From the NCBI RefSeq assembly GCF_000421545.1, contig NZ_ATXF01000005.1:1-64000 (forward strand): a stretch of 64,000 bases of DNA, in the 5' to 3' direction. The stretch is from Agromyces italicus DSM 16388 (lineage in GTDB: Bacteria; Actinomycetota; Actinomycetes; Actinomycetales; Microbacteriaceae). Below are positions 1 through 64,000 of the stretch, piece after piece. Made by a program: the position numbers and the translations under genes. Positions within the stretch are counted from its first letter, which is position 1, and each line of letters opens with the position of its first letter. The notes under the pieces were generated by a model. That model worked only from the letters and a program-made list of their open reading frames with translations, was not told where the DNA came from and did no database searches.

Positions 1-69
1 CTCACCCTTGCCGACGTCCAAGCCGACGAAGATCTCCACGCTCTCGTAGCCAGCGACACTCAGGTTCAC
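1..69 (-). CDS. IS110-family transposase, N-terminal fragment (runs off left edge)
   Basis: The minus strand reads an open frame of 23 codons from a GTG at 69 to the window edge. It contains the stretch EIFVGLDVGKGE, the characteristic N-terminus of IS110-family transposases, where the first Asp of the RuvC-like DEDD catalytic domain lies. A strong ribosome binding site (ggagga) sits just upstream of the GTG, which decides the start. The catalytic domain remainder and the C-terminal Ser domain lie outside the window. The family assignment rests on this short motif plus the start signal, so it is good but not certain. Confidence 0.75.
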   Translation of the reverse strand, partial: MNLSVAGYESVEIFVGLDVGKGE

Positions 70-235
70 GCGTTCCTCCGATCGTCAGGTCATTGACGGC
101 CTGCTATCGGCAGTGAGTGTCGGCATCCACGTTACGAATGACCTCGGATCTGTCTCCGGGCCCAGCCCCTATCAGCGATCACGCACTGCCAGACCAGGCC
201 CGGTGACAACACCCCCCAGATCATGACTTCGACAG
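70..235. mobile_element. Non-coding end of the IS110-type insertion sequence
   Basis: The sequence between the transposase start and about 235 carries no gene. It holds several short inverted repeats, for example ccccccagat and gacaggggg around 210-238, and gggcccggc-type palindromes. In the IS110 group the long non-coding end lies upstream of the transposase and specifies a structured bridge RNA; this region has the right position and size for that. The outer boundary of the element is not visible to me and 235 is a guess. Confidence 0.4.
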
Positions 236-312
236 GGGGCAGTAATCATGCCGGGCCCGGCAGGCCGTCGCCCCTCAGCTTGCCGCCGAGAAGGCTCACG
301 AAGAAGGTAACG

Positions 313-354
313 GGGGCTCGGGGGCTCCGGGGGGGCTCGGGGGCTCGGGGCTCA
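313..354. repeat. G-rich tandem repeat (gggggctc units)
   Basis: Four to five imperfect copies of gggggctc follow one another and run into the panC stop codon. On the plus strand there are at least four G runs of four or more, compatible with a G-quadruplex; on the panC mRNA the tract is C-rich. It sits at the 3' end of the panC transcript beside the insertion sequence end. No function can be read from sequence alone. Confidence 0.6.
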
Positions 355-1227
355 GCCGAGCTGGATCGTGCGATTGTCGATGAGCCGGGTCACGCCGACG
401 CGCGCGGCGACGATCGCGAGCGCGGGCCCTGTGGCGTCGCCCGCGACCGGGAGCAGGGTCTCGGGATCGACGATCACGAAGTAGTCGAGTTCGGCGCCGT
501 CGTGGTCGCCGAACGCCGCCGCCGCTTCGGCGAGCGCCTCTGCGGGCCCCTCGCCGGCGGAATCGGCCGCGGCGCCGAGTGCCTCGGAGAGCACCAGGGC
601 GGTCTCACGTGCGGCCTCGTCGAGGAACCGATTTCGGCTCGACAGCGCGAGCCCGTCGTGCTCGCGCACCGTCGGCACCACGTCGATCGCGATCGGAACG
701 TCGAGGTCGCGCACCATCCGGCGGACGAGGAACACCTGCTGCGCGTCCTTCTGGCCGAAGACCGCGAACTCGGGGGCGACGATGTTGAAGAGCTTCGCCA
801 CGACCGTGAGCATGCCGTCGAAGTGGCCCGGTCGCGATGCCCCCTCGTAGAGCCCGCCGACGGAGCCCGCGACGACGCTGGTCGAGCTGCGGCCGTCGGG
901 GTACATCTCGGTGGCCGACGGCGCGAACACCAGCTCGACTCCGAGCGCGGCGAGCGCGGCGACGTCGGCGTCGAGCGTGCGCGGGTAGCGGTCGAGGTCT
1001 TCGGCGGGCCCGAACTGGAGCGGGTTCACGAAGATCGACACGACGACGAGGTCGGCGAGATCGCGCGCCCGGCGCACGAGCGCGAGATGCCCGTCGTGCA
1101 GCGCGCCCATGGTCGGCACGAGGGCGACGGATGCCCCGCCCGCACGCCGCTCGGCGAGGAGCCCCCGGAGTTCGGAGATGGTCGACACCACGCGGGTGGC
1201 CGCCGTCGCGTTGTTCGTTCCGCTCAC
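352..1227 (-). CDS. panC: Pantothenate synthetase (pantoate--beta-alanine ligase)
   Basis: The enzyme condenses pantoate with beta-alanine using ATP, the last step of pantothenate (vitamin B5/CoA precursor) synthesis in the cytoplasm. The 291-residue product has the nucleotidyl-transferase HIGH-type motif (TMGALHDGHLALV), the pantoate-binding GQKDAQQVFLVRRM block and the KMSKS-like LSSRNRFL loop. The GTG start is chosen because it overlaps the upstream gene's stop by 4 nt (GTGA), the usual coupling in this block, and because homology begins just after it. It is the last gene of the long minus-strand block and is followed by a G-rich tract and the insertion sequence. Confidence 0.95.
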   Translation of the reverse strand: MSGTNNATAATRVVSTISELRGLLAERRAGGASVALVPTMGALHDGHLALVRRARDLADLVVVSIFVNPLQFGPAEDLDRYPRTLDADVAALAALGVELVFAPSATEMYPDGRSSTSVVAGSVGGLYEGASRPGHFDGMLTVVAKLFNIVAPEFAVFGQKDAQQVFLVRRMVRDLDVPIAIDVVPTVREHDGLALSSRNRFLDEAARETALVLSEALGAAADSAGEGPAEALAEAAAAFGDHDGAELDYFVIVDPETLLPVAGDATGPALAIVAARVGVTRLIDNRTIQLG

Positions 1228-1982
1228 GCGTCGCCTCCCAGCGGCCGGTCGAATCCGGCCTCGTCGATCGTACCGGCGCCGTCGGGCCACGGCCCGCTGT
1301 CGTGACGGGCGAGCGCGTTCTCGACGGCGCTGCGCGCGAGCGCACCGAGCACGGCACCCGGGCGCGGCACGCCGATGCCGGTGAGCAGTGCGCTCGCCTG
1401 GTCGACGATCGCGCTCGAGAACGAGACGACGGTGTCGACGGCCTCGCCGTAGGCGGCCCGGTCGGCCTCAGCGACCACGAACGGCTCGCCGCCCATCTCG
1501 ACGACGAGCGCCTGCCCGATCGGGAGGACGGGCGCCGGCGCGGTGACCGCGAACCAGGTGCCGGGCAGCCGCGCGAGGTCGAGGCTCGTGCCGGTGAAGG
1601 TCATCGCCGGGTGCACCGCGAGCGGGATCGCGCCCGAGCGGCGGGCGGGGTCGAGCACGCCGGTCCCGAACCGCGCCGAAGTGTGCAGCACGAGCTGGCC
1701 CGGTTGCCAGACGCCGGCATCGGCGAGCCCGGAGACGAGCGCCTCGAGTTCGTCGTCGGGCACCGCCAGCAGAACGAGTTCGCTGCGTTCGACGATCTCG
1801 GGCACCGCGAGCACCGGCACCCCGGGCAGCATGACCGAGGCGCGCTCGCGGCTCGACTCCGAGACGGCGGCGACGCCGGTGAGTGCGTGACCCGCACCGC
1901 CGAGGGCTGCGGCGAGCACCGCGCCGACCCGGCCCGCGCCGATCGTGCCGACACCGAGTCGGCCCGCACGCTCAGCCGACAT
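1224..1982 (-). CDS. Rossmann-fold/DUF2520 oxidoreductase-like protein
   Basis: The 252-residue product begins with a dinucleotide-binding Rossmann motif (VGTIGAGRVGAVLAAAL, residues about 9-25). A second part resembles the 6-phosphogluconate-dehydrogenase-like helical DUF2520 domain. The family resembles ketopantoate reductases and usually stands next to panC in actinobacteria, so a role in pantothenate supply is an attractive inference but not proven. The ATG start overlaps the end of the preceding PH-domain gene by 11 nt, and its stop overlaps panC by 4 nt, indicating translational coupling. Confidence 0.8.
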   Translation of the reverse strand: MSAERAGRLGVGTIGAGRVGAVLAAALGGAGHALTGVAAVSESSRERASVMLPGVPVLAVPEIVERSELVLLAVPDDELEALVSGLADAGVWQPGQLVLHTSARFGTGVLDPARRSGAIPLAVHPAMTFTGTSLDLARLPGTWFAVTAPAPVLPIGQALVVEMGGEPFVVAEADRAAYGEAVDTVVSFSSAIVDQASALLTGIGVPRPGAVLGALARSAVENALARHDSGPWPDGAGTIDEAGFDRPLGGDA

Positions 1983-3768
1983 GGTCGGCACCGGTCTGGT
2001 CGGCCGCCACCGTCGGGCGCGGCGTTTCGGGCGTCGAGGATGCCACGGGGGGCTCGTGTCCGGTCGCGCCCCAGTGGTGGGTGGTGTCGCTCGCGGCACG
2101 GTCGACGGCCTCCTCGGCGAGACGCTCGAACAGCCGCTCCGCCTCGCCGCGGTCGACGATCGGCAGCACCGCACTCACCGGGCCGGCCACGGTGTGCAGG
2201 CGGACTCCGGCGAGCCGCAGCCATCGGTCGATCGGGCCGACGGAGAGCGCGACCGACTGCATCCGCGCGAGCGGGACGAGGGTCAGGCTGCGCACGAGCG
2301 CGCCCCGTCGGATGAGGGCGACCCCGGACGCCGCGGCCCAGCCGATGCGATGCCACGAGAACGGGCGCAGCCAGGCGCCGCGGCGCGGCGCGGCGGCGTA
2401 GCCGCCGTCGGCGCCCTTGCCCATGAGCCCGGCGTCGACGAACGGTTCGACGTCGGCCGTGGCATCGGGCAGCAGCAGGGCGAGCACCCGGTGCACGTCG
2501 GCGGGCGTGCCGACCGGCAGCACGAGCGTGCGCTGCGCCATCTCGTTCGCGTTCGAGATCGAGGTGCCGGCGACGTTGATGCGGATCGACCACCAGCCGA
2601 ACGGCCGCCAGAAGACCCACTGGGTCACGTCGACCGCGTGGATGCGGCCGGGCGGGATGGTCTGGTTCGCCGTCGAGAGCAGCCCGTGGCCGATGCGCAC
2701 CCCGTCGGGGGTGCCGGCGATCGAGTACCGCAGCGACTTCGTGATGCGCGACCACGTGTAGCTCACGACACCGATGGCCGCGGGCACGAAACTGAACAGC
2801 AGCCACGTCTGGCGGGTCGCGACGCCTACGACGATGATGCCGACGAGCGCGAGCATCCAGATCATCGAGGCGCCGAGCAGCGTCGAACCGATGACCCGCC
2901 CGAGCGGGAGGCGCACGACCGACTCGGGTGCCGCGAGCTCGGGGTCGAGTTCGGGCGCGAGGAACTCGTCGACGCGCTGCCCGACGAGTGCGCCGGCGCG
3001 CGAGGCGACCGGGGTGCGGGCGGGCTGGCCCGGTGCGACCGGCTCGCTGGGCGCGCCCGGCACGGCCTGCACGGTCGGCTCAGTCGCGAGCGCTGCCGCG
3101 GACGCCGGCCCCGTGGCATCCGCACCGTCGGCGACGGGGCCGGCGGCCGCCGCGGCGGCCGCCGCCTTCTCGGCGCGAACCCCCGAGGCGAGCCGCAGCA
3201 CGTCGGCGCGCAGCAGGTCGGCGAGCGCCGACCCGAGGTACGCCAACTGCACGTTCGCCGACTGCCCGGCCACCGAGACCTCGAGCTTCGCGGTGCCGAA
3301 GAGGCGGGCGAACAGCGGCCGGGTGACGTTGATGCCCTGGATGCGGTCGAGGCGGGCGCTGCGGTGCGATCGGAAGAGGATGCCGCTGCGCACCTCGACC
3401 GCTTCGGGCGTCACCCGGAAGGTGTGCATGCGCCAGGACAGCCAGAACGCCGCGATGACCACGACGAGCACCACCACGACGCCGAGCAGCGCCCATCCCA
3501 CGAGGCCGTGCGTGACGATGCCGCCGATGGGGTCGTTCGCCCAGTCGTCCTGCCAGCCCTCGTACCGGCCGCCGAGGTCGTCGCGGGTCTCGGGCGCGAA
3601 CACGACGAGGAAGAAGTCGACGACCCGCTCGCGCAGGTTGGCGATCACGAAGCCGAGCACCGCGATGAACACGAGCCCGCCGCGAAGCAACGGGCTCGCC
3701 GGGTGCAGGCGGTGCCATTCGCCGTCGGCGAGCGACACGACCGGTGCCGGACGCGCCGGAGCGCTCAC
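1972..3768 (-). CDS. Large bacterial-PH-domain membrane protein (YdbT-like)
   Basis: This 598-residue integral membrane protein has hydrophobic segments near residues 20-40, 80-100 and 310-350, and three bacterial PH (bPH2) blocks, the first recognisable by FRVTPEAVEVRSGIL. An Ala/Pro-rich linker at about residues 190-290 contains an alanine run. The layout is that of the YdbT family, which normally pairs with a small YdbS-like PH protein, here the gene immediately upstream. The GTG start overlaps that gene by 4 nt (GTGA). Its biochemical role is unknown; a membrane-associated scaffold is a family-based guess. Confidence 0.8.
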   Translation of the reverse strand: MSAPARPAPVVSLADGEWHRLHPASPLLRGGLVFIAVLGFVIANLRERVVDFFLVVFAPETRDDLGGRYEGWQDDWANDPIGGIVTHGLVGWALLGVVVVLVVVIAAFWLSWRMHTFRVTPEAVEVRSGILFRSHRSARLDRIQGINVTRPLFARLFGTAKLEVSVAGQSANVQLAYLGSALADLLRADVLRLASGVRAEKAAAAAAAAGPVADGADATGPASAAALATEPTVQAVPGAPSEPVAPGQPARTPVASRAGALVGQRVDEFLAPELDPELAAPESVVRLPLGRVIGSTLLGASMIWMLALVGIIVVGVATRQTWLLFSFVPAAIGVVSYTWSRITKSLRYSIAGTPDGVRIGHGLLSTANQTIPPGRIHAVDVTQWVFWRPFGWWSIRINVAGTSISNANEMAQRTLVLPVGTPADVHRVLALLLPDATADVEPFVDAGLMGKGADGGYAAAPRRGAWLRPFSWHRIGWAAASGVALIRRGALVRSLTLVPLARMQSVALSVGPIDRWLRLAGVRLHTVAGPVSAVLPIVDRGEAERLFERLAEEAVDRAASDTTHHWGATGHEPPVASSTPETPRPTVAADQTGADHVG

Positions 3769-4343
3769 AGCCCCGCCCGACGGGTCTCGGCGAGGGCGAC
3801 GAGCTCGTCGCGGAGCCGGTCGGCCTCCTCCATCGGCAGGCCGGGCACGGTGACCGCGGTCGCGGCCGCCGCCGTGACGAACTTCAGGTCGGCGAGGCCG
3901 AGTGCACGCGCGACCGGGCCGCGGGTGATGTCGACGAGCTGCATGCGGCCGTACGGCACCGCCACCTGCCGCTGGAACATGATGCCCCGCCGGAACACGA
4001 GGTCGTCGGCGCGCAAGCGGTACTGGATGGAGCGCACTCGACGTGGCTCGAACGCGATGCCGATGATCGAGACGACGCCGATCACGGCGGCCGCCCAGAG
4101 CGCCCACTGCTGCTGCCAGAGGAAGTGCACGACGAGCGCGGCACCGACGAAGACCACCATGCCGATGAGCGAGCCGATCACCTCGACCATGACGTACTTC
4201 GGCGAAACTCGTCGCCATTCGTCGGAGGGGCCCGCCTCGGCCGGGCCGGCGAAGCCGGAGTCGACGTCTCCGCCGAACTGCCCGCCCCCGGGCTCGGGGG
4301 CGACCCGGTCGTGCTCGGTCGCGGCACCGTCGTGCTCAGGCAT
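3765..4343 (-). CDS. Small PH-domain membrane protein (YdbS-like)
   Basis: The 192-residue protein has a Pro/Gly-rich acidic N-terminal tail of about 45 residues, two adjacent transmembrane helices (about 52-95) and one bPH2 domain with the typical pattern RADDLVFRRGIMFQRQVAVPYGRMQLVDI. It overlaps DUF3180 upstream by 8 nt and the large PH protein downstream by 4 nt, so the two PH proteins are probably made in stoichiometric coupling. The molecular function is not established for the family. Confidence 0.85.
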   Translation of the reverse strand: MPEHDGAATEHDRVAPEPGGGQFGGDVDSGFAGPAEAGPSDEWRRVSPKYVMVEVIGSLIGMVVFVGAALVVHFLWQQQWALWAAAVIGVVSIIGIAFEPRRVRSIQYRLRADDLVFRRGIMFQRQVAVPYGRMQLVDITRGPVARALGLADLKFVTAAAATAVTVPGLPMEEADRLRDELVALAETRRAGL

Positions 4344-4809
4344 GCGCGTGTTCTTCCTTTTCGCTCTCGGTGTCGTCGGGGGGCAGCGTGCAGAACCACT
4401 CGGCGACGAGTCCGCCGGCCAGCAGCAGCGCGGCGCCGATCGCGGTCGCGAACGCGAGCCACACCGTTCCGGCGGGCGGCACCACGCTGCGGCTCAGGAG
4501 GAACAGCCCGATGCCGAGCCCCACGCCGAGCACGAGCGCCCCGCTCAGGCTGCAGGCCTTCGCGAGCACGGCGACGCGCATCGCACGGAACGGGTCGAGG
4601 TGCTTCGTCGCGGCGCCCTTCACCGCACGGCGGATCGGCCACGCCAGCACGATGACGATCACCCCGACGCCGACGAGGGTGATCGGGAGCGACAGCGGCG
4701 GCACCAGCGCCTTCGCGCCCGTGTTCACGATCGCGAGGTCGCCGAGGTAGCCGACGACGAGGCCGCCGAGCACGAAGGCGAGCAGCGTCGAGTAGTGCGT
4801 GCGCTTCAT
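4336..4809 (-). CDS. DUF3180 membrane protein
   Basis: The 157-residue protein has four predicted membrane helices and the conserved start KRTHYSTLLAF plus the central HLDPFRAMRVAVLAKA block typical of DUF3180. The family almost always follows folK in actinobacteria, as here, where the genes overlap by 4 nt. Function is unknown. Its C-terminus is acidic and histidine-containing (EKEEHAHA). Confidence 0.85.
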   Translation of the reverse strand: MKRTHYSTLLAFVLGGLVVGYLGDLAIVNTGAKALVPPLSLPITLVGVGVIVIVLAWPIRRAVKGAATKHLDPFRAMRVAVLAKACSLSGALVLGVGLGIGLFLLSRSVVPPAGTVWLAFATAIGAALLLAGGLVAEWFCTLPPDDTESEKEEHAHA

Positions 4810-5291
4810 CGCCTGACCACCTCATCGGATGCCTCGGCGCGGAGCGCCGCCACGGGGCCCCGCCCGGGCAGCACCGCGTCGGGGTCGACGTCGAGCCAGG
4901 GCGCGAGCACGAAGGCGCGCTGCCAGGCCCGCGGGTGCGGCAGTTCGAGTCGGGCGTCGGCGAGCTCCAGCCCGTCGATGTCGATGAGGTCGAGGTCGAG
5001 CGTGCGATCGCCCCAGCGCTCGGCGCGCACCCGACCCTGCGCCGTCTCGATGCCTTGCAGCACGTCGAGCAGTGCGTGCGGCTCGAGCACGGTCTCGACG
5101 AGGAAGACCCCGTTGAGGTAGCCGGGGGCGTCGTGATCGACGCCCGTCGTCTTCAGCGCCGGAGTCTCGTAGAGCGGCGAGACGGCGAGGAGCTCGACGC
5201 CGTCGGCGTCGGCCAGGGCTCGTGCGGCGTCGGCGAGCGTCTGTTCGCGATCGCCGAGGTTCGCCCCGAAAGCGATGACGGCCCGGCTCAT
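4806..5291 (-). CDS. folK: 6-hydroxymethyl-7,8-dihydropterin pyrophosphokinase
   Basis: HPPK transfers pyrophosphate from ATP to 6-hydroxymethyl-dihydropterin, preparing it for dihydropteroate synthase. The 161-residue protein has the family start IAFGANLGDR and the signature ERWGDRTLDLDLIDIDG containing the two metal-binding Asp residues. Length is normal for the family. It overlaps folB by 4 nt and DUF3180 by 4 nt, in the order folE-folP-folB-folK of a folate operon. Confidence 0.95.
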   Translation of the reverse strand: MSRAVIAFGANLGDREQTLADAARALADADGVELLAVSPLYETPALKTTGVDHDAPGYLNGVFLVETVLEPHALLDVLQGIETAQGRVRAERWGDRTLDLDLIDIDGLELADARLELPHPRAWQRAFVLAPWLDVDPDAVLPGRGPVAALRAEASDEVVRR

Positions 5292-5683
5292 GCCCGGCGC
5301 CTCACGATCGTGACCGCGACATCCGCGAAGGGCACCGTGATGGGCGCCTGCGGCTTGTGCACCGTGACCTCGACCTCGTCGGCCGCCTCGAACGAGAGCG
5401 CGACGGCGGCGACCCGCTCGGCGACGGTCTCGATGAGGTCGACCGGGTCGCGCTCGACGGCGGCGACCACCTGCTCGGCGAGCTCGCCGTAGTGCACGGT
5501 GCGGGCGAGGTCGTCGCCCGAGGCTGCGACAGCGAGATCGACCGCGACGACGACGTCGATCACGAACTCCTGGCCCTCTGCGCGTTCGAAGTCGAACACC
5601 CCGTGGTGCGCGCGCACGCGCAGCCCGGTGAGGGTGATGCGGTCGCCCCGCCGAAGTCCGCGCTGTTCAGCCACGTCGTCCAC
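5288..5683 (-). CDS. folB: Dihydroneopterin aldolase
   Basis: FolB cleaves dihydroneopterin to 6-hydroxymethyl-dihydropterin and glycolaldehyde. The domain starts at ITLTGLRVRAHHGVFDFERAEGQEFVIDV, containing the conserved HHG-V-E pattern, and ends with the conserved VTVHKPQAPI. I use the GTG at 5683, which overlaps the end of folP by 17 nt; a second GTG three codons later is equally possible and neither has a clear ribosome binding site. The remaining length of about 130 residues fits the family. Confidence 0.9.
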   Translation of the reverse strand: MDDVAEQRGLRRGDRITLTGLRVRAHHGVFDFERAEGQEFVIDVVVAVDLAVAASGDDLARTVHYGELAEQVVAAVERDPVDLIETVAERVAAVALSFEAADEVEVTVHKPQAPITVPFADVAVTIVRRRA

Positions 5684-6575
5684 TCTGCCACGCCCCGAGC
5701 ACGTCGAGGGCGCGCCGGGTGCCGACCACGTCGTGCACGCGCACGCCCCACGCACCGGCCTGTGCCGAGAGCACGCTCACCACGGCGGTCGGCAGGTCGC
5801 GTTCGGCGACGGATGCCCCGTCGGGAAGCAGCGCCCCGAGGAATCGCTTGCGCGAGGCACCGACGAGGATCGGCAGCCCGAGCTCCGCAAGCACCTCGAG
5901 CCGGCCGAGCAGCTGCCAGTTCTGCTCGCCGCGTTTGGCGAACCCGAGACCGGGATCGAGGATGAGCCGGTCGGCGGTGATGCCCGCGCCGAGCAGCGCC
6001 TCGACCCGCGCGGCGAGCTCGTCGCGCACCTCGGCCGCGACGTCGCCGTACTCGGCGAGCTGGTCCATGCGGTCGGAGTGCCCACGCCAGTGCATTGCGA
6101 CGTAGTGCGCACCGGTCTCGGCCGCGACGCGGGCCATCTCGGCGTCGGCGAGCCCTGCCGAGACGTCGTTGATGATCTCGGCGCCCGCCTCGACCGCGGC
6201 GCGCGCGGTCGCCGCGCGCATCGTGTCGACGCTGACCCGGATACCACGGCCGACGAGTTCTCGGATGACCGGCACCACGCGGCGCAGCTCCTCCCCGGGT
6301 TCGACACGCGCGGCGCCCGGACGTGTCGACTCGCCGCCGACGTCGACGAGGTCGGCTCCCTGGGCGACGAGCTCGACCCCGTGGTCGATCGCGGCCTCGG
6401 CGTCGAACCATCGGCCGCCGTCGCTGAACGAGTCGGGGGTGACGTTGACGACGCCCATGACCAAAGTGGGGTGAGGAGCGAGCGCAGCGAGCGTCTCGAA
6501 CCCCCGCTGCCCGGGCGCCGAGGTTTCGAGATGGCCGCTGGCGGCCTCCTCGACCCGCGACTGCTCGTCAGGCAT
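5667..6575 (-). CDS. folP: Dihydropteroate synthase
   Basis: FolP joins p-aminobenzoate to hydroxymethyl-dihydropterin pyrophosphate and is the sulfonamide target. The 302-residue TIM-barrel protein shows MGVVNVTPDSFSDGG, GGESTRPGA, DPGLGFAK and GASRKRFLG, the pterin and pABA/phosphate loops. The ATG at 6575 overlaps folE by 8 nt. The first about 37 residues before the barrel are not conserved; part of them (RGFETLAALAPHP) is encoded by a dispersed palindromic repeat (see 6468-6505). Confidence 0.95.
   Translation of the reverse strand: MPDEQSRVEEAASGHLETSAPGQRGFETLAALAPHPTLVMGVVNVTPDSFSDGGRWFDAEAAIDHGVELVAQGADLVDVGGESTRPGAARVEPGEELRRVVPVIRELVGRGIRVSVDTMRAATARAAVEAGAEIINDVSAGLADAEMARVAAETGAHYVAMHWRGHSDRMDQLAEYGDVAAEVRDELAARVEALLGAGITADRLILDPGLGFAKRGEQNWQLLGRLEVLAELGLPILVGASRKRFLGALLPDGASVAERDLPTAVVSVLSAQAGAWGVRVHDVVGTRRALDVLGAWQSGRRG
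6468..6505. repeat. Dispersed palindrome-like repeat inside folP
   Basis: The stretch reads gtgaggagcgagcgcagc followed by gagcgtctcgaaccccc. It is nearly the same as the repeats between hpt and tilS (10003-10103). It lies in frame within the folP 5' region and encodes part of the variable N-terminus, so the repeat is tolerated in a coding sequence. The core agcgagcgcagcgagcg can fold on itself. Confidence 0.8.
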
Positions 6576-7164
6576 TCGTCTGGGCCCCGATGAGGGCGAT
6601 GATCTCGGCGCGGCCGGCCGGCTCGGCGAGCGCACCCCGGCTCGCGATGGTCACGGTCGAGCTGCGCTCCTGCCGGGAGCCGCGGGTCGTGACGCAGCGG
6701 TGCTGCGCGTCGAGCACGACGAGCACGCCCTTCGGTTCGAGGCCGGTCACGAGCGCGTCGGCGATCTCCTCGGCGAGCCGCTCCTGCAACTGGGGCCGAC
6801 GGGCCAGCGTGTCGACGACGGCGGGGATGCGGCCGAGGCCGACGACCCGGTCGCCGGGCAGGTAGGCCACGTGGGCGGTGCCCACGAAGGGCAGCAGGTG
6901 GTGTTCGCACACCGAGCGGAACGCGAGGTCGCGCAGGATCACCGCGTCGGACGTCGCCGGCACCCCGGCTTCGGTCGAGCCGAGCGGCACGGTGTCGGCG
7001 AGGTGGGTCAGCGGGTCGACGTCGAGCCCGCCGAAGAAGTCGGCGTAGGCCTCGGCGACCCGCTGCGGGGTGCGCTCGAGCCCGGGACGCGCGGGATCCT
7101 CCCCGATCGCGAGGAGGATCTCGAGCACCGCCCGCTCGATGCGTTCGGCATCCACTCCGGCCAT
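6568..7164 (-). CDS. folE: GTP cyclohydrolase I
   Basis: FolE converts GTP to dihydroneopterin triphosphate, the first step of tetrahydrofolate synthesis. The 198-residue protein has the zinc ligands C86 and H89 in SVCEHHLLPF and C157 in QHRCVTTRG, and the substrate-binding block GRIPAVVDTLARRPQLQERL. It starts 23 nt after the ftsH stop and overlaps folP by 8 nt. Confidence 0.97.
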   Translation of the reverse strand: MAGVDAERIERAVLEILLAIGEDPARPGLERTPQRVAEAYADFFGGLDVDPLTHLADTVPLGSTEAGVPATSDAVILRDLAFRSVCEHHLLPFVGTAHVAYLPGDRVVGLGRIPAVVDTLARRPQLQERLAEEIADALVTGLEPKGVLVVLDAQHRCVTTRGSRQERSSTVTIASRGALAEPAGRAEIIALIGAQTNA

Positions 7165-7187
7165 GTCAGCCCTTCAGGCGGCGACGG

Positions 7188-15151: not shown

Positions 15152-16381
15152 TCAGCGGGCGATCTCGCCGGGGCGCTCGCGAGGCTGTGCCATTAATGTG
15201 CCATTAATGTCGGCGGGGGCCCGCCGTCTGGTTCGCTTCTGTGGTTCGCCGGCTGCACTCTTCAGTGCGTCGTTCAGGGCTGCGCCGGCACGGAGGGCGA
15301 CACCCTCGCGGGCACGCGAGTAGCGCTCGGTGACCTGCAGGCTCGAGTGCCCGAGCGTCGCCTGCACGTCGGGTGCGCTCGCGCCCGCATCGAACAGGAT
15401 CGTGGCGAAGGTGTGCCGGAGGTCGTGGATGCGCAGGTCGGGTCGGCCGATCGCCTCGCGAAGTGTCTCCCAGTCGGCGCCGCGGCGCGCGTTGTGATTC
15501 GTGAGGCGGCCACCGTCGGGACCAGCGAAGAGCAGGTCGCTCGATTGCTTGCCTCTCGCCGCTTTTTCGGCGTACGGACGCAGGGCGTCGATCAGTGGGA
15601 CGTCGCGGGACTTGTGGCTCTTCGGCGACTGCTCGATCAGCTCGCCGCGCTGGCCTGGGCTCAGCGACCGGCTGACGCGGATGATGCCGCGCTCGAAGTC
15701 GACGTCGCCGACGCGCAGCGCGGTCGCCTCCCCCGCCCGCATGCCGGTGTAGACGAGCGCCGCGAGGTAACCGCGGTACGCACCCTCGGGGACGAGGTCG
15801 AGCAGCATCTGGATCTGCTCGAGCGTGAGCGCGCGGGAGACCGGCGAGATCGAGTCGCGCATGCTCGGCCGCTTGACCTCACGGGCAGGGTTGTAGTCGA
15901 TGAATCGGGAGCGGCGTGCGCCGTCGAGCAGGCGTGAAAGGACGGCGAGTGCGTCGTTCTTGGCGGAGGCTCCGCCCGACCACGCGACCATCGCCGACTC
16001 GATCATGGGCGAGGTGATGTCTTCGAGCCGGTGCCGGCCCAGGCTCGGCTTCACCCGCAGTCGCCAGGCCACGCCGTAGCTGCGCCCGGTCGCCGGGCGG
16101 ACGGATGACGCGATCGCCGGCCAGTACTTCTCGTACCACTGCTCGAGCGTCATCGACCCGTTCGGGTTGCGGCCCGCTATGGCCTTGGCGAGTTCGCGTT
16201 TGGCCTCGGCGAGCGTCAGGAACGTGCGGGACCGCTCGGCCGCTCCCCCGTCGACGCTCGGGCCGACGACGCGGATCTGGTACCGCTGCCGGTCGGCGCG
16301 CCAGCGGATGCCCTCAGGCAGCGGCCGGCCCGTGCGCGGATCGACCCGCGACGGGGTGTCCTTCGTCGGCCGCCCGGCCAT
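15152..16381 (-). CDS. Tyrosine-recombinase integrase
   Basis: The 409-residue integrase catalyses insertion into and excision from tRNA-Phe. It has an N-terminal arm-binding-like region, a SAM-like core-binding domain (about 78-165) and a catalytic domain with R215 (TGMRAGE), K256/K258, H319 and R322 (HDLRHT), H345 (LGHSS) and nucleophile Y354 (TERYSRA). Its stop lies 34 nt from the tRNA, in the typical inward orientation. The last codons (about 391-398, INGTLMAQ) coincide with tandem repeats that recur at the other end of the element. The ATG overlaps the upstream excisionase stop by 1 nt (TGATG). Confidence 0.95.
   Translation of the reverse strand: MAGRPTKDTPSRVDPRTGRPLPEGIRWRADRQRYQIRVVGPSVDGGAAERSRTFLTLAEAKRELAKAIAGRNPNGSMTLEQWYEKYWPAIASSVRPATGRSYGVAWRLRVKPSLGRHRLEDITSPMIESAMVAWSGGASAKNDALAVLSRLLDGARRSRFIDYNPAREVKRPSMRDSISPVSRALTLEQIQMLLDLVPEGAYRGYLAALVYTGMRAGEATALRVGDVDFERGIIRVSRSLSPGQRGELIEQSPKSHKSRDVPLIDALRPYAEKAARGKQSSDLLFAGPDGGRLTNHNARRGADWETLREAIGRPDLRIHDLRHTFATILFDAGASAPDVQATLGHSSLQVTERYSRAREGVALRAGAALNDALKSAAGEPQKRTRRRAPADINGTLMAQPRERPGEIAR
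15186..15207. other. Left arm-type repeat pair (2 x tgtgccattaa) inside integrase gene
   Basis: Two adjoining copies of tgtgccattaa lie 69 nt inside the left att repeat. The same tandem pair, in the same orientation, occurs at 39892-39913 inside the right end. In the excised circle they would flank the core site, as arm-type binding sites do for bivalent tyrosine recombinases. Confidence 0.75.
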
Positions 16382-16578
16382 CAGTGCTCCGTGCCGCCCC
16401 GGGCGAGCAGGTCGTCGATCGTGTCGGCGCTCCAGAGCAGGTGCTTGCCCATGCGGGCGTCGGGCTCGGGGATGAGCCCGTCGTGGCGCAGCTTGTCGAA
16501 GCTCGAGACCGGGATGCGGCACCGCTCGGCCGCTTCGACTCGGCTCAGATACTCGACCCTCAGCGCGACGTCGACCAT
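16381..16578 (-). CDS. Excisionase-like small DNA-binding protein
   Basis: The 65-residue protein has a winged-helix/MerR-like HTH of the AlpA/Xis type (YLSRVEAAERCRIPVSSFDKLRHDGLIPEPDA split across the helices, then KHLLWSADTIDDLLAR). Such proteins bend DNA at att sites and steer the integrase towards excision, or act as regulators. An aaggggt ribosome binding site precedes the ATG. It is translationally coupled to the integrase by a TGATG overlap. Confidence 0.85.
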   Translation of the reverse strand: MVDVALRVEYLSRVEAAERCRIPVSSFDKLRHDGLIPEPDARMGKHLLWSADTIDDLLARGGTEH

Positions 16579-16646
16579 GATGCACCCCTTCGGCTAATCA
16601 CCGCAGTGTTGGCATCTCGTGCATGCCAGCGCAAGCGCGGCTATTT

Positions 16647-16696
16647 GCAAGTATCTGAGAATATCACCACCACGCGTATTTCGGCAAGTACCTGAG
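16647..16696. promoter_or_regulatory. Two operator-like direct repeats between xis and the divergent gene
   Basis: The words gcaagtatctgag (16647-16659) and gcaagtacctgag (16684-16696) are separated by 24 nt in the divergent promoter region of the integrase operon and the 16718 gene. A third copy, gcaagaacctgag, lies at 20871-20883 before the relaxase. A tagact -10-like box (16707-16712) six nt before the ATG at 16718 suggests a leaderless message. Confidence 0.6.
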
Positions 16697-16717
16697 TTGA
16701 GTGATTAGACTCGACAC

Positions 16718-17407
16718 ATGCCCGCCTCGACGCCCCGCTCCGGTGACCAGTCGTACGACGGCCTGCTCGTCGCCGACGACCTGCCCGAAGGGTGGCACCT
16801 GCCGAGCCGATTCCCCGGCGAACGCGACGACGACGCGAGCGAGCAGATCGATCAAGTACTCGGGTACGACGATCAGGGCTCGCCGGCGGACTCCGACCAG
16901 AACGAGACCACGGGCGGTCGCTGGCGCTACCTCGAGCACGAGGCCACGCACACCCGCGTGATGATCCGGCTGCAGCGGCAGCTCTTCGCTGTGCCCGAAG
17001 AGATCCGCATCACCGGCGTGATCTACCTGCCGTGGCGCCCGGGCGACCCGATCACGAGCCAGCTCCTGCGCGAACTGCCGACGGCTCGCATCGAGGCCGC
17101 GATCAACAAGCGCCTCTTCGCGATGAAGCGCACCGAGACGATCACCGGCGGCAAGATCGTGCTGCCGTCGGGCCGCAAGGTGAGCGAGCGCGACCTGCTC
17201 AAGCCGCTGGGCGATCCGAAGAAGGTGCCCGACTTCTACGAGTTGGTCGCGCTGCAGCACGGCCGGCTGACGCAGCAGGGCGATGCAAACCCGAGCGCGA
17301 CGATGGCACAGGTCAACGGCGTCGCCCTGTCGACGGCCCAGGGGTGGGTGACGAGAGCTCGCGAGCGCGGGCTGCTTCCCCCGGGTCGACGCGGGCGCGC
17401 GGGGTAG
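16718..17407 (+). CDS. Conserved protein of integrative elements, function unknown
   Basis: The 229-residue protein is soluble and acidic at the N-terminus (DDDASEQIDQVLGYDDQ). Its central part (ITGVIYLPWRPGDPITSQLLRELPTARIEAAIN) is not one I can assign. The C-terminus (VALSTAQGWVTRARERGLLPPGRRGRAG) looks like a helix-turn-helix with a basic tail, so DNA binding is plausible. It is divergent from the integrase operon across an operator-like repeat pair, which suggests a regulator or replication/mobilisation accessory. The ATG at 16718 follows a -10-like tagact directly, so it may be leaderless. Confidence 0.75.
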   Translation: MPASTPRSGDQSYDGLLVADDLPEGWHLPSRFPGERDDDASEQIDQVLGYDDQGSPADSDQNETTGGRWRYLEHEATHTRVMIRLQRQLFAVPEEIRITGVIYLPWRPGDPITSQLLRELPTARIEAAINKRLFAMKRTETITGGKIVLPSGRKVSERDLLKPLGDPKKVPDFYELVALQHGRLTQQGDANPSATMAQVNGVALSTAQGWVTRARERGLLPPGRRGRAG

Positions 17408-17543
17408 CATCGCACCATCAAACCGTCAAACCGTCAAGGCATTTCACGCTAGCCAATGAAGGACGCGTCATAAGCGAACTGGCGCAACCTCTTTGGGAGG
17501 TCGGAGCTCACCGCTTCGCTGAGTCCGGTAGGGCTCCAGCGAA

Positions 17544-18599
17544 CTAAGAGACTGGCCTTGGTTCACTCACAAGCTGAAGGACCGCCAAGCCTAGAGCGTG
17601 CGCAAGCTTTACCGGAACAGCGTTGCCGATTTGACGCTCGATCTGGCCGTACGTGCCCCGGAACCTATAGCGGTGTGGGAAGGTCTGCAGACTCGCAGCC
17701 TCGCGCAAGGTTATCCCGCGATGCTCGGTTGGATGGACGAATGAACCACACGAAGGTGTCGTGCATCTCGTCGTCATCGTTGGCGCAGGACGATCGGCCT
17801 TGATGCGACCGTATGAAGAAGTTGCATTCCTGCGGCCCTTAGCTTCGATGCGCCCATGGCACGCAAGCCTGAGGTCCTCGGGAAGGTCAAACCGGTTTCC
17901 GCCGATGGGAATCGCTCTAATTCGGCGCTCCACGATGGGGGAAGACCGACGAGCAATGTTCAGCGGGTCGTCGTGAAGTCCACCAATAGGAATTCGTGAC
18001 AAGGCATCACCTGCAGTTGCTTCGGCATGATCAAAATAACCGGGCAACAAAGATCGCAAGTCATGTGGAAAGTCGGCATCGTGTGCGCCTCGAACGGCGA
18101 TAACGATCAAGCGCTTGCGACGTTGTGGCACTCCAAAGTCCGCCGCCTGAACCACATACTGGCGCGACAGATAGCCGAGCCCGTGGATCTCAGCAAGGAG
18201 CTTCGGAAGACGAGCATCCCGCGCTAGCCCGGGTACGTTCTCGAGCAAGATAGCGCGGGGAAGAAATGCCCTAACAAATCGGGCCACATCGAGCACCAGG
18301 TCGTTTCGCGCATCGTCGATTTCTCCACTGGCAAGTGTCGAGAAGCCTTGGCAAGGCGGGCAAGCCTTGAGCAGCGTCAATTCCCCTTGGCTGAGGCCCA
18401 AGTCGTCCCTAAATTGGAACTCATCCACCTCTCGGATATCAGAGACGGCCACGCTCATAGCGGGATGGTTCTCTCGCAGACTCGCGGCAGCCATGGCATC
18501 GTTTTCGATTGCGCCGAGCACGGAGAATCCGGCGTCGGTGAGCCCTTGACTGGCTCCGCCAGCTCCCGCGAAAAGATCAACTGCGGTCGGTCTCAGCAT
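17544..18599 (-). CDS. DNA (cytosine-5-)-methyltransferase
   Basis: The enzyme transfers a methyl group from S-adenosylmethionine to C5 of cytosine in a specific site. The 351-residue protein has motif I DLFAGAGG (8-15), motif IV PPCQGFS with catalytic C83, motif VI ENVPG (120), motif VIII QRRKR (159-163), a target-recognition region at about 205-295 and motif X GNAVPVKLA (about 330). Its start overlaps the end of the ATPase-nuclease gene by 23 nt, so the two are one cassette. Base composition is less GC-rich than the chromosome, a sign of transfer. The recognition sequence cannot be read from this. Confidence 0.95.
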   Translation of the reverse strand: MLRPTAVDLFAGAGGASQGLTDAGFSVLGAIENDAMAAASLRENHPAMSVAVSDIREVDEFQFRDDLGLSQGELTLLKACPPCQGFSTLASGEIDDARNDLVLDVARFVRAFLPRAILLENVPGLARDARLPKLLAEIHGLGYLSRQYVVQAADFGVPQRRKRLIVIAVRGAHDADFPHDLRSLLPGYFDHAEATAGDALSRIPIGGLHDDPLNIARRSSPIVERRIRAIPIGGNRFDLPEDLRLACHGRIEAKGRRNATSSYGRIKADRPAPTMTTRCTTPSCGSFVHPTEHRGITLREAASLQTFPHRYRFRGTYGQIERQIGNAVPVKLAHALGLAVLQLVSEPRPVS

Positions 18600-20631
18600 C
18601 TTCCAACCCTATTGTCCTCGCGAGCTCCTCCGCCCCCTGGACGTCCTCGGCCGCTTCGTGGTGTCCTTCGGGGGTGAGGACGGTATCGGCCGTGATGTCT
18701 TCTTCGTCTTCAGATTGAGAATTCCCGTCGAGCGAGCCGATGGCAGCGATGCGTGGGTCGCCCTCAGGCGCTCGTGACTTCACGAGCTCCAAATACTCGC
18801 GGTGGAGGCGCTGCGCAGTCTCGAGCAGACCGTCCCACGTCACGATGATCACGTCACCGGTCTGGCGGAGCCTCTCCGCCAGGTCAGCAGCCTCCGGATC
18901 CATACGAGAGAAGATGAGCACACCCGTGATCCGACTTCTGTGCGCCGGACCGCCATTCGTGGCGTTGTTCCATCGGTTGAGATAGAGAAGGTAGTCCTCC
19001 AACTGCCGGATTTCCTCGCGCCCGACCTTGAGTCCCGGCCGCTTTACTTCTACAACCACGGCGTGCGCAGAATCTCCAATACAAAGGAAGTCGAGGCGCT
19101 TGCCACCCCGCTTCTTGACAGACTTCGGCTTGTTGAAATGCTTCGCAAGGATGTTGTCAAGAGACTGCTCATGCGCCATCATCTGCCAACTCGGATCGAT
19201 GAGCCAGGGATGGTCCCGAAGGAAATCCTGCATGTTTGGCTTCTCGGGCAGCCCGAGATCGATCATTTCCTCAAACGTGCGAATTAGTTCTACCCGTCCG
19301 CGCACGAGTTGAGCGGTTTGAACGGCTTCGATCACATCCCACTCCGCAATAACACTCGCCACCTCATCGAGCGCTGCTGCATCGAGATCCCGAAGTGACC
19401 TGATCACCGCCAGGAAGTGATCGTTCTCGTATGCCTGGATGAGGATCTTCACGATTTCATCCAGGCGCTCATTGTCGATGGTCTCGATACGCGCAAGGGT
19501 GTCGATCGCGCTGACCAGCTCGGCGCGCTCGCGCTCGGGAAACTTCGCAATCGAGTCCATGAACCGCGTCGTGTCGGTGAGGCGCTTTATCTGATTGTCG
19601 CGTCGACCCCTACTCCAGTCCCTTAGAAGTCGACGTACGAGCGCCTGACCCCAATCCAGGACTGGCCTCGCGACCGGATCCTCCCAAAGCACGCTTGCCC
19701 GGTCGGTGGCAATGAGGTCCGCTCCGGCGTCCAGCCCATCCGCGATGACTTCACCTGTCAGATACTGAAGGCCAAGCTGGCTCCCAGCACCACCCGACAG
19801 TTCAAAGAAGAAGGGTGCCTGAGCGATCTTGCCGCGAGCAAGGACGGCGATCCCGCGAGATTCCTCGACCTGGATTGGCTTTTCAGTAAACCCGGCCCAC
19901 CACCGAACAGTGCCGATGCCTGGAACTTCGTCCACACTCCACCCGGTCTCGGGAAAGCGAAACTGCAGCGGCATGTCGAAACGCTTGAGCGCATCACCAT
20001 TGATGCGCACGACGAAGGCGTCGGACATCAGTGAGAACCGACGAATCATTCCTCTTAGGAATCGGTCCTTGCTGATCCGGTTCTGGAGTTGCAGCCGTTT
20101 GAGTGTGATCTCGGTGCCACTGGAAATCGGATCGGTCGGCTGTACTGGTCGATCCTCGAGAATCTCCGGCTCGTAGGGCTTAACTTCAGACTCGGAATCA
20201 GTGATCTTGTCGTAGTCCATGCGGAATGCCGTCAGATGACCATCGTTCACGGTCCAGACCTCGACGACCTTGGCGATACCGAATCCCGCGAGCTTTCCGA
20301 TGCCCTTTCGGCCAAGGACAGGCCTGCCGGCTGGCGAGTAGTCCCCCTCCGCCACCCGCCGGTTGCGGCCGAGCATCAAGTACTTCTCATTCACCTGATC
20401 GAAGGTCATGCCGATTCCGGAATCACGAATCACTATCTCAGATGTCGGCAGAATGGGCTCATCGAACGGGATGGTAACGTCTACGAGCGACGCATCCGCG
20501 TCCCACGCGTTGGACACCAACTCGGCGATCGAGGCGACGGCCCCCGAGTACATCTGCAGACCTAGATGCCTCACGAGCGAACCCGCGAATTTCATCTCGA
20601 GCAGACGTGGTGATGGCAAGGAAGTCGTCAT
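18577..20631 (-). CDS. GHKL (Morc/MutL-like) ATPase fused to PD-(D/E)XK-like nuclease
   Basis: The 684-residue protein begins with a GHKL ATPase: N-box ELVSNAWDADA, G1 box RDSGIGM, and G2 box GRKGIGKLAGFG. A middle helical region follows (about 330-465). The C-terminal part has HPWLID (474), E488 and the catalytic pattern D514 ... E528-x-K530 (EVKRPG), a PD-(D/E)XK core similar to DUF4263/Shedu-like nucleases. The tail (about 635-684) is strongly acidic. Prokaryotic Morc/MutL-like ATPases linked to C5 methyltransferases are known as R-M-like systems; the nuclease assignment and defence role here are inference. The downstream methyltransferase overlaps it by 23 nt. Confidence 0.85.
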   Translation of the reverse strand: MTTSLPSPRLLEMKFAGSLVRHLGLQMYSGAVASIAELVSNAWDADASLVDVTIPFDEPILPTSEIVIRDSGIGMTFDQVNEKYLMLGRNRRVAEGDYSPAGRPVLGRKGIGKLAGFGIAKVVEVWTVNDGHLTAFRMDYDKITDSESEVKPYEPEILEDRPVQPTDPISSGTEITLKRLQLQNRISKDRFLRGMIRRFSLMSDAFVVRINGDALKRFDMPLQFRFPETGWSVDEVPGIGTVRWWAGFTEKPIQVEESRGIAVLARGKIAQAPFFFELSGGAGSQLGLQYLTGEVIADGLDAGADLIATDRASVLWEDPVARPVLDWGQALVRRLLRDWSRGRRDNQIKRLTDTTRFMDSIAKFPERERAELVSAIDTLARIETIDNERLDEIVKILIQAYENDHFLAVIRSLRDLDAAALDEVASVIAEWDVIEAVQTAQLVRGRVELIRTFEEMIDLGLPEKPNMQDFLRDHPWLIDPSWQMMAHEQSLDNILAKHFNKPKSVKKRGGKRLDFLCIGDSAHAVVVEVKRPGLKVGREEIRQLEDYLLYLNRWNNATNGGPAHRSRITGVLIFSRMDPEAADLAERLRQTGDVIIVTWDGLLETAQRLHREYLELVKSRAPEGDPRIAAIGSLDGNSQSEDEEDITADTVLTPEGHHEAAEDVQGAEELARTIGLEDAETDRS

Positions 20632-20855
20632 GGAATGCCCAGTCTTGATAGTCGAAGAGTTACGGGCAAACCTACTGCCTCTACGATCGCCGACGTGGGA
20701 CCAGCGATCTCATTTGTCGGCTAGGCCTGTCGCCGCGTAGCGCCGCACTCAGCGCCAGATGCGCCGATGTCGGAACGGCCAACGAATTCTTTGACGCACA
20801 GCGACAAGCGCCATCGAGCCCGAGTTTCGATATTCACAAGTTGAATGGACGTATG

Positions 20856-20883
20856 CTACCATAGGTAGTTGCAAGAACCTGAG
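20856..20883 (+). promoter_or_regulatory. Regulatory region before the relaxase: palindrome and third operator-like repeat
   Basis: A perfect ctacc-ata-ggtag palindrome (20856-20868) is followed by gcaagaacctgag (20871-20883), which matches the two repeats before xis and the 16718 gene in 11-12 of 13 positions. A ttgaat box at 20841 could be a -35 element. One regulator may control both excision and mobilisation genes. Confidence 0.55.
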
Positions 20884-20901
20884 CTAGCTCGGAGGAAGGC
20901 A

Positions 20902-23603
20902 GTGAAGGGTGGCGTGATCCTGTACCGGGGTTCTGGGGCCGACGCGCGCCGGTACCTCGAGTCGGATCGCTCCCGCGCCGACGACTACTACCTCGAGGGC
21001 GGGACATCCCTCGCCGAGTTCTCCGTCGTCGGCGGCGATGGCGAGGTCATCGGCGAAGGCGCACTCACCCCAGACCAATACGCGAACTGGGTGGACTGGA
21101 TCAACCCGCTCACCAGCGAGTCGATGGGCAAGCCCCGCTTGCCGGGCGATGGCCGGCAAGGATCGCCGCGATTCGCGGAGATGGTCGTGAATGCGCCGAA
21201 GTCCCTGTCAATTGCCGCGGCGTTGCACCCCGAGGTATCCGTCACTCTCGATGCTGCGCAGCGCGACGCGGTCGCCGCGATTCGCTCGTGGCTCGGCCAG
21301 CACTCGGTCACGAGGGTCGGCCCGCGCGGGCAGCAGCGGGTCGTTCCCGTCGAGCAGCTGGAAACGGTCGCCGTCTCGCACAAGACCTCCCGTGCGGGAG
21401 ACCCGCACCGACATATCCATTTCCAGATCGGGACGCGGGTGTGGGCAGCCGGAACATGGCGCGGCCTCGACACTGCGGCACTGTTCCGACAGCAGGGCGC
21501 GATCCGTTCGCTGGGCACGGCCGTCATCGCCGCACACCCCCAGCTCGCGACCGTCCTCGATGCCCACGGTCTGACCCTCGACCCTGTGACCGGAGAGGTC
21601 GCGGAGCTTCAGCCCTTCAACGCCGTGATGAGCAAGCGGGCCGAGCAGGTCGCGCGCAACCTCGCGCACTTCGAGAAGGAGTGGCGGGCAACGCATCCTG
21701 ACGCGGAGCCTGGCCCGACGGCGATGTCGCGGCTGATCACGATGGCGTGGGATCACGAGCGGCCGCACAAGCGACCGTCCTCCCTCGGCAGCGAGGCGGC
21801 ATGGCGCGCCGAGCTTGCGGACGCCGGCTACCGCCCCGACTTCGAGCGACGTCCTGCGCCGGCGCCGACGTCGCTGGACGACGTGAGTATTCGGAATGTC
21901 GCATCGCGTGCGCTCGACCGTTGCGCGGCTGCAGCGTCGACGTGGACGGTGCACGACATCCAGGAGCAGGTCACGCGCATCATCACGGAGACCGGCGTGC
22001 GCGCCGACGCGAAATCACTCTGCAAGAGCTGACCGTGCTCACGACAGGGCTGGCCGCGGATGACTGCCTTTCGGTCTTGCCACCCGACAGCCCGCATCCC
22101 GAGCACGTGGCACACCTCACGAGCATGCACGTCATCGCCGCCGAGACCCGGCTGCGCGACCTGCTCACGGCACGGGCCGCATACGCCGGCCGACGTCGCC
22201 GGCCGGACCTGACGCGCATCGGACGCCGGCACCGGCTCGACGCCGCGCAGGTGCGAGCGGCCTCGGCCGTGGCATCCACCGAGCCGCTCGTCGTCGTGGA
22301 GGGCGCCGCCGGCGCGGGCAAGACGACGATGCTCGCCGCCGCAATTGAGGCCGCCGCTGCGCACGGCCGCGCGATCCGCGTGGTCACGCCGACGAAGAAG
22401 GCCGCCGACGTTGCCCGCCAGGAACTCGGCGTTGCAACCGACAGCGTCGCGAAGCTCGTGCACGAGCACGGCTGGCGCTGGAATCGAGACGGCGTCTGGA
22501 CCCGGCTCGCCGTCGGCGATACAGATCCTGATACGGATGCCGCGTACGCCGGCCCCGCGGCATCCGCTCGTCTTGCTCGTGGTGAGCGCATCGTCGTCGA
22601 CGAAGCGGGGATGCTCGACCAGGACACGGCGCTCGCGCTCCTGACCGTTGCCGATGAGCACGGCGCCACCGTCGCCCTGATCGGCGACCGCGCGCAACTC
22701 GCAGCGGTCGGGCGCGGAGGTGTACTCGACATGGCGGCGCAACTGCTCCCCCGCGTGCACAGCATGACGACCGTTCACCGTTTCACCAACCCCGCGTACG
22801 CCGCGCTCACTGTGCAGATGCGCAATGGGGCTCGCCTTGCATCGCTGTTCGACCGTCTCGCAGCGCTCGGCCTCGTCGCGACGCATGAAGACACGGATGC
22901 CCTCCAGGACGCGGTCGCATGCGAGTGGCGGGATGGAGATGCCCTCACGGTTGCGACGAACGACGGAGCCCGCGAGTTGAACGCACGCATCCGTGAGGAA
23001 CGGATACGGGCACGGCGGGTCGATGACGATCGCACGGCAACCGGGAGCGACGGCCTGAGCATCGGACGCGGCGACGTGATCCAGACCAGGCAGAATGACG
23101 CCGCCGTGCACGTGGCGAACCGGCAGACCTGGATCGTCCAGTGCGTAAGCAGCGATGGTTCGTTGTGGGCGAGGGAGCGAAACGCCCGCAGACGCAGCAC
23201 TGTGCACTTGCCTGCTGAATACGTTGCCGAGCACACCCATCTGGCGTACGCCTCGACTGCTTATGGGATGCAGGGCACGACCGTGGCCGCCTCGCAGACG
23301 GTGCTAGCTGACACCATGGATGCATCCACCGTCTACGTCGGAATGACCCGCGGACGAATCTCCAACCGCCTCCACATCGTCGCGACTGATCTGGACGACG
23401 CGCGGGAGCAATTCGTGCTCGCAATGGAACGCAATCGCGCCGATCGCGGACTCTTGCAGGCGACGGCCGCTGCACGAGAGTCCATCCGCGGCCTCGTCAC
23501 TGGTACGGAGCGGCGGCAGCGCGAAGCAAATCTGCCGGATGGAACCAGATTCAATCGAGACCTGGCAAGACGGAGCACCCCGGAAACGGGCTTGGGCCGG
23601 TGA
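20902..23603 (+). pseudogene. MobF-family relaxase-helicase (TraA/TrwC-like), frameshifted
   Basis: The N-terminal part (20902-22032) is a MobF relaxase: tyrosine pair DDYY (about residues 29-30) and the 3-His metal site HRHIH (about 169-173). It would nick oriT and stay bound to the DNA. The frame ends at a TGA at 22030, but the next frame from about 22008 continues (REITLQELTVLTTG) into a RecD-like helicase with Walker A GAAGAGKTT and Walker B VVDEAGML, ending at 23603. One indel in the cg-repeat at 22006-22012 explains the break. The GTG at 20902 is chosen for its ggagg ribosome binding site; an upstream TTG lacks one. The combined length of about 900 residues is short for actinobacterial MobF proteins, so the C-terminus may also be lost. 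Confidence 0.85.
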
Positions 23604-23728
23604 GCGGCGGGCGCACTACTTGCGCCGCCCAATGATTGCCGCGCGGCGGCGAGAGCTGCCATTCCGCCTCACGGGTTGCAATAATGCCGCGTTCTTACGT
23701 AACCTTCTTTCATATCTGAAGGGACGCA

Positions 23729-25897
23729 ATGCTCGACAACTCTCCACTGCACCTCCGACGGGGCGGGACCTCCCTCGTCGTCGAACTTCCTTCCCGGGGT
23801 GCACCCACCGTACGGTACTGGGGCCCCGACCTCGGCCCGCTGACACACGACGACGTGACGGCACTCATCAGTACGAACGCACCACAGCATCGGGTCGGCG
23901 ACGTCGACGAACCCGTCGCGGTCACGCTGGTGCCCCTCGCGTCACAGGGATGGACGGGAACGCCGGGGCTGGAGGGGCATGGGCGGGCGTCGGCTTTCTC
24001 TCCCGCATTCGCAACGGTTCGGGTCGAGGAAACCCGACGGCTGACTGATGACCGCACGGGAGAGACTGGCCAAGCCGGTTCGGCGCACGGCATTACCCTC
24101 GAGTGCCTCGACACCGAGGCGGGCCTCCGCCTGACGATCGAGTTGGAGCTCACCGTATCCGGCCTGGTGCGCGAGCGGCTGACACTGCGCAACATCGCCG
24201 ACAACGCCTACCTGCTCGGATCACTTCGCGCGACCCTCCCGCTCGAGGACCGTATGACGGAGATCCTCGACCTCTCGGGGCGGTGGATGCGTGAGCGGAT
24301 CCCGCAGCGCCACGTACTCACGACCGGTCGATACGTTCGCGAGAGCCGCAAGGGACGACCCGGAGCCGACGCCTCGCTGATGCTCGTCGCGGGCGTGCCC
24401 GGGTTCGGGTTCGAACGGGGCGAAGTACGCGCGGTCCACGTCGCCTGGAGCGGCAATCACGAGCTGGCCGTCGAGCAGACCATCCTCGGGGGCGCCGTCT
24501 TGAGCGGCGCCGAACTCCTCCTCCCAGGCGAAGTGATCCTCGAACCTGGCGACGAGTACCGCTCTCCCTGGATCTACGCAGCCCACGGCGACGGCCTCGA
24601 CGAGCTGGCAGCACGGTTCCACGACCAGGTGCGATCGCAGCAGCGCGCGCGTTCGAATCCGCGCCCCGTGGTCATGAACGTCTGGGAGGCCGTGTACTTC
24701 GACCACCAGATGGACAAGCTCATCCAGCTCGCGGATCTCGGTGCCGAGGTCGGGGCCGAGCTCTTCATGCTGGACGACGGATGGTTCCTCGGCCGGCGCG
24801 ACGACCGACGCGCGCTCGGCGACTGGTACATCGATCCGGATGTCTGGCCCGAGGGATTCGACCCGATCATCCGCCACGTCCGGTCGCGTGGGATGGGCTT
24901 CGGCATCTGGGTCGAGCCCGAGATGGTCAGCGTCGAGTCGCGACTCGCCACGGAGCATCCGGAGTGGATCCTGCGACCGGGCGAGCGATTCCCGCCCGTC
25001 GGCAAGTGGCAGCACGTGCTCGACTTCTCGAACCCCGAGGTCTACGACTACATCCTGGGGCGCCTCGACTGGCTACTCGGCTCGCACGACATCGACTACC
25101 TGAAGTGGGATCACAACCGGGACGTACTCGAGCCCGGCCGCGACGGTCGCGCCGTGCTCCGCGAGCACACGCTCGCCGTCTACCGGCTGATCGACGAACT
25201 GCGCCGACGCCACCCGAACGTCGAGATCGAGAACTGCGCGTCCGGCGGCGCCAGGATCGACCTCGAGATCCTCGCCCGTACGGAACGCACCTGGACGAGC
25301 GATTGCGCCGACCCGATCGAGCGCGCGATCACGCAGCAGTACACCAACCTCCTCATGCCCATCGAGATGAGCGGCAACGACATCGCGACGACGCACTCCC
25401 ACACCACGGGACGGCACTCAACAATCGACCTTCGCGGTGGCGTCGCGCTCCTCGGATATCTCGGCATCCAGTGGGACCTCACCCGCGCCACGGCCAAGGA
25501 GCGGGTTGAACTCGCGGCCTGGATCACCCTCTACAAGCGCTATCGCGACACGCTGCACTCGGGGCGGGCGGTCAACCTTGACCACCCTGACCCCTCGCTG
25601 CTCGTCCGCGGGGTGGTCGCCCGCGATGGGTCGGAGGCAGTGTTCACCCTTGCGCAGCTGACCTCCGGGCTCGCCCCATCGTCCGGTCGCGTGCGACTGC
25701 CCGGGCTCGACCCCGAGTCGACGTACCGAGTCGATGTCGTCACCCCGGATCGTCCACTGCGCACGCGTGCCTACACGCCGATGCCCTGGGTCGCCGAGGG
25801 CACCACGCTGCCCGGCCGCGTTCTGGCCAGGTATGGGCTCGAGGCACCCGTGATGGACCCCGAGCAGGTGCTGGTGATCGCGCTCAGCCGCGTGTGA
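23729..25897 (+). CDS. Alpha-galactosidase, GH36
   Basis: The enzyme hydrolyses terminal alpha-1,6-galactose from melibiose, raffinose-family sugars or galactomannan. The 722-residue protein has the N-terminal beta-sandwich of GH36, the LMLDDGWFLGRRDD element of the barrel, the nucleophile D461 in LKWDHNRD, the CASGGARID block and the acid/base D525 in SDCADPIER. There is no signal peptide, so it acts in the cytoplasm on imported oligosaccharides. A gaaggga ribosome binding site precedes the ATG. The 3' end overlaps the convergent ROK gene by 14 nt. A ttacgtaa palindrome at 23695-23702 could be an operator. Confidence 0.95.
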   Translation: MLDNSPLHLRRGGTSLVVELPSRGAPTVRYWGPDLGPLTHDDVTALISTNAPQHRVGDVDEPVAVTLVPLASQGWTGTPGLEGHGRASAFSPAFATVRVEETRRLTDDRTGETGQAGSAHGITLECLDTEAGLRLTIELELTVSGLVRERLTLRNIADNAYLLGSLRATLPLEDRMTEILDLSGRWMRERIPQRHVLTTGRYVRESRKGRPGADASLMLVAGVPGFGFERGEVRAVHVAWSGNHELAVEQTILGGAVLSGAELLLPGEVILEPGDEYRSPWIYAAHGDGLDELAARFHDQVRSQQRARSNPRPVVMNVWEAVYFDHQMDKLIQLADLGAEVGAELFMLDDGWFLGRRDDRRALGDWYIDPDVWPEGFDPIIRHVRSRGMGFGIWVEPEMVSVESRLATEHPEWILRPGERFPPVGKWQHVLDFSNPEVYDYILGRLDWLLGSHDIDYLKWDHNRDVLEPGRDGRAVLREHTLAVYRLIDELRRRHPNVEIENCASGGARIDLEILARTERTWTSDCADPIERAITQQYTNLLMPIEMSGNDIATTHSHTTGRHSTIDLRGGVALLGYLGIQWDLTRATAKERVELAAWITLYKRYRDTLHSGRAVNLDHPDPSLLVRGVVARDGSEAVFTLAQLTSGLAPSSGRVRLPGLDPESTYRVDVVTPDRPLRTRAYTPMPWVAEGTTLPGRVLARYGLEAPVMDPEQVLVIALSRV

Positions 25898-27023
25898 CGG
25901 GCGCCAGCTCGGCGAACAGCCGTTCCTCCGCACGGTCGAGCGCCGTGCGGAGGGACCCGAGCGCGACCGCCTCATCCCCGAGCGAAGAGCACACGACCTC
26001 TGGTGCGAACGGCGTCTCAGCTCTGATGCGTTCGCGGACGGGAGCGGCGATGCCCTCGCCCGCGGCCGAGACGCCGCCGCCGATGACGAGGAGTTCGGGG
26101 TCCATGGCGATCACCATCGGCAGGAGACCCGCCACGAGTTCGTCAGCGAGGGCGTCGACGCGAGACCGGGCGTCCTCGTCGCCGCGGGCCGCCGCTTCGA
26201 ACACTGCCGGAGCGCCCGACTGCGACTGATCGCCGTCGAGCTGCAGAAGGTCGGTGTACTGCTCACGCCACGGCGTCGCGCGCCAGAGACCGATCTGGAT
26301 GGCCGCGCCGTGATGGCCGTAATGGGGTCGGCCGCCGATGAGTGCGGCGGCGCCGAGCCGGCGTCCGACGTGAACGTAGACGACGCCGGTCGCCAGCGTC
26401 GCAGCACCTCGCCAGTGCTCGGCGAGGGCGGCCATCGGCATGTCACTGGCGCCCTCGGTACGAAACGGGTACCGCTCGGCCACCCATCGTGCGGGGTTAC
26501 TTCCGAGCCAGCCGGGGATCGCGCGCCCCCAGACGACCTGGCCTTCGCGATCGATAGTCCCGGGCGTCGCGATGACGGCGTCGGTCACTGCCTCGATCGG
26601 CGCGCCAAGCGCGGCCAGGGCCTCGTCGATCGCGCCCCCGAGGGCCTCGAGCCTCTGATCGGGGTCGAGTTCGGGCGAGACGTCGATCCTCGAGCGGGCG
26701 ACGACCGTGCCGTCGAGGTCGCTGATGAGCACCATCGCCTTGGCCGCGCCGATGTCGGCGCCGAGGACGTACCCGGCCCCTGGCCGAAACTCGAACGCCT
26801 GCGCAGGGCGGCCGATGACCGTCTCGTCGCGGTGGTTCTCGGTGGCGGCCACCCATCCACTGGCAACGAGGTCGTCGACCGCCTGCTTCGTCGTCGGGCG
26901 GGAGAGCTGGGCCTGCTGCGCCAACTCGGAGATCGTGTGCACGCCACCGGAATGGAGTACCCGGAGGACGGATTGGAGATTGAGACGACGAAGAGCCGAC
27001 GGGTCTCCGGTCCGACCGTTCAT
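25884..27023 (-). CDS. ROK-family transcriptional regulator
   Basis: The product has an N-terminal winged HTH (TISELAQQAQLSRPTTKQAVDDLVASGW) and a ROK sugar-kinase-like domain with VLGADIGAAKAMVLISDLDG and the C-terminal glycine-rich VIGGGVSAAGEG. The usual zinc-binding CXCGXXGC motif of ROK proteins is absent. In this family the sugar or its phosphate relieves repression of neighbouring uptake genes, so it probably controls the alpha-galactosidase and the ABC genes on either side. Start is ambiguous: ATG at 27035 abuts the only aggag sequence, so I prefer the ATG four codons later at 27023. Confidence 0.9.
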   Translation of the reverse strand: MNGRTGDPSALRRLNLQSVLRVLHSGGVHTISELAQQAQLSRPTTKQAVDDLVASGWVAATENHRDETVIGRPAQAFEFRPGAGYVLGADIGAAKAMVLISDLDGTVVARSRIDVSPELDPDQRLEALGGAIDEALAALGAPIEAVTDAVIATPGTIDREGQVVWGRAIPGWLGSNPARWVAERYPFRTEGASDMPMAALAEHWRGAATLATGVVYVHVGRRLGAAALIGGRPHYGHHGAAIQIGLWRATPWREQYTDLLQLDGDQSQSGAPAVFEAAARGDEDARSRVDALADELVAGLLPMVIAMDPELLVIGGGVSAAGEGIAAPVRERIRAETPFAPEVVCSSLGDEAVALGSLRTALDRAEERLFAELAPVTRG

Positions 27024-27137
27024 CTGATCGCTCATCTCCTGTGGGGGCCGTCGAATCTGCCGCGCGTACGCCGGGCGTAATCCACTCAACTTACCGAACC
27101 TCCGTGGGGCGGTGTGCGTCATCATTTCGTCCCGTCG

Positions 27138-27190
27138 TTTGCGCCGGGCAGGACAATCCTATATACATAAGAAGGGTGCTTTAGTAAGTC
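27138..27190 (+). promoter_or_regulatory. Promoter and possible ROK operator of the ABC genes
   Basis: A tttgcg box (27138-27143) and tatata box (27160-27165) are 16 nt apart. The word tttagtaagtc follows at 27180-27190, over the expected transcript start, and a similar inverted word acttaccgaac lies near 27091 on the ROK side. These would suit a repressor acting on both divergent genes. Boxes were picked by eye. Confidence 0.45.
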
Positions 27191-27282
27191 GCATTCAGCT
27201 GCAACGTGATTCCATCGATACCCGGGGAAACTTCGTTGCACCATCACAGCCAGCCGTTCCCCCACGAATCGAGGAAGATCCC

Positions 27283-28575
27283 GTGTTCAAGAAAACGATC
27301 GCAGCGGTCGGCGCCGGTGTCGCCGCCGTCGCCCTGCTCGCCGGCTGCACCGCCGGCGCCGGTTCGGAAGGAACGGATGCGTCAGGCGACGTCACCTTGA
27401 CCTTCCTGACGTTCGAGACGCCGAATCTCGACGCGGCCTACTGGGACGAGACGATCGAGCGCACCAATGCCATCGTTCCCGGCGTCAAGATCGAGCGCCT
27501 CGTGGCGCCGAACAACGACCGCGACGCGTACGCCCGCCAGCTCGACTCCACGGGTGAGCTGCCTGACATCATGGTCGCCGTGAACCCCACCGGGCTCGCC
27601 GAGGCCGGCAAGCTCGCCGAGTTCTCCGAGGACGAGCTCGAGAACTGGATCGACCCGACCTCGAACAGCTTCGACGGCACGATCTACCAGCTGCCGACGA
27701 ACACGCAGACGATCCCGAACATGTACTACAGCAAGGCGGCCTTCGAGAAGGCCGGCGTCGCCGAGGTCCCCCAGACCTGGGATGAGCTGCTCGCCGCGTC
27801 GGAGAAGGTCAAGGCCGCAGGCATCACGCCCATCGTCGTCAACGGCGGCGGCGCCGACACGTGGGCGAACATCTATGCACTCGACGGATTGATCGGCACC
27901 GAGGTCTACGCGAAGAACCCCGACTTCCTCGCCCAGCTCGCCTCGGGCGACACCGACTTCTCGGACCCCGACTTCGTGACCGCGGTGACGAAGTTCAAGG
28001 AGCTCATCGACAAGGGCTACGTCAGCCCGACCACGCTGTCCAAGACCTATGCCGAGGGCCAGGAGGCCTTCCTCGCGGGTGATGGCGCGATGTACCCGAT
28101 GGGCTCGTGGTTCAGCGTGGCACCCGACGAGGCGGCACAGGAGGACCTCGGCGTGTTCGCCTGGCCCTCGGACGACGGTTCGCTCATCATGCCGACCTAC
28201 ACCGGCGGCGGCCTCTCGGTGAGCTCGAGCGCCCCCGACGTCGACAAGGCCAAGGAGTGGGCGCTCGCCTGGTCGCAGGTGCAGGAGAACAATGCCGGAG
28301 GCGTCCTGAACGACGGCCTGTTCGTCGCGCTCAAGGACTTCACCGTGCCGGAGGGCACCACGAAGCTCTACGACGAGTCGCTCGCGCTCTACAACGACGC
28401 CGTCGAGAACGGCACGGTCGTGACGGTCTTCGGCAACGAAGGCGGAATCCCCTCGCTTCCGAGCGGTTTCAACGCCGAGGTCAACGCCGCCATCACAGAC
28501 CTGGTCAACGGACAGACCGACGTGGACGGATTCATCGACCAGCTCAACCAGAAGTACACCGAACTGACGCAATGA
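27283..28575 (+). CDS. ABC transporter sugar-binding lipoprotein
   Basis: The 430-residue family-1 extracellular solute-binding protein has a signal peptide ending in the lipobox LLAGC, so it is anchored outside the membrane by a lipid. The body shows the periplasmic-binding-protein pattern (GELPDIMVAV, PTNTQTIPNMYYSKAAFEKAG, TPIVVNGGGADTW). The GTG start is chosen from the gaggaag ribosome binding site and the correct signal-peptide length. It delivers an oligosaccharide, by context an alpha-galactoside, to the two permeases that follow. Its 3' end is followed by a 76-nt gap. Confidence 0.93.
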   Translation: MFKKTIAAVGAGVAAVALLAGCTAGAGSEGTDASGDVTLTFLTFETPNLDAAYWDETIERTNAIVPGVKIERLVAPNNDRDAYARQLDSTGELPDIMVAVNPTGLAEAGKLAEFSEDELENWIDPTSNSFDGTIYQLPTNTQTIPNMYYSKAAFEKAGVAEVPQTWDELLAASEKVKAAGITPIVVNGGGADTWANIYALDGLIGTEVYAKNPDFLAQLASGDTDFSDPDFVTAVTKFKELIDKGYVSPTTLSKTYAEGQEAFLAGDGAMYPMGSWFSVAPDEAAQEDLGVFAWPSDDGSLIMPTYTGGGLSVSSSAPDVDKAKEWALAWSQVQENNAGGVLNDGLFVALKDFTVPEGTTKLYDESLALYNDAVENGTVVTVFGNEGGIPSLPSGFNAEVNAAITDLVNGQTDVDGFIDQLNQKYTELTQ

Positions 28576-28651
28576 CGAACGACTCGCCGCCGGCCCTTGG
28601 TCGGCGGCGAGCCACGTCATGGCGCGAAGGCGCGCCGGAGAGGAATGGACC

Positions 28652-29623
28652 GTGTCCATCTCGAGCACCACCCGCGTGGCCCCCACACGCGAGCGCGATG
28701 AGCATCGCGCGACACCCCGGTCGAACGGGGTGATCCGCCGCGGCCTGCGTCGCTGGCAGGAGGCCGGCACGTTCGCCGTATTCGTCCTGCCCTCACTGGC
28801 CGTCTTCACCGCGATCGTGTTCGTTCCGATCGTCTGGACGCTGGCCATCGGCTTCACCGACGAACGAGCCACACGCCCCGAGACATCATTCATCGGATTC
28901 GACAACTTCGTCTTCCTGCTCACGAACCCGTCGTTCCTGCAGGCGCTCGGCAACACCCTGCTCATCACGGCCATCGTGGTGATCTTCACGAACGCGCTCG
29001 GCCTCGCGATCGCCCTCATGCTGCACAAGTCGGGATGGCTCTACAACCTGCTGCGCAGCGTGTTCTTCACGCCCGTCATCCTTTCGGCGGTCATCGTCTC
29101 CGTCATCTGGCGCTCGATCCTCGTCGACGACGGGCTGCTCAACACGACGCTTCGCTCGATCGGCGTGACCGATCCCCCCGGATGGCTCTCCGACCCGGCC
29201 ATCGCGATCTACAGCCTCTCCTCGATCATGGTCTGGCAGATGCTCGGCTTCGCGGTCGTCGTGTATCTCGCCGGGCTCGCGGGTATCCCCACCGAACTCG
29301 AAGAAGCCGCCTCGATCGACGGCGCCGGGCCGTTAGCTCGATTCCGCGCGATCACCTGGCCGCTGCTCGCCCCCTCGCTGACGATCACCACCGTCATGCT
29401 CATGATCAGCTCGTTCAAGGTGTACGACCAGGTCGCCGTCCTCACCAACGGCGGTCCCGGCTCCGGCAGCACCGCCACCATCGCGTTCGAGGTCATCCAG
29501 ACGGCCTTCGTCGAGCAACGTACCGGCATGGCCTCCGCGATGGCCGGCATCATGCTGATCATCGTGGCGGCAGCCAACCTCATCGTCCTCCGAGTCCTGC
29601 AGCGTCGAGAGGTCACCCACTGA
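28652..29623 (+). CDS. ABC transporter sugar permease, first subunit (MalF/UgpA type)
   Basis: The 323-residue protein has six membrane helices after a 40-residue cytoplasmic start and the EAA loop ELEEAASIDGAGPLARFRAITWPLL that contacts the ATPase. The GTG at 28652 follows an agagga ribosome binding site. It overlaps the second permease by 1 nt (TGATG). No ATP-binding subunit is encoded in the element, so a shared MsiK-like ATPase elsewhere must energise it. Confidence 0.93.
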   Translation: MSISSTTRVAPTRERDEHRATPRSNGVIRRGLRRWQEAGTFAVFVLPSLAVFTAIVFVPIVWTLAIGFTDERATRPETSFIGFDNFVFLLTNPSFLQALGNTLLITAIVVIFTNALGLAIALMLHKSGWLYNLLRSVFFTPVILSAVIVSVIWRSILVDDGLLNTTLRSIGVTDPPGWLSDPAIAIYSLSSIMVWQMLGFAVVVYLAGLAGIPTELEEAASIDGAGPLARFRAITWPLLAPSLTITTVMLMISSFKVYDQVAVLTNGGPGSGSTATIAFEVIQTAFVEQRTGMASAMAGIMLIIVAAANLIVLRVLQRREVTH

Positions 29624-30447
29624 TGCACCGATTCACCTGGATCCGCCCGATCCTCGCCGTCGTGGTCGCGGGATTCTTCTTCCTCCCGCTGTACATCGCG
29701 ATCGTCAACGTGTTCAAGCCGAGCTCCGAGGTGATCGCCTCGCCGCTCGCGCTCCCTCTGCAGCCGACGCTCGACAACATCATCGGCGTCGCGACCCGGC
29801 CCGACGGGCTCTTCTGGTCGGGCCTCGCGAATTCCATCCAGCTCACCGGCGTCTCGATGGTGATCACGACGCTCCTCGCGGCGATGTGCGCCCACTACCT
29901 CGTGCGGTCCGAGAAGGCCTGGGGGCGTGTGCTGCTCGGCATCATGCTGCTCGGACTCATGATCCCGCCCGCGGTCATCATGGTGCCGATCACCCGCATC
30001 CTCCGCGAGATCGGCCTCATGGCCACTGTGCCCGGCGCAATCCTCGTGAACGTCGGCTACTACCTCCCGTTCGCCGTGTTCGTCTTCATGGGCTTCGTCC
30101 GCTCGATCCCGCGGGATCTCGAAGAGGCGGCCTGGGTCGACGGCGCCGGCAAGTTCCGCACCTTCTGGCAGATCGTGTTCCCGCTGCTGCGGCCGGCATC
30201 CGCATCCGTGCTGATCTTCCTCGGCGTCTGGATCTGGAACGACTTCCTCACTCCGCTCCTCGTGCTCGGCCCGGGCGCCGGCAACACCGTGACCGTCGGC
30301 ATCTACCGGTCGATCGGAACGTACCTCAGGGACTACGGCGCGGTCTTCGCGTTCATGTTCCTGGCCACGATCCCGGTACTGATCTTCTACCTGCTCTTCC
30401 AAAAGCACTTCGTGCGCGGCCTCACGGGCGGCGCGACGAAGGGGTGA
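29623..30447 (+). CDS. ABC transporter sugar permease, second subunit (MalG/UgpE type)
   Basis: The 274-residue protein has six membrane helices and the EAA loop DLEEAAWVDGAGKFRTFWQIVFPLL. The ATG overlaps the previous stop. With the binding protein and first permease it completes a CUT1 carbohydrate importer apart from the ATPase. The downstream gene is convergent, with 56 nt between the stops. Confidence 0.93.
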   Translation: MHRFTWIRPILAVVVAGFFFLPLYIAIVNVFKPSSEVIASPLALPLQPTLDNIIGVATRPDGLFWSGLANSIQLTGVSMVITTLLAAMCAHYLVRSEKAWGRVLLGIMLLGLMIPPAVIMVPITRILREIGLMATVPGAILVNVGYYLPFAVFVFMGFVRSIPRDLEEAAWVDGAGKFRTFWQIVFPLLRPASASVLIFLGVWIWNDFLTPLLVLGPGAGNTVTVGIYRSIGTYLRDYGAVFAFMFLATIPVLIFYLLFQKHFVRGLTGGATKG

Positions 30448-30503
30448 CGACACGGCGGGAAGCTCGATCGGTCGTGCTTCCCGCCGCCGCCATTCGCCGC
30501 GCC

Positions 30504-31361
30504 TCAGCCCTTCGCCTGGCGGCGATAGGCGGAAGGACTCGTGCCGTGCACCTTCGCGAACTGACGCGAGAAGAACGCCGCGTCGGGATACCCCACGGCG
30601 ACTCCGACCTCGCTGATCGGCAGGTCGCCGCCATCGAGCAACTGACGTGCCTGCTGCATACGGAGGGACAGATGGAAGCGACCGACCGGCATGCCGACCG
30701 CCGCCTTGAACAGCACCTGGAAATGCGAGGGGCTGAGGTTGGCCAGCGCCGCGAGTTCTGCGACGGTGACCGTGTCCGCCAGTCGCCGCCGGAGCATCGC
30801 CACTGCCTGCTCGATGACCTCCTGCGACGAGGCGGATGCCGCGGCATCCGCCAGCGAGGTCAGCAAGTGCCAGGCCGCTCCCGACGCCCGTCGGAGGTTC
30901 GCCGGTCCGAGCCCGCGATCGAGCACCTCAAGAGCCTCCGTGATGAGCGCGGTCGCCTCGATGAGCCGGTTCGCACGGCGCACCGACCATGCGAGGCTGC
31001 CGTCGTCGGCCAAGAGCTCGTCGACATCGCTGCCCGCCACGTGCAGCCACCAGATGCTCCACGGATCGGCGTCGTGCGCGCCGTATCGGTGCGGGACGCC
31101 GGCCGGCAGAATCGCGAACTCCCCGGCGAGCACCTCTCGGCGACCCCGGGCGGTCTCCACCCACCCGCGTCCCTCAGCGCAGACCAGCACGACGGCACGA
31201 TCGGTGCCGTCGGGTCTCTCCCGCTCATGACCGGCGGCACGTGGGAACACGCCGACGTCGGTGACCAGCAGCCGCCTCGTCACGGGTGCGCGCCGGGCAT
31301 CGGCCACGGTGGACGCCGGCAGGACGACGAGCCGTTGTCCGAAGAATCCCTCCGTTGGCAC
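30504..31361 (-). CDS. AraC-family transcriptional regulator
   Basis: The 285-residue protein has an N-terminal cupin-like sugar-binding region (LPAGVPHRYGAHDADPWSIWWLHVAG is the usual signature zone) and a C-terminal double HTH (TVAELAALANLSPSHFQVLFKAAVG and ISEVGVAVGYPDAAFFSRQFAKVHG). It probably activates neighbouring glycoside genes in response to a sugar. The GTG at 31361 has an aggagg ribosome binding site at seven nt; an ATG at 31403 is the alternative. It is divergent from the DUF4380 gene. Confidence 0.92.
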   Translation of the reverse strand: MPTEGFFGQRLVVLPASTVADARRAPVTRRLLVTDVGVFPRAAGHERERPDGTDRAVVLVCAEGRGWVETARGRREVLAGEFAILPAGVPHRYGAHDADPWSIWWLHVAGSDVDELLADDGSLAWSVRRANRLIEATALITEALEVLDRGLGPANLRRASGAAWHLLTSLADAAASASSQEVIEQAVAMLRRRLADTVTVAELAALANLSPSHFQVLFKAAVGMPVGRFHLSLRMQQARQLLDGGDLPISEVGVAVGYPDAAFFSRQFAKVHGTSPSAYRRQAKG

Positions 31362-31525
31362 GGGCACGCCTCCTTGGCTGCGGTGATCAGTGATTCGTCG
31401 CATCTGACGACCCTCGTGCCAACGCTAGTGGGTCCTTCCGCCATTCAAGATCGCCGGATCATCCAACCAGGGCCCCGTCGCCGATTCCGGGCCGCGCACT
31501 CCGCTGCAAATGGACGGAGCGCCGC

Positions 31526-32476
31526 ATGGCGGTGAGGACGATCGAGTCCGGTGACCCCGACATCGGACTCCACCGCTTCGAATTCGCGGCCTACGACGTC
31601 ACGTTCGCCCCCTCGCTCGGTGGCCGCATGCTGTCACTGCGACATGGCGGGCACGAATTCCTCTGGCGGAACCCCCGCCTCTTCGACGCCGACCTGCGGG
31701 TCCTCTCACCTCGCCGGACGTGGCCGCCGCTCGACGGCTCGATGGGATCGTGGCCGAACCCCGGCGGCTCGAAGACCTGGCCGGCACCTCAGGGCTGGGA
31801 TGATGATGACGCCTGGGCGGGCCCGCCCGATCCTGTGCTCGACACCGGGGCGTACTCGTTCGCCGTCGAGGATCGCGAACACAGCATCGCCGTCGAGATG
31901 GCGAGCGCCGCTGACCCGCGGACGGGACTGCGCATCACGCGCGCATTCGACCTGTCCAGGGTCGGACACCGGTTCGACCAGCGCATCACGCTCGAGAACA
32001 CGTCCGGTCGCACCATCACCTGGGCGCCGTGGGAGGTCGCGCAGGTCGCCTCCGGCGCGGAACTCGGCATCGCCGGGTGCGGGGTCGTGATCCCCCTCGA
32101 TCCGCCGGCACCGCCGGTCGACCTAGGCTCATACGACGGCGTCCTCGAACTCCCGCCCAACTCATCCGAGATCCTCCTGCCCATCCAGCCTGTGATCGCG
32201 AAGCTCGGATGGCGAACAGCGGCCGGAACCATCGGGTATCGCTTCGCGCATGGCGGGAGCCTGTCGCTGAACTTCGACCCGGCGCCCGCTCTCCCACGAC
32301 CCGACGACGGATGCCGCGTGGAGGTCTGGATGCAGTACCCCGCCGCCGCTCCGATCGAGAGCCTCGGGGCCATGCAGCCGTCGGACTGGCTCGTGGAGCT
32401 CGAGGTGATGGGGCCGTCGGTCACGCTGCAGCCCGGAGCTTCTTCGACTTGGTCCATCGGCTGGGAGATGGCCTGA
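31526..32476 (+). CDS. DUF4380 / aldose-epimerase-like beta-sandwich protein
   Basis: The 316-residue cytoplasmic protein has the start FEFAAYDVTFAPSLGGRMLSLRHGGHEFLW, resembling DUF4380 and galactose-mutarotase-like folds that bind pyranose sugars. No signal peptide is present. Its place in an alpha-galactoside locus suggests an epimerase or lectin-like role, but catalytic residues are not assignable. It faces the AraC gene across 164 nt and is followed by a 284-nt gap. Confidence 0.75.
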   Translation: MAVRTIESGDPDIGLHRFEFAAYDVTFAPSLGGRMLSLRHGGHEFLWRNPRLFDADLRVLSPRRTWPPLDGSMGSWPNPGGSKTWPAPQGWDDDDAWAGPPDPVLDTGAYSFAVEDREHSIAVEMASAADPRTGLRITRAFDLSRVGHRFDQRITLENTSGRTITWAPWEVAQVASGAELGIAGCGVVIPLDPPAPPVDLGSYDGVLELPPNSSEILLPIQPVIAKLGWRTAAGTIGYRFAHGGSLSLNFDPAPALPRPDDGCRVEVWMQYPAAAPIESLGAMQPSDWLVELEVMGPSVTLQPGASSTWSIGWEMA

Positions 32477-32760
32477 TCGCGATCGGCCTGAGGTTCCCGT
32501 CAGGCGGCGAGACGTCGGATTTCTCGGAGGTTGGGCCCGGCGTCGTGGCGCCACAGCCGTGAGCTAGTCGGACCTGTGCGAGAGTTCGCCCTCGATTTCA
32601 TCGGATCTTTCCCTTCCTCTTGACCCATCCTCATCTCCCGACATAGGGTCGCCGAGGGTATTAAAGAACAACCTTCCATAACTCTGGCCAACGAAGGTCG
32701 GGGCGCGCGCTCGCGTCGCGATCCTCGTCATCGGCCGCCGGTTCCGACAACGGAGGACAC
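32477..32760. other. Intergenic region before the DUF5703 gene
   Basis: The 284 nt carry no gene. The last 120 nt are less GC-rich (tattaaagaacaacc near 32660) and probably hold the promoter of the secreted DUF5703 protein. No clear -10/-35 pair could be fixed. Confidence 0.5.
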
Positions 32761-35700
32761 ATGAGACGCACCCATCGACGACGGCCAGGCAGGGCGGTGC
32801 TCGCGGCCGCGACGGCCGCTCTGATCGCCGTCACCTCGGCCGCGATCACCGGCCCCGTGGCGGCGAACGCCGCGATCGACCCGATCCTCGACCAGCGGCT
32901 TCCCGCATACAACGAGATCTGGACCACGAAGAGCACCGGGGTCACCGGCTCGATGCCGATCGGCAACGGAATCCAGGCGGCCAACGTCTGGGTCGAGGGC
33001 AGCACGCTGAAGCTGCTGCTCTCGGCGGGCGACGCCTGGGACGAGAACGTCCGGCTCGCCAAGCTCGGCCGGCTCGACATCACGTTCAGCCCGAACCCCT
33101 TCGCCACTGGGGCCTTCCGCCAGGAGCTGAAGCTCGAGGAGGGCGAGATCGTGATCACCTCCGGCAGCGACCCGGTGATCACCACTCGTGTGTGGGCCGA
33201 TGCGAACGAGAAGGCGCTGCACGTCGAGAGCGACGCTCCGGCCGCGTTCACGATGCAGGTCGACTTCGCCAGCGCAAGACCGGCCACCGTGACGAATCCG
33301 TCGCGCAACAATTTCAACTTCATGGACCTGGTCGACACCGAGTCGCCGTACACGGCAGCGCCGATCCCGCCGAAGGTGACCGCGGACACCGTCTACGAGC
33401 GCACGGACAAGCTGCTCTGGGCGCACCGAAACGACACGTCGCACTTCGACCAGATCATGGAACTCCAGGGCCTCGACCCCGCCGAGTTCGACGATCCGCT
33501 TACCGGGCGCACGTTCGGCGGCCTCGTGCAGGGCCCGGGGTTCACGACCATCTCCCCGACCCGTCTGGTCTCGTCGGCGGCGACGTCGCAGCGCCTCGAC
33601 ATCAACGTGGAGTCGAGCATCGACCTGGAGGCCAACTGGCTCGACACCTGGGAGAACGGCATCGAGGCGGCCGCGGCCGCGCTTGCGGACACGCCGATCG
33701 CTACGTTGCGCGCTGCGCACCAGGAGTACTGGGCGGACTTCTGGAACCGGTCGTACATCTTCGCTACGGGCGATGCCGATGCCGATCGCGTCACCAAGGG
33801 CTGGCTGCACACCCGCTACACCGAGGCGATCGCCGGACGCACGCCGAACATGCCCATCCGCTTCAACGGCTCGCTCTTCACGCCAGGGACGTCGACCGAT
33901 GCCGACGCCCGCCTGTGGAACAGCTACCACGGCTTCAATCAGCGTTTCGCCTACTGGAGCATGCTCCCGTCGGGTGACTTCGACCTCATGCAGCCCTACT
34001 TCGACCAGTACGCCTCCTCGCTCGACCTCGCGAAGAAGCGCGTGGAGGTCTTCTGGGGCGACGGCGCCACCGAGGACGGCGGCATCGAACTGCCGCCGTC
34101 GGAGGGCGCCATGTGGCCAGAGGTCATGGGTCTCTGGGGTCACGCCGTCGGCGGCGAGTACGGATGGAACCGCGCGGGCAAGCCGGCCAACTGGTTCTCG
34201 GGGACGTGGACGCGCTACCTCTACGCGAACAACGTCGAACTCGCCTCGATGATGCTCGACTACTACACCTACACGGGCGACACGGACTTCGCGACGTCGA
34301 AGCTGCTGCCCGTCGCCAGCGAAGTCGTCAAGTTCTACGACACTCACTGGAACCTCTCGAACGGGAAGATCGACATGTACCCGATGTACTCGGGTGAAGG
34401 CGATCGGATGCTGCACAACCCGATGGCCGACACCGCCGGTCTGCACAACACGATCGACGGCCTGCTCGCCCTGCCCACGTCGCTGACGACGCAGGTCGAC
34501 CGGGACTACTGGACTGCCGTGAAGGGACGCCTGCCCAACCTGCCGATCGGCTCGTCAACGACCGACAACGACACGAACTACGGTCCGAACGACCGGATGA
34601 AGACGGCCGCGAGCGTGTTCCTCGGCAGCGACACCAACAACCAGAACCTGTGGCCGATTTTCCCTCTCCGGATGTTCGGCAACGGACAGCCCGACCTCGA
34701 CCTCGCAGTGGCCTCGTACAACGATCGTCGGGGCAAGTACCCGACGAACGGCACTCAGGACTGGCGTCACGATGCCACGCACGCCGCCTACCTCGGGCTC
34801 ACGGACGAAGCTCGATACCAGACGGTGGAGGCCTTCCGGAACGGCGCCTGGCGCTACACCGGCTTCGGTCCGGGCGCCGGTGACGGCGAGCCCGGGAACG
34901 AGCCGCGCTCGATCGGCAAGATCGCGCTCCAGGCCATGCTGCTGCACCCCGGCGCCGGCGACGACGCAATCCTGTTCAACGCGTGGCCGGGCAACTGGGA
35001 CGTCAGGTTCAAGCTGCACACCACCAACGGCCGCATCGTGGAGGGGTCCCGTGTCGCAGGCGTCGTCGACTACGGCGTCTCCCCCGGCGTGGGAACCATC
35101 ACGGTGCGCCCGATCGAGGTCGCTGTGACGACGAGCTACACGTGGACGGCACAGCCGAGCTCGACCGCACTCGCCGGAGACGTGAACGGCGACGGCAAGG
35201 GCGACATCGTCGCCTGGCAGGGCGCGGACGGGTACATCTTCCCTCGCGTCGGCGACGGCACCGGTACTGCGTTCACCCACACGGAACCGACGGTCTGGGC
35301 CGCACCGGGCACGCGGTTCGGTGGCGACTTCAACGGCGACGGGAAGCTCGACGTCGGCGCGTGGTCGGGCTCCGGGGCTGGGAACTGGAAGATTCGCTAT
35401 GGAACGGGCACCACGTTCAGCGGTGAGACGCCGTACTCATGGGCGGCTCAGGCCGGATCGAGCCTCGTGACCGGCGACTTCAACGCCGACGGTAAGACGG
35501 ACCTCGGTGTCTGGCAGACGGATGGGCACTTCTACATCCGGTACGGGGTCGGCGACGGCACCTTCGGCAATCAGACCCATCAGTCGATCGCGCATCCGGG
35601 AGCCTCGTCGAAGATCACCGCGGGCGATTACGACGGAGACGGCGACGCCGACCTCGCGTACTCGACGGGGAGCGGCTGGGCGGTCCGCCTCGGGAACGGC

Positions 35701-36156
35701 ACCGGCGGCTTCGCCGCGGCCTCCTCGACGATCAGCCCACCCGGGAGCGGCAGCCCGGTCTCGGCAGACATCGACGCCGACGGCAAGGACGACCTCGTCG
35801 TTTGGACCTCATCGAACGGCAAGTGGGTCACCCGGTACGACATGGCGGCGAGCGCCCCGGCGGTCGCGCCCACGGCCGACGTGACGGCGACGAGCAAGTG
35901 CATCGCCGGCAAGGTGGCGCTCAGCGTGCTCGCTCGCAACACCGCTGAGGTCCCCGCGGCCGTCGAGATGACGACGGAGCACGGCGACAAGTCCTTCGCC
36001 TCCGTCGCTCCCAGAAAGAACGCGACCCACGCGTTCACGGTGCGCGCGGCCGAACTCCCGGGCGGCCAGGTGCAGATCGTGACCTCGGCCGAGGTGGACG
36101 GCGAAGCCGTCACCAACACGATCACCGTGCCGTACGCGGCACGCTCGTGCGGCTGA
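32761..36156 (+). CDS. Secreted DUF5703 glycosidase-like protein with FG-GAP repeats
   Basis: The 1131-residue protein has a signal peptide (about 1-38) and an N-terminal DUF5703 beta-sandwich. A GH95-like alpha/alpha-barrel region follows (about 340-790; for example LPPSEGAMWPEVMGLWGHAVGGEYGWNR in pieces). Then come five FG-GAP/VCBS repeats with calcium-loop words (DVNGDGKGDI, DFNGDGKLDV, DFNADGKTDL, DYDGDGDADL, DIDADGKDDL) and a C-terminal Ig-like domain (about 1040-1131). FG-GAP repeats usually mediate substrate or surface binding. Activity is unknown; family and context suggest removal of fucose or galactose side chains from plant glycans. It is followed by a strong terminator. Confidence 0.82.
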   Translation: MRRTHRRRPGRAVLAAATAALIAVTSAAITGPVAANAAIDPILDQRLPAYNEIWTTKSTGVTGSMPIGNGIQAANVWVEGSTLKLLLSAGDAWDENVRLAKLGRLDITFSPNPFATGAFRQELKLEEGEIVITSGSDPVITTRVWADANEKALHVESDAPAAFTMQVDFASARPATVTNPSRNNFNFMDLVDTESPYTAAPIPPKVTADTVYERTDKLLWAHRNDTSHFDQIMELQGLDPAEFDDPLTGRTFGGLVQGPGFTTISPTRLVSSAATSQRLDINVESSIDLEANWLDTWENGIEAAAAALADTPIATLRAAHQEYWADFWNRSYIFATGDADADRVTKGWLHTRYTEAIAGRTPNMPIRFNGSLFTPGTSTDADARLWNSYHGFNQRFAYWSMLPSGDFDLMQPYFDQYASSLDLAKKRVEVFWGDGATEDGGIELPPSEGAMWPEVMGLWGHAVGGEYGWNRAGKPANWFSGTWTRYLYANNVELASMMLDYYTYTGDTDFATSKLLPVASEVVKFYDTHWNLSNGKIDMYPMYSGEGDRMLHNPMADTAGLHNTIDGLLALPTSLTTQVDRDYWTAVKGRLPNLPIGSSTTDNDTNYGPNDRMKTAASVFLGSDTNNQNLWPIFPLRMFGNGQPDLDLAVASYNDRRGKYPTNGTQDWRHDATHAAYLGLTDEARYQTVEAFRNGAWRYTGFGPGAGDGEPGNEPRSIGKIALQAMLLHPGAGDDAILFNAWPGNWDVRFKLHTTNGRIVEGSRVAGVVDYGVSPGVGTITVRPIEVAVTTSYTWTAQPSSTALAGDVNGDGKGDIVAWQGADGYIFPRVGDGTGTAFTHTEPTVWAAPGTRFGGDFNGDGKLDVGAWSGSGAGNWKIRYGTGTTFSGETPYSWAAQAGSSLVTGDFNADGKTDLGVWQTDGHFYIRYGVGDGTFGNQTHQSIAHPGASSKITAGDYDGDGDADLAYSTGSGWAVRLGNGTGGFAAASSTISPPGSGSPVSADIDADGKDDLVVWTSSNGKWVTRYDMAASAPAVAPTADVTATSKCIAGKVALSVLARNTAEVPAAVEMTTEHGDKSFASVAPRKNATHAFTVRAAELPGGQVQIVTSAEVDGEAVTNTITVPYAARSCG

Positions 36157-36203
36157 TCGGCGGCTGACGGCGCCACCGTCACGTCGAACAGTCATGCAGT
36201 GCG

Positions 36204-36233
36204 AACGGCTCCGGTCACTCAACCGGAGCCGTT
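36204..36233 (+). terminator. Terminator after the DUF5703 gene
   Basis: A perfect 12-bp hairpin, aacggctccggt and accggagccgtt with a six-nt loop, is followed by tttcgc. It separates the secreted glycosidase gene from the DUF5107 gene. Confidence 0.85.
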
Positions 36234-36323
36234 TCGCATGCTCGGCCTGAGATCCTCGTTTCATCCAAGTTGCCGGCGGAATGCTCATTCTCCTAGTGCC
36301 GATCGGAAACCTAGGTTCGCCTT

Positions 36324-39300
36324 ATGGTCAAAGAAACACCCTCCACCCCGATCCCCTCGAGCCCGAACGACCCCTCGCGCATCGTGCTCCCCCCGGTGCC
36401 AGCCGAGCTAGTGGATGCACCGGTCGCGGCGTGGTCCGAGTCGATCCTGATCGACACCTACCTGCCACAGAAGCCGTCCGACTACCCCGCCTTCCTCGAT
36501 CGACGCGTCTACCAGGGCTCCTCAGGGCGGGTGCACCCTCTCCCGTTCCACGAGAAGATCTCGGCGCAGAAGGCGCCGCACCTGTGGGAGGCGATCCACC
36601 TCGAGAACGCGTGGATCCGATTGGTGATCCTGCCCGAGCTCGGCGGGCGGATCCACATCGGCTACGACAAGGGTGCCGATTACGACTTCTTCTACCGCAA
36701 CAACGTCATCAAGCCGGCGCTCGTCGGACTCGCGGGCCCCTGGATCTCGGGCGGCGTCGAGTTCAACTGGCCGCAGCACCACCGCCCGGCCACCTTCCTG
36801 CCGATGGACTGGGAGATCGAGCACGAGGCCGACGGCGCCGTCACGGTCTGGTGCTCGGACCACGACCCGTTCGCCCGCATGAAGGGCGCGCACGGCATCC
36901 GCCTTCGCGCGGACTCGACGGTCATCGAGGCGAGGGTCCGCGTCACGAACCGCACCGAGGACCCGCAGACGTTCCTCTGGTGGGCGAACGTGGCCGCGGC
37001 CGTGAACGACGACTACCAGGTGTTCTTCCCCACCGACGTGCATGAGGTCGCCGACCACGCGAAGCGGGCCGTCACGACCTATCCCGCCGTGGCCGACCGC
37101 TACTACGGCGTCGACTACCCGGCGCAGGTCTCTGCCGATCGGCCCGACGGCGACCGGCTCGATTGGTACCGGAACATCCCTGTTCCGACCTCGTACATGA
37201 TCCTCGACACCGAGGACGACTTCTTCGGCGGTTACGACCATGGCCGTGGCGCCGGCTTCGTGTCCGTCGCGGATCACGGATTCGCGCCGGGCAAGAAGCT
37301 CTGGACCTGGGGGAACGCACCCTTCGGCTGGGCGTGGGACGACAATCTCACGGATGCCGACGGACCGTACGTGGAACTCATGGCCGGTGCGTTCACCGAC
37401 AACCAGCCCGACTTCTCATGGCTGGCGCCTGGGGAGACCAAGACGTTCAGCCAGCACTGGTACCCGATCCGCGAGATCGGACCGGCCCATCAGGCGAACC
37501 TCGACCTCGCCATCCGCCTCGACGTGCAGCGACGGGAAAACGGCACCGTGGTGCGCCTCGGCGTCGGCTCGACCCGGGATCGGGATCGGGTCGTCGTCGA
37601 GCTGCGCGACCGCAGCTCCGGCTCTGTGTTGTCCCGCCGCAGCACGGCGATCAGCCCCGACCGCCCATACCTCGCCGAGGAGGCCCTCGATGGCGCCTTC
37701 GAGACGAGCGAGATCCTGCTCGTCGTCACCGGCGACGACGGTGACGAGCTCATCGGCTTCGCCCACCGGGCGGATGCCGCGCATCGTCCGATTCGGCCCG
37801 CGGTCGAGCCGCCGGCTCCAGCCGAGGTGGGCTCGGTAGAGGAGCTCTTCCTGATCGGCCAGTACCTCGAGCAGTACCGGCACGCGACCCGCAAGCCGGA
37901 ACCGTACTGGCGGGAAGCCGTGCGTCGCGACCCCGGGCATGTGGGCTCGCATGTCGCGCTGGCCGGCACCCTCGGGCGTGCTGGGCTCCTTCAATCTGCC
38001 GAGGACCACCTGCTGCTGGCGGTCGACCGCCTGACGACGTGGGTGCCGAACCCCGCCGACGGCGAAGCGCATTACCGCCTCGGGGTGAATCTCGTCCGGC
38101 AGGGGCAGGACACTCGCGCCGTCGCCGCACTCACCAAAGCGATGTGGACGGCAGCCTGGCACGCACCCGCCGGGTACGCGCTCGCCCGTATCCAGGCGCG
38201 TCACGGTGAGCTCTCCGTGGCGCTCAAGACGCTCGACGCCGTCCTCGCCGGAGGCGTGCACGGACAGGCAGAGGTGCTGCGCGCGCACCTCCTCGGTCGA
38301 ATCGGGCGTCTTGACGATTCGGTGGCGAGCGCCGAGCGTGTTCTCGAACGCGATCCGCTCGACCAGTGGGCGCGTGATGTCGCCGGTCGTCCGCTGTCGC
38401 ATGATTCCGGAATCCTGCTCGATGTCGCACTCGAGTACGCCGCGGCGGGTTCGCACCTCGATGCACTGCGGATGCTCCGGCTCGCATCCGAGGCCGCTCC
38501 CGCGACGGCAGACGGCCAAGTCCAGACCGGCGCGCTCATCCTCTACCACCGCGCGGCGATCCTCGACCGGATCGGTCGCACTGAGGAGGCTGCCGATGCG
38601 CGGTCGCAGGCCCGTACGAGCCCCGAGCACAACACCGCGGCATCCAGGTTGGAGGACGTCGACGCGCTGCTGGTCGCGCTCGATGCGGATCCGACGGATG
38701 CCCGTGCGGCGCTCATGCTCGGAAACTGGACCTACGACCGCGGTCGGCACCACGACGCGATCGACCTGTGGAACCGCTGCGTGCAGCGGAAGCGGTCCGC
38801 AGCCGACGGCGACGACGACGACGACGCGTGGATCCGCGTGGTCGCGCACCGGAACCTCGGCATCGCGGCCTACAACGTGCTCGCCGATACCGAACTCGCG
38901 TTGGAACACTTCGAGGCCGCCCGTACCGCGGCGCCCGACGACGCGAAGCTCTTCAGCGAGTACGACCAACTGGTCGAGCGTCTGGGTCGGAACGCAGCCG
39001 AGCGGCTCTCCGCGCACGAGGCGAACCTCGGGCTCGTCCTCGAACGAGACGATCTCGGCATCGCAAATGCGACTCTCCTCATCGAGTCCGGCGACTCCGG
39101 CCTCGCTCGGGAGCGACTTCTCGCGCGTCGTTTCCAGCCGTGGGAGGGCGGTGAGGGGCAGGTGCTCGCGGCCTGGGACGCCGCCAACCTCGCCCTGGCG
39201 GAGCAGCGCCTCGACGCAGGCGACGCCGACGGCGCGCTGGGCTTCCTTCGCAGCGCTCTCGAACCGCCGACGACTCTCGGCGAGGCGAGGCACCCGCTCG

Positions 39301-39722
39301 CGAACTGCGCCAGGATCCACTGGCTCGTCGGCTGCGCCGCCGACGCCGCCGGAGACCGCGCGATCGCCGAAGATGCTTGGGACCGTGCGGCGTCCTCGGA
39401 CGGCGATTTTCTGGACATGAGTCCGAGCTCATTCAGCACGCAGACGGAGTACACGATCCGTGCGCTCCTCAAGGTCGGACGCAGGACTGAGGCGGCGACG
39501 CAGCATGCTGCACTCGGGGCATTCATCGACCAGCTTGCCGCCACTCCTGCGTCGATCGACTACTTCGCAACGTCGTTGCCGACCATGCTGCTCTTCCATG
39601 AGGATCCGGCGGACGCCCAGGCGGAACGAGTCAGCGAGTTGCGGGCCGCGCACGCGCGGCTCGCCGAAGTGCTCGGCCACGAGGGGCAGCGACGCGACGA
39701 GGGAATCGCCGAAGAATCGTGA
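36324..39722 (+). CDS. DUF5107-TPR protein
   Basis: The 1132-residue protein lacks a signal peptide. Residues about 40-380 form a DUF5107 domain, related to the galactose-mutarotase superfamily, with LVILPELGGRIHIGYDKGADYDFFYRNN and WISGGVEFNWPQHHRP (split across strands) typical of it. From about 500 to 1000 run tetratricopeptide-like helical repeats (YWREAVRRDPGHVGSHVALAGTLGRAG pattern). DUF5107-TPR proteins occur in carbohydrate loci of actinobacteria and Bacteroidetes, but no activity is firmly assigned. It is the last gene of the element. The start has no clear ribosome binding site. Confidence 0.82.
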   Translation: MVKETPSTPIPSSPNDPSRIVLPPVPAELVDAPVAAWSESILIDTYLPQKPSDYPAFLDRRVYQGSSGRVHPLPFHEKISAQKAPHLWEAIHLENAWIRLVILPELGGRIHIGYDKGADYDFFYRNNVIKPALVGLAGPWISGGVEFNWPQHHRPATFLPMDWEIEHEADGAVTVWCSDHDPFARMKGAHGIRLRADSTVIEARVRVTNRTEDPQTFLWWANVAAAVNDDYQVFFPTDVHEVADHAKRAVTTYPAVADRYYGVDYPAQVSADRPDGDRLDWYRNIPVPTSYMILDTEDDFFGGYDHGRGAGFVSVADHGFAPGKKLWTWGNAPFGWAWDDNLTDADGPYVELMAGAFTDNQPDFSWLAPGETKTFSQHWYPIREIGPAHQANLDLAIRLDVQRRENGTVVRLGVGSTRDRDRVVVELRDRSSGSVLSRRSTAISPDRPYLAEEALDGAFETSEILLVVTGDDGDELIGFAHRADAAHRPIRPAVEPPAPAEVGSVEELFLIGQYLEQYRHATRKPEPYWREAVRRDPGHVGSHVALAGTLGRAGLLQSAEDHLLLAVDRLTTWVPNPADGEAHYRLGVNLVRQGQDTRAVAALTKAMWTAAWHAPAGYALARIQARHGELSVALKTLDAVLAGGVHGQAEVLRAHLLGRIGRLDDSVASAERVLERDPLDQWARDVAGRPLSHDSGILLDVALEYAAAGSHLDALRMLRLASEAAPATADGQVQTGALILYHRAAILDRIGRTEEAADARSQARTSPEHNTAASRLEDVDALLVALDADPTDARAALMLGNWTYDRGRHHDAIDLWNRCVQRKRSAADGDDDDDAWIRVVAHRNLGIAAYNVLADTELALEHFEAARTAAPDDAKLFSEYDQLVERLGRNAAERLSAHEANLGLVLERDDLGIANATLLIESGDSGLARERLLARRFQPWEGGEGQVLAAWDAANLALAEQRLDAGDADGALGFLRSALEPPTTLGEARHPLANCARIHWLVGCAADAAGDRAIAEDAWDRAASSDGDFLDMSPSSFSTQTEYTIRALLKVGRRTEAATQHAALGAFIDQLAATPASIDYFATSLPTMLLFHEDPADAQAERVSELRAAHARLAEVLGHEGQRRDEGIAEES

Positions 39723-39724
39723 CT

Positions 39725-39781
39725 CCGCGCGCGCGGCTGCTCGGCCAGGCCTCAGGATTGGCCGAGCGGCTGCGCGCGCGG
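39725..39781 (+). terminator. Long GC hairpin after the DUF5107 gene
   Basis: Left arm pieces ccgcgcgcgc and ctcggcca pair with tggccgag and gcgcgcgcgg across a short loop. There is no U tract, but it starts three nt after the stop codon. The following 230 nt up to attR contain no gene; I see only the arm-type repeats there. Confidence 0.65.
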
Positions 39782-39891
39782 TACATCGGATAGCTGGCGA
39801 GCTCATCCCGCCGGTCGAAGACGTGGCGCCTCCGGTCGTTAAACCGACACGCACCGTGGACCTGATCGTCGACCCTGGTTTGGGTCGAATC

Positions 39892-39913
39892 TGTGCCATT
39901 AATGTGCCATTAA
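39892..39913. other. Right arm-type repeat pair (2 x tgtgccattaa)
   Basis: Two adjoining copies of tgtgccattaa, identical to those at 15186-15207 and in the same orientation, lie 100 nt inside attR. Here they are non-coding, so their conservation is not explained by the integrase protein sequence. Confidence 0.75.
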
Positions 39914-40013
39914 ATGCGCGAAAACGAACTGAAACCAACTGTGACCGTTTCGAAGAATCCCTGATCAGCGCGATATCATGTCCTTAAGAATTGAGCGAAA
40001 ATGGCCCAGGCTC

Positions 40014-40059
40014 ACTGAAAATCGAAAGGTCACCGGATCGATGCCGGTCGGAGCCACCA
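40014..40059 (+). other. attR: right attachment site (3' part of tRNA-Phe)
   Basis: The 46 nt are identical to the 3' part of tRNA-Phe, including CCA. The 5' half of a tRNA is missing, so it cannot give a tRNA. It is followed by a hairpin (40062-40084) similar to the one after tRNA-Phe, the original chromosomal terminator with two or three changes. Confidence 0.9.
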
Positions 40060-40125
40060 GTAAACCCCCGGGTAACCGGGGACTTTCTTTCTTCCGCCGC
40101 TCGTGCGCCACGGCCCGGCGAGTCA

Positions 40126-40169
40126 CGCAGGAACGGCGCCGCGAGCTGACTCGCGACGCCGTTCCTGCG
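40126..40169 (-). terminator. Terminator of the DUF4232 gene
   Basis: Arms cgcaggaacggcg (40126-40138) and cgccgttcctgcg (40157-40169) are perfect, with a second small stem cgcgag/ctcgcg inside. It lies 12 nt beyond the stop of the minus-strand gene. Confidence 0.8.
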
Positions 40170-40181
40170 ATGCGCGGCAGA

Positions 40182-41342
40182 TCAGGCCGGCGTGAGCGGC
40201 CCGATCTCGAGCACGCTCGAGCCGTCGGCGCAGACCTCCAACGGGGCAGTGGCGACGACGCCGGGACCGGCACCGTCTGACGTGACATTCGCCCGCACGT
40301 GGTCGGCAGTGGTCGCCTCGCAGCTCGATGACGTGGGGGTGAGGGCGGTGCCGACCACGACGGCGGCGTCTCCGTTCGCGATGACGAACGGCTCGCCGTC
40401 CGTTCCGACCGCCCACGACGAGCCGATCCGGGCTCCGTCGGCCGACTCCACGACCAGTCCGGGCCATCCCCACATCGCGCAGGGCGTGTCGCTCATGTTC
40501 GTGAAGACGAACTCGAATGCCGACGCACCATCGGCCGAGAGGTCGGGCCGCGAGACGAACTCGAGCGCCAGCTGCTCGTCCTGGCACTTGGCGGGATGCG
40601 GCTCCGGCTCGGGCTGCGGCTCGGGCTCCAGCTCCGCGGGCGGGGTCACCTCGCCGGGCTTGCCGTGAAGCGCCGTCAGTGGCCCGAGCCACAGCGTCCA
40701 GGTGCCGTCGGTGCAGACCGGAAGCTGCACATCGTCGACGATGCCGCCGCCCGCGCCGTCCGACGAGATGTAGGCGCGCAGATGGTCGGAGGTCGCCTCG
40801 GCGCACCCCGTCGCGGCGGGCACGTCGGCCGTCCCCTCGGCGACGGCACGGCCGCCGTTCGGGGGCAGCACGGCCGGCTTGCTCGTCGTTCCCGAGGCGA
40901 GCGCCCATGTCAGAGTCGCACCGTCGGCGTCCTCCGCGACGAGACCCGGCCATCCGTCGAGCGAGCACGGCTGCGACGCGATGTTCGTGAACACGAGATC
41001 GAAGGCGTCCACCCCTGACGTCGAGCGGTCGGGACGCTCGACGTAATCCATGCTCAGCTGCGCGTCTTCGCAGCGAACGGGCCCGGTCATCGCGGCGCGG
41101 TCGTTCTGGTCCACTCGAGCGGCTGCCTGGCCACGATTCGCGTTCGCCGCCCGCAGGGCGGCGCTGGTCGCGCGGGCATCGGCAGTCACGACGTCATCTG
41201 CCGCCGAGGGCGCGGATGCCGCGGCTGCGGCCTTCGCACCGCCGGCGTCGAGCGCGCCGGCGACGAGCGCCGAACCGCCGGTGAGCGCCACCGTCAGCGC
41301 CACCCCGACGAGTGTTTGGAACATCACCCTCTTGGTGTACAT
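40182..41342 (-). CDS. Secreted protein with two DUF4232 domains
   Basis: The 386-residue protein has a signal peptide or membrane anchor (about 8-38). Two copies of the DUF4232 domain follow (about 90-220 and 252-386), joined by a Glu-Pro repeat linker (LEPEPQPEPEPHP). Each copy has the pattern C-x-D-x-Q-L-x-x-x-(Y/F)V-x-RPD, FTN and PCxxxGWPGLV with paired cysteines. The family is exported and frequent in actinobacteria, without a known activity. An aaggga ribosome binding site supports the ATG. It is divergent from the PadR operon. Confidence 0.85.
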   Translation of the reverse strand: MYTKRVMFQTLVGVALTVALTGGSALVAGALDAGGAKAAAAASAPSAADDVVTADARATSAALRAANANRGQAAARVDQNDRAAMTGPVRCEDAQLSMDYVERPDRSTSGVDAFDLVFTNIASQPCSLDGWPGLVAEDADGATLTWALASGTTSKPAVLPPNGGRAVAEGTADVPAATGCAEATSDHLRAYISSDGAGGGIVDDVQLPVCTDGTWTLWLGPLTALHGKPGEVTPPAELEPEPQPEPEPHPAKCQDEQLALEFVSRPDLSADGASAFEFVFTNMSDTPCAMWGWPGLVVESADGARIGSSWAVGTDGEPFVIANGDAAVVVGTALTPTSSSCEATTADHVRANVTSDGAGPGVVATAPLEVCADGSSVLEIGPLTPA

Positions 41343-41401
41343 GTCGTTCCCTTCTGCGCCGCCCGATCAGGCGGCTCGAGGGGGACGCTAGCATATGGGC
41401 A

Positions 41402-41506
41402 GATATCTTCCTATAGAAGAATCGAGATCTTCTCCCCGATCGACCGATATCTTCCCATACAGCCCGACCGATATCTTCCTATACAGCCCGGCGATATCTT
41501 CCTATA
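41402..41506 (+). promoter_or_regulatory. Five phased operator-like repeats before the padR-like gene
   Basis: The word gatatcttcctata occurs at 41402, 41470 and 41493, gatatcttcccata at 41446, and a weaker copy (gagatcttctcccc) at 41424. Starts are 22-24 nt apart, about two helical turns, so bound proteins would sit on one face. The last copy overlaps tatact, a -10 box eight nt before the ATG at 41515, which suggests a leaderless transcript under autoregulation. Confidence 0.75.
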
Positions 41507-41514
41507 CTGGCCCC

Positions 41515-41868
41515 ATGCCACGCAGACGAGAAGGCCGACTGGTCGACCTCGAGGTCGACATCCTCGGCGCGGGTATCGAACTCCAGGTCGAAGACGGCGA
41601 CTTCTACGGTTTCGCCCTCGCCAAACGCATCGCCGACCGCTCGGGAGCCTCGGCGCTCACGGCGCACGGCACGCTCTACAAGGCGCTCGGCCGTCTCGCC
41701 GAGCGCGGTCTGGTCGAATCCGAGTGGGAGGATCCCGAGATCGCCGCGGCCGAAGGCCGCCCACGACGACGGCTCTACCGGGTGACCGGCGCCGGCGCGG
41801 CGGCGTGCCGCGCCGAGACCGAACTGCGCACCGCGCCCGTACCCAGCCCGCGATCGGCGTTCGCATGA
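41515..41868 (+). CDS. PadR-like transcriptional regulator
   Basis: The 117-residue protein has the PadR winged-helix pattern: DLEVDILGAGIELQVEDGDFYGFALAKRIADRS, then TLYKALGRLAERGLVESEWE with the wing residues and RRRLYRVTGAG. The ATG at 41515 is preferred to upstream starts because everything before it is operator repeat. It overlaps the next gene by 4 nt (ATGA). Phased repeats upstream indicate autoregulation. Confidence 0.88.
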   Translation: MPRRREGRLVDLEVDILGAGIELQVEDGDFYGFALAKRIADRSGASALTAHGTLYKALGRLAERGLVESEWEDPEIAAAEGRPRRRLYRVTGAGAAACRAETELRTAPVPSPRSAFA

Positions 41869-42647
41869 GCGACACCACGCTCGAGCCCGAGGCCGCGCGC
41901 CAGGGAGTGCCCGACGGAGCACTCGCACTCGAGGCATCCGCTCGCACGCGGCACCCCGCTGCCGGGCGCATCGACGCCGTCGTTGTCGGCTGGTGCCGCT
42001 GGTACACCGCCGACCTGCCCGACGAGGTCGCCGCCGAGCGTCGGGCCGAACTCGCCTCAGACCTCTTCGAAGAGCGAGCGCACGCAAACGCATCCGCATC
42101 CGCATCCGCATCGATCCTCGGCCGAGCGATCCGCGGCATCCCCGCCGACCTCGCCTGGCGCGGTGCGCGCCTCCGGCGAGTCGCGCTCGGTGCACCGCCG
42201 GGCACCTTCCCGCTCGCGATGCCGGCGCTCGCGCACCTCGCCGCGCTCGCCCTCGTGGCCTGGGGCGTGTTCGTCGTCTGGCGGGTCGCCCGCAGCGTGC
42301 TCCTCGGCGACTGGCGCGGCGCGGCCGACGTGGCCGAGCTCACGGTCGTGGGTCTCGTGCTCGCCCTCCTCGGCTCGTGGCTGCTCGTGGCCCTGCGACG
42401 TCGTGGCTTCGCGGGGCTCGTGCTCGCGGTCGCGGCCTATCTGCTGATCCGCTTCGGCATGTACGCGCTCGTGGAGACGAGCGTGACGCTCACGGCGTTC
42501 TACTCGTCCTCGACGGCGCAGATGGTGCTGCTGAACCGGGTTGCGACGGGTGCGGCGGCGCTCTTCTTCCTCTCGATCGGGGCTTGGTGGGCCGACCCCA
42601 AGACCGTGCCGACGGCATCCGCCGAGCCGACTGGAGCGTCGCGATGA
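41865..42647 (+). CDS. Membrane protein of the PadR operon, unknown
   Basis: The 260-residue protein has a soluble N-terminal half (CRWYTADLPDEVAAERRAELASDLFEERAHA) that resembles the cytoplasmic part of PadR-linked DUF1700-like or permease-like membrane proteins, and four membrane helices (about 120-250). A short Ala-Ser repeat (ASASASAS) lies near residue 70. It is coupled to the regulator and to the next gene by ATGA overlaps. In such operons the regulator often controls a membrane-stress or export function; this is inference. Confidence 0.75.
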   Translation: MSDTTLEPEAARQGVPDGALALEASARTRHPAAGRIDAVVVGWCRWYTADLPDEVAAERRAELASDLFEERAHANASASASASILGRAIRGIPADLAWRGARLRRVALGAPPGTFPLAMPALAHLAALALVAWGVFVVWRVARSVLLGDWRGAADVAELTVVGLVLALLGSWLLVALRRRGFAGLVLAVAAYLLIRFGMYALVETSVTLTAFYSSSTAQMVLLNRVATGAAALFFLSIGAWWADPKTVPTASAEPTGASR

Positions 42648-43390
42648 ACCTCAGACGATTGACCGCGCCCATCGCCCTCGGCGGCCTCGTCGTGTGCGCC
42701 GTCGCCGTCGGGCTCACCGTCGCGGGCGCGTACGGGTTCACGCCGTTCGAGCTGCCGAACGACGCGGCATCCCGGACGGCCGTGACCGGCGGCGGCGACC
42801 TCGCCGCCGCGAGCGCAGCGGGCACGGCGACCGACGACGGCGTGATCGTCGAGGCGTTCGACTCGCCGCTCGAGTCCGACGAAGACCGCTCGGAGTACAT
42901 GGGCCGCGAGCAGGTCATCGCCGAGTGCATGGGCTGGCAGGGCGTCGAGTACCTGCCCGCCGCGCCCTGGCTGAATCAGGACAGACAGCCACGAGGCCTC
43001 AGCTTCGAGCAGTCGGTCATCTGGCTCAACGCCTACTACGGCGAGGCGCGCGACGGTTGGGCTGTTCCGGCGTCGGATTGGCAGCGACGCGGATGCCTCG
43101 GGGTCGGCGATCACGCGGTCGCCGTCGCACGGGCAGCCGGCACCCCGCTGTCGGCACCGCTACCCGAGCCCGACCCGAACGCGCTGACCGAGGAGGAGGA
43201 GCTCACCGCCTTCTGGGGGGTGATCGAGTCGTGCATGGCCGAGGCGGGTTTCGGCCTCGACGACGACGGCACGCCGGCGTGGGAGCTCGCGATGTACGGC
43301 GACACCGGCGCCGGGGCCGCCTACCGATGGGAGGAGGCTGGCTGCTCGGGCTACGCCACCCACGCCACCGGCAACGACAACATGCACTGA
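42644..43390 (+). CDS. Secreted protein of the PadR operon, unknown
   Basis: The 248-residue protein starts with a signal peptide or single membrane anchor (about 8-30), followed by a low-complexity Ala/Gly stretch and an extracellular part with four or five cysteines (ECMGWQGVEYLP, GCLGVGDHAV, SCMAEAGFGL, GCSGY). The spacing CMxW ... CMAEAGF recurs, hinting at two related halves. It overlaps the previous gene by 4 nt and ends the operon. I do not recognise the family. Confidence 0.7.
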   Translation: MNLRRLTAPIALGGLVVCAVAVGLTVAGAYGFTPFELPNDAASRTAVTGGGDLAAASAAGTATDDGVIVEAFDSPLESDEDRSEYMGREQVIAECMGWQGVEYLPAAPWLNQDRQPRGLSFEQSVIWLNAYYGEARDGWAVPASDWQRRGCLGVGDHAVAVARAAGTPLSAPLPEPDPNALTEEEELTAFWGVIESCMAEAGFGLDDDGTPAWELAMYGDTGAGAAYRWEEAGCSGYATHATGNDNMH

Positions 43391-43446
43391 TCGCGCACAC
43401 CCGGAACACCCGCGCCGACGGTCGAGTGCACCGCGGGACATCCGCC

Positions 43447-44919
43447 CTACTGCAGCGCCGACGTCAGCCGTGCCACTCCGTCGAGGAACGTTGCGGTCGC
43501 CGGCTCCTGCCGCCACTCCTCGAGCGTGAGCTCGCGGCTGATCGAGCGGTACCCCTCCTCGACCTCGCGCATGTCGCGCACGAACGAGGCGCCGTGCACG
43601 AGCATCGAGATCTCGAAGTTGAGGTTGAACGAGCGGATGTCCATGTTGCTCGAGCCGATCACCGCGACGTCGTCGTCGACCGAGAGGTGCTTCGAGTGCA
43701 GGATGTACGGGCCCGGGTACTGGAAGATGCGCACGCCCGCCTCGAGCAGCGGCGTGTAGTACGAGCGCTGCGCGTGCCACACCGAGCCCTGGTCGCCGAT
43801 CTCCGAGACGAACAGTTGCACGTCGAGGCCGCGGTAGCGGGCGGAGGTGATCGCGTACATCATCGCCTCGTCGGGCACGAAGTAGGGGCTCGTGATGATC
43901 ACCCGCTCCTGCGCCGAATTCACGAGCGAGAGGAAGAGCCGCAGGTTGTTCTCCTGCGCGAACGACGGACCGCTCGGCACGATCTGGCAGACGAGAGCAC
44001 CGGCCCCGCCCTCGGCCCGGGCCTCGGCGGCCGGTACATGGGCGGTCTCGAGCAGCGACTCGCCCGTCTCCATGTACCAGTCCGAGCAGAAGACGGCGTT
44101 CACGGATGCCACGACCGGGCCGGTGACGCGCGTCACGAGCTCCTGCCACATGAGTCCGCGCTTCTGGTTCTTCGGCGAGTCGTAGTCGCGCGAGATGAGG
44201 TTCTGCGAGCCGGTGAACGCGACCCGCCCGTCGACGACGACGAGCTTGCGGTGGTTGCGCAGGTCGGGCCGCTGGAATTCGCCCTTCAACGGGCGGACCG
44301 GCAGCATGTAGTGCCACTCGAGCCCGATGCGGTCGAGTTCGGCGGCGGTCGCGTCGCTCACCGTGACGCGCCGCGAGGCGACGTGGTCGGCGAGGAGACG
44401 CACCGTCACGCCGCGCGCCACCGCGCGCTCCATCGCGGCGAAGAACCCGCGGGTCGTCTCATCGAAGGCGACGATGTAGAACTCGATGTTCACGAAGCTC
44501 GTGGCGGTATCGATCTCGGCGGCCATGCGATCGATCGAGGCCTGGTAGTCGCCGATGAGTTCGGCGTCGTTGCCCCCGACGGCGGGCAGCGCGGCGAGCA
44601 CCCGGCTCTGCTCGGTGATCGAACGGAACGCGGCGGGCCACTCGGCCTGCCCTTCGACGGGCGGGAGATCAGCGGTGCGCGCGGCGATCTCGGCGTCGAT
44701 CTCGCGCTGGCGTTCGACGCGCTGCTTCGGCAGACGCACGTTGCCGATGAGGAGGTAAAGCGCGACCCCGATGAACGGGATGAGGAAGACGGCGAGCAGC
44801 CACGCCATCGCGGCGGTCGGCTTGCGATCGCGCGGGATGACGATGAGCGCGACGATGCGGATGGTCCAGTCGGCCACCACGAGCGCGACGGTGGTGACGA
44901 CCGCGGGGTCGATGTTCAT
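43447..44919 (-). CDS. cls: Cardiolipin synthase
   Basis: The enzyme joins two phosphatidylglycerols, or a CDP-diacylglycerol and phosphatidylglycerol, to form cardiolipin in the membrane. The 490-residue protein has two N-terminal membrane helices (about 8-30 and 37-58) and two HKD motifs, HRKLVVVDGRVAFTGSQN and HSKHLSVDDDVAVIGSSN. The ATG at 44919 gives the normal length of the ClsA family. Confidence 0.95.
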   Translation of the reverse strand: MNIDPAVVTTVALVVADWTIRIVALIVIPRDRKPTAAMAWLLAVFLIPFIGVALYLLIGNVRLPKQRVERQREIDAEIAARTADLPPVEGQAEWPAAFRSITEQSRVLAALPAVGGNDAELIGDYQASIDRMAAEIDTATSFVNIEFYIVAFDETTRGFFAAMERAVARGVTVRLLADHVASRRVTVSDATAAELDRIGLEWHYMLPVRPLKGEFQRPDLRNHRKLVVVDGRVAFTGSQNLISRDYDSPKNQKRGLMWQELVTRVTGPVVASVNAVFCSDWYMETGESLLETAHVPAAEARAEGGAGALVCQIVPSGPSFAQENNLRLFLSLVNSAQERVIITSPYFVPDEAMMYAITSARYRGLDVQLFVSEIGDQGSVWHAQRSYYTPLLEAGVRIFQYPGPYILHSKHLSVDDDVAVIGSSNMDIRSFNLNFEISMLVHGASFVRDMREVEEGYRSISRELTLEEWRQEPATATFLDGVARLTSALQ

Positions 44920-45041
44920 CGGTGCGCACTCCGGGCGATGTCGATGTGCATGGTCCTCCTCGAACGGCGCCGCCCGTCGGCCGATGCGCCGGAGGGTCGG
45001 AACAACGATAGCGGCGACACGCGATGCCGGAGGGGACCGGC

Positions 45042-45827
45042 TCAACTCACGGGCCGGACCCGTGAGTCGAGCATGGCCCGCAGCCGCTCGACGTCTCGCC
45101 GGTACATCGCCGCGTGCCCGGCGAAGTCGTCGCGGCCCGTTTCGACGGCCCTCGCCTCGGTGAACGCGGCGAGGTCGTCGAGATGGTCGGCTGCGGCCGC
45201 CAGCACCTCGCCGACGCCGTACGGCAGGTCGTACGCGACGATCAGGCGCCGAACCCTCGTGATCGGATCCTCCCCCTCGGAGGTACGTCGGGCGTCGTAG
45301 CCCTCGGCGTCTTCGGCGATCGGCGCGAGCCGGTACGCGAGATACCCGAGGTCGCGCAGGCGCGGCCCCGGAGCCGCGAAGTCGAAGTCGATGAGCCCGG
45401 TCACTCGCCCGCCGTCAACGACGAGGTTGTACGGCGCGACGTCGTTGTGGCACACGACCTCGACGGGCTCGCGCACCGGCGCGCGCCAGATGCGCCCCGG
45501 TTCGGTCGCGAGGGCGACGGATGCCTCGTGCACGCGCCGCAGCAACCGACCGGCCTGATCGAGCACGGAACTCGACCACAGCACCTCGGGCGGAGCATCG
45601 ACGAGCATCGTGCCGGGCAGGAACCCGAGCACCTCGCGCCCGGCGGCGTCGAACCCCCGCACTTCGGGCACCTCGCGCATGCCCGCCGAGCGGAGGGCGG
45701 CGAGGAGCGTGTGCACCGCCGGCGTCCAGGGCCCGGCGACACGGCGCACGGTGTCGCCGATCCGCACGACGGGCTCCATGTTGCCCCCGGAGAGCTCGGT
45801 CTCCTGGGGCTCGTCCGCGGCATCCAC
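45042..45827 (-). CDS. Aminoglycoside-phosphotransferase-like kinase
   Basis: The 261-residue protein belongs to the APH/choline-kinase fold: catalytic loop VVCHNDVAPYNLVV with the Asp and Asn, and the metal-binding DFDFAAPGPRLRDLGY. Such proteins are often annotated as phosphotransferases of unknown small-molecule substrate, and resistance should not be assumed. It lies upstream of cls on the same strand, 122 nt away. Confidence 0.88.
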   Translation of the reverse strand: MDAADEPQETELSGGNMEPVVRIGDTVRRVAGPWTPAVHTLLAALRSAGMREVPEVRGFDAAGREVLGFLPGTMLVDAPPEVLWSSSVLDQAGRLLRRVHEASVALATEPGRIWRAPVREPVEVVCHNDVAPYNLVVDGGRVTGLIDFDFAAPGPRLRDLGYLAYRLAPIAEDAEGYDARRTSEGEDPITRVRRLIVAYDLPYGVGEVLAAAADHLDDLAAFTEARAVETGRDDFAGHAAMYRRDVERLRAMLDSRVRPVS

Positions 45828-45933
45828 CCCACCACTTTGCCAGAGCCGCGCGACCGTCTCCCTTGTCGGAGCGTCGACGGTCGGCGAGAATGCGACGACG
45901 AGTCACGTCGCCGAGCGAACGCGAAGGAGCACT

Positions 45934-46254
45934 ATGACCGACGAGCACCTCCCGCGCCGATTCCAGATCGATCTGCCGTCGGATCGGGCGCAGGGCGTCT
46001 TCGCCGACTTCGCGCGGGTCTGGCACACACCGAACGTCTTCGTCATGGACTACGTCGCACTGACGCAACCGCCCGCCACCGTCGAGGACGCCGACGGGAC
46101 GCGGGCGGTTGCCGTGCCCGGTCAGATCGTGAGCCGGATCCGCATCCCGCCCGAGCAGGTGTTCGAACTGGCGAAGGCGCTCACCCAGCAACTCGAGGCG
46201 TGGGAGCAGGAGACCGGGCGCAAGCCTCCCGAGCGGCCGCTGTTCGACGGCTGA
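45934..46254 (+). CDS. DUF3467 protein
   Basis: The 106-residue protein shows the DUF3467 pattern (ADFARVWHTPNVFVMDYVAL, SRIRIPPEQVFELAKALTQQLEAWEQETG). The family is small, soluble and of unknown function. A gaaggag ribosome binding site precedes the ATG. It is divergent from the APH-like gene and convergent with the VOC protein. Confidence 0.88.
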   Translation: MTDEHLPRRFQIDLPSDRAQGVFADFARVWHTPNVFVMDYVALTQPPATVEDADGTRAVAVPGQIVSRIRIPPEQVFELAKALTQQLEAWEQETGRKPPERPLFDG

Positions 46255-46276
46255 CCGGCGCGAAGTCGACCCGGGC

Positions 46277-46909
46277 TCAGTGCTCGGCTGGCTCCCACTC
46301 GAATCCGTCGGGGTCGATCGCCGCTGCACGGCCGCCGACGAGGACGAGGCGGTGCGAGCCCGACCCCTCCGCGGGGACCCCGGCGTCCTTCGCGAGCGGG
46401 CCGCGGCGGTAGAGGCCGAGCTGGATCGCCCCCTCCGGGTTCGCGAACTCGACGTAGCTGCGGCCGAAGCTCTTGCCGACACTGAAGCCCTGCTCGACGT
46501 AGAAGCGCTTGCTCGCGAGGATGTCGTCGGCGCCGATCAGCAACACGATCCGGTCGATCTCGCCGGTGTCGGGGCCGGTGTCCTTCTTCGCGGCGGTCGC
46601 GATCTTCCAGACGCTGCCGTCGGGCGCCTGCACGACGCCCCCGAAGCCCCACATCGACTTCGCCGCGGGCTTCACGAGGGTGCCGCCGGCGGCGACGGCC
46701 GCGTCGACGATCCGGCGCACGGCGGCCGGCTGAGAGACGAGGAGCGAGGCCATGAAGCCGCGGAAGCCGGTGGACGGCGAGTCGGCCGCGCGGACGCGGA
46801 GGCGGCGACCGAGCCCGAAGGCATCGGCGTAGAAGCGCTCGGCGGCGGCCGGGTCGGCAGCCTCGATGACGATGGAGTCGATGGCGGTGGATGCGGTTCT
46901 CGTGTTCAT
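46277..46909 (-). CDS. VOC (glyoxalase/bleomycin-resistance fold) protein
   Basis: The 210-residue protein has two beta-alpha-beta-beta-beta halves, each with the VOC pattern (IVIEAADPAAAERFYADAFGLG and IVLLIGADDILASKRFYVEQGF). The metal ligands typical of active glyoxalases are not obvious, so substrate binding without classical glyoxalase activity is possible. The ATG at 46909 is used; a GTG three codons earlier is an alternative. Confidence 0.88.
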   Translation of the reverse strand: MNTRTASTAIDSIVIEAADPAAAERFYADAFGLGRRLRVRAADSPSTGFRGFMASLLVSQPAAVRRIVDAAVAAGGTLVKPAAKSMWGFGGVVQAPDGSVWKIATAAKKDTGPDTGEIDRIVLLIGADDILASKRFYVEQGFSVGKSFGRSYVEFANPEGAIQLGLYRRGPLAKDAGVPAEGSGSHRLVLVGGRAAAIDPDGFEWEPAEH

Positions 46910-46971
46910 GTCGATCACGCTATTTCCGCGGCCCGCCGGGCTGCTTCTCGATTCCTGACCGATCGCCGGGC

Positions 46972-47985
46972 TCAGCCCTGCGTCCACTCCAGCAGCCGCT
47001 CGACCGGCCAGGTCGTGATGATGCGATCGGCCGGCACGCCGTTCGCCTCGGCGCGGGCCGCGCCGAGCTCGAGGAACGAGAGGTGGCCGGGCGCGTGGGC
47101 GTCGCTGTCGATCGAGAACAGGCAACCGGCGTCGAGCGCGAGCGCGATGAGCTCGTCGGGCGGATCCTGCCGTTCGGGGCGCGAGTTGATCTCGACGGCG
47201 ACGTCGTGCGCGGCGCACGCGGCGAACACCGCTTCGGCGTCGAAGGTCGACTGCGGCCTGGTGCCGCGCGCACCCTCGACGAGCCTTCCGGTGCAGTGAC
47301 CCAGCACGTTCAGCTGCGGGTCGGCGATGGCGCGAAGCATCCGTGCCGTCATCTCGGCGCCTTCCATGCGGAGTTTCGAGTGCACGCTGCCGACGACGAC
47401 GTCGAGCCGGCCGAGCATCTCGGGCGTCTGGTCGAGTTCGCCGCCCACCAGGATGTCGACCTCGATGCCGCGCAGCAACCGGATGCCGGGCACCCGCGCC
47501 TGCACTTCGTCGATGAGCGACTGCTGCTCGGTGAGCCGCTCGGCGCTGAGCCCGTTCGCGACCCGCAGGCTCGGCGAGTGGTCGGTGACCGCGAGGTACT
47601 CGAGGCGCAGCGCCTCGGCGGCGCGCGCCATCACCTCGAGGCTCGTCGTGCCGTCGGACCAGTCGGTGTGGCTGTGCAGGTCGCCACGGAGTTCGGCGCG
47701 GAGTCCGGCGACCTCGCCGGTCGGGGAGAGCCCGGCGTTCGCGCGAAGCGACGCGAGTCGTTCGGGCACCGTGCCCGCGGCGGCCTCGGCGATCACCGTG
47801 AAGCTCGAGTCGCCGATGCCCGGCATCCGCCTGAGTCGCCCGTCGACGACGCGCGCGGCGACCTCGTCGGGCGCGAGCTGCCGGATGGCGTCGGCGGCCT
47901 TGCGGAACGCCTTCGACTTGAACGCCGAGGCGCGGTCGCGTTCGAGGAGGAACGCGATCTCCTCGAGTGCCGCGACCGGATCCAT
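46972..47985 (-). CDS. PHP-domain hydrolase with PolX-like N-terminus
   Basis: The 337-residue protein begins with a helix-hairpin-helix-like domain (VAALEEIAFLLERDRASAFKSKAFRKAADAIR, IGDSSFTVIAEA), as in PolX, then a PHP domain with the metal motifs DLHSHTDWSDG, VTDHS, IEVDIL, EINSRPE and SIDSDAHAP. The polymerase palm is missing, so it is probably a nuclease or phosphoesterase. It is divergent from the MFS gene. Confidence 0.9.
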   Translation of the reverse strand: MDPVAALEEIAFLLERDRASAFKSKAFRKAADAIRQLAPDEVAARVVDGRLRRMPGIGDSSFTVIAEAAAGTVPERLASLRANAGLSPTGEVAGLRAELRGDLHSHTDWSDGTTSLEVMARAAEALRLEYLAVTDHSPSLRVANGLSAERLTEQQSLIDEVQARVPGIRLLRGIEVDILVGGELDQTPEMLGRLDVVVGSVHSKLRMEGAEMTARMLRAIADPQLNVLGHCTGRLVEGARGTRPQSTFDAEAVFAACAAHDVAVEINSRPERQDPPDELIALALDAGCLFSIDSDAHAPGHLSFLELGAARAEANGVPADRIITTWPVERLLEWTQG

Positions 47986-48040
47986 CCCCCCATTGTGGCG
48001 CGACGTTCGGCGCGCCGCGAGTGTCCGATCGTCACGGGAG

Positions 48041-48088
48041 TTGACAGCGGCATCCAAACCTCGGTATATCTATACCCCCTAGGGGTAT
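48041..48088 (+). promoter_or_regulatory. Promoter and CsoR-type operator of the MFS gene
   Basis: A ttgaca box (48041-48046) and tatatc box (48065-48070) are 18 nt apart. Immediately downstream is ataccccctaggggtat (48072-48088), with perfect 7-bp arms atacccc/ggggtat and a three-nt centre. This is the type bound by CsoR/FrmR/CstR-family repressors. An aagga ribosome binding site follows. Confidence 0.75.
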
Positions 48089-48113
48089 TCAGATCGAGAG
48101 AAGGAATCAGACC

Positions 48114-49556
48114 ATGTCCACCTCCACCGCACCGGCACCACGCCGGTGGCTCGGCCTCGCGCTCATCGCCGCGGCCCAGTTCGTCGTCATCATGGACACG
48201 TCGATCATCGGCGTCGCCCTGCCCGACATCCAGGCCGAACTCGGCTTCACGCCCGAGTCGCTCTCGTGGGTGTTCAACGCGTACGTCGTCGCCTTCGGCG
48301 GACTGCTGCTGCTCGGCGGCCGGCTCTCCGACGTGTTCGGCGCCCGACGCGTGTTCATCGCCGGCTGGGTCACCCTCGCGCTCGGCTCGGTGCTCGCCGG
48401 CGCCGCGTCGAACGTCGGCCTCGAGATCGCCGGCCGCGCCGTGCAGGGCGCCGGCGCCGCGCTCATCGCCCCCGCCGCGCTCACCCTGCTGATGGTGCTC
48501 TTCGGCGGCACCCCCGAGCTCCCCCGCGCCTTCGCCGTCTACGGCGCCGCTGCGCCGATCGGCGGAACCGCGGGCGTGTTCCTCGGCGGCGTGCTCACCG
48601 AGTACGCGAGCTGGCCGTGGGTGTTCTACGTGACCGTGCCGATCGCCGTGCTCGTCGTCGCACTCACCCCGCTCGCGCTGCCCGCCGTCCGCGGCGGACG
48701 GGGTGCGGTCGACCTCGCCGGTGCGATCACCGCGACCGCCGGCCTCGCGGCCGTCGTCTACGGCGTGGTGCGCGCACCCGAGGTCGGTTGGGGTTCGATC
48801 GAGACGATCACGGCGCTCGTCGCCGGTGCCGCCCTCCTCATCGCATTCTTCGTGATCCAGGCCAAGAGCCGCCAGCCGCTGCTGCGACTCGGCATCTTCC
48901 GAGCTCCGCAACTCGGCGCGGCGAACCTCGCGCAACTCCTGCTCGGCGCCGCGTGGGTGCCGATGTGGTTCTTCCTGAACCTCTACCTGCAGCAGGTGCT
49001 CGGCGCCGGCGCGTTCGCCTCGGGCGCCGCGCTCCTGCCGATGACGGCCCTCATCGTGATCGGCATGGTCGCACTCGCCCCGCGGCTCCAGGCGCGCTTC
49101 GGCGCGAAGCCGCTCATCGTGACGGGCTTCGCCCTGCTCGCGGTCGGGCTGGGCTGGCTCGCGTTGGTTCGCCCCGATGGCAGCTACGTCGCCGATGTGC
49201 TGCCCGCGTCGCTCGTCGCCGCCCTCGGCATGGCGCTCGCCTTCGTGCCCTCGCTCGGCACGGCGATCGGCGCCGCCCGCCCCGAGGAGACGGGTGTCGC
49301 CTCGGGCCTCGTCAACACGAGCTACCAGATCGGCTCGGCGGTCGGGCTCGCGGTGCTCACCGCGATCAGTGCCGCGGTCACCGCAGGCGGGTCGGATGCC
49401 ACGGCGCTGACGAGCGGGTTCTCGGCGGCGTTCCTCGGGGCCGGCATCCTCGCCCTCGCCGGGCTCCTCGCCGCCGCGGTCCTGCTGCGCGGGGCCCGCG
49501 CAACGGCCGCATCATCCGGCACCGACACCGCGGCGCGAGCAACGGTCGACGCCTGA
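48114..49556 (+). CDS. MFS drug/solute exporter (DHA2, 14 helices)
   Basis: The 480-residue protein is a proton-coupled exporter of the EmrB/QacA group: start LIAAAQFVVIMDTSIIGVALPDIQAELGF, motif A-like GGRLSDVFGARRVF and motif C-like GGTAGVFLGGVLTEY, with about 14 membrane helices. The substrate is unknown. Upstream CsoR-type operator suggests induction by copper, formaldehyde, sulfide or a similar small reactive species, rather than a TetR-controlled drug response. Confidence 0.93.
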   Translation: MSTSTAPAPRRWLGLALIAAAQFVVIMDTSIIGVALPDIQAELGFTPESLSWVFNAYVVAFGGLLLLGGRLSDVFGARRVFIAGWVTLALGSVLAGAASNVGLEIAGRAVQGAGAALIAPAALTLLMVLFGGTPELPRAFAVYGAAAPIGGTAGVFLGGVLTEYASWPWVFYVTVPIAVLVVALTPLALPAVRGGRGAVDLAGAITATAGLAAVVYGVVRAPEVGWGSIETITALVAGAALLIAFFVIQAKSRQPLLRLGIFRAPQLGAANLAQLLLGAAWVPMWFFLNLYLQQVLGAGAFASGAALLPMTALIVIGMVALAPRLQARFGAKPLIVTGFALLAVGLGWLALVRPDGSYVADVLPASLVAALGMALAFVPSLGTAIGAARPEETGVASGLVNTSYQIGSAVGLAVLTAISAAVTAGGSDATALTSGFSAAFLGAGILALAGLLAAAVLLRGARATAASSGTDTAARATVDA

Positions 49557-49591
49557 TCGGCACGTGCGGTCGCCTCGGCGTTCGCACGCCC

Positions 49592-49651
49592 GAGTGAGGT
49601 TCGCGCCCCTGAGCGAGACTCGAACTCGCCTCAGCGGCGCGAACCTCACTC
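49592..49651. terminator. Cruciform-forming inverted repeat between convergent genes
   Basis: The perfect 16-bp arms gagtgaggttcgcgcc (49592-49607) and ggcgcgaacctcactc (49636-49651) enclose a second imperfect stem. It lies between the ends of the MFS gene and the alcohol dehydrogenase gene and probably ends both. Confidence 0.75.
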
Positions 49652-49679
49652 ACTCGTGCTGGGGTCGACCGGGCGGCGA

Positions 49680-50720
49680 CTACAGCTCGACGACCGTCAT
49701 CCCCGATCCGGTCGAAGCGGCGCCCATCGCGACGAGGGCATCGGGCACCTCGTCGAGTGCGATGCGCCGACCGACGAGCTCGATCGGCCGGAAGTCGCCC
49801 GAGGCGACGGCCCCGAGCATCGACGGGTACTCGTGCGCCGACATGCCGTGGCTACCGAGGATCTCGAGCTCACCGGCGATGACCGCGTCCATCGGCATCG
49901 CCGAGAGCGCCGAGTCGCCGACCATGAGACCGATCTGCACATGGCGGCCGCGTTTCTTCAGGCTGCGCACCGAGGCGAACGAGGTCTGGCTCGAGCCGAA
50001 CGCGTCGACCGAGACATCCACCCCGCCGCCCGAGGCGTCGATGATGCGCTCGGCGGCGCCGTCACCGCCCTGCACCGGCACCGCACCGAGCTTGGCGGCC
50101 GCGGCGAGCGCGGCGTCCGAGACATCCACGCCGTAGACCTCGACGCCGGCGGCGACGGCGATCATGATCGCCGAGAGGCCGACGCCGCCGCAGCCGTGCA
50201 CGGCGATGCGCTCGCCCGGCGCGAGTCGGCTGCGCGAGACGATCGCGCGGTAGGCGGTCGCGAAGCGACAGCCGAGCGAGGCGGCCTCGACGAAGCCGAG
50301 CGAGTCGGGCAGCCGGATCAGGTTGAGCTCGGCCTCGTCGATCGCGACGAATTCGGCGAACGAGCCCCAGTGGGTGAAGCCCGGCTGCGACTGGTGGTCG
50401 CAGACCTGCTCGTTGCCCGAACGGCACTCGGCGCAGCGGCCGCACGCGCAGATGAAAGGTGCGGTGACGCGGTCGCCGACCTGCCAGCCGCTCTCGACCG
50501 AGACCTCGGAGCCGAGCGCCGTGATCTCGCCCGCGAACTCGTGGCCGGGCACGTGCGGCAGGGTCACTCCCTCGTCGTGCCCCATCCAGGCGTGCCAGTC
50601 GCTGCGGCACACGCCCGTGGCGCGCACGCGGATGACCGCACCGCGCGGCGGGCAGACGGGCTCGGGGACTTCGGCGAGTTCGGGCCGGGCGCCGAATTCG
50701 GTGAAGAGCACGGCGCGCAC
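49680..50720 (-). CDS. Zinc-dependent alcohol dehydrogenase
   Basis: The 346-residue medium-chain dehydrogenase has catalytic zinc ligands C38 and H60 (GHE signature), structural zinc cysteines C93, C96, C99, C107, and the cofactor motif VHGCGGVGLSAIMIA. Substrate is unclear; members of this group act on alcohols or formaldehyde conjugates. It faces the MFS gene end to end. Confidence 0.93.
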   Translation of the reverse strand: MRAVLFTEFGARPELAEVPEPVCPPRGAVIRVRATGVCRSDWHAWMGHDEGVTLPHVPGHEFAGEITALGSEVSVESGWQVGDRVTAPFICACGRCAECRSGNEQVCDHQSQPGFTHWGSFAEFVAIDEAELNLIRLPDSLGFVEAASLGCRFATAYRAIVSRSRLAPGERIAVHGCGGVGLSAIMIAVAAGVEVYGVDVSDAALAAAAKLGAVPVQGGDGAAERIIDASGGGVDVSVDAFGSSQTSFASVRSLKKRGRHVQIGLMVGDSALSAMPMDAVIAGELEILGSHGMSAHEYPSMLGAVASGDFRPIELVGRRIALDEVPDALVAMGAASTGSGMTVVEL

Positions 50721-50885
50721 AGGGGTCCTCTCGGTTCAGGCGGGCCCGTCGGGTCGGGCCGGGATGCCGCGTGGCCGGGCGGCCCCCTCACCGCGCCGCG
50801 TGCGCGACATCCGTGAGCCTACCTGCACCGCGGCGAACGCGGTGCACGCGACGCACGCGCCGGGCGGAGACCCGGTCGCCGAGGG

Positions 50886-51110
50886 TCAGGGGCGCGGGCA
50901 GGTGAAGTAGGTGGGCGTCGAGGCGTCGCCGCGGGCGATGGCGTGATCGGCCATCGGTGCCGCGCAGATCGGGCATCTCGGGTTCGCGGGCGGAACGTAC
51001 GGCGCCTCGGTCACCCCGACGCCGATGCCGACGTCGGCGGGCCCGGTGATCGGGTAGATGGCCGCGCTCAGACGATTCCAGAAGCCGGGGCGACCCTTGT
51101 ACGGGTTCAT
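50886..51110 (-). CDS. Small zinc-ribbon-like protein
   Basis: The 74-residue product starts MNPYKGRPGFW and contains CPIC and a C-terminal FTCP, a likely zinc ribbon, with a central VGIGVGV segment. The ATG at 51110 is preferred over an in-frame start 16 codons upstream because that part overlaps a palindrome. Function is unknown; similar small proteins occur across Microbacteriaceae as far as I can judge. Confidence 0.65.
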   Translation of the reverse strand: MNPYKGRPGFWNRLSAAIYPITGPADVGIGVGVTEAPYVPPANPRCPICAAPMADHAIARGDASTPTYFTCPRP

Positions 51111-51129
51111 CGTGCTGCTCACGGTCTTC

Positions 51130-51152
51130 AGTGTACTGATTGTTAGTACACT
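51130..51152. promoter_or_regulatory. Palindromic operator-like site
   Basis: The perfect arms agtgtact (51130-51137) and agtacact (51145-51152) are separated by 7 nt, in a less GC-rich patch just upstream of the small zinc-ribbon gene and overlapping the end of the 51155 small frame. The size fits a dimeric HTH regulator. Confidence 0.6.
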
Positions 51153-51154
51153 AA

Positions 51155-51355
51155 TCAATCACGCGGTGCCGGCGCGGTCGACAGCGGCGCGATCGACACC
51201 GGCACGGCCGTCGCCTGCTTCCCGGGGCGCCGGGGTTCGGCGTACCAGTGGTCCTCACCACGAGGGCACGAACACGCGAGCGCCACGGTCTCCTCGATCG
51301 TCACCGCGCGAAAGAACTCGCGGTGCGGAATCTGAACTGCACGTCGTCGTCGCAT
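51155..51355 (-). CDS. Possible small protein with CSC motif
   Basis: The 66-residue frame (REFFRAVTIEETVALACSCP, HWYAEPRRPG) has GC-rich third positions in its latter two thirds, supporting coding. No family is recognised and there is no strong ribosome binding site. It could be spurious. Confidence 0.35.
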   Translation of the reverse strand: MRRRRAVQIPHREFFRAVTIEETVALACSCPRGEDHWYAEPRRPGKQATAVPVSIAPLSTAPAPRD

Positions 51356-51450
51356 GGCCTCGGAGCTCCCGTCGGACGCACCCCGTCGGCGTCCCTCATC
51401 CGAAGAGACCGATCGACGTGCCGATCATGACGCCGTTCGCCGAAATCGGT

Positions 51451-52332
51451 TCAGAGCTGCGAACCCGACACGGCGAAGGTGTCGCACGCTCCTGCGCCCT
51501 GTTCGAAGCCCGTCTCGAACCAGCGCACCCGCTGCTCGCTCGTGCCGTGCGTGAAGGTGTGCGGGTTCACCTGTCCCTGGGCGGCCTGCTGGATCCGGTC
51601 GTCGCCCACGGCGGCGGCGGCGCTCAACGCGTCGCGGTACTGCGTCTGGCTGATCGGCTGGAGGAACGGGACCCCGCTGTCGTCGGGAACCTCCGAGGCG
51701 TCCGCCGCCCACGCCCCCGCGAAGCAGTCGGCCTGCAGCTCGACCCGCACGGCGCTCGACGCGGGCCCGGTCTGGCCGTCCTGTGCCCGCTCGAGGATGC
51801 CGAGCACGTTCTGCACGTGGTGGCCCCACTCGTGGGCGATCACGTACATCTCGGCCAGCGGTCCGCCGTTCGAGCCGAAGCGCTGACGCAGTTCGTCGTA
51901 GAACGTCACGTCGATGTAGACGGTCTGGTCGGGCGGGCAGTAGAACGGCCCCGTGGCCGAGGAGGCGTTGCCGCACCCCGTCGTCGTCGCCTGGTCGAAG
52001 AGGATGAACGCCTGCGGGCCGGCGTAGTCGAAGCCGAGGTCCACCGACTCCCGCTCCCAGTACTCCTCGAGCGACGCCGAAGCGCCCTGCATGCGGCACT
52101 CGACGTCCTCGTTCGCGTCGGCGCCGGTCTGGCAGTGCTCGAGGGAGGAGTCGCTCGCCGCCGGAGCACCGCCGCCGCCGCCGCCGAGGAGGCCCGTGAG
52201 GTCGACCCCCAGGAACTGCGAGAGCACGAACAGCGCGACGACACCGAGGCCGCCGCCGACGGCGATGCCCGTGTTCCTTCCGCGCTTGGAGGCCTTGCCG
52301 CCGCTGATGTCCGCCTCGGGATTGAACGTCAT
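51451..52332 (-). CDS. Neutral zinc metallopeptidase (YpfJ family)
   Basis: The 293-residue protein has a cytoplasmic basic start (SKRGRNTG), one membrane helix (about 22-44), a glycine-rich linker and an extracellular metallopeptidase domain with HEWGHH, as well as four or more cysteines probably in disulfides. The YpfJ/YpfJ-like family is of unknown substrate. It is transcribed after the proline iminopeptidase, 9 nt from its stop. Confidence 0.93.
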   Translation of the reverse strand: MTFNPEADISGGKASKRGRNTGIAVGGGLGVVALFVLSQFLGVDLTGLLGGGGGGAPAASDSSLEHCQTGADANEDVECRMQGASASLEEYWERESVDLGFDYAGPQAFILFDQATTTGCGNASSATGPFYCPPDQTVYIDVTFYDELRQRFGSNGGPLAEMYVIAHEWGHHVQNVLGILERAQDGQTGPASSAVRVELQADCFAGAWAADASEVPDDSGVPFLQPISQTQYRDALSAAAAVGDDRIQQAAQGQVNPHTFTHGTSEQRVRWFETGFEQGAGACDTFAVSGSQL

Positions 52333-52341
52333 GGCCCGACG

Positions 52342-54183
<1,842 letters not shown>

Positions 54184-54204
54184 CTACTCCCGCCACGCGG
54201 CTAG

Positions 54205-55224
<1,020 letters not shown>

Positions 55225-55264
55225 GCCCGAGCCCCCCGGTCACGGCGCCTCGTAGACTGAGGGC

Positions 55265-55438
55265 ATGGCCGATTCCCCCTCGCCCGCAGCCCGTCGCAAG
55301 CAACTCATCGTCGGCCTCGTCGTCGGCCTTCTCGTGGGCGTGGGCGTGAGCCTCTGGACGGGGTTCTGGCTGTGGCTCGCCGCGGGCGCCGTGGTCGGCG
55401 CGGTCGCGGGCCTCTTGATGCGCCCGCCGGCCGAATAG
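55265..55438 (+). CDS. Small two-helix membrane protein
   Basis: The 57-residue frame (ADSPSPAARRKQLIVGLVVG followed by LLVGVGVSLWTGFWLWL) runs from an ATG 40 nt after mdh to a TAG. It has a charged start, two hydrophobic segments and a C-terminal MRPPAE. GC-rich third positions support coding. Function unknown. Confidence 0.65.
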   Translation: MADSPSPAARRKQLIVGLVVGLLVGVGVSLWTGFWLWLAAGAVVGAVAGLLMRPPAE

Positions 55439-55452
55439 CCCCCGACCCTCCC

Positions 55453-56223
55453 CTACGCGGACTCCCGCAGGCGCGACCGCACGTAGACCTCGATACCGTC
55501 GATGAGGCGTGCGAGCCCGAACTCGAACGCCTCGCCCGGTGCGGTCTCGACGGCACCGGCGGCCCGGCCGACACGGCCCGAGACGGGATAGCGCCCAGGG
55601 TCCATGATGCGGTCGAGCAGCGGCGCGTTTCGCGCCCACCAGTCGTCGTCGGTCTGGGCCGAGCTGCGCTGCAGCCGCTGGGCGTCGATGTGCGACCGGG
55701 CGGGCCCCGCGACGAAGCCGAGCAGCATCGTGAGTACACGATCGAGGTCGACGTCGTCGAGACCGAAACCGTCGAGGGCGCGCAGGCACCACTCCCAATG
55801 GTCGGAGATGTGCGGACCGAGCGGCGGACGGCTGGTGTCGATGTCGAGCAACCACGGATGGCGCAGGTACTCCTCCCACTGGATGCGGGCGATCAACGCG
55901 AGCCGGTCGCGCAGCGATCCGCGTGGGCGCGGCAGCGGCACCTCTCCGGCCACGTGGTCGACCATGAGGTCGATGAGCTCGGCCCGGCCGGGCACGTAGG
56001 TGTAGACCGACATGGGCTTGAGCCCCAGCCGATCGGCGACGCGACGCATCGAGAGCGCGCCGATGCCCTCGTCGTCGGCGAGCCGGATGGCCGCGCCGAG
56101 CACCTCGTCGATGCTCGAGCTCTGCTTGGGGCCTCGGCTGCCGACGGGTCGGCCGAGCCGTTCGCGCCACAGCAGTCGGAGCGTCAGGTCGGGCTCCTCG
56201 AGCCCCGTCGAATCGCCGGCCAT
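55453..56223 (-). CDS. TetR-family transcriptional regulator
   Basis: The 256-residue protein has an N-terminal HTH (IGALSMRRVADRLGLKPMSVYTYVPGRAELIDLMVD) preceded by an unusually long basic stretch, and a C-terminal TetR_C ligand domain (LLGFVAGPARSHIDAQRL). It is downstream of the acyl-CoA oxidase on the same strand, after a terminator. Ligand unknown. Confidence 0.9.
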   Translation of the reverse strand: MAGDSTGLEEPDLTLRLLWRERLGRPVGSRGPKQSSSIDEVLGAAIRLADDEGIGALSMRRVADRLGLKPMSVYTYVPGRAELIDLMVDHVAGEVPLPRPRGSLRDRLALIARIQWEEYLRHPWLLDIDTSRPPLGPHISDHWEWCLRALDGFGLDDVDLDRVLTMLLGFVAGPARSHIDAQRLQRSSAQTDDDWWARNAPLLDRIMDPGRYPVSGRVGRAAGAVETAPGEAFEFGLARLIDGIEVYVRSRLRESA

Positions 56224-56283
56224 GCGCGCCAGCATACATTCTCCGTAGCCCTCACGAAGTTTCACGGGCGCCCGCGAACGAGT

Positions 56284-56322
56284 CGGGGCCGGGGCATCCG
56301 AGAAATGGATGCCCCGGCCCCG
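56284..56322 (-). terminator. Terminator after acyl-CoA oxidase
   Basis: A perfect 16-bp hairpin, cggggccggggcatcc and ggatgccccggccccg with a seven-nt loop, lies 17 nt past the stop of the minus-strand gene. It precedes the TetR promoter region. Confidence 0.85.
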
Positions 56323-56338
56323 AGCCGCTCGCTCGTCG

Positions 56339-58477
56339 TTACCTCTTCTTCGATTTCGCCTTCTCGGGCACGGGCAGCGTGCCCGCACGACGCTGCTCCT
56401 CGAAGTACGCGCGCGCCTCGTCCTGGCGCTCCTGCTCGATGCCGCTCGCGATCGTCGCGCGCAGGTGCTCGGGCCCGAAGCCGAACGCGTCGACGAGGCC
56501 CTGCGCGTGCGGGCGCAGCCGCTCGATCAGCCGGTCGATGTACGCGGTCACCGACTGCGCGCGCTGCGGCGAGAGACGCCCGTTGATCAGGTACCAGGCG
56601 GCGTGCTTCTCGATGAGGCCCAGCCCGAACAGGTCGCGCACCCAGGTCAGCACCTGCTTGGTGCCCTCGTCCTCGACGCGGGCGAGGCCGCGGGTGAACG
56701 CCTCCCACTGCAGCAGCTCGCCGTGGGCGCGGGCCGCCTCGATCAGCTGGTTCTGATTGCGGTTGAACGCGGCGGCGGCGTCGGCCTTCGGCAGCTTGCG
56801 CGCGTCGCGCAGGCGACCGGCGATCTCGGCGATCATCGTCTCGACGCGATCGGTCAGCAGCTCGCGCTGCGACTTCTCGTCGCGGAGCTCGCTCACCGAT
56901 CGCGCGGTCGAGCCGAAGTCGGCGATCGTCTGGGCGAGGCGACGAAGGCCGGTGCCGTGATACGCGCGCTCGGCGGTCTGCGCCACAACATAGCGGGCCA
57001 TCGCGCCCGCGTCCGCGTCCTTGAACTGCTTCGAGAAGTCCGTCAGCAGGCGCTTCGCCACGAGCTGGAGCAGCACGTTGTTGTCGCCTTCGAAGGTCAC
57101 GTAGATGTCGAGATCATGCCGGAGGCCGACGAGGCGGTTCTCGGCGATGAAGCCGGCGCCGCCGCAGGCCTCACGCGCCTCCTGGAGGGTGTCGAGCGCG
57201 TGCCACGTCGACAGCGGCTTCAGCGCGGCGGCGATCGTCTCGAGGTCCTGGCGGTCGTCGTCGGTGTCGGCCTTGCCGCTGAACACCGCGTCGAACTTCA
57301 CGAGGAACTCGTCGTGCGCGAAGACCTGCGCGTAGGTCGTGGCGAGGCGCGGCAGCAGGCGACGCTGGTGGCGCTGGTAGTCGAGCAGCACCTCCTCGTC
57401 GGTGTCGCTCGACGCGGTGAACTGGCGGCGCTGGTTGCCGTAGGTGATCGCGATCGCAAGACCCATGGCGCTTGCGGTGGTCGCGGCGCCGTCGAGCGAG
57501 ACGCGGCCCTGCACGAGGGTGCCGAGCATCGTGAAGAAGCGGCGGCCGGGGCTCTCGATCGGCGACGAGTAGGTGCCGTCGGCCGCGACGTCGCCGTAGC
57601 GGTTGAGCAGGTTCTCGCGCGGGACGCGCACGTTCGTGAAGTGCAGCCGACCGTTGTCGATGCCGTTGAGCCCGCCCTTCAGGCCGTCGTCCTCACCGCC
57701 GACGCCCGGCAGGAACTCGCCCTCGTCGTCGCGGATGGGCACGTAGAAGCAGTGCACGCCGTGGTTGACGCCCTTGGTGACGAGTTGCGCGAAGACGGTC
57801 GCGTGCTTGCCGTGGAGCCCGGCGTTGCCGAGGAACTCCTTCCACGCCGCACGGAACGGCGTGTGGATGACGAACTCCTCCGTCGCCTCGTCGTACGTCG
57901 CCGTCGTGGCGATCGACGCGACGTCGGAGCCGTGCCCGATCTCGGTCATCGCGAAGGCGCCGGGCACCTCGAGCGACATGATCGCGGGCAGCCACTTCTC
58001 ATGGTGCGGCGCGGTGCCGAGGTGCAGCACCGCCGCGCCGAAGAGACCCCACTGCACACCCGACTTGATCTGCAGACTCGGGTCGGCGATGACGAGCTCC
58101 TCGAAGGCGGCGATGTTGCCGCCGTGGTCGTCGAGGCCGCCGAGCGACGTCGGGTAGGCGCGCTGGATCGCGCCCTCCTCGACGAGGATCTTCAACTGCC
58201 CGAGCACCCGCTCGCGGTGCTCGGCCATCGTGAGCCCCTCGATGCGCTGCAACTCCGGTCGGGCGGCGCGCTCGCGCGCCGCGAGGCGCACCTCGGGCCA
58301 GGTGCCGAGAAGCTGACGGCCGAGCGCCGCCACATCGAGACGGGGCGAGGATGCCGTGCTCTCGGCCGGCTCCGAGGCCGTCTTCGCTGCCGCCTCCGAT
58401 GCCGTCGGCGAAGGGGGTGCGGGGGCGCGCGTCGGCGCGGGGCTCTGCTTCGAGGTGCGGGGTGCCGTGTCAACCAT
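56339..58477 (-). CDS. Acyl-CoA oxidase/dehydrogenase-family protein
   Basis: The 712-residue flavoenzyme resembles peroxisomal-type acyl-CoA oxidases: a Pro/Ser/Ala-rich start of 45 residues, the N-terminal domain (FAMTEIGHGSDVASIATTATYD), the FAD-binding domain and the DALVLVGG-like C-terminal region with CGGAGFIAENRL carrying the catalytic Glu region. It oxidises acyl-CoA at the alpha-beta bond. The C-terminus is Lys/Arg-rich. Expression may be controlled by the following TetR gene. Confidence 0.93.
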   Translation of the reverse strand: MVDTAPRTSKQSPAPTRAPAPPSPTASEAAAKTASEPAESTASSPRLDVAALGRQLLGTWPEVRLAARERAARPELQRIEGLTMAEHRERVLGQLKILVEEGAIQRAYPTSLGGLDDHGGNIAAFEELVIADPSLQIKSGVQWGLFGAAVLHLGTAPHHEKWLPAIMSLEVPGAFAMTEIGHGSDVASIATTATYDEATEEFVIHTPFRAAWKEFLGNAGLHGKHATVFAQLVTKGVNHGVHCFYVPIRDDEGEFLPGVGGEDDGLKGGLNGIDNGRLHFTNVRVPRENLLNRYGDVAADGTYSSPIESPGRRFFTMLGTLVQGRVSLDGAATTASAMGLAIAITYGNQRRQFTASSDTDEEVLLDYQRHQRRLLPRLATTYAQVFAHDEFLVKFDAVFSGKADTDDDRQDLETIAAALKPLSTWHALDTLQEAREACGGAGFIAENRLVGLRHDLDIYVTFEGDNNVLLQLVAKRLLTDFSKQFKDADAGAMARYVVAQTAERAYHGTGLRRLAQTIADFGSTARSVSELRDEKSQRELLTDRVETMIAEIAGRLRDARKLPKADAAAAFNRNQNQLIEAARAHGELLQWEAFTRGLARVEDEGTKQVLTWVRDLFGLGLIEKHAAWYLINGRLSPQRAQSVTAYIDRLIERLRPHAQGLVDAFGFGPEHLRATIASGIEQERQDEARAYFEEQRRAGTLPVPEKAKSKKR

Positions 58478-58687
58478 CGTCGGTCTCGTCCTTCGTCTGC
58501 GGTCCGGGCGCGTGCGGAGCACGCCTCATTCCACGGTAGGACGACGCCCTGCGAGTCCGAAACAGTGCGTTCTCCCTCTACAAATACGCACGGAGGGCGC
58601 TCGACGTCAACTGTGCGCCATCTACAAAGCCGAGCGACGGAATCATTGGGGCATCCACAACTTCACCCGCGGCGCGGCGACCACGGC

Positions 58688-59083
58688 TCAGCTGCCGAAG
58701 AAGTCGCGCGCCCTCCCCGACCACAGCATCCCGATGACGACCAGGGAGATCGCTGCGCTGAAGTACTCGCCGATCGCTCCCGGCGGGTAGACGATCGCGA
58801 GATAGACCGACGCCCCGATCGAGAGCATCTGAAACACGGTGATCACGAGGCGGGCGCCGCTCGAGCCGCGGAGGAGGCCGGTACCGACGATCATCACGAC
58901 CGCGCCGATCACGATCGAAAGGATGGCGGAGGTGATGAGCTGACTCGCCCCGCCGAACATCTCGACCGTCGACGCGACGCTCGTCTGGAAGAGCAGGATG
59001 CTGCCGCCGATGATGTCGAACAGTCCCGAGATCCACGTGAGCACGGCGACGAGCGTCACCCCGGCGGGTCGTTTCGCGGTCAT
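58688..59083 (-). CDS. Small four-helix membrane protein
   Basis: The 131-residue protein has four membrane helices (GVTLVAVLTWISGLFDIIGG, LITSAILSIVIGAVVMIVG, LVITVFQMLSIGASVYLAIV, ISLVVIGMLW) and very little extramembrane sequence. It resembles DUF7144-like or generic small membrane proteins. Function unknown. Confidence 0.75.
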   Translation of the reverse strand: MTAKRPAGVTLVAVLTWISGLFDIIGGSILLFQTSVASTVEMFGGASQLITSAILSIVIGAVVMIVGTGLLRGSSGARLVITVFQMLSIGASVYLAIVYPPGAIGEYFSAAISLVVIGMLWSGRARDFFGS

Positions 59084-59120
59084 GGCGCGATGCTAGCCCC
59101 GTGTACGCCGAAGCGCACCG

Positions 59121-59177
59121 CGAACCGTCGCAATCGGCGAGATCCGGTCATGAAGATCGACCGATTGCGACGGTTCG
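59121..59177. terminator. Bidirectional inverted repeat downstream of the GH3 gene
   Basis: The perfect 17-bp arms cgaaccgtcgcaatcgg (59121-59137) and ccgattgcgacggttcg (59161-59177) enclose 23 nt. It lies just past the GH3 stop and before the membrane protein gene, probably a terminator or operator of the downstream gene. Confidence 0.7.
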
Positions 59178-59187
59178 GGCGGCGGGT

Positions 59188-61026
59188 TCAGCCCTCGTAG
59201 CGGAGACCGTACCCGTGCGGGAAGAGCGGGTCGACGGTGTCGAAGGGCACGTCGGGACGGCTCGCCTCGACCGCGGCCATGGTGCGCGGGAGGTCGAACG
59301 GCAGGCGGCCCTCGGGCGCTGCGGCCCCGGTCAGCACGTCGAGCAGGGCCCGGTCGCTCGCGCCCCAGTTGCCCGTGAGCGCCGCGACCTCGTCGACGAT
59401 CGGCGTGAGGATCGCGGGCCGGTCGAGGAACACGTCGACGACGGTCGGCACCGCGTCCGCGATCTCGCGCAGGTGCGCAAGGCGCTCCTCGGGGAAGTCG
59501 AGCGACCCCGAGTGGAAGAAGTTCTCGAAGAACGTCGGACGCTCCTCGAACGGCGCGGCGAGACGCAGGATCGCGACGTCGGCCTCGGCCGGACTTGCGA
59601 CGACCTCGCCGTACTCGCCCGCAACCTCGGGCACGACGCCTTCGACGTAGAGCTTCAGCCCGCGAGCGAGCGGCAGGGTGGGCGCGGCAGCGCCCGAGGC
59701 ATCCGTGCGCTCGCGGTTGACCAGCAGTGTGATCGCCGCGCGCTGCGCCGCCTCGCCCGCGGCGACGAACTCCGCGGACCCGACGACGCGCTTCGCGCGC
59801 TCGACGTCGACGAAGCGGTGCTCGAAGAGCCCGAGCACGAACTTCTCCCGGAGCAGGCGCCTGGCCGAGGCATCCACCCGTTCTTCGGCGATCTCGCCGT
59901 CGCGCACGAGCTCGATGAGGAGTTCGGGGCACGCCTCGCCGCCGAACTGGTCGCAACCGGCGTCGATGACCTTCTTGACCCGCTCGCGCGGGCTCAGGTG
60001 CTCGACGCCCCACGCACGCGCGGGGAACGGCTCGCCCATGATCTCGTCGTCGGTGATGAGGCCCCAGTCGGTGCAGACGATGCCGTCGAAGCCGTAGCGC
60101 TCGCGAAGCAGCCCGGTCACGACCGACTTGTTGAAGCCGAAGCCGACCTCCTCGTACTCCGTGCCGACGGGCATGCCGTAGTACGGCATGATCTGGCTCG
60201 TGCCGGCCTCGAACGCCGCCTCGAACGGCTTCAGGTGGAGCTCGAACTCGCCGCCGGGGTAGACCTGCTCGCGCCCGTGGCCGAAGTGGGGGTCCTCGCC
60301 GTCCTGCTGGGGACCGCCGCCCGGGAAGTGCTTGGTCATCGTCGCGACGGAGTCGTGGCCGAGGGTCTCGCCCTGGAAGCCTCGGATGTAGGCGGCGCCG
60401 AGCCGCGATGCGAGCTCGACGTCCTCGCCGAACGTCTGCAGGGCCCGCGACCAGCGCGGCTCGGTCGCGAGATCGATCTGCGGGTGCAGGGCGACGCGGA
60501 TGCCGACGGCCGTGTACTCCTGACGGGCGATGTCGGCGAAGCGCTCGACCGTCGCCTCGTCGCCGATCGCCGCGAGGCCCATCGGCTCGGGCCAGACCGA
60601 GAAGGCGCCGGCGAACAGGGCCGCGAGCGGGTTGTCGCTGTACGAGTTGCGCGGGTCGCTCGAGATCGTCACCGGGATGCCGAGCCGCGTCGCGGCGGCG
60701 AGCTCCTGCAGCCGGTTGTGCCACTCGGCGAAGGCACCCGGGTCGGCGGGCGCCTGGTGGATGTTGAAATGGTTCATCTTGAGCCCGTTGACGAACGCGT
60801 CGGTCGAGCCGCCACCGGCCACACCCGCCTCCTCGGCGAGGGTGCCGTCGGGGTTGATGCCGATCACCGTCTGGAAGAAGAGGCCCGCCTTCTCTTCGAG
60901 CGTCATCTGGGCGAGCAGGATCTCGACGCGCTCGGCGATCGGCAGGCTCGCGTCGCGGTATCGCGCGTCGATGGGGGCGGTGTCGTCGGCGGATGCCGCG
61001 GCATCCCGGTTCTGCAGCTCGGTCAT
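59188..61026 (-). CDS. GH3 glycoside hydrolase (beta-glucosidase-like)
   Basis: The 612-residue protein has the GH3 N-terminal barrel (MTLEEKAGLFFQTVIGIN), KHFPGGGPQQDGEDPHFGHG and nucleophile D320 in VCTDWGL, followed by the alpha/beta sandwich. It has no signal peptide, so it probably acts on imported beta-linked oligosaccharides or aryl glucosides. The adjacent tandem TetR gene downstream in the window is a likely regulator. Confidence 0.93.
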   Translation of the reverse strand: MTELQNRDAAASADDTAPIDARYRDASLPIAERVEILLAQMTLEEKAGLFFQTVIGINPDGTLAEEAGVAGGGSTDAFVNGLKMNHFNIHQAPADPGAFAEWHNRLQELAAATRLGIPVTISSDPRNSYSDNPLAALFAGAFSVWPEPMGLAAIGDEATVERFADIARQEYTAVGIRVALHPQIDLATEPRWSRALQTFGEDVELASRLGAAYIRGFQGETLGHDSVATMTKHFPGGGPQQDGEDPHFGHGREQVYPGGEFELHLKPFEAAFEAGTSQIMPYYGMPVGTEYEEVGFGFNKSVVTGLLRERYGFDGIVCTDWGLITDDEIMGEPFPARAWGVEHLSPRERVKKVIDAGCDQFGGEACPELLIELVRDGEIAEERVDASARRLLREKFVLGLFEHRFVDVERAKRVVGSAEFVAAGEAAQRAAITLLVNRERTDASGAAAPTLPLARGLKLYVEGVVPEVAGEYGEVVASPAEADVAILRLAAPFEERPTFFENFFHSGSLDFPEERLAHLREIADAVPTVVDVFLDRPAILTPIVDEVAALTGNWGASDRALLDVLTGAAAPEGRLPFDLPRTMAAVEASRPDVPFDTVDPLFPHGYGLRYEG

Positions 61027-61086
61027 GCCGGCACTCCTTCATGCTGGGGGCTGGGTGCGCCGCGATGGCCGCACCCTCTGATCATA

Positions 61087-61122
61087 AACCGAGCGACATT
61101 CGGGATTGAAGGCCGCTCGGTT
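61087..61122. promoter_or_regulatory. Operator-like inverted repeat upstream of GH3
   Basis: Arms aaccgagcg (61087-61095) and cgctcggtt (61114-61122) flank 18 nt, just upstream of the GH3 start and downstream of the phosphatase stop. It could be an operator for the double-TetR regulator or a terminator. Confidence 0.55.
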
Positions 61123-61148
61123 CGTTCGGAGACGATTCCCATATCGAC

Positions 61149-61955
61149 TCAGTCGGAGCCGGCCTCGACGTAGCTCAGGTCGTTGACGGTGCGCACCGTC
61201 CATTCGCCGCCCCGGTAGACGAGCTCCGACACCGCGCCGTTCTCGATGCCCGCAGTGACCTCGCCGAGGTCGGCGCCGAGCGCCTCGAGCGCAGCCATGA
61301 TCGTGATGCCGCTCGAGACGACGAGCACGTTGCCGCCCTTCTTCGACTGCCCCTCCGCGATCTCCTCGAGCGCGGCGACCGCCCGGTCGGCGACCTCGCC
61401 CGAGGTCTCGGCCGTGTAGCCCGAGCCTTCGTTGAGACGCGCCATCGCGTCGAGCGCCGCGTTCATGTCGAACTCGGGGTCTTCGAAGAGTTCGCCGACA
61501 TGGGCGTAGCCGAGTTCGACGGCGATCTCGTTCCAGGTCTCGAGGCCGTCGCTGCCCTCGTACTTGCCGAAGGCGATCTCGCGCAGGCGCTCGTCGCGCA
61601 CGGCCTCGCCGCGGTAGCCGACCTCGTCGAGCGCGAGCGACACCGTCTCCCAGTGCCGCACCATATCGGCCGAGTACGCGGCGTCGAAGTCGACGCCGGC
61701 TTCGGCGAGCCCGGCGCCGAGGTGCTCGGCGACCTCGCGCCCTTCGTCGGTGAGCGGCGAGTCCGACCAGCCCTGCACGCGCTCGAGCGCGTTGAGCATG
61801 GTCTCGCCGTGGCGGGTGAGGTAGATCGTGACGGGCTGGGCCTTGGGCTTCTTGGCGACGGGTTCGACCGCCTGCGCCGACATGGCGGCGAGCGAGCAGA
61901 GGGCGACGGCGACGGCGCCGGCCGCGGCGAGGCGGATGAAACGACGAGACGACAT
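61149..61955 (-). CDS. Secreted histidine phosphatase
   Basis: The 268-residue protein starts with a signal peptide (SRRFIRLAAAGAVAVALCSLA ... AQA split) and a histidine phosphatase domain with catalytic TRHGETMLN and second His region VLVVSSGITIM. The second catalytic His, usually in a GHG or SHG motif, appears replaced by the SSG stretch, so activity is uncertain. It is followed, in transcription, by GH3. Confidence 0.88.
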   Translation of the reverse strand: MSSRRFIRLAAAGAVAVALCSLAAMSAQAVEPVAKKPKAQPVTIYLTRHGETMLNALERVQGWSDSPLTDEGREVAEHLGAGLAEAGVDFDAAYSADMVRHWETVSLALDEVGYRGEAVRDERLREIAFGKYEGSDGLETWNEIAVELGYAHVGELFEDPEFDMNAALDAMARLNEGSGYTAETSGEVADRAVAALEEIAEGQSKKGGNVLVVSSGITIMAALEALGADLGEVTAGIENGAVSELVYRGGEWTVRTVNDLSYVEAGSD

Positions 61956-62079
61956 TGTCCGGTGACCTTTCGGATCGGGTGGGGGTGCGATTGCAGGGAG
62001 CCTAGCGCAGATTCGACCGCTTGGTAACAAAATTTCGATCGACGGCGGCGGTAGCCTCGAGAACGATGAGGATGACCCG

Positions 62080-63444
62080 ATGAGCGCGGCCGGATTCGGC
62101 GGCGCCGCCGCACCGACCCGGCAGGCGCGATCCGCGGAGACCCGTACGCGAATCCTCGACGCCGCGACCGCCGCCTTCATCCGCGACGGCATCGCCGCGG
62201 TGTCGCTCCGCGACGTGGCGGGTCTCGCCGGGGTCACCCACCCGGGGCTGCTCCGTCACTTCGCCTCGAAGGATGCGCTGCTCGGCGCCGTGGTCGAACG
62301 CCTCGACCGCGCGAACACCGACTGGATCGACGAGGTCGAGCCCGCGCCCGGCACCCTCGGCATGGCGGCACTCGCCGAGCGCAATGCCCGCACACCGGGC
62401 TACCTCGAGCTCTACACGGCGCTCGCCGGCGAGGCCACGAGCCCGACCCACCCGGCCCACGAGCACCTGCGCGAGCGCTACGCGCGGGTGCGCGCCGCCA
62501 TCACCGAGCAGCTCGCAGCGCTGCCGCTCGGCGGCGACCTCGTTCCGGCCACCGAGGCGACGCTCCTCATCGCAGCCTGGGACGGCCTCCAGCTGCAGCA
62601 ACGCTACGCTCCCTCCCTCGACCTCGTCGCCCACCTCGAACGCCACGAGCGGCGCCTCCTCGGCGACCCCCCGCCCGTCGATCCGGGCGAACGCTCCGCG
62701 CCGGCCGAGGCCATCCCCCCGACGGTGGTCGTCGAGGAGGAGCCGGCGGGCCGGCTCGGCCGCGAGCGCCGAGCGAGCATCGCGGCGAGCGCGATCGAGC
62801 TGTTCGCCCGCGACGGGTACCACGGCACCAGCCTGCGCGAGCTCGCCGAGCGTGCCGGCATCTCGAAGTCGACGCTCGTGCACCACATCGGAACGAAGGA
62901 CGAACTGCTCACCGCGGTGCTGCGCCTGCGAGACCGGCGCACGATCACGCCCGAGCCGCCCGGAGCCGAACAGGCGGCCGAGCACCTCTTCGCCCTCGCT
63001 GACGCGGCTGACCGCACCGCCCGCGACGAACCCGGACTGATCGGGCTGTATTCGGTGCTCTCGTGCGAGGGGGCGACACCGGGGCATCCGGCGCACGACT
63101 ACTTCGCCCGCCGGTTCCGAGAGAGCCGACGCTACTTCCTGAGCCTCCTCCGTCGCATGCGCGACGAGGGCACCCTGCGCGAGGATCGCGACCCGGGTCA
63201 CGAATCCGCGTGGCTGCCCGCGGTGTGGGACGGCCTCCAGATCCAGTGGTCGTACGATCACTCGATCGACGTCGGAGCGCACCTGCGCGCGTACTTCCGA
63301 GAACTCGTGGTGCCGGGGTGCGTCGCCGACCACGCCGACCACGCCGATCTCGGCGATCTCGGCGCTTCGACCGGCGCCGAGGCGCCGACCCCGGGGCGGC
63401 CGGCTCAGGCCGCGGCGACCACCGCGAGCAGCGCCTCGCCGTAG
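62080..63444 (+). CDS. Double TetR-family regulator
   Basis: The 454-residue protein contains two full TetR modules: HTH 1 (ILDAATAAFIRDGIAAVSLRDVAGLAGVTHPGLLRHFASK) with ligand domain 1, and HTH 2 (SIAASAIELFARDGYHGTSLRELAERAGISKSTLVHHIGTK) with ligand domain 2. Such tandem TetR proteins usually stand next to GH3 genes in Microbacteriaceae, and this one lies beside the phosphatase and GH3. The last about 24 residues (ASTGAEAPTPGRPAQAAATT) come from a tandem duplication of the 3' end of recQ. Confidence 0.9.
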   Translation: MSAAGFGGAAAPTRQARSAETRTRILDAATAAFIRDGIAAVSLRDVAGLAGVTHPGLLRHFASKDALLGAVVERLDRANTDWIDEVEPAPGTLGMAALAERNARTPGYLELYTALAGEATSPTHPAHEHLRERYARVRAAITEQLAALPLGGDLVPATEATLLIAAWDGLQLQQRYAPSLDLVAHLERHERRLLGDPPPVDPGERSAPAEAIPPTVVVEEEPAGRLGRERRASIAASAIELFARDGYHGTSLRELAERAGISKSTLVHHIGTKDELLTAVLRLRDRRTITPEPPGAEQAAEHLFALADAADRTARDEPGLIGLYSVLSCEGATPGHPAHDYFARRFRESRRYFLSLLRRMRDEGTLREDRDPGHESAWLPAVWDGLQIQWSYDHSIDVGAHLRAYFRELVVPGCVADHADHADLGDLGASTGAEAPTPGRPAQAAATTASSASP

Positions 63445-63543
63445 GCCTCGCGCTTCACGGCGCCGAGGCGCCGACCCCGGGGCGGCCGGCTCAGGCCGCG
63501 GCGACCACCGCGAGCAGCGCCTCGCCGTAGGCCTCGCGCTTCT
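63372..63543. repeat. 86-bp tandem duplication spanning convergent gene ends
   Basis: 63372-63456 is identical to 63458-63542 (period 86). Each copy contains the antisense of the recQ 3' end, so the double-TetR gene reads through the first copy and stops at a TAG inside it, while recQ ends in the second. Perfect identity indicates a recent duplication. Confidence 0.92.
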
Positions 63544-64000
63544 TGGCGCCGATGCCCGTGATGCCGTCGAGCTCGCCCAGACTCGCCGGCTTCGCGACGG
63601 CGACCGCCCGCAACGTGGCGTCGCCGAACACGATGTAGGCGGGCACCCCCTGCTCGCGCGCCTCGCCCGCGCGCCACGCGCGCAGCTGCTCGAAGAGCTC
63701 GGCCTGGGCCGGCTCGAGGTCGGCCGCCGCGGGCGCCGCCTTGGCCCCGCCTCGCGAACGGGATGCGCGCTCGACCTCGGTGCGCAGCATCACGCTGCGG
63801 CGCCCCGAGAGCACCTCGCCCGCGACGTCGGTGATCGTGAGCGTGCCGTACTCGCCGTGGGTCGCGAGAAGGCCCTGGGCGAGCAACTGGCGAACCACAC
63901 CCCGCCACTGCTGGTCGCTGAAATCGGCGCCGAGCCCCCACGTCGAGAGCGAGTCGTGGCCGTACTGGCGAACCCGCGGCGTCTCTTTGCCCCGCAGGAT
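63491..64000 (-). CDS. recQ: RecQ helicase, C-terminal part (runs off right edge)
   Basis: The 169 visible codons on the minus strand carry the end of the RQC winged-helix domain (LRGKETPRVRQYGHDSLS then WRGVVRQLLAQGLL) and an HRDC domain (FEQLRAWRAGEAREQGVPAYIVF, GITGIGAKKREAYGEALL). RecQ unwinds DNA during repair. The helicase core and RQC start lie beyond the window. Confidence 0.93.
   Translation of the reverse strand: MLRGKETPRVRQYGHDSLSTWGLGADFSDQQWRGVVRQLLAQGLLATHGEYGTLTITDVAGEVLSGRRSVMLRTEVERASRSRGGAKAAPAAADLEPAQAELFEQLRAWRAGEAREQGVPAYIVFGDATLRAVAVAKPASLGELDGITGIGAKKREAYGEALLAVVAAA

Follow-up and report, generated by a model that had tools for sequence, protein, structure and literature searches.

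The tRNA-Phe island and its paired 11-mers

The window, meaning the whole 64,000-nt stretch of Agromyces italicus DSM 16388 DNA that was analysed, contains a 25-kb island flanked by 46-bp tRNA-Phe att repeats. The features of the locus are as follows.

15042..15117, + strand: tRNA-Phe (gaa), the integration target
15072..15117, + strand: att core repeat, the 3' part of the intact tRNA-Phe
15152..16381, - strand: tyrosine integrase gene (int), 409 aa, PF00589 and PF14659
15186..15207, + strand: putative int-side (P'-like) arm, two tandem 11-bp units in the int frame
16384..16581, - strand: 66-aa helix-turn-helix (HTH) protein, candidate excisionase (HTH_17, E 0.0023, below the Pfam cut-off)
39892..39913, + strand: putative far-side (P-like) arm, two tandem 11-bp units in the same orientation
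39927..39946, + strand: tandem 10-bp AACTGAAACC AACTGTGACC between the core and the far arm, candidate excisionase sites
40014..40059, + strand: att core repeat, far copy

The two core repeats are identical across 46 bp, and the stop codon of the 66-aa HTH gene overlaps the int start (ATGA). The island has matches to a TrwC relaxase (20869-22032), a helicase, a cytosine methylase and sugar-use genes. Because the relaxase and the other gene matches sit between the att repeats, the island looks like an integrative mobilizable element, and the integrase, relaxase and tRNA att repeats that mark such elements are all present. Within 20869-23603, the TrwC relaxase and AAA_30 helicase matches fall in two overlapping frames and are not one protein.

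TGTGCCATTAA is present in four exact copies, all on the + strand, at 15186-15196, 15197-15207, 39892-39902 and 39903-39913, and int (minus strand) reads the left pair as INGTLMAQ. A preliminary description of this DNA had reported a tandem at each end in the same orientation and had assigned the left one to the integrase C-terminus; the located copies and the translation of int agree with it on both points. It had also called the right pair non-coding. This pair does lie beyond a 1132-aa ORF that ends at 39722, but two frames in the mechanical ORF list run across it. The 100 nt given between arm and core at the far side is correct, whereas the 69 nt given for the int side counts as 68. The tandem is common to both window ends, and the adjoining DNA is not shared. 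At one mismatch or fewer, TGTGCCATTAA has 4 matches in the 64,000-nt window against 0.06 expected. No third site for the 22-nt tandem exists in the 3,730,505 bases (12 contigs) of the genome when up to three mismatches are allowed.

Paired repeats in related elements

Relatives of the integrase were collected from genomes of the family (299 searched, 15 with a match at E 1e-60) and of the order (396 searched, 11 with a match at E 1e-90, some of them shared with the family set). A named genome collection contributed 57 loci; L042-L079 were evaluated, and the distant L080-L098 were left out. Group 1 is composed of the A. italicus element and the tRNA-Phe-type relatives with a tail, and its pairs are either A type (TGGCACA) or C type (TGGCCCA). 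A tandem 11-bp TGGC[A/C]C pair is found at the gene end in 28 of 32 group-1 loci and lies wholly before the stop and in frame in 27 of the 32; the pair of L057 straddles the stop. For L064 the script found no frame, and in L010, from the same genome, the pair straddles the stop. Both units are degenerate in L050, and the second unit of L144 is interrupted, with other DNA starting inside it. L052 (45-1256, Cryobacterium MAG) has no pair; its integrase is group-1-like as far as the RHT motif and then resembles the armless tRNA-Phe integrases. It is a recombinant or a misassembly.

A search of 23 related loci (856,886 bases, both strands) for TGGC[AC]C[AG]-N4-TGGC[AC]C[AG] gave 22 occurrences: 21 at the int gene end, 1 at a far end and none elsewhere in those loci. 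The motif belongs to a family-wide pattern and is not a product of chance. Nothing was found in favour of a chance repeat or an assembly artefact in the window, and such an origin is vanishingly improbable, as the four copies far exceed the 0.06 expected and the survey contradicts it with the same layout in many separately sequenced genomes.

Between the catalytic domain and the arm, the tail differs widely in both length and sequence. The distance from arm to core is 93-96 nt in the Agromyces types and L053; in the others for which a core was found it is 141-208 nt. L058 (Gulosibacter macacae, 6661-8168) has an in-frame pair, with the nearest tRNA-Phe core 1424 nt past the stop, and so departs from the otherwise short spacing of arm and core. 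A third in-frame ATGGC[AC]C unit (EMAQ, EMAR or KMAQ) occurs 31 nt upstream of the pair in L004, L005, L048, L049 and L051, and L050 likewise has a third unit upstream of its pair. This unit tracks the A/C type. Broken int genes also retain the arm DNA: L044 has an early stop, L053 two internal stops and L062 a 5' frame break, the frame of L064/L010 is lost, L057 is without its 5' part and has another tail frame, and L012 matches only from residue 164. Recent decay alone may explain this retention, which is not strong evidence. Viral contigs held no useful relative, with a single match at 21% identity in one search and none in another. In phage and plasmid records, relatives are all below 60% identity and, among the matches listed (40 of 1999 and 20 of 807), reach at most 34%.

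Second att copies were located by pattern and then read, giving 25 far ends of the group-1 type. As the preliminary description had anticipated for elements with the same integrase tail, the tandem pair recurs at 24 of the 25; the exception, Cryobacterium fucosi, has one good unit. The first TGGC is 145-147 nt after the core start in 23 far ends and 136 nt after it in G286. Arm-type repeats are present on both sides of the core, which is the lambda-type arrangement. Variants of the AACTGAAACC AACTGTGACC repeat are found in 12 aligned group-1 far ends.

When int and the far end are on the same contig (16 elements), 11 are A/A, 5 are C/C (including C. fucosi) and none are discordant (Fisher p 2.3e-4, kinship ignored). 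Among 8 cross-contig pairs, which were paired by inference, 7 agree. The A/C variant is concordant between the ends in 23 of 24 element pairs overall, so that the expected match between integrase tails and far repeats is upheld across related integrases. Sinomonas albida has a C-type tail and an A-type far pair on different contigs, and only one relative of this int was found in that genome. Leucobacter MAG G311 has a C-type int and, on a different contig, an A-type far pair; because this far end could not be assigned, it was excluded from the counts, as were int ends without a far core, such as G079, G306, G314 and G319.

Leucobacter soli (L137, L117 and L138, on three contigs) appears to have an A/A element and a C/C element in tandem at one tRNA-Phe site. 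Core copies without an adjoining pair (L040, L112, L113, L115, L129 and one side of L134) are taken for neighbouring or other elements.

Constraint on the integrase tail

Ten Agromyces A-type genes are identical at all 22 nt of the arm. In the same genes, codon bases outside the arm drift, with ATT, CTT or GTT (I, L, V) before it and CAG or CAA after it. The mean synonymous difference among these ten is 0.033 in the arm versus 0.28 overall, and only 8 of 366 seven-codon windows are as low as the arm, 5 of which overlap it. The contrast is weaker in a wider set of 13 genes that includes C types, where 21 of 374 windows are as low. Codon usage is also distinctive: exactly one TTA codon, located inside the arm, is present in 11 of 13 Agromyces/Cryobacterium-type integrases (L048 and L050 have none), and nine other island genes use TTA 2 times in 5715 codons. 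The tail peptides vary while the DNA pattern is kept, and include NGTLMAQ, NGPRMAQ, NGPGMAQ, NGPNLAQ, YGTNMAR and GGPSVAQ.

Group 2 (L066-L078) is composed of integrases that are 52-58% identical, from Microbacterium, Curtobacterium and Labedella. These stop soon after the catalytic domain and have no tail. ARAGORN located a target-type tRNA in 10 of the 13 loci (six tRNA-Phe and four tRNA-Met), at a distance of 1.8-3.5 kb from int. All 10 have a tandem 11-bp CCGGCACA-type pair outside int and near the tRNA, at about 93-94 nt (7 loci), 144 nt (1) or 208 nt (2) from the tRNA end. In the 8 loci with a second core, the pair is 151-152 nt after the start of that core in every case. L078 is A type on the int side and C type on the far side of one contig. 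With group-2 pairs near the tRNA and no tail, it would follow that the arm stays near the core and that a tail exists where int abuts the core.

The invariant 22 nt amid drifting codon bases, together with the pair kept near the tRNA in the tailless cousins, indicate that the tail is constrained at the DNA level. The same had been proposed in the preliminary description, and the frozen 22 nt between variable codon bases fit that proposal. NGTLMAQ could also be a protein-level tail motif, with the right-end repeat as a relic of a duplicated int tail, and the peptide is indeed nearly constant within the Agromyces A types. However, the window ends share the tandem and not the neighbouring DNA, peptides vary across genera while the DNA pattern is kept, synonymous positions are frozen and group-2 integrases are without the tail altogether, which makes this alternative highly improbable, and the idea that the far pair derives from a duplicated int tail was rejected.

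The integrase as candidate binder, and known systems

The integrase has the catalytic tyrosine recombinase domain of lambda-type integrases (PF00589, E 1e-26). No Pfam arm domain was found at its N-terminus at E 0.001. A fold model of weak to moderate quality (mean pLDDT 67.3) has strands at 25-28, 33-41 and 47-54 and a helix at 57-69, which would match the topology of an arm domain, and the C-terminal tail (residues 377-409) has pLDDT below 50. Foldseek matched the model to lambda and Tn1549 integrases at low TM, with E 1.5e-10 and TM 0.27-0.31 for lambda Int (1z1b_A). In the integrase tree, the A. italicus protein clusters with its counterparts from Agromyces salentinus and A. lapidis.

Three integrases, L015-L017, are apparently without the N-terminal domain, as judged by open frames. 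No TGGC-type pair was found within 250 nt of their stops or at their three far ends. In the G036 element with an armless integrase (L015, L038), GGGGGTGAAGCG is common to the vicinity of the int end and the far end.

Residue 53 separates 23 group-1 proteins by arm type: all 14 A types have T there, and all 9 C types have M (8) or Y (1). L143 (C, M) and the broken genes L044 and L062 are concordant with their arm type. The residue lies in the third strand of the three-strand-plus-helix unit of the fold model (mean pLDDT 67.3). It is not unique as a separator because column 260 likewise splits A from C types. A tree made without the N-domain and tail calls for two changes to account for the A type, of which strongly supported branches force only one; the association of residue 53 with the arm therefore rests on about two switches. 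This covariation with an arm base is suggestive. T53 is paired with TGGCACA and a tail T, M or Y53 with TGGCCCA and a tail P, and, in group 2 aligned by eye, L with CCGGCACA. We consider it possible, if somewhat doubtful, that residue 53 reads one arm base and that residues 53 and 395 coevolve through the DNA and not through a protein contact.

The four 11-mers are very probably arm-type sites of the element's own lambda-type tyrosine integrase, with translated arm DNA forming the tail. The position, pairing and conservation of the units, the A/C agreement between ends and the constraint at the DNA level are established by sequence; that the integrase binds the pairs is what we infer. A tandem pair would serve as the arm to either side of the tRNA-Phe core, the pairs being directly oriented and their units spaced by one turn of the helix. 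The integrase would grip the arms with its N-terminal domain and work at the core with its core-binding and catalytic domains, and excision would be promoted by the small HTH protein. Since only a few tens of bases separate the end of int from the core, the arm on the int side would come to lie within the reading frame. The C-terminal tail would in effect be arm DNA in translation, an extension with little structure and with residues set by the binding site.

The pairs might instead be sites for the excisionase (the HTH protein) or another regulator. A candidate directionality factor is encoded in the element and, according to the available part of one report (PMC7498355), direct repeats spaced by one helix turn are bound by recombination directionality factors as well. 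Against this, the pairs flank the core on both sides, such sites are more plausibly the separate 10-bp tandem near the far arm, no pairs are seen with the three integrases apparently without an N-terminal domain, and a residue in the predicted arm domain of the integrase tracks the arm variant. Binding by an excisionase or another regulator is thus improbable, and arm sites of the integrase are the preferred reading.

Several known systems resemble this arrangement. Lambda has arm sites on both sides of the core, with the P' arm toward int. In the lambda record, an Int-binding stretch (27814-27854) lies inside the int CDS (27812-28882), and matches to the arm consensus end at ~27815 and by that measure only touch the int end. 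Phage P22 has a tandem of 11-bp-spaced TGGGACA at 21387-21404, inside the int CDS (21353-22516, minus), and a second TGGGACA tandem at 21168-21185, across the core (21300-21322). We read these as likely P22 arm sites. The P22 layout, an in-frame pair at the int 3' end and a pair beyond the core, is also that of the A. italicus element, but the motif and the host differ, and relative to int the P22 motif reads the opposite way if TGGGACA is equated with TGGCACA. In mycobacteriophage Cluster K and J cassettes, the core lies between pairs of 10-11-bp repeats that are putative arm-type sites, and N-terminal residues 17 and 19 are proposed to track arm variants in Cluster K (PMC3203893, PMC3706429). 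The attP is 5' of int in Cluster K and the core is ~100 bp past the int 3' end in Cluster J; arms inside the coding tail are not described in the available excerpts of these reports (PMC3203893, PMC3706429). The arm sites of KplE1 prophage intS overlap the integrase gene's own region, as here, but, in the excerpted account, it is the promoter on the 5' side and not the coding tail that they overlap (PMC2951348). In the AICEs pSAM2 and pACPL, the att identity segment at a tRNA gene has repeats to either side, and those of pSAM2 are said to be bound by Int; unlike the 11-mers, these repeats are 21 nt in the part of the report available (PMC3364876).

Because the P22 layout, the lambda arms and the mycobacteriophage paired arms resemble the A. 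italicus element, the layout is not new as a kind. P22 appears to show the same one, and the comparative evidence here is unusually clean. Among the titles and excerpts covered by a literature search, no description of these arms or of arm sites within an int tail was recognised.

The tail would be a protein segment conserved for the sake of its DNA, seen by natural comparisons across many bacteria. It is also a caution that such C-terminal motifs need not mean protein function. The arm sites of uncharacterised integrases may be readable from their own tails, and with the paired A/C variants the arm-recognition code of these domains could be put to a direct test. If residue 53 does read an arm base, the tails of many att-adjacent integrases would spell out arm-site specificity.
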